Part shown: piece by piece, positions 1 through 34,294 of the stretch
Position numbering within the stretch: position 1 is the first letter of the stretch
How the letters are laid out: each line of letters starts with the position of its first letter
Source of the DNA: Clostridia bacterium
Lineage (GTDB): Bacteria; Bacillota; Clostridia; Oscillospirales; CAG-272
Length of the DNA stretch: 34,294 nt
Assembly: GCA_017517035.1 (NCBI GenBank)
Contig: JAFXAN010000083.1
Coordinates: forward strand, 91,853-126,146
Direction: 5' to 3'
Notes under the pieces: generated by a model
Database searches by the model: none
What the model was told of the DNA's origin: nothing
Seen by the model: only the letters and a program-made list of their open reading frames with translations
Program-made: the position numbers and the translations under genes

Positions 1-2112
1 GGAGCTTCCATCGAAATCGGGAACAGGCTACTTGCAGCATACAAAAATGATGGCTCATTATGCGGTGAGAGCTTCAAAGCAGAATGGCTCGCAATTGCAA
101 AGGAAAATGCCGACCTGTTTCTTTCTGTGCAACATAGATTTGTGAAAGAAAAATATTACGATGCAATAGTCTCAAGAGTAGAAAAAAACATTTCCGGATT
201 CGATATGGATATTTACGGTATTGCTCTTCAAAATGTATTTTGGTCGCGTTCTGTTCAGCACGGCGTTGGCGGCTCTTACAATGTTATAACAAGAGCTTTT
301 GAAGCCCTTGGAGGTTATAATTTTCAGAGCGAAGAAACGCTGATAAGGGCAATATATGCCGAAAGCGGAGCTGTTGTTGATACGGGTACATATCCAATGA
401 CAGGTGCTACCGCAGAAAGCCTCGGAATTGCCGGAAAATATATGAAATACTATAGCAAAAATTCTTCCGCTGTACAAATTTCTGTCTATAAGCGACTAAA
501 TATCAACGAGCTTGCCCTCGCGCTTGAAATGCTTGAAAAATACGGCGGATATGACCCGTCAGATAGCCCTGACTATGAATTTGCCGGTTTGGCAGCAGAC
601 GATATTACCGAATCGTCCGCAAAAATTTCCGCTACGATAAAAAACAATAAACGAATGAGCATCACAGAATATGGTTTTTTCTTCGGAAAGAGCATAAATT
701 CGCTTATAGATATTCCGATTTTCGTTGGCGAAACAAATCTCTCGGTAATATCTTTAAGCAAATATTTCGGTGATTCCCTTGAAAGCGGTTCGGATTACTA
801 TTTTGGTGTCTATGCCTTTATCGACGGCGAATATGTTACAAGTGAGATCTTCAAATTCAGCACCTTGAAGGAGGTCAGATTTAAAGTTTCATATGTTGAT
901 TTCGACGGTACACTTTTATATGAAGTCTCGGTAAAAAAAGGCGAAAATGCTGTTTTTGCAGGTGATTTTCCTTCACGCCCCGCAAATGCACAATATTCAT
1001 ATACCTTTGATAATTGGGACAGTGACGGTATGAATATTTCTGCTGATACTGTTATCACCGCTATATATATCAAAAAGGATCATATTTGGGATGGTGCGAT
1101 TTCTTCTTCATTTTCACAGGGGGACGGCAGCAGCACCTCACCTTATATCATCTCTTCTGCTGCTGAATTAGCTCATTTGTCTATGCTCGTCAAAAACGGA
1201 TATAAAACCAACGGGAAATTTTTTGAGCTATACTGCGATATTGTACTCGGATACGGTAATTCTTCGGTATATTTCACACCAATAGGTACAGAAGATAATC
1301 CTTTCAGCGGAACATTTCTTGGAAATGGTCATAAGATCATCGGGCTGAAAGTAAATGAAGAAAAATATTCCGGACTTTTTGGGGTTGTTTCCGGGGGAAA
1401 AGTTGATTCGCTGATCATTGAAGACGCTGAAATTTCAGGTGAGATCATCGGAATTCTTGCCGGAAGGATTTTAAGTGACAGCCAGTTTAATGTCCGTTGT
1501 TGCGCATTTTCCGGAGTCTTGAATGGTGTCTCTCGTTCGGGAGGAATTGCAGGAGAATGCTTTGGAAATGCCGAATTTAATGATGTGAGTTTTTCCGGTA
1601 AAGTCACATCAAAATATTCAGGCGGGCTTTTTGGATATTTGAATGCCTCTGCAATATATGGAGCCGTTATCAATTCTGTGACAGAAGGTGAAACAAACGA
1701 TGCTATCTGCGCATTAATTGTAGAAAATGTAAGCTTTAGTAACTGCTATTATTCGGATGAAGACAGCTCCTCTGTCGGAAAAGCACTGTCAAAAGATAAA
1801 ATGAGCAGTGAATCGAGCTATCTCGGGCTTGATTTTTCTAAAAGCTGGGCAATGAATGATGAATGCGCTGTTCTGAAAATATGTGCCGAAAATACATTTG
1901 AATACTACAGATACGGTGATGCAAACGGAGACGGGCTTATTGATGTTGTTGATGCAGTTTTTCTTGCCCAGCACCTTGCCGCATGGAAGCTGAATTATCC
2001 GTCAAAATTCTTTAAGGCTTCTGATATTAACAGCGACGGAGCTGTTTCTATTATCGACTCTGTCCTTCTTGCTCAGCATCTTGCCGGTTGGAAAATAAGT
2101 TTTATGTCATAA
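1..2112 (+). CDS. Multidomain secreted dockerin protein, 5' end missing
   Basis: The reading frame is open from base 1, so 703 residues of a larger protein are visible and the start and any signal peptide lie outside. Residues 1 to about 140, with the motif WSRSVQHGVGG, resemble a domain I associate with phage-tail or peptidoglycan-type hydrolases; this is a tentative memory-based match. A beta-rich, fibronectin-III-like stretch follows (about 190-285), then an InlB B-repeat/Flg_new-like module (about 290-355), then GLUG-type repeats (about 365-560, with SGLFG and GGIAG turns). The C-terminus (about 645-703) is a type I dockerin with two calcium loops, DANGDGLIDVVD and DINSDGAVSIID, each followed by an AQHLA helix. 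The protein should be exported and bind a cohesin; none is encoded in this window. A closely spaced second dockerin gene follows on the same strand. The dockerin call is firm, the N-terminal function is not. Confidence 0.85.
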   Translation, partial: GASIEIGNRLLAAYKNDGSLCGESFKAEWLAIAKENADLFLSVQHRFVKEKYYDAIVSRVEKNISGFDMDIYGIALQNVFWSRSVQHGVGGSYNVITRAFEALGGYNFQSEETLIRAIYAESGAVVDTGTYPMTGATAESLGIAGKYMKYYSKNSSAVQISVYKRLNINELALALEMLEKYGGYDPSDSPDYEFAGLAADDITESSAKISATIKNNKRMSITEYGFFFGKSINSLIDIPIFVGETNLSVISLSKYFGDSLESGSDYYFGVYAFIDGEYVTSEIFKFSTLKEVRFKVSYVDFDGTLLYEVSVKKGENAVFAGDFPSRPANAQYSYTFDNWDSDGMNISADTVITAIYIKKDHIWDGAISSSFSQGDGSSTSPYIISSAAELAHLSMLVKNGYKTNGKFFELYCDIVLGYGNSSVYFTPIGTEDNPFSGTFLGNGHKIIGLKVNEEKYSGLFGVVSGGKVDSLIIEDAEISGEIIGILAGRILSDSQFNVRCCAFSGVLNGVSRSGGIAGECFGNAEFNDVSFSGKVTSKYSGGLFGYLNASAIYGAVINSVTEGETNDAICALIVENVSFSNCYYSDEDSSSVGKALSKDKMSSESSYLGLDFSKSWAMNDECAVLKICAENTFEYYRYGDANGDGLIDVVDAVFLAQHLAAWKLNYPSKFFKASDINSDGAVSIIDSVLLAQHLAGWKISFMS

Positions 2113-2127
2113 AAAACCAAAAAACTA

Positions 2128-2156
2128 TTGCTTTTTTTGTCAAACTATGCTAAAAT
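2128..2156 (+). promoter_or_regulatory. Putative sigma-A promoter of the second dockerin gene
   Basis: TTGCTT and TAAAAT are separated by 17 bases. A TG one base upstream of the -10 makes it an extended -10. It lies in the 82-base gap between the two dockerin genes, about 40 bases before the start codon. Confidence 0.45.
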
Positions 2157-2194
2157 ATATTGTATATTATTTTTTAAGGATTTAAGGTGCTGCC

Positions 2195-3100
2195 ATGAAC
2201 ACAAAAATTATATCTGTTTGTCTTGTTTTTGTAATGTTATTTGCCTCATTTTCTTTAAATTCATTTGCAACAGATGGTGCTGCTTATTCAATTACTGTTG
2301 ACGGCACTGCTTTTAAGAGCGATGAATCAAAATCCGGAAACGGTTGGAGCTATGACGATGGAACACTTACGCTTGACAACTATTCGGGTTCCTCTATCTT
2401 TTCTGCAGGCGATCTCACTCTTATTGCAAAAAACAGTGTTGCGATAAAAGGAACCTCCTCGGACGTATATAGCACTGATAGCTGTGGTTTAGTTGTTACC
2501 GGTACGCTCATTCTTGATGTCTCGGGCGATATGATCATCGTAGGTGCTAATAACAATGGTGCGCGCGGAGGAGAGGCTATAGTAGCTTCAAAAGCAATGC
2601 TCAAATCATCTTATTCTGCGAAGCTTGGGCTTTGCGGCGGACTTGGTGCTCCTGCGATCAAAGCCAACGAGCTTGTGCTTGAAACAAAGGATGCAACGAT
2701 CAAGGGCGGTGTCGGTTCATCAGCAATATATTTTTCAACAGATTTTACTGTGAAAGGCTCAACGAATGCTGTGATCCAAGCGGGATCTGAAGACACTTAT
2801 GCTATCACATATCTCAGCGGTGCTTCCTATAGCTTTGATGAAGAAGAACAAATTGTTGAATTTTATGACGGCAGCTCAAAGATAGTAATTGTTGCGATCA
2901 ATAATTTTATTCCCGGTGACTGTAATTCGGACGGTAAAGTTGACACTAAAGATGCGGTGCTTCTTGCACAGTTTTTGGCAAAATGGAGCGTTACAATTAA
3001 CGAGCTTGCTTCCGACTGCCGCAGAGACGGTATTGTTGATACCAAGGACGCAGTGCTTCTTGCACAGTTCCTGGCAAAATGGAATGTAACTCTTGGATAA
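2195..3100 (+). CDS. Secreted beta-rich protein with C-terminal dockerin
   Basis: This 301-residue protein begins with a signal peptide (basic MNTK, hydrophobic core, likely cleavage after NSFA near residue 25). Residues about 30-230 are short beta-strand repeats rich in G, S, T and N, opening with GWSYDDGTLTLDNYSG. That opening is common in Clostridia surface proteins annotated as carbohydrate-binding or beta-helix-like. Residues 241-301 are a type I dockerin. Its two calcium loops (DCNSDGKVDTKD and DCRRDGIVDTKD) are followed by the identical helix AVLLAQFLAKW. In the second loop an arginine takes the usual Asn/Asp position, which may weaken calcium binding. There is no catalytic signature, so the rest may be a binding or scaffold-associated module. 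AAGGTG lies five bases before the ATG. A strong terminator follows. Confidence 0.85.
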   Translation: MNTKIISVCLVFVMLFASFSLNSFATDGAAYSITVDGTAFKSDESKSGNGWSYDDGTLTLDNYSGSSIFSAGDLTLIAKNSVAIKGTSSDVYSTDSCGLVVTGTLILDVSGDMIIVGANNNGARGGEAIVASKAMLKSSYSAKLGLCGGLGAPAIKANELVLETKDATIKGGVGSSAIYFSTDFTVKGSTNAVIQAGSEDTYAITYLSGASYSFDEEEQIVEFYDGSSKIVIVAINNFIPGDCNSDGKVDTKDAVLLAQFLAKWSVTINELASDCRRDGIVDTKDAVLLAQFLAKWNVTLG

Positions 3101-3140
3101 AAAATACGGCTGTGATCCTTCGATCACAGCCGTTTTTTAT
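3101..3140. terminator. Bidirectional Rho-independent terminator
   Basis: A perfect 12-bp stem (ACGGCTGTGATC at 3106-3117 with its complement at 3122-3133) closes on a CTTC loop. Six T residues follow on the plus strand and ATTTT on the minus strand. It sits between the convergent dockerin and phosphorylase genes and overlaps the phosphorylase stop codon. Confidence 0.9.
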
Positions 3141-4438
3141 TTTATAATTTTATAAATCAATGGAGGCAAGCTTGTCGGTGCATCGGAAAATTTGACAGAA
3201 GATAAAAACATTGCTTCAGCTGAAGAAATGTTTTCCATGCATGAAGTATGAAGATAAGCGAGAACATCGCCCTTCTTTACTCTATCGCCATTCTTTTTGC
3301 AGAGTACTATTCCTGCGGACATATCAATAACATCATCCTTGTTTTTGCGTCCTGCTCCAAGCAGAACCGATGTAAGTCCAATGGATTCTGCATTCATGCT
3401 GTCAATATATCCGTCACAGGGAGAAACTATATCATGAACATATGTGGCTGTTGGTAACAAGCTTATATCTTCTATTTGAGAAATGTCACCGCCCTGCTCT
3501 GCGATCCATTCCTTGAATTTCTCATATGCTTTACCGCTGTCAAGGGAATCCTTTACCATTTTTTCGGAAGTCAAGCTATCGTATCCCAGCGATAATTCGA
3601 CCATATTAGCTGCGAGTGCTTCACAAACTATCCTAAGATCGCCTTTATACTCTCCGCGCAGTACGGAAATCGCTTCCTTCACCTCAAGGGCATTGCCAAT
3701 ATTATATCCGAGAGGAGTATCCATATCGGTGATAAGCGCAGCGATATTTCTTCCGCACGCTTTGCCAATATCGACCATCTTGCGACCAAGCTCTTCCGCT
3801 TCCTCTGAAGTTTTCATGAAAGCTCCGCTTCCTGTTTTGATATCAAGAACGATAGAATGGCTTCCTGCAGCTATTTTTTTGCTCATAATGCTTGATGTTA
3901 TAAGAGGTATACTTTCAACCGTTGCCGTTACATCTCGCAAAGCGTAAAGTTTTTTATCGCATGGAGCGAGATTTCCCGATTGACCTATCACGGCAATTCC
4001 GATCTTTTCTACCTGTTTTATAAAGTCATTGGGAGAAAGGGTTGTTTTGTATCCATTTATTGCTTCGAGCTTATCGACTGTACCCCCGGTGTGCCCAAGA
4101 CCTCTACCTGACATTTTTGCAACCTTTGCCCCGAGAGAGGCAACGATCGGTGCAACTATAAGAGTTGTTTTATCACCGACACCGCCGGTACTATGCTTGT
4201 CAACCGAAAGCTTTCCAAGCATCGAAAGATCGACCGTGTCACCTGATTCCGCCATAGCCATTGTGAGAGCCGAAGTCTCTCTGTCCGTCATTCCCTGAAA
4301 CATTATTGCCATCGCAAAAGCCGAGGCTTGATAATCAGGAATATCACCTTTTGTGAAGCCCTCAACAAAAAAATTGATTTCCTCCTCGGAAAGCTCTTTA
4401 CCAAGTCTTTTTTTGTGAATTATATCATACATTCTCAT
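3137..4438 (-). CDS. pdp: Pyrimidine-nucleoside (thymidine) phosphorylase
   Basis: This 433-residue enzyme catalyses reversible phosphorolysis of thymidine, uridine or deoxyuridine to base and (deoxy)ribose-1-phosphate, for cytoplasmic nucleoside salvage. Family marks are KHSTGGVGDKTTL, which binds phosphate, and the signature SGRGLGHTGGTVDKLEA. Length and the N-terminal MRMYDIIHKKR fit the family. An ATG two codons upstream (4444) is only one base from GGAG, whereas 4438 has seven-base spacing and the usual MRM start, so 4438 is preferred. I cannot separate Pdp from thymidine-specific DeoA by eye. It is the last gene of the minus-strand cluster, but a terminator hairpin lies immediately before its ribosome site. 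Confidence 0.93.
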   Translation of the reverse strand: MRMYDIIHKKRLGKELSEEEINFFVEGFTKGDIPDYQASAFAMAIMFQGMTDRETSALTMAMAESGDTVDLSMLGKLSVDKHSTGGVGDKTTLIVAPIVASLGAKVAKMSGRGLGHTGGTVDKLEAINGYKTTLSPNDFIKQVEKIGIAVIGQSGNLAPCDKKLYALRDVTATVESIPLITSSIMSKKIAAGSHSIVLDIKTGSGAFMKTSEEAEELGRKMVDIGKACGRNIAALITDMDTPLGYNIGNALEVKEAISVLRGEYKGDLRIVCEALAANMVELSLGYDSLTSEKMVKDSLDSGKAYEKFKEWIAEQGGDISQIEDISLLPTATYVHDIVSPCDGYIDSMNAESIGLTSVLLGAGRKNKDDVIDMSAGIVLCKKNGDRVKKGDVLAYLHTSCMENISSAEAMFLSSVKFSDAPTSLPPLIYKIIK

Positions 4439-4450
4439 AATCATTCTCCA

Positions 4451-4478
4451 AAAACAGGGCTGTCATCGGACAGCCCTG
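4451..4478 (-). terminator. Rho-independent terminator abutting the pdp ribosome site
   Basis: On the minus strand CAGGGCTGTC and GACAGCCCTG form a perfect 10-bp GC-rich stem with a CGAT loop, followed directly by TTTTT. The next bases are GGAG, the Shine-Dalgarno of pdp. It ends the 554-residue gene upstream and may attenuate pdp. Confidence 0.85.
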
Positions 4479-4488
4479 AAATCTAAAA

Positions 4489-6153
4489 TCAAAATGGATT
4501 AAATTCGTTGTCGCCAACGCCCGAAGAAACTTCAAAAATTTCAAGCTCAATGTTGCTCATTGTAATTGTTACACCGGGAGCTTCATTGACAATTATTGCA
4601 AAATAGAATCCTTCGTATTCACCGTCAGCAGAAGAAATATCAAAATATGATGTAGTATTATAGCTCTTATTATAAGCTCTGATATCAGAAGAAGCTATAA
4701 TGTCGGTTTTTCCGGAGGAATCATATCCAAGCATTGCTAAAGTAACCTTAGCGCCTGATGCTTTTCCCGTCATTGAGGAAACTGACATAAGTTTGAGACA
4801 CTTTGCATTAAAGAGTGTTGTTTCTTCAATTTTCGCAAAAATACCGTTAGAAGCGGTGTCGGCACTGTCATAGAAAGAAACTGTATTACCGCTTTCCGAA
4901 AGAACGCTTTCTTTTGCCGATTTAAATCCCGAGATCGTTGCGTTTGAAACATTTTCCGTTTCGAGGAGAATAGTTCCGCTCTCACGGTCATAGAGTGCAT
5001 TTTCGTAAACTCCGTTACCTGCGAAGGATTCAACGGGGACAAACAAATCTCCCTTATAAGAAATCGCATCGTCCTTACTATACACACCTTCATAAAGATT
5101 TAATGAAAGATATGCGTTTCCGTTTGAATAATAAGACTTGTAATAAACAATATTATTATCTACGATGGTTTTTACAGGATAAGCATTTGTTACATTCTCA
5201 CTATAACCTGTATTTATGACAGTGTTTATGCCATTTTTCAGCATAACTTCAACATCAAATGCCTCAAGAGCATTCTTATAGCCAACAAGAATATAAAGTG
5301 TTTTGCCGACGGCTCCGTCAAAAACGACCTTGAGAATCTGTGCTTGATCTACAACGATGGAAACAACACCGTTTTCATAAGAAGCCGAAGATGTTCCCTT
5401 ATTTGAATAAACAGAATATCCGTTTTCTATATCGGCGTTGATCGAAACATTAACAGTGATCGGTTTTCCGTAAAAGCTTACGGCAGCAAAATAAGGATCA
5501 AACTTAAGTGAAAGATCTTCAAGATCGACACCGTCTTGTCTGAAAACTCCCGAAATGTAAGATCCACCACCCTGAGCAACACTTACAGAAAACTTACTGC
5601 TCTCGGATGCCCTCAAATCATCGTTATCGGCAAAAAACTGAACAATATCTTCCGAAACGAGAGGTGAATAAAACTTAAAAAGTCCTACGATATTTCCACT
5701 CTCATTTATTGACGGAAAATTCGCACTATAAGCAGAAGCTTCCGCAACATTCAAGGCTGCATCTATCATTGTTCTGTTGGTCAGATAATATGAACTGTCG
5801 GGACAATTCTTAATCAGTCCAACCTCGGCAGCTTTATCAAATGGGAAGGCAGAGAGAAAATCGCCTCGATCTGCAGAAAAGCCTTTGAGTTCAAGCAATG
5901 CCGTGAGATACTCCGAAGTGACAGCATTTTCACCTGACAATTCAATCTTCTTTCCTGTTAAATCAAAAATAATATTCTCTGCAACCTCACTTGAAACGGT
6001 CTCGTTTTCGGCACCGAGAAGTTCAGCCGATATTCCGGCACCGATCAACTGTTCCTTGAGATCGGAATAATCAGAAGCAAAAACACAAAGTGTAAGCATT
6101 AATGAAAGCATTAATGCAATAATCAGGGCTTTAATTAACTTATTCACAAACAT
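4489..6153 (-). CDS. Secreted protein of unknown function with C-terminal GDNEFNPF tail
   Basis: I do not recognise this 554-residue protein as a whole. It has a clear signal peptide (VNKLIK, long hydrophobic core, likely cleavage after CVFA near residue 26). Residues about 30-150 (AAEVGLIKN...YLTNRTMIDAALNVAEAS) loosely resemble degenerate S-layer-homology repeats. A stretch near residue 370 (SYKGDLFVPVESFAG) recalls copper-amine-oxidase-N-like modules, and the remainder looks like beta-sandwich. It ends GVGDNEFNPF, the same tail as the lipoprotein 14 bases upstream. Start: ATG at 6153 has AGGCGG only three bases away; a GTG at 6147 has better spacing, so the start is uncertain by two codons. 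It is co-transcribed with the lipoprotein and followed by a terminator. It is probably a wall-associated or binding protein. Confidence 0.75.
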   Translation of the reverse strand: MFVNKLIKALIIALMLSLMLTLCVFASDYSDLKEQLIGAGISAELLGAENETVSSEVAENIIFDLTGKKIELSGENAVTSEYLTALLELKGFSADRGDFLSAFPFDKAAEVGLIKNCPDSSYYLTNRTMIDAALNVAEASAYSANFPSINESGNIVGLFKFYSPLVSEDIVQFFADNDDLRASESSKFSVSVAQGGGSYISGVFRQDGVDLEDLSLKFDPYFAAVSFYGKPITVNVSINADIENGYSVYSNKGTSSASYENGVVSIVVDQAQILKVVFDGAVGKTLYILVGYKNALEAFDVEVMLKNGINTVINTGYSENVTNAYPVKTIVDNNIVYYKSYYSNGNAYLSLNLYEGVYSKDDAISYKGDLFVPVESFAGNGVYENALYDRESGTILLETENVSNATISGFKSAKESVLSESGNTVSFYDSADTASNGIFAKIEETTLFNAKCLKLMSVSSMTGKASGAKVTLAMLGYDSSGKTDIIASSDIRAYNKSYNTTSYFDISSADGEYEGFYFAIIVNEAPGVTITMSNIELEIFEVSSGVGDNEFNPF

Positions 6154-6167
6154 TTACCGCCTAAAAA

Positions 6168-6746
6168 TTATTCAAAAGGATTAAACTCATTATCCCCGAT
6201 TATGTAGTCACCGCATTTTCCGGAAAACTCAAAATCGGAAACAAGTGTATATGTATTGCCATCCAAATTATAGCTTGCAAAAAGCGCATCATCGAGAACT
6301 GCGCTTACCGCCTGAAAAGCAGATGCGCCTGCAGCATATGAAATATAGAGGTTCTTCTCTACGAATTTGATTACAAATTCGTCCGCTTTATGTTCAAGAT
6401 CGGGAATGATATTTTCTCCGATAACGATCATTGCCTCAAGATTGTCTGTGCTGTTAACGATCGACATTTCAGCTCCGGTAATAACCTTTACCTGACCTGC
6501 GATATAATCAGCAATATTCTTTCCGACCGTGTCACCGTCGTTTACAACGATACTGCATTTAAGTGCATCGTGTTTTCCAAAGAAAACAGAAACTGCCGCT
6601 TCTGTGGTCAAAGCTTCGGTGTCGGTGGAATCATCACTTATGACCGAGCCTGTATCAGTGCTATCTGAGGGAGTTTCACCGCAAGCAACAAAAGAAAAAG
6701 TTAAAAGCGCTACCATAACGAACAATAACAAATTACGAATTTTCAT
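6168..6746 (-). CDS. Small lipoprotein, GH67-N-like domain, C-terminal GDNEFNPFE tail
   Basis: This 192-residue protein has a lipoprotein signal (MKIRN, hydrophobic stretch, FVAC with Cys22) and a Ser/Thr/Asp-rich linker. The mature domain (about 45-175) contains IADYIAGQVKVITGAEMSIV, then IVIGENI, then ADEFVIKFVEKNLYISYAAG and QAVSAVLDD. That order resembles the N-terminal alpha/beta domain that precedes catalytic domains in GH67-type and DUF4838-type glycosidases, but no catalytic domain follows, so it would be a free-standing accessory domain. The protein ends IIGDNEFNPFE. The start at 6746 has GGAGG five bases upstream; an in-frame TTG four codons earlier overlaps that site and was rejected. 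It has its own promoter, reading divergently from the HD-domain gene, and leads the cluster with the 554-residue gene. It is membrane-anchored outside the cell. Confidence 0.75.
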   Translation of the reverse strand: MKIRNLLLFVMVALLTFSFVACGETPSDSTDTGSVISDDSTDTEALTTEAAVSVFFGKHDALKCSIVVNDGDTVGKNIADYIAGQVKVITGAEMSIVNSTDNLEAMIVIGENIIPDLEHKADEFVIKFVEKNLYISYAAGASAFQAVSAVLDDALFASYNLDGNTYTLVSDFEFSGKCGDYIIGDNEFNPFE

Positions 6747-6765
6747 ATGAACCTCCAAATATAAA

Positions 6766-6793
6766 ATTATATTATATTATAACATATTGTCAA
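6766..6793 (-). promoter_or_regulatory. Putative promoter of the lipoprotein gene
   Basis: On the minus strand TTGACA (6793-6788) and TATAAT (6771-6766) have a 16-base spacer. The -10 is about 20 bases before the lipoprotein start codon. Confidence 0.65.
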
Positions 6794-6877
6794 GCTTATT
6801 ACAACTGTCATTTTTCACAATTTAAAGGTAATAATTTGTGCATTTTGATGTTTTTGATCGGATTTGATATTTAACTC

Positions 6878-6906
6878 TTGATAGACCGGAGAATATATAT
6901 TATAAT
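6878..6906 (+). promoter_or_regulatory. Putative promoter of the HD-domain gene
   Basis: TTGATA (6878-6883) and TATAAT (6901-6906) are separated by exactly 17 bases. The start codon is 21 bases further on, with AAAGAGG as ribosome site. Confidence 0.75.
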
Positions 6907-6927
6907 TGTACCTAAAGAGGTGATAAA

Positions 6928-7590
6928 ATGTCAATTAATTTCGATACTATAGTAAAGGATCCTACAATAAAGGCATATATAAAAAAGGCTGATGAATCTT
7001 TGATCTCACTCGGATATACCGAGCATAGCTTTGCTCATGTTTATAAGGTCGCTTCAAATGTTGAAATGATCCTGCGAGGTCTTGGATATTCCGAGCACGA
7101 AATAGATCTCGGTAAAATTGCCGCATATCTTCATGATATAGGCAATGTTATAAATCGAATTGAGCATTCTCAAAGCGGTGCGGTCATGGCTTTCAGGATT
7201 CTTGATAAATTAGAAATGCCTGCGGAGGATATTGCCACTGTTATTACAGCCATCGGAAATCACGATGAGGGTACCGGTGTTCCCGTGAATCCCATTGCGG
7301 CAGCTCTTATTATTGCCGACAAATCTGATGTCAGAAGAACGAGAGTCAGAAATTCGCAGATCACAACATTTGATATTCATGACAGAGTTAACTATTCGGT
7401 CGTAAGCTCAGAGCTAAAGATCGATCCGATTGAAAGAAATATTATTCTTGAGCTGAAAATTGATACCGAAATCAGTCCGGTTATGGAATATTTTGAAATT
7501 TTTCTTGAGCGAATGCTTCTCTGCCGAAAGGCTTCCGAAACTCTTGGGATGAAGTTCTCGCTTGTAATCAACAATCAAAAACTGTTATAA
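6928..7590 (+). CDS. HD-domain metal-dependent phosphohydrolase
   Basis: This 220-residue cytoplasmic protein has an HD-type metal site: His37, the His69-Asp70 pair (AAYLHDIGN), the His112-Asp113 pair (GNHDEG) and Asp131 (IIADKSD). HD proteins are usually phosphohydrolases acting on nucleotides or cyclic nucleotides; here the substrate cannot be read from sequence. The last 80 residues lack motifs I know and may dimerise. It is a single-gene transcription unit, with its own promoter upstream and a hairpin just after the stop. Confidence 0.85.
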   Translation: MSINFDTIVKDPTIKAYIKKADESLISLGYTEHSFAHVYKVASNVEMILRGLGYSEHEIDLGKIAAYLHDIGNVINRIEHSQSGAVMAFRILDKLEMPAEDIATVITAIGNHDEGTGVPVNPIAAALIIADKSDVRRTRVRNSQITTFDIHDRVNYSVVSSELKIDPIERNIILELKIDTEISPVMEYFEIFLERMLLCRKASETLGMKFSLVINNQKLL

Positions 7591-7626
7591 AATCAGCCGT
7601 CTTTGGTGTCCCAAAGACGGCTGAAA
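7591..7626. terminator. Terminator hairpin between convergent genes
   Basis: CAGCCGTCTTTGG (7594-7606) and its perfect complement (7611-7623) flank a TGTC loop. The T-run is short on both sides, ATTTT on the minus strand and none on the plus strand. It lies between the stops of the HD and GH43-like genes and best serves the minus-strand gene. Confidence 0.75.
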
Positions 7627-8544
7627 TCATCTAAGCACTATTTTTCCGTTTTCTTCGCAAGCATTAAAAATAAGGGTTCGTTCATTTTGGTCGTCCTCGG
7701 GGCCGTGAATGACCATTTTTTTGCTGCCGTCAAAATCTTCAAAGAACATTGCGTGACCGCCATTTTTATCATATATCGGTTCAGCGAGGTGCTCCCATTT
7801 TCCGAAAATGCTTCCGTTTTTGCTGATCGCACCCGCAACAATATAATTCATATTGGGATATGGCGACCATGTAAGAAGAAGTCTTCCGTCCGAAAGGCGA
7901 AGTATAAAAGGGGCATCCGATCCGTATCTTGTGACCGTTTCTCCTTTGTAATCATGCACTGCCGGGCGATCTGCGGATGTGGGCGCTTGATCCGATTCAA
8001 AGAGAACAAAAGGTTTTCCAGACGGTCGTTTTAGATCCTCGGTAAGCTCAACAGCACAAATTCTGCCAATATAACACTTTTTCTCGCTTGAAAAATTAAA
8101 AGGCCAATCTGCGGAATATACCATATAAGGTATTCCCTTTTCAACATAAAGAGTTCCGTCAATGCAGCTGTCCGCTTTTGGAGTGGATGGGGCATTGATG
8201 ATCGGCTCGTAAATGCCGTCAACAGTATCCGAAACGGCAATTTGTGTTCCCCTCTTTCCGTCTTTTCCGAGAAGAGACACAAACAGATAAAATTTGCCGT
8301 TATATCTATGTATCTCAGGTGCCCAAATATCGCAATATCCCGAAATTCCGTCACTGTTTGTTGCCCAGGAATTTTCGTCGAGAGTAAAAATTACCTTCGG
8401 TTCGTCCCATTCGATGAGATCAGAGCTTCTCATAACTCTCAAGCTTCTGTCGGCAATATTGCAAATAAATGAGCCGAAAAGATAGTAATATCCTTCGTGT
8501 GCAACAATATACGGATCTCTGATCCTTATTTCGTTAAGCTTCAT
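7627..8544 (-). CDS. GH43-like (five-bladed propeller) glycoside hydrolase
   Basis: This 305-residue protein has no signal peptide, so it should act in the cytoplasm on imported oligosaccharides. The N-terminal IRDPYIV supplies the GH43-type catalytic base Asp10, IWAPEIHRY is a blade landmark, SCIDG gives the pKa-modulating Asp129, and SDAPFILRLSDGRLLLTWS occupies the general-acid position. That position often holds Glu in GH43, but DGP/DAP variants are common in one branch, so Asp210 is not proof of inactivity. Substrates of such enzymes are arabinosides, xylosides or galactosides; the choice cannot be made here. It overlaps the upstream kinase-like gene by four bases (ATGA), implying translational coupling. 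Confidence 0.82.
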   Translation of the reverse strand: MKLNEIRIRDPYIVAHEGYYYLFGSFICNIADRSLRVMRSSDLIEWDEPKVIFTLDENSWATNSDGISGYCDIWAPEIHRYNGKFYLFVSLLGKDGKRGTQIAVSDTVDGIYEPIINAPSTPKADSCIDGTLYVEKGIPYMVYSADWPFNFSSEKKCYIGRICAVELTEDLKRPSGKPFVLFESDQAPTSADRPAVHDYKGETVTRYGSDAPFILRLSDGRLLLTWSPYPNMNYIVAGAISKNGSIFGKWEHLAEPIYDKNGGHAMFFEDFDGSKKMVIHGPEDDQNERTLIFNACEENGKIVLR

Positions 8545-9176
8545 GATTTTGCCTCGATATTTTTAACAAATTCCGCAATTATTCTTGCCGAGCCATCAAT
8601 TCCAAGGACAGAAGTGTTGAGAGAAAGATGATAATTATCAAATTTTCCCCATTTCTTGCCTGTGTAGAAATTATAATAATTCATTCTTCTCTTGTCGGTC
8701 TTTGCAATAAGCTTCTTTGCTTCGTCTTCATCAACACCGTCGTGTCTTTCCATGATTCTCTTTATGCGGCAGTCCATATCTCCATAAAGGAAAATGCTGA
8801 CTCTATTTTCGTTTTCGGAAAGAACATAATCAGCACATCTTCCGACAAAGACACAAGAGCCTTCTTCCGCAAGCTCCTTGATTATATCCGATTGTATGAT
8901 AAAAAGCCTGTCGTTTATCGGAATATCAACGCTATAGCTCGTATGAGGCGCGCCAAAAGAATTTGAGCCCATAGCAAGTGTATAAAGAAGGCTGTTTGTT
9001 GCCTTTTCATCTATGCTGTTTATAACATCGGCATGAAAACCGCTCTTTTGTGCCGCAAGAGTTATCAGCTCTCTATCAACATATTTATAACCGAGAAGCT
9101 CCGCAACCTTTTCGCCGATCTCTCGTCCGCCACTGCCGTATTGTCTTGCAATTGTTATTGAAATTTTTCCTGACAT
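8541..9176 (-). CDS. Cytidylate kinase-like family protein
   Basis: This 211-residue protein starts ISITIARQYGSGGREIGEKVAELLG, the P-loop variant typical of the cytidylate-kinase-like family. It continues with YVDRELI and VFVGRCADY and a lid-like segment with RIMERHDG and KTDKRRMNYYNFYTG. The family is widespread in Clostridia, often beside unrelated genes, and its true substrate is not established; it is distinct from housekeeping Cmk. Met3 (9176) is chosen because GGAGG is seven bases before it and only one base before the first ATG at 9182. It has its own promoter and is coupled by a four-base overlap to the GH43-like gene. Confidence 0.85.
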   Translation of the reverse strand: MSGKISITIARQYGSGGREIGEKVAELLGYKYVDRELITLAAQKSGFHADVINSIDEKATNSLLYTLAMGSNSFGAPHTSYSVDIPINDRLFIIQSDIIKELAEEGSCVFVGRCADYVLSENENRVSIFLYGDMDCRIKRIMERHDGVDEDEAKKLIAKTDKRRMNYYNFYTGKKWGKFDNYHLSLNTSVLGIDGSARIIAEFVKNIEAKS

Positions 9177-9207
9177 ATTCATACCTCCGTATAATTATTC
9201 TAAGTAT

Positions 9208-9236
9208 ATTATATCATAAATTTTTCCTTCTGTAAA
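9208..9236 (-). promoter_or_regulatory. Putative promoter of the kinase-like/GH43 operon
   Basis: On the minus strand TTTACA (9236-9231) and TATAAT (9213-9208) are 17 bases apart, about 31 bases before the start codon. Confidence 0.65.
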
Positions 9237-9300
9237 GTATAATATTCTAATTTTTTTATTTGATTCATAAATTTTACTACCAAGCTCTTTGGAGGTTAAA

Positions 9301-10938
9301 ATGAAGCAGATAAGAAGATTTATTGCGAGCGGATTTCTTTTAACGGTTTCGGCACTGATTATGAGAAGCATCAATGTTTCTTTCAGTGCTTATGTTTCGA
9401 GAGAAGCCGGAGCTGAGGCTATGGGAGTTTTTTCTCTTATTATGAGCGTTTTCGGCTTTGCGCTGACAGTTGCGACATCAGGAATCAATCTTGCTGTTAC
9501 AAGAATGGTATCCGAAGCGTTAGGACAAGGTGACGAGGCTCTTATACACAAAAGCATGAAAAAATGCACGGCATACTGCTTGTTTTTTTCACTGTTTTCA
9601 GCCTTTGCGCTTTTTTTCCTTTCCGACTTTATCGGTGATTCAGTTCTGCACGATCAAAGAACAATAAGACCTCTGAAAATTCTCGCATTTTCACTTCCCT
9701 TTATATCACTTACATCTGCATATAACGGATATTTCAGCGCCGTGAGGCGAGTTTATAAAAACACCTTCTATTCCGTCTCGGAGCAGTTGATCAAAATATT
9801 TTTCACCGTAAAGCTTTTTGAATTATTTATTTACAAAGGAATCGAGTTTGCCTGCATTGCTCTTGTTAGTGCTGATCTTATATCTGAATTTTCGGCATTT
9901 TTGATCTCGGGCACAATGTATCTTTTTGACAAAAAAAGATATTCAAGAACAAATGAATGTAAGCATTCGGATAAGGAAATAAAAAACAAGCTTCTGTCTA
10001 TCTCGTTGCCGGTTGCTTTCAGTACATATTTTCGCTCTTCCCTGCTCACTTTAGAGCATATTCTTATCCCGAAATGTCTGACCGCAAGCGGACTTGCAAG
10101 GTCCGCTGCGCTTGCTTCCTACGGAACACTTCACAGTATGGTAATGCCGATAGTTCTCTTTCCTTTGGCTGTGCTTTCTTCTTTTGCGGGACTGCTCATC
10201 CCGGAGCTTGCAGAAGCAAAGATCAAAAAAAGAAGGGCAGCAGTGCAATATATCGCAAAGCGTACCTTCCAGTTTTCATTTATTTTTTCTTTTTTTATAT
10301 CGGGAATTCTGATCTGCTTTTCTCAGGAGCTTGGAATGATAATATATAAAAGCACGGAAGCCTCACATTATATCAAGCTCCTTGCCCCTCTTGTTCCTAT
10401 CATGTATCTTGACAGTGCTACAGATGCTATGCTTAAAGGACTTGGTGCTCAAGTATATTCGATGAATGTCAATATTATTGATGCTCTTCTTTCGATATTT
10501 TTAGTAATTATTCTACTACCGAGATACGGCATGACAGGATATGTTATCACAATTTATATCACCGAGCTTGTTAATTTTACCCTGAGCTTTTTTAAACTTT
10601 TAATTATTACAAAGCTTGATATCAAAATCGCAAAGACTCTGCTCTCGCCTGCATTTTCAATAATAACAGCATCTTTTTTTGTCAAGTCGGTATTTTCATT
10701 TGCAGAAATACCTTTAAACGGGAATGAAAGCATCATAATAAAATGCCTTATGATTTTAGCAATTTATATGATTCTAATAAGGATCACAAAAGGCATATCA
10801 AAAAACGATGCAGCTTGGCTTAAAAACATATTTTTTATCAAACGGTACTCGGAAGATCGGTGCGAAGACTGCCGAGATGCTCGCAAATGTTCAGCTCGAT
10901 TGCTTCAAGAACGCCTGAAGAGTATTCAAAAATATTGA
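9301..10938 (+). CDS. MATE/MOP-superfamily flippase, SpoVB/MurJ-like
   Basis: This 545-residue integral membrane protein has many hydrophobic segments. Its N-terminal layout (FIASGFLLTVSALIMRSINVSFSAYVSREAGAEAMGVFSLI) is typical of the polysaccharide-flippase branch that includes SpoVB and MurJ. These proteins flip lipid-linked cell-wall or polysaccharide precursors; which lipid is not readable here. The start at 9301 has GGAGG four bases upstream; the in-frame TTG four codons earlier is part of that site. The last 33 codons (Cys/Arg/Glu-rich, ending RLKSIQKY) overlap the convergent phosphatase gene and look unlike the rest of the protein, suggesting the original stop was lost. No terminator separates the two genes. 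Confidence 0.87.
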   Translation: MKQIRRFIASGFLLTVSALIMRSINVSFSAYVSREAGAEAMGVFSLIMSVFGFALTVATSGINLAVTRMVSEALGQGDEALIHKSMKKCTAYCLFFSLFSAFALFFLSDFIGDSVLHDQRTIRPLKILAFSLPFISLTSAYNGYFSAVRRVYKNTFYSVSEQLIKIFFTVKLFELFIYKGIEFACIALVSADLISEFSAFLISGTMYLFDKKRYSRTNECKHSDKEIKNKLLSISLPVAFSTYFRSSLLTLEHILIPKCLTASGLARSAALASYGTLHSMVMPIVLFPLAVLSSFAGLLIPELAEAKIKKRRAAVQYIAKRTFQFSFIFSFFISGILICFSQELGMIIYKSTEASHYIKLLAPLVPIMYLDSATDAMLKGLGAQVYSMNVNIIDALLSIFLVIILLPRYGMTGYVITIYITELVNFTLSFFKLLIITKLDIKIAKTLLSPAFSIITASFFVKSVFSFAEIPLNGNESIIIKCLMILAIYMILIRITKGISKNDAAWLKNIFFIKRYSEDRCEDCRDARKCSARLLQERLKSIQKY

Positions 10939-11482
10939 TTGCGGTGTTTTCACACCATTTTATATCCTTCATGCCATCCGTACCAACACCTCTCACTCTT
11001 GCGTAAAGGCAGCGCAGAGGCGTTGCGTGTGTTGCAATTAGCACAGTTTGACCGTCATGCCTCTCTGCGATTTTATCAACGGTGGAATTAATTCTTTCAT
11101 AGAGATCCTTAGTACTTTCACCGCCGTTGCACTGACAATTTCCTATGTCATGGAGCCAGGCATAATAATTCTCGGGAAAAAGATGCAAAAGATCAACATA
11201 TTTATGACCTTCCCACTCACCTGCAAAAATTTCTCTGAGTCCCTTATCTTTGATTATATCCATTCCTACAGCTTTTGCGTAAGGCTCGATAGTATGGTAA
11301 GGACGAAGCAGATCGCTTGAATATATAACATCTATCGGGTAAGCTTTTTCCACCAAATACTCACCGAGAAGTCTCGCTTGCTCATGTCCCACATCGGTCA
11401 GATCCATGTCTTTATGTCCGATAAATACTTCCGCTTTGTTTGCGAGGCTCTGCGCATGTCTAACAATAATTAATTTTGTCAT
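10838..11482 (-). CDS. Histidine phosphatase (phosphoglycerate-mutase-like)
   Basis: This 214-residue protein has the branch-2-independent RHG-type core: IIVRHAQS (catalytic His9), SSDLLRPYHT, LREIFAGEWEG (Glu84 as acid) and VLIATHATPLRC (second His152). The GpmB/CobC/PhoE-like group includes many small phosphatases, so substrate and symbol are left open. It sits three bases after trxB on the same strand, with its own GGAG six bases before the ATG, so it is probably cotranscribed. Its 3' end overlaps the flippase gene tail-to-tail by 101 bases. Confidence 0.88.
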   Translation of the reverse strand: MTKLIIVRHAQSLANKAEVFIGHKDMDLTDVGHEQARLLGEYLVEKAYPIDVIYSSDLLRPYHTIEPYAKAVGMDIIKDKGLREIFAGEWEGHKYVDLLHLFPENYYAWLHDIGNCQCNGGESTKDLYERINSTVDKIAERHDGQTVLIATHATPLRCLYARVRGVGTDGMKDIKWCENTAINIFEYSSGVLEAIELNICEHLGSLRTDLPSTV

Positions 11483-11485
11483 TTT

Positions 11486-12382
11486 TTACTCCAGGCTATC
11501 AAGATATTCGCAAGCGTGTGTTGCGGCAGAAGCACCGTCTGCCACTGCTGTTGCGAGCTGTCTAACATTCTTTTGTCTGCAATCCCCGGCAACGAAAACA
11601 CCTTCGGTTTTTGTTCGGCAATCCTCGCCTGATGCTGCATATCCGCCTTCGTCAAGCTCCATCACATCTCTGAATTGTTCGTTTTCGGGAGCCTGTCCCA
11701 CTGCAACAAAGAGTCCGTCAAGAAGTATCCTTCTGCCGCTGTCAAGTTCAACGCCCGAAAGCTGCTTGTCGCCAAGGAATGCAACGATTTTTGCCGGTGT
11801 TACGATTTCAATGTTTTCTCTTTCTCTGATCTTATTTACAAGATCAATATCACCGCGGAAAGCATCTCTTCTGTGGATAAGATAAACCTTTTTGCAGATA
11901 TCGGAGAGATAAAGAGCATCCTGAAGAGCGGTATTTCCTCCACCGACAACTGCGGCATTTTTATCCTTAAAGAATGCACCATCGCAAACCGCACAATATG
12001 AAACTCCGCTGCCGATGAGATCATCCTCACGGTCGAGTCCAAGCTTTTTATGCTTTGCTCCGCCTGAAATGATCACAGCCTTCGCTTCAAATTCTACGCT
12101 GTCGCATATTACCTTTTTAACATTACCGTTTATCTCTATTGAGTTGACCTTATCAAATTCGATCTCAGCACCAAGCTCATTTATCTGCTCAAACAGATTG
12201 TCTGCAAGCTCCATTCCGCTGATTTTTTTGACAAATGGATAGTTTTCAACGCAAGGAGAATAGGTGATCTGACCGCCTATCATTTCCTTTTCTATAAGAA
12301 GCACGCTCTTTCCGGCTCTTTTTGCGTAAAGTGCGGCTGTCATGCCTGCAGGACCTGCACCGACAATAATTATATCATACAT
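11486..12382 (-). CDS. trxB: Thioredoxin-disulfide reductase
   Basis: This 298-residue flavoprotein reduces thioredoxin-type proteins with NADPH. Visible parts are the FAD dinucleotide fold IIIVGAGPAGMTAALYA, the redox-active Cys130-Ala-Val-Cys133-Asp, the NADPH fold VVGGGNTALQDA (near 147) with HRRDAFR (170-176), and the second FAD motif GVFVAGDC near the C-terminus. The HRR motif supports NADPH rather than ferredoxin use. The gene lies just downstream of nrdD, which carries a fused redoxin domain, so this reductase may recharge that domain. A terminator hairpin separates the two genes, with the trxB ribosome site GAGG directly after the T-run. Confidence 0.96.
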   Translation of the reverse strand: MYDIIIVGAGPAGMTAALYAKRAGKSVLLIEKEMIGGQITYSPCVENYPFVKKISGMELADNLFEQINELGAEIEFDKVNSIEINGNVKKVICDSVEFEAKAVIISGGAKHKKLGLDREDDLIGSGVSYCAVCDGAFFKDKNAAVVGGGNTALQDALYLSDICKKVYLIHRRDAFRGDIDLVNKIRERENIEIVTPAKIVAFLGDKQLSGVELDSGRRILLDGLFVAVGQAPENEQFRDVMELDEGGYAASGEDCRTKTEGVFVAGDCRQKNVRQLATAVADGASAATHACEYLDSLE

Positions 12383-12394
12383 AAATTTAACCTC

Positions 12395-12426
12395 AAAAAA
12401 GGAGCAACCGCAGATGCGGTTGCTCC
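12395..12426 (-). terminator. Rho-independent terminator between nrdD and trxB
   Basis: On the minus strand GGAGCAACCGC and GCGGTTGCTCC pair perfectly around a short loop, followed by six T residues. The trxB Shine-Dalgarno GAGG begins immediately after the T-run. Confidence 0.9.
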
Positions 12427-12433
12427 GCGTATT

Positions 12434-14803
12434 TTAGATAAAGGATTTAATTGCGGGAACGCCTGTGAGAATTTCGATCTTCTCGTCCTTACGGGCGATA
12501 AGTGTGGGCGCCTGCTTGATATCATAGCGCTCAACAAGCTCCTTGACATCCTCTGCGAGTACTGTATTATATGCAACTCCTGCCTTTTCAAGCATGGAAA
12601 TTGCTACCTTACAGTTGGGGCAAGTTTTGGTTGTTACAAGAAGCGGAATGTCAAGACCGAAGGGATCTTTTACTGCCGGCTTTTCTACTTTACTTGCCGC
12701 AATGATCTCAGCTCTGTTTGCCGACATATGAGAATTCATAAGGTCATATACCTTACGCTCCTTATATTCCTGAAGCTTTCCGTCATTCCAGTTCTGAACA
12801 GGACGATAATAACCGGTAATGCGGCTGTAAACCTCTGTTGTCTTACCGCACTCGGGGCAAGTGAACTGCTCACCGGGAATATATCCGTGATCCACACAGA
12901 TAGAATATGTGGGAGAGATCGAATAATAAGGAAGTCTGTAATTTGTGGCGATCTTGCGAACGAGATCAGCAGCAGCCTTCCAATCGGGAAGCTTTTCACC
13001 AAGGAATGCATGGAAAACGGTACCCGAAGTATAAAGTGTCTGAAGCTCGTCCTGAATATCAAGAGCTGTGAACACATCCTCGGTATAACCAACGGGAAGA
13101 TGAGAGCTGTTTGTGTAATAAGGAGTTCCACCCTTTTCATTTGCTGTGACGATATCGGGATATCTTGCGATATCGTGCTTTGCAAGACGGTAGGATGTAG
13201 ACTCTGCGGGAGTTGCCTCAAGGTTATAGAGATCGCCATATTCCTCCTGATAGTCGGAGAGACGCTCTCTCATATGGTTGAGCACTTCCTTTGTGAACTC
13301 CTGAGTAGCTTTCTGCGTAAGATCCGCATGGAGCCATTTTGCATTCAGACCAACCTCGTTCATACCGAGAAGACCGATGGTTGAGAAATGATTGTCAAAT
13401 GTTCCGAGATATCTCTTTGTATAAGGATAGAGACCTTCATTGAGAAGTCTTGTGATAACGGTTCTCTTGATCTTAAGAGAACGAGCGGAAATATCCATAA
13501 TGCGGTCGAGACGACGGTAGAAGTCATCTTTATCGGTTGCAAGATAAGCGATTCTTGGCATATTGATGGTAACAACGCCCACAGAACCTGTACTCTCGCC
13601 GCTTCCGAAGAAGCCGCCCGACTTTTTACGAAGCTCACGGAGGTCAAGACGGAGACGGCAGCACATACTGCGTACATCGTTAGGCTCCATATCGCTGTTT
13701 ACATAGTTGGAGAAATAAGGTGTACCGTATTTTGAGGTCATCTCGAAGAGAAGCTTATTGTTCTCTGTTTCGGACCAGTCAAAATCACGGGTAATGGAAT
13801 ATGTTGGAATAGGATACTGGAATCCGCGGCCGTTTGCGTCACCCTCAATCATGGTTTCGATGAACGCTCGGTTGACCATATCCATCTCTGCCTTACAATC
13901 CTTATATTTGAAATCAACTTCTTTACCGCCGATGATGCAGTTCTGCTCTGCAAGGTCAGCAGGAACAGTCCAGTCAAGGGTGATATTTGAGAAAGGAGCT
14001 TGTGTACCCCAACGAGAGGGAGTGTTAACGCCGTAAATAAAGGATTCGATGCACTTCTTCACCTGGTCATAACTGAGGTTATCAATCTTTACAAAAGGAG
14101 CAAGATAGGTATCAAAAGAAGAGAACGCCTGAGCGCCTGCCCACTCATTCTGCATGATGCCAAGGAAGTTTACCATCTGATTGCAAAGGGTTGCAAGATG
14201 CTTTGCGGGAGCGGATGTGATCTTACCGACAACGCCGCCAAGTCCTTCTTTAATAAGCTGACGCAGTGACCATCCTGCGCAGTAACCTGTAAGCATCGAA
14301 AGGTCATGAATATGAATATCGGCATTTCTATGTGCATTTGCTATCTCATCATCATAGATCTCGGAAAGCCAATAATTTGCCGTGATAGCACCGGAGTTTG
14401 AGAGAATAAGACCACCGACGGAGTATGTTACCGTGGAGTTCTCCTTTACACGCCAGTCGGATACATTGACATATTTATCTACAATATCCTTGTAGTCAAG
14501 AATCGTAGACTTCATATTTCTCATCTTTTCGCGCTGACGGCGATAAAGGATATAAGCCTTTGCAACGTCAGCATAGCCTGCCTGAACGAGAACAGACTCA
14601 ACGCTGTCCTGGATATCCTCGACGGCAACGAGACCGTCTTTTATTTTTTCTGTAAAATCCGCTGTAACCTTAAGTGCAAGAAAATCAATAATATTTTGGT
14701 TTGTTTCTTTTTCAAGTGCTTCGAACGCCTGCGAAATAGCGCCACTGATCTTGGCAAGGTCAAAATCTACGACCTTGTTGTCTCTTTTTAGAACTTTGTA
14801 CAT
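12434..14803 (-). CDS. nrdD: Class III anaerobic ribonucleoside-triphosphate reductase with fused redoxin domain
   Basis: This 789-residue enzyme makes deoxynucleotides without oxygen using a glycyl radical. Domains in order: an ATP-cone (about 3-92), the catalytic barrel (with ADIHIHDL, GVNTPSRWG, CCRLRLDL and FGSGESTGSVG), a zinc segment (CVDHGYIPG, then CPECG) and the glycyl-radical loop RITGYYRP with Gly664. About 70 extra residues (about 718-789) then form a glutaredoxin/NrdH-like domain with a C-P-N-C redox site (Cys728 and Cys731) and the cis-Pro motif QAPTLI. This suggests a self-contained reductant instead of formate. The start at 14803 (MYKVLKRDNK) has GGAGGAG upstream; longer in-frame starts are unsupported. 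nrdG lies upstream and trxB downstream. NrdR-box-like sites overlap its promoter. Confidence 0.96.
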   Translation of the reverse strand: MYKVLKRDNKVVDFDLAKISGAISQAFEALEKETNQNIIDFLALKVTADFTEKIKDGLVAVEDIQDSVESVLVQAGYADVAKAYILYRRQREKMRNMKSTILDYKDIVDKYVNVSDWRVKENSTVTYSVGGLILSNSGAITANYWLSEIYDDEIANAHRNADIHIHDLSMLTGYCAGWSLRQLIKEGLGGVVGKITSAPAKHLATLCNQMVNFLGIMQNEWAGAQAFSSFDTYLAPFVKIDNLSYDQVKKCIESFIYGVNTPSRWGTQAPFSNITLDWTVPADLAEQNCIIGGKEVDFKYKDCKAEMDMVNRAFIETMIEGDANGRGFQYPIPTYSITRDFDWSETENNKLLFEMTSKYGTPYFSNYVNSDMEPNDVRSMCCRLRLDLRELRKKSGGFFGSGESTGSVGVVTINMPRIAYLATDKDDFYRRLDRIMDISARSLKIKRTVITRLLNEGLYPYTKRYLGTFDNHFSTIGLLGMNEVGLNAKWLHADLTQKATQEFTKEVLNHMRERLSDYQEEYGDLYNLEATPAESTSYRLAKHDIARYPDIVTANEKGGTPYYTNSSHLPVGYTEDVFTALDIQDELQTLYTSGTVFHAFLGEKLPDWKAAADLVRKIATNYRLPYYSISPTYSICVDHGYIPGEQFTCPECGKTTEVYSRITGYYRPVQNWNDGKLQEYKERKVYDLMNSHMSANRAEIIAASKVEKPAVKDPFGLDIPLLVTTKTCPNCKVAISMLEKAGVAYNTVLAEDVKELVERYDIKQAPTLIARKDEKIEILTGVPAIKSFI

Positions 14804-14839
14804 AATCTCCTCCATTTTTTGTTTATCGTCAGTGAGAAA

Positions 14840-14868
14840 ATTATACCATATATTGTGTCTGATGTCAA
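14840..14868 (-). promoter_or_regulatory. Consensus promoter of nrdD
   Basis: On the minus strand TTGACA (14868-14863) and TATAAT (14845-14840) are exactly 17 bases apart, 36 bases before the nrdD start. nrdD can thus be transcribed independently of nrdG. Confidence 0.8.
14843..14858 (-). promoter_or_regulatory. Putative NrdR box overlapping the nrdD promoter
   Basis: On the minus strand the site reads ACACAATATATGGTAT, matching 14 of 16 positions of the NrdR consensus acaCwAtATaTwGtgt. It fills the spacer and touches the -10, where a repressor would block RNA polymerase. Confidence 0.65.
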
Positions 14869-14908
14869 TTAGCAATTTTTCACAGATAATTTGCGATATT
14901 TTTGTGCA

Positions 14909-14924
14909 TAAGCACATATAGTGC
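14909..14924. promoter_or_regulatory. Weak NrdR-box-like site
   Basis: TAAGCACATATAGTGC matches about 10 of 16 consensus positions. Its centre is 32 bp from the strong upstream box, the three-helical-turn spacing known for paired NrdR boxes. Taken alone it would not be called. Confidence 0.35.
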
Positions 14925-14940
14925 TAAATATTGAGATTTA

Positions 14941-14956
14941 GCACTATATATTGTGT
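14941..14956. promoter_or_regulatory. Strong NrdR box upstream of nrdD
   Basis: GCACTATATATTGTGT matches the NrdR consensus at nearly every position (CAC, TATATATT, GTG). It lies 98 bp, centre to centre, upstream of the promoter-overlapping box and just after the nrdG stop codon. Confidence 0.7.
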
Positions 14957-14964
14957 TTGGATAT

Positions 14965-15654
14965 TTATACGCCCCTAAGCTCGGCGGTGGGTACATATTT
15001 TTTGGCGATTTCAATATATTGTTTCATCAAATCCTTGCTTATTCCGTGCATTTCTGCGCAAATAAGGTCGCCCGAATCCACAAAATTCTGCAAATACCAA
15101 CGCTTAGCGCCTGCTATCTGTTTGCCTATTTTTTCTATATCTTCTGCTGTATGAAGCTCGGAAACCACAGTGGTTCTGAACTCATAATCAACATCGGAAT
15201 TCATCAAAAATTCTATACTTTCGCAAACTCTTTCGGTGTCGTATCCGAGTCTTCCGACAGTTTCCGAATATTTATTCAATGAATTTTTGATATCTACCGC
15301 AACATAGTCAACAAGTCCTGCCGAGACGATCTCCTTGAGCTTTTCGGGAAAGCTTCCGTTTGTATCAAGCTTCACCTTAAAGCCCATGTTTTTTATCTTT
15401 TTTATAAATTCAACTATATCACTCTGTAGCAGAGGCTCACCGCCTGTGATCGCCACACCTTCAAGTGTTCCCTGTCTCTTGCTAAGAAATTCAAATATTT
15501 CGTCCTCGGTATAATCTTCTTCGTTTTTTCCGGTGACGAGCGAAGCATTATGGCAAAATGGACAACGAAAATTGCAGCCACCGGTAAAAACAGTACAAGC
15601 AAGATGACCGGGATAGTCAAGAAGCGTGAGTTTTTGAAGTCCTTTTATTATCAT
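14965..15654 (-). CDS. nrdG: Anaerobic ribonucleotide reductase activating protein (radical SAM)
   Basis: This 229-residue radical-SAM enzyme installs the glycyl radical on NrdD. The cluster motif is Cys27-x3-Cys31-x2-Cys34 (GGCNFRCPFCHN), followed by the SAM-binding AITGGEPLL and KLDTNGSFP. It is longer than E. coli NrdG and matches the form common in Clostridia, with a C-terminal WYLQNF segment. Its start overlaps the aminopeptidase stop by one base (TGATG), so it ends a translationally coupled operon of ROK, alaX, aminopeptidase and nrdG. nrdD follows after 161 bases with its own promoter, so activator and reductase may be regulated differently. Confidence 0.94.
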   Translation of the reverse strand: MIIKGLQKLTLLDYPGHLACTVFTGGCNFRCPFCHNASLVTGKNEEDYTEDEIFEFLSKRQGTLEGVAITGGEPLLQSDIVEFIKKIKNMGFKVKLDTNGSFPEKLKEIVSAGLVDYVAVDIKNSLNKYSETVGRLGYDTERVCESIEFLMNSDVDYEFRTTVVSELHTAEDIEKIGKQIAGAKRWYLQNFVDSGDLICAEMHGISKDLMKQYIEIAKKYVPTAELRGV

Positions 15655-16877
15655 CAGAACGCCCAGTTGCCCTTCTCAAATATCTGAACCTTTTTACCGT
15701 CTCTTGTATAGGCGACGATGGAAAGATCCTCAGAGCCTATCATAAAGTCCTCATGCATGATGGAATCGTTAAGTCCCATTTTTTTGCATTCTTCCATAGT
15801 ATATTTATCATAATCCTTGATGCACTCCATAAAACCTCTGCCGAGTGCGAGGTGACAGGAAGCATTTTCATCAAAAAGCGTATTGCAGAAGGTGATACCA
15901 AGATTATTGATGGGAGAATCATAAGCAATAAGTGCGCATTCACCAAGATAAGCTGCGCCCTCATCCATGCTGATCATCTTTTTGAGAAGATCGACATTTT
16001 TCTCCGCAGTAACTTCGACCGCTTTTCCCTTTTCAAATCTGATGCTGAAGTTTTCAATAAGCTCGCCGTTATAGGAAAGAGGCTTTGAGGAATAAACGAT
16101 TCCCTCAGCGGTGTTTTTATCGGGAGATGTGAAAACTTCCTCGGAAGGGATGTTAGGGTTATAATAATCACCGCCGAGAGTATATTCTCCGCCGCCTGCA
16201 AATTTGCTCTCGGGCATAAGACCTACGGTAAAATCGGTACCGTTTGAGGATTTATACTGAAGCTTTTCGATTCCGAGAGAATTGAGATAGTCACAGCGCT
16301 TTGCAAGATCTTCGTTATGCTGTTTCCAAGCAGCGATAGGATCATCTGTCGCTCTTGATGCGGCAAGAATCGCCTCCCAGAGCTTTTCCATGGCAACGCT
16401 TGTTCTTTCATTTGGAAACAGCTTCTTTGCCCACTTTGCCCCCGGCACTGCTGCAATACACCACTGATATTTATTATCCATCTTATCACGGAAAGGTTTT
16501 ACGACCTTGCGTTTTGCCCCCATAGCACGGCTGTATTTTTCCTGGTCAATGCCGGAAAGTCCGTCGGGATCTTCACTTATGAGGTATATTCTTGCAGGAA
16601 GCGTGTCAACCTGATGCTGAAGCTTTGTTTTTTGCCACTTTTCGGTCTTTGAAAGTGTTTCGAGAGACTGATATTTGACTGCAAGTTTTGTGAGAGGCTG
16701 ATAATCAAAATCAACGGTGACCTTTCTTGCGCCCGCCTTATAGCATTCCTCTGCTACCATATAAACAAATTCGGGCTGCTCAAGCTCGGCATTGATTATA
16801 ACATCTTGATCTTTTCTTACATTAACACCCATCGTTGCAATGAGCTTTACATAATTTCTTAATACTGTTTTTTTCAT
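15654..16877 (-). CDS. M29-family aminopeptidase
   Basis: This 407-residue cytoplasmic metalloaminopeptidase belongs to the AmpS/AmpT (M29) group that removes N-terminal residues from peptides. Typical features are the N-terminal LRNYVKLIATMGVNVRKDQDVII, the central GGEYTLGGDYYNPNIPSEEVFTSP and the C-terminal metal-ligand region: GECALI (Glu), FDENASCHLALG (His), LNDSIMHEDFMIGSEDL (His and Asp). Length is normal for the family. GGAG lies eleven bases before the ATG. It is six bases after alaX and overlaps nrdG by one base. Confidence 0.93.
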   Translation of the reverse strand: MKKTVLRNYVKLIATMGVNVRKDQDVIINAELEQPEFVYMVAEECYKAGARKVTVDFDYQPLTKLAVKYQSLETLSKTEKWQKTKLQHQVDTLPARIYLISEDPDGLSGIDQEKYSRAMGAKRKVVKPFRDKMDNKYQWCIAAVPGAKWAKKLFPNERTSVAMEKLWEAILAASRATDDPIAAWKQHNEDLAKRCDYLNSLGIEKLQYKSSNGTDFTVGLMPESKFAGGGEYTLGGDYYNPNIPSEEVFTSPDKNTAEGIVYSSKPLSYNGELIENFSIRFEKGKAVEVTAEKNVDLLKKMISMDEGAAYLGECALIAYDSPINNLGITFCNTLFDENASCHLALGRGFMECIKDYDKYTMEECKKMGLNDSIMHEDFMIGSEDLSIVAYTRDGKKVQIFEKGNWAF

Positions 16878-16883
16878 TATATT

Positions 16884-18038
16884 TCACACTCCAAAATATT
16901 TTTTAATTTCTTCTTTTTTCGATTTGATACTTCCCTGTATCATTTCGGGGCTTCCGCCGCCCTTTGCCGAAAGCTTTTCCCTCATGTCGGAAGAGAGAGC
17001 TTTCAGATCCGCAGTTTTTGAGGTCGCAACGAATGTATATCCTTTTATATCATCTCCGCAGAAAACAGCACATATTCCGCCGCATTTGTCAAGACAGGCA
17101 TTCATAAGCTTTCGCATATCATTCGGGGTAGTGTCCTCTTCAAAAATGCAAATATTGCCATCTGTCGGTTCTATCTCCGCAATTTTATATTCCGACAAAG
17201 CGCACCTTAGATCATAATTTTTTTGCTTCAGAGCTGATATTTCATCCTGAAGCCTTATGAGAGCCTCACCAAGACAATTTTGCTTTACGGAAAGAGATTT
17301 TGCGGCATCTGATATCATATGATATCGTGCGTCATAATCAGCGAGCGCATCAAATCCGCAAAGAAGATGTAGCCTTGTACCGCCCTTGTTTTTCTCATGG
17401 TCAAGCAGCTTGATAATGCCTATCTCTCCTGTTCTTGAAACATGGGGAGCACAGCAGGCACAGGCATCATACCCCTCGATCGTGACAATTCTTACATTTT
17501 CAGTAAGAGACAGCTTGCTTCTGTATTCAAGGTTTTTCAGTGTCTCGGCTTCGGGATATTCACAAGTTATCCGAACATTCTCGGAAACCGCTTTGTTTGC
17601 AAGATATTCAATTTTTCTTATATCTGCTTCCGAAAGAACACCGTTAATATCAAGGGTGATATCCTCATGTCCCATGTGAAAACCCACATTATCGAAGCCG
17701 AAATGACGGTGAATAAGTCCCGAAACGATATGCTCGCCCGAATGATTCTGCATTCTGCGGAAACGCTTTTCATAATCAATTTTACAAAAATATGTTTTTT
17801 CTGTATCGAGAGGCTTATCGGTTATATGAGTGATAATTCCGGAGCTGATCTGTACATCCAAAACTTCCACATCTTCAATATGACCGGTATCAGCTCCTTG
17901 TCCACCACCCTCAGGAAAAAATGCGGTTTTATCGAGAATGACTTCATATTTATCATCTTTTGACTTGCATGATAAGACCTTTGCAGAAAATTCGCTCAGA
18001 TGGCTGTCTGTTTCGTACAATTTAATGGTATTGTTCAT
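16884..18038 (-). CDS. AlaX-type alanyl-tRNA editing protein with DHHA1 domain
   Basis: This 384-residue protein hydrolyses mischarged Ser- or Gly-tRNA(Ala) in trans. The beta-barrel motif FFPEGGGQGADTG is present. The zinc site is His99/His103 (NHSGEH) plus Cys195 and His199 (CACCAPHV, matching the CxxxH of AlaRS). Residues about 230-260 form a short coiled coil and the C-terminal 100 residues are a DHHA1-like domain (SAKGGGSPEMIQGS), as in long AlaX proteins. Its start overlaps the ROK stop by four bases. There is no AlaRS synthetase core, so it is not a broken alaS. Confidence 0.9.
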   Translation of the reverse strand: MNNTIKLYETDSHLSEFSAKVLSCKSKDDKYEVILDKTAFFPEGGGQGADTGHIEDVEVLDVQISSGIITHITDKPLDTEKTYFCKIDYEKRFRRMQNHSGEHIVSGLIHRHFGFDNVGFHMGHEDITLDINGVLSEADIRKIEYLANKAVSENVRITCEYPEAETLKNLEYRSKLSLTENVRIVTIEGYDACACCAPHVSRTGEIGIIKLLDHEKNKGGTRLHLLCGFDALADYDARYHMISDAAKSLSVKQNCLGEALIRLQDEISALKQKNYDLRCALSEYKIAEIEPTDGNICIFEEDTTPNDMRKLMNACLDKCGGICAVFCGDDIKGYTFVATSKTADLKALSSDMREKLSAKGGGSPEMIQGSIKSKKEEIKKYFGV

Positions 18039-18901
18039 TTTCCGACCGCCGTTCCGAGAAGGTGTACAAGCTCAAGATTTGATGCCCTTACAATTTTTTT
18101 GAGAGTCGGAACATCTTTCAGCCCATCCCAAAGAACATCCGAATATGTATCAAATGGTCTTGATATCTGACCTCCGAGAACCAAAGCCTCGATCTTATAT
18201 TCGTTAAAAAGATCAACGAGCACATCGGCAATTACCTTTGCCATTCTTCTGTATGCTCTTATTGAGATCTCATCGCCCCCGAGTGCTCCGTCAATTATCT
18301 CTCGGCAGGAAAGTGCTTTGCCTCCGCTCTCCTCTCTGTAAAGCCTTTCAAGACCGCGCAGAGAAACAAATTCCTCTGCAATAGTACCTGCATAAGGAAC
18401 ATCATATCTTTCATAAAGAGGCTCTCCGCTTGCTTTGCGTAGAGGTTCGCCGTCTACCATCATTCCATATCCAAAGCCTGTTCCTATCATAACGCCCGCA
18501 ACTCTTGTGCAATCCGGTGCATCAACTGCAGCTCCCTGGATAAACGCTGCGGAATCGTGCATAAATTTCACTGGCACTCCCGGTGCTGCCTCATCGAACC
18601 ACGGACGAAGAGGAACATCCTTGATCGAGGCATATTTATGTTCCATATGGCTTATTCCCTTTTCATAATCAAAGGGGGCGGGGATATCAACATTGATCGA
18701 ATCAAGCCTGAGATTGTTTTTCTTTGCGTTCTCAACACCACGGAGGATGATAGCAAGATATCCGCTTTTTATCTCATCAAGGGGACCTGAAGAATTTGCC
18801 GGCTCACTGTCAAGAGTTCCTTCAACAAGATTCTTTCCTATAAAAAGTCCGGCTTTTACATTTGTTCCGCCAACATCAATGGCAAGTACGACCTTTTCCA
18901 T
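18035..18901 (-). CDS. ROK-family protein (putative sugar kinase), atypical
   Basis: This 288-residue protein has the actin-fold phosphate loop AIDVGGTNVKAGLF, a likely catalytic Asp116 (FMHDSAAF) and the second ATP loop MIGTGFGYGMMVDGE. It is therefore a ROK/hexokinase-fold kinase. The zinc motif CxCGxxGC and the ExGH sugar-binding motif of canonical ROK glucokinases are both missing (SGEPLYERYD stands there instead), so glucose specificity cannot be assumed. AAAGGAG is ten bases before the ATG. It heads the operon with alaX, the M29 aminopeptidase and nrdG. Confidence 0.82.
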   Translation of the reverse strand: MEKVVLAIDVGGTNVKAGLFIGKNLVEGTLDSEPANSSGPLDEIKSGYLAIILRGVENAKKNNLRLDSINVDIPAPFDYEKGISHMEHKYASIKDVPLRPWFDEAAPGVPVKFMHDSAAFIQGAAVDAPDCTRVAGVMIGTGFGYGMMVDGEPLRKASGEPLYERYDVPYAGTIAEEFVSLRGLERLYREESGGKALSCREIIDGALGGDEISIRAYRRMAKVIADVLVDLFNEYKIEALVLGGQISRPFDTYSDVLWDGLKDVPTLKKIVRASNLELVHLLGTAVGK

Positions 18902-18936
18902 GTTACTATTTCTCCTTTGGATTTGTACTGCTTTAT

Positions 18937-18965
18937 ATTTTACACCAAAAAAACACTTTTGTCCA
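18937..18965 (-). promoter_or_regulatory. Putative promoter of the ROK-alaX-aminopeptidase-nrdG operon
   Basis: On the minus strand TGGACA (18965-18960) and TAAAAT (18942-18937) are 17 bases apart, about 35 bases before the ROK start. Confidence 0.55.
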
Positions 18966-18984
18966 TAGTATTTTTGATTTTCTA

Positions 18985-19013
18985 TTTACATAAAATAAAA
19001 TTTATGGTATAAT
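18985..19013 (+). promoter_or_regulatory. Putative promoter of the tsaE operon
   Basis: TTTACA (18985-18990) and TATAAT (19008-19013) are 17 bases apart. The tsaE start is 32 bases downstream. It diverges from the ROK-operon promoter. Confidence 0.75.
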
Positions 19014-19045
19014 ATACTGAACTAATTGTTTTTATGAGGATTTTT

Positions 19046-19498
19046 ATGACGATAATAGAAAAAATAACTCTATCTCCCAATGAGACGGAGGAACTTGCAA
19101 AAGCACTTGCAAAAGAGATAATAAACAATAGCTCCCTGCCGAGGTTTATTGCTTTATATGGCGACCTTGGTGTAGGAAAGACTGCTTTTGTTCGCGGTTT
19201 TACTTCGGCAATTGCGCCTTCTGCTTCCGTGAAATCCCCCACATTCACACTTGTAAATGAGTATAAGGGCGGAAAAATACCTGTGTTCCATTTCGATATG
19301 TACAGGATAGAGGATGAAGACAGCCTATACTCCATCGGATTTTATGATTATCTCGATAGAGGAATTTGCCTTACCGAGTGGACGGAAAATATCGAATTTG
19401 CTCTGCCTGATGAATATATAAAGGTAAATATATCAAAGAACAGTCAAGAAAATACAGAAAGCCGTTTGATTTTGGCTGAGCTTGTTCGGGAGGTCTAA
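19046..19498 (+). CDS. tsaE: tRNA t6A biosynthesis ATPase TsaE
   Basis: This 150-residue P-loop ATPase works with TsaB and TsaD to make N6-threonylcarbamoyladenosine at tRNA position 37. The Walker A motif is GDLGVGKT (39-46), followed by SPTFTLVNEY and the family mark VFHFDMYRIED, and then GICLTEW. Start: ATG at 19046 has GAGG six bases upstream, while an ATG four codons earlier (19034) has no ribosome site. tsaB begins one base after its stop, so the two are cotranslated. Confidence 0.95.
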   Translation: MTIIEKITLSPNETEELAKALAKEIINNSSLPRFIALYGDLGVGKTAFVRGFTSAIAPSASVKSPTFTLVNEYKGGKIPVFHFDMYRIEDEDSLYSIGFYDYLDRGICLTEWTENIEFALPDEYIKVNISKNSQENTESRLILAELVREV

Positions 19499-19499
19499 A

Positions 19500-20201
19500 A
19501 TGAAAATACTTGCAATTGACAGCACTGCTATTGTCGGATCATGCGCTGTTCTTGATGATGAAAAACTTCTTTCGCTGTTTACTGTTAATAACGGAAATAC
19601 ACATAGTGAAACGCTTCTTCCGATGATCGAATCTTCCTTGAAGCTATTGGGGATTGCTCCCGATGATATTGATGTCTTCGCCATTTCGGAGGGTCCCGGA
19701 TCTTTTACCGGAGTGAGGATCGGAGCGGCAACGGTCAAAGGACTTGCTTTCGGCAAAAACAAGCCCTGCATCGGAGTTTCGACACTTGAAGCACTGGCGG
19801 AGAATCTTTCCTCTGTCAGCGGAATAATCTGCCCTGCAATGAATGCGAGACGAAATCAGGTCTATAATGCTCTTTTCAGATGCGAAAACGGCAAGATACA
19901 AAGACTTTGCAATGATAGAGCAATTTCAGTTCCCGATCTTGAAAATGAGCTTGCCGGATTTGATGAGCCGGTTTATATTTGCGGGGACGGTGATTTTCTT
20001 CTCCATGAATCGAAAACAAAAAGCAGAGACTATGCTTTTGTAAATGAAATTTCAAGGCATCAGAACGGTTACTCCGTCGGAATATGCGCTTTGAGAAAAT
20101 ACAGGGCAGGAGATGTCAAAACCGACATCACCATTGCCCCAACTTACCTTCGTCCATCACAGGCGGAGAGAACAAGAAATGAAAAGCTTAAGGAGAATTA
20201 A
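19500..20201 (+). CDS. tsaB: tRNA t6A biosynthesis protein TsaB
   Basis: This 233-residue ASKHA-fold protein is the scaffold partner of TsaD in t6A synthesis. It has the typical start MKILAIDSTAIVGSCAVLDD, then NTHSETLLPMIESSL, then SEGPGSFTGVRIGAATVKGLAFG and PAMNARRNQVYNALF. Start at 19500 has GGGAGG five bases before it. Its stop overlaps the first base of rpiB. tsaD is not in this window. Confidence 0.94.
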   Translation: MKILAIDSTAIVGSCAVLDDEKLLSLFTVNNGNTHSETLLPMIESSLKLLGIAPDDIDVFAISEGPGSFTGVRIGAATVKGLAFGKNKPCIGVSTLEALAENLSSVSGIICPAMNARRNQVYNALFRCENGKIQRLCNDRAISVPDLENELAGFDEPVYICGDGDFLLHESKTKSRDYAFVNEISRHQNGYSVGICALRKYRAGDVKTDITIAPTYLRPSQAERTRNEKLKEN

Positions 20202-20665
20202 TGATGAAAAAATTGGTTATGGGTGCGGATCATGCCGGATATGCTTTGAAGGATAAGATCAAGGCTGTACTTATCGAAAGAGGATATGAGGTAACAGATG
20301 TCGGAACATTTTCATCCGAGAGCTGCAAATATCCGATAATAGCTCACGAGCTTTGCAAGAATATCCAGGACGGAAAGAGCGAAATGGGAATACTTATCTG
20401 CGGAACAGGTGTTGGTATGTCACTTTGTGCAAACAAGCATAAGGGAATCAGAGCCGCTTGCGTTTCCGATACTTTCAGCGCAAGACTTACAAGAATGCAC
20501 AATGACTCGAATGTTCTTTGCTTTGGCGAAAGAGTTGTTGGATACGGTCTTGCAATGGAGCTTGTCGACGCATTTATCGAAACAGAATTTGAGGGCGGCA
20601 GACATGCAGAGAGAGTTGCACTTATAAATGCGATAGAAAATGAGAATTTTGAACTTTTAAAATAA
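20201..20665 (+). CDS. rpiB: Ribose-5-phosphate isomerase B
   Basis: This 154-residue enzyme interconverts ribose-5-phosphate and ribulose-5-phosphate (RpiB/LacAB family). Diagnostic motifs are MGADHAGYALKD, the active-site Cys loop GILICGTGVGMSLCANKHKGIRAA, and the C-terminal NDSNVLCFGERVVG with FEGGRHAERV. Two ATGs (20201 and 20204) share the same GGAG; either could be used. The pathway partner rpe lies at the end of the same gene series. Confidence 0.93.
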   Translation: MMKKLVMGADHAGYALKDKIKAVLIERGYEVTDVGTFSSESCKYPIIAHELCKNIQDGKSEMGILICGTGVGMSLCANKHKGIRAACVSDTFSARLTRMHNDSNVLCFGERVVGYGLAMELVDAFIETEFEGGRHAERVALINAIENENFELLK

Positions 20666-20680
20666 AATTTAGGAGTTATA

Positions 20681-21466
20681 ATGCGAAAACTTGCGGATTT
20701 TTTCAAAACAACTGCCGATATACTTCATATAGCCTCGGGAAATTCGAGAGATAAAATTTTCACCTCGGCCATAATCGTTGCAGCAGGATCTTCCCTGCGC
20801 ATGGGAGGCGACAGAACGAAGCAAATGATGCTTGTTTGCGGAAGCCCTGTTGTTGCGCACACACTTTTGGCTTTTGAAAAATGCAATAGGATCAATGAAA
20901 TAATTGTTGTTGCAAAAGAGGATGAGATTCAGCTTTATGACGAACTCAAAGCTAAATACGGCATTTCAAAGCTTACCAAAGTTGTGAAAGGCGGCGAAAC
21001 AAGACAAGCTTCTGCTCTTTGCGGTTTTGATGCCACCTCTCCGAAAGCTGATTTTGTTGCAATTCACGACGCCGCAAGATGTCTTGTCACTTGCGAGGAT
21101 ATCTGCCGAGTGCTTGATGCGGCAATAAAATACGGTGCAGCAAGTGCTTCTGCTTGTGTTTCAGATACCGTGAAAATTGTTGACAATAACAGTTTTTCTG
21201 TGCGTACAGAGGACAGAAGCTTCGTAAGGCTCGCTCAAACTCCGCAAATTTTCGGAAGAAATCTTTACTGCGCTGCTGCATATACAGCAAAGGAAGAATG
21301 CTTTGAGGCAACAGATGACAATATGCTTGCCGAAAGGATCGGACATAAGGTCAAAATGGTTGAAACATCGAAGGAAAACTTCAAAATCACCTTTCCCGAG
21401 GATGTGAAAAAGGCGGAAACGATCCTTTTATCAAGACGAAAGGAGCATGATCAATGTTCAGAATAG
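20681..21466 (+). CDS. ispD: 2-C-methyl-D-erythritol 4-phosphate cytidylyltransferase
   Basis: This 261-residue enzyme is the third step of the non-mevalonate isoprenoid pathway, making CDP-methylerythritol from CTP. The nucleotide-binding motif [19 protein letters not shown] begins near residue 30, with [15 protein letters not shown] and [12 protein letters not shown] further on. About 28 residues ([20 protein letters not shown]) precede the usual start; a GGAG five bases before the ATG supports this longer N-terminus. The gene overlaps ispF by 13 bases, consistent with consecutive-pathway coupling. Confidence 0.93.
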
Positions 21467-21927
21467 GACACGGTTATGATGTTCATAGGCTGATTGAAGG
21501 CAGAAAGCTTATAATCGGCGGAGTTGAGATACCGCATGAGGTAGGGCTTTTAGGGCACAGCGATGCGGATGTTCTTCTCCATGCAATAATGGATTCACTT
21601 CTCGGTGCTGCAGCTCTTGGTGACATCGGAAAACTCTTTCCCGATAATGATAATGCATACAAGGATGCGGACAGCCTTATTCTTCTTGAGCGTGTAGGCA
21701 AAGTGATATCCGAGCACGGTTATGCGGTCACAAATGTTGATTCCACCATTATTGCACAAGCTCCGAAGCTTGCACCGTTTATTATGCAAATGAGAGAAAA
21801 TATTGCAAAAGCCCTTGGAACCGATATCGAAAATATCAGTGTTAAGGCAACGACCGAGGAAAAACTCGGATTCACAGGAAGTAAAGAAGGCATTGCAGCT
21901 CACGCTGTCTGCCTTATTGAAAAATAA
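21454..21927 (+). CDS. ispF: 2-C-methyl-D-erythritol 2,4-cyclodiphosphate synthase
   Basis: This 157-residue enzyme forms the cyclodiphosphate step after IspE. The metal ligands Asp9 and His11 lie in [11 protein letters not shown], with the further landmarks [30 protein letters not shown] and [18 protein letters not shown]. Length is normal. AAAGGAG eight bases upstream of the ATG lies inside the ispD end. No ispE is in this window. Confidence 0.96.
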
Positions 21928-21950
21928 AATGGGCTGAACAAGTCAGCCCA
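21918..21950 (-). terminator. Minus-strand terminator-like hairpin
   Basis: TGGGCTGA and TCAGCCCA (21930-21937 and 21943-21950) form a perfect 8-bp stem. Read on the minus strand it is followed by TTTTATTTTT, a good terminator tract. The plus strand has no T-run after it, so it is a poor end for ispF. It may end antisense transcription from dapA. Confidence 0.6.
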
Positions 21951-22112
21951 CATATTCCACGGGAATTTCTGATGTCATTTTTTCGCACATCCCGCATTTT
22001 TAAATTACACCATCAGATGCTTCCCCATTGCTTTCATATTAAATTTTATGTTTGAAAGCAATTATTTGCTACAAAATTCGTCGTCAATCGACAAAAAACA
22101 GGAGGTTAGATT
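21951..22112 (+). other. Intergenic region with unexplained hairpins before rpe
   Basis: There is no gene in the gap between ispF and rpe. Two inverted repeats stand out: TCTGATG at 21968-21974 with CATCAGA at 22011-22017, and ATTGCTTTCA at 22027-22036 with TGAAAGCAAT at 22053-22062. I recognise no known riboswitch or T-box motif. It probably contains the rpe leader and promoter, but no clear -35/-10 pair was found. Confidence 0.4.
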
Positions 22113-22784
22113 ATGACATTTGTTTCACCATCCGTTCTTGCATGTGATTTTTCGCATCTCGCAGACGAGGTTCTGAAAATGGAAGCCGCAGGTGCAGACT
22201 ATCTTCATCTCGATGTTATGGACGGACATTTTGTTCCTAATATCAGCTTTGGCCCCGGGGTCATCTCTTCAATCAGAAAGGTCAGCCGTCTGCTTTTTGA
22301 TGTCCATCTTATGATAAGCGATCCGGGAAAATATCTTGACAGCTTTATCCGTGCCGGTGCCGATATTATCACAATTCATGCCGAAAGCAACGGTGATATC
22401 GGGGAAATGATCGATTATATCAAGGAGCATGATGTGAGGGTTGGTCTTGCCATCTCTCCCGGAACATCTTATGATGTTGTTATGCCTTATCTTGACAAGC
22501 TTGATATGGTGCTTGTTATGACGGTTGAGCCGGGATTTGGCGGACAGAAGATGATTCCCGAAACACTTGATAAATGCCGTGTGCTTCGCCGTGAGATCAC
22601 AAAGAGAGGGCTTACAACAAACATTGAGGTAGATGGCGGCATCAATGCAGACAATGTTTGGCTCTGCTCTTCGAACGGTGCAAATGTCATCGTTGCCGGC
22701 TCAGCGATTTTCGGTTCAAATAAGCCAAGGGCTGTTATATCAAAGATGAAGAGTGAATGCGAGCTTCATCCCTTCGCAGGATGA
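22113..22784 (+). CDS. rpe: Ribulose-phosphate 3-epimerase
   Basis: This 223-residue TIM-barrel enzyme interconverts ribulose-5-phosphate and xylulose-5-phosphate. The signatures HLDVMDGHFVPNISFG and VLVMTVEPGFGGQKMI are present, along with the phosphate loop EVDGGINADN and VAGSAIFG. Length is normal. The ribosome site AGGAGG is six bases before the ATG. Its stop codon directly abuts the stop of the convergent dapA gene, leaving no room for a terminator. Confidence 0.95.
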   Translation: MTFVSPSVLACDFSHLADEVLKMEAAGADYLHLDVMDGHFVPNISFGPGVISSIRKVSRLLFDVHLMISDPGKYLDSFIRAGADIITIHAESNGDIGEMIDYIKEHDVRVGLAISPGTSYDVVMPYLDKLDMVLVMTVEPGFGGQKMIPETLDKCRVLRREITKRGLTTNIEVDGGINADNVWLCSSNGANVIVAGSAIFGSNKPRAVISKMKSECELHPFAG

Positions 22785-23678
22785 TCAGATAAGATCAAGC
22801 TCTTTCATAATTTTATATAGCACTTCTCTGTTTTCATCGCTTATTGTACATAGAGGCAGCCTGAACTCTTCTCTGCAAAGGCCTTTTGCGGCAAGCGCAG
22901 TTTTAACGGGAATAGGATTCACCTCATAGAACATGGCTCGCATTAGCTTATAATATTTTTTGAATAGATTTTTCGATATCTCGATGTTTCCTTCAAAGTA
23001 ATTTTGGCAAATATCGTGTATTTCCCGGGGAATAATATTTGACACTACGGAAATCGTACCTTTTCCTCCGAGAGCAAGACACGGAAGCAACTGATCATCA
23101 CTTCCGGTATAGATGTCAAGTGAATCACCGCATTCAAAAATCAGCTCTGCACAGCTTGTTATATCGGGACCCGCTTCCTTGACCGCAACGATATTGTCAA
23201 TTTTCGAGAGCTCTTTGTAGCACTTAAGCGAAATATTCATACTCGTTCTCGTTGGAACATTATAGACGATTATCGGCAGATGCGTGGATGACGCTATTGC
23301 CTTATAGCTTTCTAAAAGCCCTTTTTGAGTTGCCTTATTATAATATGGAGTTACAACAAGGCAAGCATCGGCACCGAGATCTGTGGCAGCTTTTGTAAGT
23401 CTTTGAGCTTTTGATGTGTCATTGCTACCGCTGCCCACTATAAGCGGAACTCTATTATTAATTCTTTCTTTTGAAAAGCTAATAAGATTCCGAAATTCTT
23501 TTTCGGAAAGCGTTGATGCTTCGCCCGTTGTCCCCGATAGCACAAGGGCATCAATTCCGTTGCTTATTTGCAGATCAATCAGATGACCAAGTGCTCCATA
23601 ATCTATTTCACCGCACGAAAACGGTGTTATAATGGCGGTTGCCGCTCCGCAAAATACAGATGTTTTATTTTTACTCAT
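22785..23678 (-). CDS. dapA: 4-hydroxy-tetrahydrodipicolinate synthase
   Basis: This 297-residue class I aldolase condenses pyruvate with aspartate semialdehyde toward lysine and diaminopimelate. Landmarks: the [10 protein letters not shown] substrate loop, [13 protein letters not shown], Tyr139 in IVYNVPTRT, and the Schiff-base Lys167 in IVAVKEAG. Related N-acetylneuraminate lyases share the fold, but GTTGE and YNVPTRT fit DapA. AGGAGG precedes the ATG by six bases. It diverges from queA and its stop touches the rpe stop. Confidence 0.92.
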
Positions 23679-23759
23679 ATATACCTCCTACTCATTTATT
23701 TCTACAGTAAATTATATGCCGAAATAAATTCGACAGTTCCCAAAAAGAAAGGCAATCTT

Positions 23760-24839
23760 ATGTCAGAAACCATTGTAAATAAAAAAGCCCCAACAGAGCT
23801 TAAAACAAAGGACTTTTTCTATGATCTTCCCGAATCGCTTATTGCTCAGCACCCCATGGAAAAGAGAGATACTTCCCGACTTATGGTGATAGATCGCGCA
23901 AGCGGCAAGCTTGAGCATAAGCGCTTTTATAATATAATTGACTATATAAATCCCGGTGATGTTCTTGTCATCAATGATTCAAAGGTAATTCCCGCAAGAC
24001 TTTACGGTCATTGCGAGGGGCGCGAGGAAGCAAAGATCGAGCTTCTTCTGCTTCGTTCTCACGGTCTTGATACTTGGGAAACGCTTGTCAAGCCCGGAAA
24101 AAGAGCTAAGATCGGTAGTAAACTGGTCTTTGGAGGGGGCATCCTCACAGGAGAAATAACTGATATAGTCGAAGAAGGAAACAGAATAATTCGTTTCGAT
24201 TATGACAGAGATAAGTTCTCAAATATATATGAAATTCTCCATCAGATCGGTCTTATGCCGCTTCCCCCTTATATTACAGAGAGCCTTAAGGACAACAGCC
24301 GATATCAAACCGTCTATGCAAAGGATGAAGGTTCGGCCGCTGCTCCCACCGCAGGGCTTCATTTCACTCCCGAGCTTCTGGAAGCAATAAAGGCAAAAGG
24401 ATGCGCTATCGCTCCTGTTATGCTTCATGTCGGGCTCGGAACATTCAGACCCGTTAAGGCTGACAGAATTGACGAACATATCATGCACACAGAATATATT
24501 TCGGTTTCCGAGAAAAGCGCAAGAATAATAAACGAGCGAAAAGCCGCAGGTGGAAGGATCATCGCTGTTGGCACAACATCCTGCCGTACACTTGAAAGCG
24601 TAACGGATGAAAATGGCACAGTTAATCCGATCAGCGGAGACACCGGTATCTTCATTTATCCCGGCTACAAATTCAAAGCTGTTGATGCGCTCATTACAAA
24701 TTTCCACCTTCCGGAAAGCACCCTTCTTATGTTAGTCTCCGCCTTTTATAACAGAGAAAAAATGCTTGAAGCATATAATACTGCTGTCGAGGAGAAATAT
24801 AGATTTTTCTCTTTCGGCGATGCGATGTTTATATGTTGA
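23760..24839 (+). CDS. queA: S-adenosylmethionine:tRNA ribosyltransferase-isomerase
   Basis: This 359-residue enzyme transfers a ribose-derived group from SAM to preQ1 in tRNA, giving epoxyqueuosine. Landmarks are [65 protein letters not shown] and [17 protein letters not shown]. The ATG at 23760 (MSETIV) has AAAGG about seven bases upstream; the frame is open further back, but that part overlaps dapA and encodes no family sequence. No other queuosine gene is in the window. The downstream gene starts 11 bases later. Confidence 0.95.
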
Positions 24840-24850
24840 AAGGGTTAAAT

Positions 24851-26599
24851 ATGAACACAAGTGAAATCAACCGCACGCTTCTTTTGACATGGTGTGACAA
24901 GATAGAAAAACTTCAAATAAAAGATAGTACATCAAAGGGACTTTTCGGAGGTATTCTTTGTGAGGGATGCGGATACATCCACGGCAGATGTGCAGATGTG
25001 ATTTATCCGATGGTCACATCATATAAAATCAGCGGTGACGAGAAATTTCTTGACTGTGCCGAGAGGGTTTTCTACTGGCAAAAAAATAATGTCAGAAAAA
25101 ACAACGGTTTTAATGTAAACGACTCATTCAATACTTGGCTTGCAGTCACCGAATTTTACCAAATTTCTCTTGGCTCTACGCTCCTCGAACTAAAATCATA
25201 CATACCAAACAGACTTTGGGATATCTGGCTTGAGGATTTTATAAGTGTAAGCGAAACAATTTATCAAAACAAAATATTTATCTATAAAAAAGACACATAC
25301 ATTGCCGCAAACTATATAATCGCTTATCTTGCTTCAATGGCAATCGCATATAAGATTACAGGAGATCAAAAATACAAGGATGAAGCCTTACGGAACGAGG
25401 CTACAATACTTTCGCTTTTAACCGAAGATGGACATTTTTACGGCGAAGCGGGCGGTTTCAAGATTTCAAAAAGCGGTCACAGAAACATTGACCTTGGCTA
25501 TAATGTTGAGGAATCCATCGGAAATTTCTCGCTATATGCTCATCTTCTTGAAAGAAAAAATGTTTTATTAAAAATGGCAGAATCCCTTAAAGCAAGTGCG
25601 GAATTTATGCTTCCCGACGGTGCTTGGGACAATTCATGGGGTTCAAGAGCCGTCAAATGGACATATTACGGAAGCAGAACAAGCGACGGCGCACAGCTTG
25701 CATTTGGTCTACTTGCAAAATACAATCCTCTTTTCTCTGAAATGTGCAGTAGAAATTCGCTTCTTATGCTTGAAATGACCCAAAACGGTCTTCTTACAGG
25801 CGGAAAAATGTATTCCGAAGCTGACATTGAGCCTTGTGCTCACCATTCCTTTACTCATGCAAAGGCTGCTGCTTACATTGTCAATAATCCTATTGACAAA
25901 ACCGAAACAACGTCACTGATCCGCGAAAATGAGTACGGAATAAAGCACGTTGAAAGTGCGGGAGTTACTCTGATTTCTTTCGGTAAATGGAGAGCGACTC
26001 TTACAAACACCGAACAGATTTTTGCAGGCAATCAAACGCTTACAGGTGGTAGTATCAGCCTTTTATATCATATGGACAAGGGTGTCGTTTCGGTTGGAAA
26101 TGGATATAAATTTTCGCTTGTCGAACCAACCAATATGCAAATTCCCATGGATATTGATAATATTTGCCAAACACTACGCTTTGAAAAAGACGGAATGACA
26201 AGTATGCTTGATAATGACGCAAAATGTGATTTTTTTGCAGATAATACCTGTATCACATATCAAGCACAAGGAAATATCACTGATCTTAACGGTAATAAAG
26301 GCGAAAAATACCGCCTTGAATACCGTTTCGAGAAAGATAAACTTACAGTTACACTTAAAGCTGACACTGATGGAAGATTTGTACTTCCCCTTGTTTGCAG
26401 CAGCAATAGAGATTTCATTTTAACCGACAACGTATGTACATTTAACGAAATAACCGTTGAAGCCAATAAAAAGTTGATGTTCAAAAACGGATATTACAAG
26501 AATAGAATATTCAACACCGCAGGTGGATTTATGGCTCTTCCACTGTATATTGATACCAAAGCAAACGAAGAAATCACGCTTACAATAAGTACATACTGA
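24851..26599 (+). CDS. Unrecognised 582-residue protein, possible alpha/alpha-barrel carbohydrate enzyme
   Basis: I do not recognise the family with confidence. There is no signal peptide, so it is predicted cytoplasmic. The first ~330 residues are mostly helical with aromatic motifs repeating at helix ends (YWQKNN, FNTWLAVTEFYQ, YIAANYIIAYLASMAIAYKITGD, LPDGAWDNSWGSRAVKWTYYGSRTSDG). This looks like an (alpha/alpha)n toroid such as those in six-hairpin glycosidases and polysaccharide lyases. The last ~240 residues are beta-rich, like the C-terminal sandwich of such enzymes. Possible catalytic residues are His and Tyr in PCAHHSFTHAKA and WTYYGSR. The ATG at 24851 has AAAGGG seven bases upstream; an ATG at 24833 overlapping queA has no ribosome site. 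It probably shares the queA transcript. Confidence 0.7.
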   Translation: MNTSEINRTLLLTWCDKIEKLQIKDSTSKGLFGGILCEGCGYIHGRCADVIYPMVTSYKISGDEKFLDCAERVFYWQKNNVRKNNGFNVNDSFNTWLAVTEFYQISLGSTLLELKSYIPNRLWDIWLEDFISVSETIYQNKIFIYKKDTYIAANYIIAYLASMAIAYKITGDQKYKDEALRNEATILSLLTEDGHFYGEAGGFKISKSGHRNIDLGYNVEESIGNFSLYAHLLERKNVLLKMAESLKASAEFMLPDGAWDNSWGSRAVKWTYYGSRTSDGAQLAFGLLAKYNPLFSEMCSRNSLLMLEMTQNGLLTGGKMYSEADIEPCAHHSFTHAKAAAYIVNNPIDKTETTSLIRENEYGIKHVESAGVTLISFGKWRATLTNTEQIFAGNQTLTGGSISLLYHMDKGVVSVGNGYKFSLVEPTNMQIPMDIDNICQTLRFEKDGMTSMLDNDAKCDFFADNTCITYQAQGNITDLNGNKGEKYRLEYRFEKDKLTVTLKADTDGRFVLPLVCSSNRDFILTDNVCTFNEITVEANKKLMFKNGYYKNRIFNTAGGFMALPLYIDTKANEEITLTISTY

Positions 26600-26683
26600 A
26601 AAGAAATGCACCCAAAAGGGCACTTTGTCAATAGTTGGGATATAAAAAACCTGACTAAAAGATAAAGAAATATAAAAATCATA

Positions 26684-26721
26684 GAAAAAGCGTCACGAAG
26701 CGAAGCGGAGTGGCGCTTTTC
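26684..26721 (+). terminator. Terminator-like hairpin within the IS relic
   Basis: GAAAAAGCGTCAC (26684-26696) pairs with GTGGCGCTTTTC (26710-26721) with one G-T pair, and the 3' arm ends in TTTT. It could end transcription from the 582-residue gene upstream. Confidence 0.5.
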
Positions 26722-26880
26722 CTATGCGTCGGCACCACCTTGATGAGAGAAAATAAAAAGTATTCTGTTGCGAAACCGCTTGAAATTTTGTAAACCGTAG
26801 GCATTGCGCTTCAAGACCTTGATCTTGTTATTGCAGCCCTCGGTAAATCCGTTTGTATATGGACAGAAAAATGAATGGTT
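26722..26880 (-). pseudogene. ISL3-family transposase, C-terminal fragment
   Basis: Translation of the minus strand gives 52 residues ending in a stop codon, with NGFTEGCNNKIKVLKRNAYG followed by NFKRFRNRILFIFS. This is the characteristic C-terminus of ISL3-family transposases. No start codon or upstream transposase domain remains: an in-frame TAG lies at the edge of the palindrome at 26881. More than 80% of the usual transposase length is missing. Confidence 0.88.
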
Positions 26881-26922
26881 CTATAATAAATGTTGGTTTC
26901 ACACAACATTTATTATAGATCC
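26877..26922. repeat. 46-base near-perfect palindrome at the IS relic end
   Basis: GGTTCTATAATAAATGTTG (26877-26895) and its complement (26904-26922) pair at 18 of 19 positions around an 8-base loop, GTTTCACA. The inner 15 pairs are perfect. It includes the right end of the IS relic and could form a cruciform or RNA hairpin. Confidence 0.85.
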
Positions 26923-26957
26923 GTAAAATATACATATGAGCTGACAGTATAAATAGC

Positions 26958-27008
26958 TAACACCCGCAAGGTCTTATAAATGAGACCTTGCGGGTAAATT
27001 TTATTTTA
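26958..27008. terminator. Terminator hairpin between convergent genes
   Basis: ACCCGCAAGGTCT (26962-26974) and AGACCTTGCGGGT (26983-26995) form a perfect 13-bp stem with a TATAAATG loop. The plus strand continues AAATTTTATTTT; the minus strand has a weaker T content (GTTAGCTATTTAT). It lies just beyond the fucosidase stop. Confidence 0.8.
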
Positions 27009-27013
27009 AATTA

Positions 27014-28237
27014 TTATTTATGCATTGGGTAATAAATCGGCTTTGCCTCTACCTTTTTGTTTTTATCGAAGTAGATCTCAACAGATTTAGCCTTTATTGT
27101 CGGGAAGGGGGTTATGGATTTATGTCCGATAGTCGTTCCTCTGAAAACCGTGACCGCTCTGCCGTAAGGATATGGATTGACCTTCACCTCATAGCTTTCG
27201 ATCTCGCAGTTTGCATCTATCTCCTCGGAAAGGATCAGGTGGTTTATAAGCTGCGGCGTATCAAAGGTGAGAGTGAGTTTTTTATCGTCATATTCGCATT
27301 TACATTCAACTTCGGAATCATAAAGCTCTCTCACCTTATTTCCAAGAGCAAGAAGTGCCGCGCTGTCCTTTTCGGGAAGAAGTCCGCGTCTGTCGGGACC
27401 GATGTTGATGAGGAAATTTGCCCCTCTGCCAACAGAATAATAATAAAGTCCCATCAGCTCGTCAAGGCTTTTTACCGTGTGCTCGTCATTCTCGCTATAG
27501 AACCAGTTGAGCGACCTCATTCTGAAATCACATTCGCTTGGCAAAAATCTCGGCTCATCGAGAAGATCCTCAATATCCTTGTTTATGGAAAAATCAAGTA
27601 CTCCGACAGTCAGCTTGTTTGGACTATGGGCAATTCCCGCCTCGTTTCCGACCCATTTTGTATCGGGGTCCCACATATTGAATATGAGAATTTCAGGCTG
27701 TAGCCTTCTTATTTCCTTAACTATCCTATCGGTATCATACTTGTGATCCTCACTGCCGCAGCCGTCAAACCATATGTAATCGATCTTTCCGTAATCGGTC
27801 AGAAGCTCGCTTATCTGGTTAACGAAATAATCGTCATATTCCTTGCCGTCCATCTTATTTGAGCCGAACTGTGCGGGAGAATAGTAAAGACCTATCTTGA
27901 TGCCGTGTTTTCTGCATGCATAGGTGTATTCTCTGACAACATCTCCCTTTCCGTCCTTCCAAGGAGTGTTTTTCACAGAATAATCGGTATATTTTGACGG
28001 CCAGTTTGCAAAACCGTCATGGTGCTTGCAAACAAGAATTGCATATTTTGCTCCCGCTTCCTTTATGGTCTTTATCCACTGCTCACAATCAAGCTCACTT
28101 GGGTTGAAGCTCTCCAGTGCCATGGGCTTCATATCCCAATCGCGATGTCCCTCATTGAAAGTTCTTATTCCGAAATGAAAGAAAACTCCAAACTCCCAAT
28201 CTAAAAATTCAAGCTGTTTTTTCTTAATATTTGCCAT
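27014..28237 (-). CDS. GH29 alpha-L-fucosidase
   Basis: This 407-residue enzyme removes alpha-L-fucose from oligosaccharides. The TIM-barrel marks are WEFGVFFHFGIRTF near the N-terminus, CKHHDGFANWPSKYTDY (His72, His73, Asp74), KIGLYYSPAQF, and the catalytic nucleophile Asp158 in IDYIWFDGCG, followed by GANFLINIGPDRRG. There is no signal peptide, so it should act inside the cell. The general acid cannot be assigned with certainty by eye. The beta-rich tail after about residue 310 is the usual C-terminal sandwich. AGAAAGG lies upstream of the ATG. It starts only 35 bases after the stop of the large secreted esterase, so the two are likely one operon. Confidence 0.93.
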   Translation of the reverse strand: MANIKKKQLEFLDWEFGVFFHFGIRTFNEGHRDWDMKPMALESFNPSELDCEQWIKTIKEAGAKYAILVCKHHDGFANWPSKYTDYSVKNTPWKDGKGDVVREYTYACRKHGIKIGLYYSPAQFGSNKMDGKEYDDYFVNQISELLTDYGKIDYIWFDGCGSEDHKYDTDRIVKEIRRLQPEILIFNMWDPDTKWVGNEAGIAHSPNKLTVGVLDFSINKDIEDLLDEPRFLPSECDFRMRSLNWFYSENDEHTVKSLDELMGLYYYSVGRGANFLINIGPDRRGLLPEKDSAALLALGNKVRELYDSEVECKCEYDDKKLTLTFDTPQLINHLILSEEIDANCEIESYEVKVNPYPYGRAVTVFRGTTIGHKSITPFPTIKAKSVEIYFDKNKKVEAKPIYYPMHK

Positions 28238-28272
28238 TTATATGCCTTTCTGTTTCTTTTAGTGTAATGCCG

Positions 28273-31200
28273 TCAGCCCCAAACAGAATCGGGAGTTATT
28301 TCAACATCTCCAAATTCGGGTTCCTTTGATTTTTTGAAGTTCATAACGTCGGTATAGCTCAGGCAGGTAAGCGTATCAATGCTTCCCTCTGCTGCAAGAT
28401 TTAGGCAAACCTGATAAAGATTTACTGATCGGTAATTCTTGTCCGCATAATCGCTATAAACCACATATTCATTGCCGTTTTCATCCGAAAGAACCGCATA
28501 TCCTCTGATAGTTACATTCCTATCATAGTTATTTTCGGTAAATCTTGTAACGGTACAGTAATAAACGATCTCGTTTTCACTTGTCGCCTTATATTTTCCA
28601 ACAAAGGTGTCATTCTTGAATATTTCGATCTTTGATGCGAAATCAAGTGTTTTATATTCACCCGAGCTTCCTGAGAGAACAAGCTCTGTGCCGTTTGCTG
28701 CAAGCTTTCTTGTGGATGCAAGAAGCGTTCCGTATTCGATGACCTTATATCCCATCTCTTCAAGAGCGGAAATGCCGCCTATATCAACCTTGAATCTTGA
28801 ACGGAGACCGTTATATCCCTCTGTTCTCACCTGATATCCGTCGAAGATGAGGAATGAATCCGCACTCATCGGAACTTCGGAAACGCTGACAGCGCAGGAA
28901 AGCTTGTATTTTCCGTTCATAAATGAAGCTGTGACTGTTGCTTCACCCTTTGAAAGTGCTGTTACAACGCCGTCCTTGACCGTGACGATATCATCATCGG
29001 AGCTTGTCCAGATAACAGTCTTATCACCCCTGTAAAGCTCACATATAACTGCTTCTATTGTGAAGGAATTGCCGACGATGAGCTGCTTTTCTGTCAGATT
29101 TATTCTGAATACATATTTCAGCTTATCAGCAAGCGTACTTTCACTCAGAAGCGTCTCGACCTCAGAGCCTTCAAAAATATAGATTGCCTTGAGTGCATCG
29201 CAAGAGTCAAATGCAGCACCTATTGCGTTCATCTTTTTGGGAAGAATAACATTTTGGAGTTCGGTAAGTTCGCTGAATGCAGCATCCGAAAGCTCTGTTA
29301 TTCCGTCCTCGACAATAAGCGAAGTAACATTCGATGCATATTTCGAAGCATCGCCGATACCGCCTACCGAGCCGCTGCCTAAAACAGTCATTATTCCATC
29401 CTCAATTTTAATATAAGCTGTGGATGAAGCCTTTCCAAAGGGTACAAATTCAATGCCATTATCCTCGCAATAGATATCAAGATAATCACTTGCGCCGTAT
29501 ATTTTCTCAATATTTGAGGGAATATTAGATGCCACAAGAGGATATGTTTCGCTATAGACCTTATTCAGTATTAAAGCCTTGATGTTCGGCACATTTCTGA
29601 AAATATTGCTTCCGCCCGAAAGACAGCTTCCGCCTCTGCCGTTTCCTGCAATATTTGAAAGATCTGCAACACCCTCCATATAAGGAGCGCCCGCAACCTG
29701 AATTGTATGAAGCGATGTGCATCCGTCAAAGGCTTGTGAATCTATCTGTCCAACAAGAGAGGGCATTGTTATCTTTTTGAGATTCGGCATATTCTTGAAT
29801 GCAGCTCCGCTTATTTTCTTTGCGTTGCCGAGAATTACTACCTCTGTGACCTTGTTTCTGACATTTGCCCAGCCGCCCGAGGAATCTGCCGAGCCGCTTT
29901 CGTTCCAGCTATATTTATCGGAGGCTGTAATTGTGAGAACTCCTGTCCACTCGTCAAATACCCATGAAACATTGACATATGTTGATGCAATTTCACCCTC
30001 AACGGTATGAACGATAGTACCGAGAGAGATGAAGCTATATCCACTTTCATTTGCAAGTGTCTCGCCGTATGTTCCGGAATATGCGGTGACTGTGCAGGCA
30101 TTTGGAATACCGTCAAAGGCATTTTCGGCAATTTCATATCTTTCCGCATAGATGGTTATATCGGTAAGTGCTTCACAACCGCTGAAGGCTTCTTCTCCGA
30201 TATTTGTGACAAATTTTGATATAAATGCCTTTTTGAGCGCAGAATTTTTGAAAAGTTCTGCGGGAATTTCTGTTATTACGGATGAAAGTGTATAGCTTTC
30301 GATAGAAGTGCCCATAAAGCAAGCCTCACCAATCGACTTGAGTGTTGCAAGGTTTGCATGGCCTTCTGTGGGAGCGGTATCTGTAATGTATATGCATGAA
30401 AGCTTTTCACAGCCTGCAAAAACCCCGGTGCCAAAGTTCTCAACATAAGCATTCAGCTCTACGGATTTAAGGTTTTTCATATCTGCAAAAGCATATGCTC
30501 CGATATTTTTACCGTTTCTTATAATAACCTTTGTGATCTTGTCGGCATAAGAAGCGTAAGGTGCTGCATTATCGATCGTTACATCTGTTCCGTCGCCCAA
30601 AAGGATAAGTGAATATTCTTCGCCGTTTTTAACGACCTCAAAGCTTATTCCGTCCCCCATAGAGCCGCTCAAAACCATTTCACCAACAAGGTTCTTATAA
30701 TCTGTTTCGATTCCCGTTTCAATATTACGGAATTTCATCAGATTTGTCTTTGCAAAGTCCTGCGCCACAGAGCCTTCATATGCAACGATAGTCACATTTC
30801 CGATATAGTTGGTTGTGGGGGAAGTTGTTTTGTTTGCAAAGGCATAGGTTGCAATAGAGGTATCCTTGCCGAGAACCGTAAGAGTATTCAACTTTGAACA
30901 TCCCGAGAAAGCAAGATTATTTATCGCCGTTACACCCTCGGGAATGGTCATTTCGGTTATTCTGTTGCTTGCCTTGAAGGTCTCAGCCTTGATAGTACCC
31001 TTAAGGTCGTCCGAAAGAATGTATTTTGTGAATTTTGAAGTTCCATCAAAGATATATCCTGCCGCAAAATCGGTAATGGAGGAGATATCCGCAGTGCCTA
31101 TGACGGGTTCTTCGCCCTTATAATATATTGTGGTAAGTGATGAGTTTGTTTCAAAAGCACCCTGCTTTATTGTTCTTACATTTCTTGTAAGCTCAATGGT

Positions 31201-33819
31201 GGTAAGTGCCTTCATATTGTGGAAGGCAACGGCACCGAGGGTCGTGATGTTTTCACCAACAACCGCCTTTGTTATAACGCTGTGGTATTCAGCCCATGCG
31301 GAATCTGTTTTTCCATAGCCCGAAACACCCGAAACGAGAGTATCGCCTGTACCGAAGATATAGAGCACACCGTCCTCATATCTCCAGTATACATTTTCAC
31401 CGCATTCGCCTGCAACACCGAGATTTTCGAAAATAATGCCATTGCTTTGCGCAAAGGTATTTCCGATAGTGCCGCTGTAGGCGCAGAGAGTGAAATCGGT
31501 CTTGCCGCAAAAGGCATTTGCGTCAATGGTCTTAAGTGAATAAGGAAGAACAACCTTTATTCCCGAAGGAACATCAAATGCTTCGGGGCCTATAGCTGTT
31601 ACGCCCTCACTTATAACGATCTCATTTACAGATGACATTGCGCTGTTCCAAGCATATTCACCGTTAGAAATTGCGCCGCTGCAGGTGATGCTGAGCTTGC
31701 CATCAAGGATTATCCATTCAGTGCCCGCATCGCTTCCGTATGCTGCTACATTTTCCGCGTCATATACCTTTATTTCCTTTGAGACACCTGCACCAGATAT
31801 CTTGAGGATTCCGTATTCCTCACCGTTTTCCGCGGGAGTTTTGTATTCGGTTGAAACCGCTGAGTCTTTGAATTCATAATAGGGAGTAACGATTGGGTAT
31901 GCAGAAAGCTCTGTGGTATCGGGGGTCACAATGAAGCTCTCGCATTCCTTTCCGTCAAGTCCTATGACTTTGAAGGAGCAGATAGCGCTCGGCTGATTAT
32001 CATAGACAGATGCAGAAAGATTTATTGCCAGCTCCTCTGCTCTTATGCTCTTCTCGCCAAGAGAAAGAAGGTGCAGATCGGAATCGGGAGAAGATGCCAT
32101 TGTGATAAAAGCTCTGTGAGCAGTTGTAAGAGAAGAAATTTCTCCGAGAATGGCAACACCGTAGCTTTCAAGACCTGCGATTTTGCTCTCAATTGCCGCC
32201 ATTTCCTCGGAAACGGTGGCTTTTTCGCCTTCAAGATCGCTCGATTCAATGATTTTTATAGCATTTTTGCCATTCACTGTACCTGAAGCCAAAAGAGCAT
32301 CAAGGCTATCATAGAAGATAACTCTTCTCGCCGTAAGCTTCTCCCATGCTGTGGCGAAGCTGCTCTTATATGCCGCATCAACATTTCCGTCAAAGAAGAA
32401 TCCGTCGCCTCCCAGCTGAGGGATGTCGCTTGCAGCCTTTGTGTGTGTGAAATCAATGGGGTATGTATTTGTCTGACCGTGTGTTTGTCCCTGTCTGAAT
32501 CTTATTGAAGCGTCTGTTTTAAGGTTATTGTATATTGCCTGAACACCGTAAACGGGACAGGTTGGGTCGCCCATTCCTGCGGTAATAACAACATTGCCCT
32601 TTATGCGCTTTGCCATAAAGGATGAGTCGAAATAGCGCAGACCCTCCGCATATGTGGGACGGTAATTTGTATGTATCCTTGTTGAGACCGTGTTGCTTCC
32701 AACATCCGCCATCCAGGGAACGCCTGCCTCACAGCGGGTTACTTCGGGAACAAGTGCCGCAACCGAAAGTGCCTGGAAACCGCCCTGGCTTCCGCCTTGA
32801 ACGCTTATATCGGTTCCGTTCCAGAGTCCCTTCCATCCGCTTATATCAAGTCCGCCAGAGGAGGCTTCGCCACCCTCTGTGCCAAAATATTTCTGAAGGA
32901 ATCTGACCGCCTGAACATCACGAAGTATCATCCATCTGAAATAGCTGGTATAGGGAGAAGCATTTTCATTGTCCTTCCAGCCGTAGTTTTTAAGTCCGAG
33001 ATCAGAATCATAATACGCGCCCGGCTGAAGCTGCTCGATACTGTGCGAATTTACCGCAAAAGTAACATAATTATCCTTATATGTACGTGTTGCGGTATAA
33101 ACACCGTAGCCAAGGAAGGTAAGATGGAATCCGAGAGTTCCCTGCTCCGCATTTTTCGGAACGGTAAGTACACCTGCGGTCCATGTGGCACCCGTTGCCA
33201 CAAGCGAAGGGTCACCTATGCAGTTCACCTTGACAATATATGTGTCAAACTTTGAATTTGTGGATTCAACCTGCTCAAGATAGAAGAGATCGGGAGCGCA
33301 ACCGTCAAGAAGTCCAAGCTGCTCTGCCCAGAATGCGTCAAAATCAAGAGGCTCGGCAAATGTTGTCTCGATATCAAGTGCGCCTGCAATTGCACCGCCC
33401 TCAAATTTTGTTATCTTGCTGTCGCTCATAACCGTCTTTGCAAAATCCGCTATCTCAACCACGATGCGAACCGCACCCGGTCTTGTAAGCTTCGTTTTGA
33501 GAACGACCGTACCCGATGTTGCATCGGCATAACCGTCCGAGAATGAGCCGTCGTCACCCTCAATGGAGTATTTGAAAAAAGGTGCCGCGATCTGCTCGCC
33601 GTCAGCATAGAGAGTGAAGGTGAAGATCATCTCCTCACCCACCTCATATCTTGTAAAATCCTTATTTGTCTCGCATTTGAAATATACCTTATCGACCTCT
33701 GCAAGATCAATGTCTATAATGCTTCTAAGATCTGCCGCAAAAAGAGACACAGCCATAACAGAAGCAAGAGTAATCACCGCAAGAAAAAGAAGTGCGGCTT
33801 TTAGTATTTTATTTTTCAT
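28273..33819 (-). CDS. Giant secreted CE7-like esterase with BspA-type LRRs, Ig-like domain and acidic tail
   Basis: This 1848-residue protein has a signal peptide cleaved near residue 28 (SLFA). Residues about 155-460 are an acetyl-xylan-esterase (AXE1/CE7) alpha/beta-hydrolase: FDAFWAEQL, the nucleophile elbow GGSQGG (Ser344), GMGDPTCPV (Asp418) and QTHGQT (His447). Residues about 700-1560 are irregular BspA-type LRR_5 repeats (for example ISEGVTAIGPEAF, TIPEGVTAINNLAFSGCSKL). About 1573-1650 is a bacterial Ig-like (Big_2) domain (VIWTSSDDDIVTVKDGVVTALSKGEATVTAS). A beta-rich module (about 1655-1825) and the tail FGDVEITPDSVWG follow. It probably deacetylates plant or host polysaccharide outside the cell while the LRRs bind surfaces. 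No dockerin or sortase motif is visible. GGAG lies five bases before the ATG. Confidence 0.88.
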   Translation of the reverse strand: MKNKILKAALLFLAVITLASVMAVSLFAADLRSIIDIDLAEVDKVYFKCETNKDFTRYEVGEEMIFTFTLYADGEQIAAPFFKYSIEGDDGSFSDGYADATSGTVVLKTKLTRPGAVRIVVEIADFAKTVMSDSKITKFEGGAIAGALDIETTFAEPLDFDAFWAEQLGLLDGCAPDLFYLEQVESTNSKFDTYIVKVNCIGDPSLVATGATWTAGVLTVPKNAEQGTLGFHLTFLGYGVYTATRTYKDNYVTFAVNSHSIEQLQPGAYYDSDLGLKNYGWKDNENASPYTSYFRWMILRDVQAVRFLQKYFGTEGGEASSGGLDISGWKGLWNGTDISVQGGSQGGFQALSVAALVPEVTRCEAGVPWMADVGSNTVSTRIHTNYRPTYAEGLRYFDSSFMAKRIKGNVVITAGMGDPTCPVYGVQAIYNNLKTDASIRFRQGQTHGQTNTYPIDFTHTKAASDIPQLGGDGFFFDGNVDAAYKSSFATAWEKLTARRVIFYDSLDALLASGTVNGKNAIKIIESSDLEGEKATVSEEMAAIESKIAGLESYGVAILGEISSLTTAHRAFITMASSPDSDLHLLSLGEKSIRAEELAINLSASVYDNQPSAICSFKVIGLDGKECESFIVTPDTTELSAYPIVTPYYEFKDSAVSTEYKTPAENGEEYGILKISGAGVSKEIKVYDAENVAAYGSDAGTEWIILDGKLSITCSGAISNGEYAWNSAMSSVNEIVISEGVTAIGPEAFDVPSGIKVVLPYSLKTIDANAFCGKTDFTLCAYSGTIGNTFAQSNGIIFENLGVAGECGENVYWRYEDGVLYIFGTGDTLVSGVSGYGKTDSAWAEYHSVITKAVVGENITTLGAVAFHNMKALTTIELTRNVRTIKQGAFETNSSLTTIYYKGEEPVIGTADISSITDFAAGYIFDGTSKFTKYILSDDLKGTIKAETFKASNRITEMTIPEGVTAINNLAFSGCSKLNTLTVLGKDTSIATYAFANKTTSPTTNYIGNVTIVAYEGSVAQDFAKTNLMKFRNIETGIETDYKNLVGEMVLSGSMGDGISFEVVKNGEEYSLILLGDGTDVTIDNAAPYASYADKITKVIIRNGKNIGAYAFADMKNLKSVELNAYVENFGTGVFAGCEKLSCIYITDTAPTEGHANLATLKSIGEACFMGTSIESYTLSSVITEIPAELFKNSALKKAFISKFVTNIGEEAFSGCEALTDITIYAERYEIAENAFDGIPNACTVTAYSGTYGETLANESGYSFISLGTIVHTVEGEIASTYVNVSWVFDEWTGVLTITASDKYSWNESGSADSSGGWANVRNKVTEVVILGNAKKISGAAFKNMPNLKKITMPSLVGQIDSQAFDGCTSLHTIQVAGAPYMEGVADLSNIAGNGRGGSCLSGGSNIFRNVPNIKALILNKVYSETYPLVASNIPSNIEKIYGASDYLDIYCEDNGIEFVPFGKASSTAYIKIEDGIMTVLGSGSVGGIGDASKYASNVTSLIVEDGITELSDAAFSELTELQNVILPKKMNAIGAAFDSCDALKAIYIFEGSEVETLLSESTLADKLKYVFRINLTEKQLIVGNSFTIEAVICELYRGDKTVIWTSSDDDIVTVKDGVVTALSKGEATVTASFMNGKYKLSCAVSVSEVPMSADSFLIFDGYQVRTEGYNGLRSRFKVDIGGISALEEMGYKVIEYGTLLASTRKLAANGTELVLSGSSGEYKTLDFASKIEIFKNDTFVGKYKATSENEIVYYCTVTRFTENNYDRNVTIRGYAVLSDENGNEYVVYSDYADKNYRSVNLYQVCLNLAAEGSIDTLTCLSYTDVMNFKKSKEPEFGDVEITPDSVWG

Positions 33820-33835
33820 GGTATCTCCTTATTTT

Positions 33836-34294
33836 TTACTGTGCAGGAGCAACATTGGGTTCACCTGTGAGTGTAAAATAGTTTATAGAGTTTTCGATAC
33901 AGAATGCGGCGATATCCGCTTGGTATGCAGCCTGCTTTACCGTCTTTATATAGAGCGTATCGCTATCGGTAAACATTTCCTTTGTGAGAGAAGAAACGCT
34001 ATCGGGAAGGATGAGTGTATCAAGAGCTGTAAGATCGTCGAAAGCAAGATTTCCGATGCTTGTAATATCTGCACCTGTAAGATCAATGGTGCCTTCCGTG
34101 GGTTCTGCGGTATTTCCACACCAGATCGCCTTCATATTTCCTCTGCCGTAAGTGCCGCTCAGCATTTTTGCATCAATGGTTGTGATATTGGCGGGCAAAT
34201 GGAGCTTTGAAGGAATATTTGAAACATTTATATAGAGATTTGTACCTGCAAATGAATCCATATATGAATAATCCGCAAGCCCCTCCTCAAAATC
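33836..34294 (-). CDS. BspA-like leucine-rich-repeat protein, start outside window
   Basis: The frame is open to the right end of the window and ends at a stop near 33836, so only the last 152 residues are seen. LRR_5-type repeats are visible (ANITTIDAKMLSG, ADITSIGNLAFDDLTALDTLILPDSVSSL). The last 40 residues carry no dockerin and end EPNVAPAQ. It is 16 bases upstream of the giant esterase gene in the same direction, so the two are probably cotranscribed surface proteins. Its N-terminal domain, and therefore its function, lies outside the window. Confidence 0.75.
   Translation of the reverse strand, partial: DFEEGLADYSYMDSFAGTNLYINVSNIPSKLHLPANITTIDAKMLSGTYGRGNMKAIWCGNTAEPTEGTIDLTGADITSIGNLAFDDLTALDTLILPDSVSSLTKEMFTDSDTLYIKTVKQAAYQADIAAFCIENSINYFTLTGEPNVAPAQ

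Follow-up and report, generated by a model that had tools for sequence, protein, structure and literature searches.

The stretch of DNA analysed here (34,294 nucleotides of the genome of a gut Clostridia bacterium, referred to below as the window) carries on its reverse strand two adjacent genes for predicted exported proteins, which we call LIPO and P1. LIPO (6168..6746, −) is a predicted lipoprotein of 192 aa consisting of a signal peptide, a linker, one domain and a tail, and P1 (4489..6153, −) is a predicted secreted protein of 554 aa with a signal peptide; both assignments are based on the translations and on orthologues in a second species. LIPO most likely starts at the ATG at 6746 and not, as in the mechanical ORF, at a TTG. 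The two genes are separated by 14 bases, a sigma-70-like promoter (TTGACA-16-TATAAT, 12 of 12 consensus matches; 6766..6793, −) lies just upstream of LIPO and a predicted intrinsic terminator (4455..4478, −, within a 101-nt region with a fold z-score of −3.1) separates P1 from a thymidine phosphorylase-like gene. Judged from this anatomy, LIPO and P1 are predicted to form an operon of two genes that has a promoter and a terminator of its own and includes neither a transpeptidase nor a receptor gene. In the window LIPO and P1 sit between an HD-domain gene and the thymidine phosphorylase-like gene, which are divergent, whereas in another member of the genus (G003, L095 2518-4519) these two neighbours adjoin in one direction with no such pair. 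The site has thus apparently been rearranged or has received an insertion and, as G003 lacks the pair between the same neighbours, LIPO–P1 appears to be an accessory module of the genus.

Domain structure of LIPO and P1

LIPO has a lipobox (...SFVAC) at residues 18–22 and a low-complexity linker after the signal peptide (signal peptides were assigned with a simple scripted rule). Residues ~54–178 (6213..6587, −) correspond to a predicted non-catalytic GH67N/GH20b-like domain. A direct Pfam scan of LIPO gave no match, but profile–profile comparison with 47 related domain sequences did (hhalign E 5.6e-10, prob 96.6); every tail-bearing ORF had been removed from this comparison, and reversed and shuffled controls gave P of at least 0.13. 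Foldseek, run on a weak model (mean pLDDT 58), matched LIPO to domain 2 of GH20, GH115 and GH67 enzymes. Matches by profile and by fold that span the whole domain therefore place LIPO with the GH67N/GH20b-like accessory domains. No catalytic barrel follows, LIPO stopping right after the domain, and the tail lies beyond the predicted domain in a stretch of very low confidence (pLDDT ~27–34), as would be expected of a flexible linear motif. GH67N-like domains are also found in a large family of lipoproteins of ~650–730 aa, several per genome (C23, C126, C121 and C8 in G000, the genome of the window), which occurs in many genomes of the family.

No Pfam or NCBIfam family was matched by P1. Residues ~50–133 (5755..6006, −) may form one degenerate S-layer-homology-like repeat, as suggested by weak profile matches to SLH-type proteins of other families (E 2e-5 to 7e-4), two of the four that were checked carrying Pfam SLH or a near-threshold match to it; P1 itself does not match Pfam SLH, and SLH proteins typically have three signature-bearing repeats. 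Residues 187–294 (5272..5595, −) form a predicted beta-sandwich that was recovered by hmmsearch within a four-sequence set (E 1e-9 to 1e-11), by hhalign (E 1.4e-7) and in a whole-genome scan (E 3.5e-7). A beta-sandwich of this type precedes a beta-helix in proteins of four other genomes (G001, G247, G116 and G661), among them lipoproteins and enzymes. The beta-sandwich and beta-helix folds, like the CuAO-like and carbohydrate-binding-like parts that come later in the chain, were recognised by eye in the sequence, a family search having given no match. The AlphaFold model of P1 (mean pLDDT 38) was too poor for placing the tail, and its Foldseek matches were disregarded for the same low value.

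A C-terminal octapeptide common to LIPO and P1

The initial annotation had pointed out that the two proteins end alike, and both reading frames and both ends are as it described. P1 terminates in ...SSGVGDNEFNPF*, with GDNEFNPF as its last eight residues and the stop codon directly after (4492..4515, −), and LIPO in ...DYIIGDNEFNPFE*, where the same octapeptide is followed by Glu and the stop codon (6174..6197, −). The bodies had looked unrelated, and indeed BLASTP aligns just the 9-residue end; the five synonymous differences reported between the tail codons of P1 and LIPO were also found. In a comparison of the last 15 residues across a 309-gene sample of the genome, at least seven common residues occurred in only 3 of 47,586 gene-end pairs, namely P1/LIPO, one pair of tandem paralogues and one dockerin pair, which leaves P1/LIPO as the sole sampled pair sharing that many residues without an explanation by homology. 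On this sampling chance is excluded as the cause of the match; a composition-based estimate puts such a match in adjacent genes at ~1.6e-5 per genome. The papers searched contain no mention of the GDNEFNPF peptide, and broader searching also gave nothing bearing on it.

The pair is known from one further species, the congener G002 (Clostridia bacterium RGIG4237, a MAG from roe deer colon, contig JAFTXK010000025.1), in which LIPO and P1 lie in the same order beside the same HD-domain gene. The orthologous bodies are 40–41% (P1) and 53–54% (LIPO) identical, and all eight tail residues are identical in the four proteins. Six sites vary among the four DNA tails and all six are third codon positions. 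The tails of P1 and LIPO differ at five positions within one genome, whereas orthologous tails differ at four (P1) and two (LIPO); the two tails of one genome are therefore no more alike than are orthologous tails of the two species, which indicates that both predate the split of the two species and have undergone no recent homogenisation. Recent gene conversion between the two ends was rejected on these grounds, the tails grouping by gene and not by genome. An RNA or DNA element was rejected in turn because the variable sites are all at third positions, and the LIPO end also has no unusual RNA structure (fold z +1.1). The earlier argument for selection on the peptide, as opposed to a recent DNA copy, is thus borne out by tails that have stayed identical, through third-position changes only, while the bodies diverged, and at the level of codon comparison we conclude that GDNEFNPF is under selection in both proteins. 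What follows the octapeptide is not conserved: in G002 the P1 tail consists of the same eight residues plus one Ala, so that across the two P1 and two LIPO proteins the next residue is none, Ala, Glu and Glu, and the final residues are F, A, E and E. The register of the tail relative to the carboxylate consequently shifts by one between the P1 orthologues, and this variation in the final residue makes recognition of a free carboxylate unlikely.

Distribution of the peptide and possible roles

The octapeptide had been proposed as a sorting, processing or docking signal of exported proteins, and motif patterns were searched for in the whole of the genome from which the window comes (3.07 Mb, 97% complete), exported proteins being surveyed in a sample of ~0.4 Mb. 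(A dispersed repeat was noticed in this genome, G000, the 20-mer GGAGACGGTGAAATTATACC, with 21 near-identical sites, for example L004-L013 and L015-L025, one copy being slightly different; it often lies at contig ends and probably breaks the assembly.) The pattern GDxEFxP matched the ends of P1 and LIPO and one internal site, and no other exported protein of the genome carries the motif, a result named beforehand as counting against a general role. When as many as three mismatched bases were tolerated in the octapeptide codons, only internal or out-of-frame matches were added, and none of the 73 exported-like proteins in the sample has the tail besides P1 and LIPO. Such near variants are absent from the ends of exported proteins both here and in four congeners, and neither the tail nor near variants end any other protein in this genome, the four congeners and ~295 family members; DNEF[ND]PF is missing from the other 293 of the 295 family genomes searched. 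Among 84,980 species genomes GDNEF[ND]PF was found in six contigs, and as a protein end only in that of G002. A viral collection contained no P1 relatives and one exact motif match, internal to an unrelated protein.

One look-alike end, GDVEITPDSVWG, was seen on a protein of 1848 aa elsewhere in the window (28273-33819, −). Paralogues ending in the same domain have no such tail, and a wider consensus GDxE[FI]xP that would include this end was for that reason rejected as coincidence. The C-terminal part of this protein (28273-28872, −) is a domain of ~165–180 aa without a Pfam name. This genome (G000) has 46 matches to it (e.g. L185-L224), most of them within exported proteins of 700–2600 aa, and G002 has 23, against none in 54 genomes outside the genus. 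It is C-terminal in some proteins and internal in others, and its distribution suggests a genus-specific expansion.

A sorting or processing signal general to exported proteins is contradicted by these searches: as an end, the peptide recurs neither in the genome, nor in the family, nor in ~85,000 species genomes, and since it ends no protein outside the pair the general reading fails its main test. What survives of the proposed role is docking private to the pair, a possibility that is the reading preferred here. It is in keeping with the presence of LIPO-type and P1-type modules in one polypeptide elsewhere: G001, of the same genus, and G247 each have a single lipoprotein (L235 and L236, 981–988 aa) in which two GH67N-like domains are followed by a P1-type beta-sandwich and a beta-helix. 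This fusion suggests that the two kinds of module act together, genes that are joined in one genome and separate in another being a standard hint of joint action and no proof of it.

We tentatively favour, as the best single account of a match that may have others, a glycan-binding surface pair in split form, with subunits that dock by means of a C-terminal peptide private to them. LIPO and P1 would be two non-catalytic surface subunits from one operon, LIPO presumably lipid-anchored and carrying the GH67N/GH20b-like domain, and P1 presumably exported, probably wall-associated, and carrying carbohydrate-enzyme accessory domains. Together they would form a functional unit, probably binding a glycan, that is split here and whose domain kinds relatives hold in one polypeptide. 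Both subunits carry the putative short linear motif (hydrophobic)-G-D-N-E-F-N-P-F, and the tails would most likely fill equivalent binding sites, which each protein might offer to the other or a common partner to both, and would thereby keep P1 at the membrane-anchored LIPO. The proposal draws on the exclusivity of the peptide to the pair, the anatomy of co-transcription, the conservation of the octapeptide without that of the carboxylate, and the existence of fused relatives. Against it, neither a binding partner nor a pocket was identified, the pair is known from two species only, and the fused relatives have no GDNEFNPF end and only one domain in common with P1; the tail could be conserved for some other reason.

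The strongest of the other explanations, which we consider unlikely, is an ancient capture of a 3′ end, in which the tail was copied between the genes in an ancestor and has been kept for a local fold or for protection from proteolysis, with no joint function. The LIPO end matches, without gaps, the junction that follows the first GH67N-like domain in longer relatives (SDFEFSGKCGDYIIGDNEF with SDFEHKVDNSVKIGDKTY), which gives the LIPO tail a possible origin in a domain; however, 28–43% of all C-terminal tails score as well on a position-specific score of the junction motif, the DNA directly 3′ of the two stop codons is dissimilar, and a need for an identical octapeptide in two unrelated folds would be unexpected. 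A related idea, that the tail represents the first strand of a second GH67N-like domain since lost, was tempting by eye and in the hhalign register, and was rejected as the position-specific score was no better than for random ends.

That P1 and LIPO are the only clients of a dedicated C-terminal signal for sorting, processing or attachment, served by a receptor or enzyme of its own, seems to us rather improbable. Such a signal would account for an identical end under selection on two exported proteins with different bodies, but a third client is absent from the genome and its relatives, the ends have no transmembrane stretch or basic cluster and match nothing in NCBIfam, and no receptor gene was found. 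Equally doubtful is the more specific form of this idea, in which the octapeptide would be the recognition tag of an undescribed two-client device for surface attachment or assembly in Clostridia, a receptor or enzyme encoded outside the operon reading (hydrophobic)-GDNEFNPF and fixing a secreted glycan-binding protein next to a lipoprotein.

Readings at the level of translation or of a protease tail are improbable even when taken together. A nascent-chain pause or arrest signal beside the stop codon, coupling export to expression of the pair, might draw on the proline and acidic residues just 5′ of the stop and on a distance to the stop kept at 8–9 residues, but it is very unlikely, as the peptide is on both genes, including the last before the terminator with nothing downstream to regulate, and the LIPO end has the ordinary RNA folding described above; we know of no similarity between GDNEFNPF and known arrest peptides. 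Reading of the tail by a PDZ domain or tail-specific protease, with exported proteins turned over as a result, fits the aromatic P1 end (−NPF) in this genome and is otherwise scarcely credible, given that the distance from aromatic residue to carboxylate is unconserved (final F, A, E, E) and that no other exported protein has the tail.

If the tails of LIPO and P1 do dock, the pair would be a compact split surface glycan-binding unit joined by a copied eight-residue peptide. Such a unit would be easily tested in vitro and might find use as a small orthogonal tag pair. In any case, two exported proteins may end identically without the end being a general sorting signal.

Comparison with known systems

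The tail resembles the LPxTG, PEP-CTERM, GlyGly-CTERM and T9SS signals in being a short conserved stretch that ends exported proteins with unrelated bodies. Those signals recur on many proteins per genome and comprise either a hydrophobic stretch accompanied by basic residues or an entire C-terminal domain. GDNEFNPF, in contrast, has two clients, no hydrophobic or basic segment and no family match; the last 25 residues of P1 and LIPO contain neither a hydrophobic segment nor a basic cluster, and no NCBIfam CTERM model was matched. Type I dockerins (PF00404) are likewise short C-terminal docking modules on exported proteins, but a dockerin is a calcium-binding repeat of ~57 residues, whereas the tail has eight residues and lacks this signature, and Pfam finds no dockerin in P1 or LIPO. 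Two other proteins of the window, both exported, do match PF00404 (1-2112, + and 2195-3100, +), the first of them also matching PF21277 (VgrG3-like C-terminal domain) in the N-terminal region.

The body of LIPO is related by profile and fold to the GH67 N-terminal domain (PF03648) and GH20 domain 2 (PF02838), as found in DUF4838 (PF16126), and differs from proteins of these families in having no catalytic barrel and in not reaching the Pfam models. The fused lipoproteins from within the genus and the family (L235 and L236), although they differ from the pair in possessing a beta-helix region and in ending without GDNEFNPF, resemble it in combining a lipobox, a GH67N-like domain and a P1-type beta-sandwich, there in one chain.
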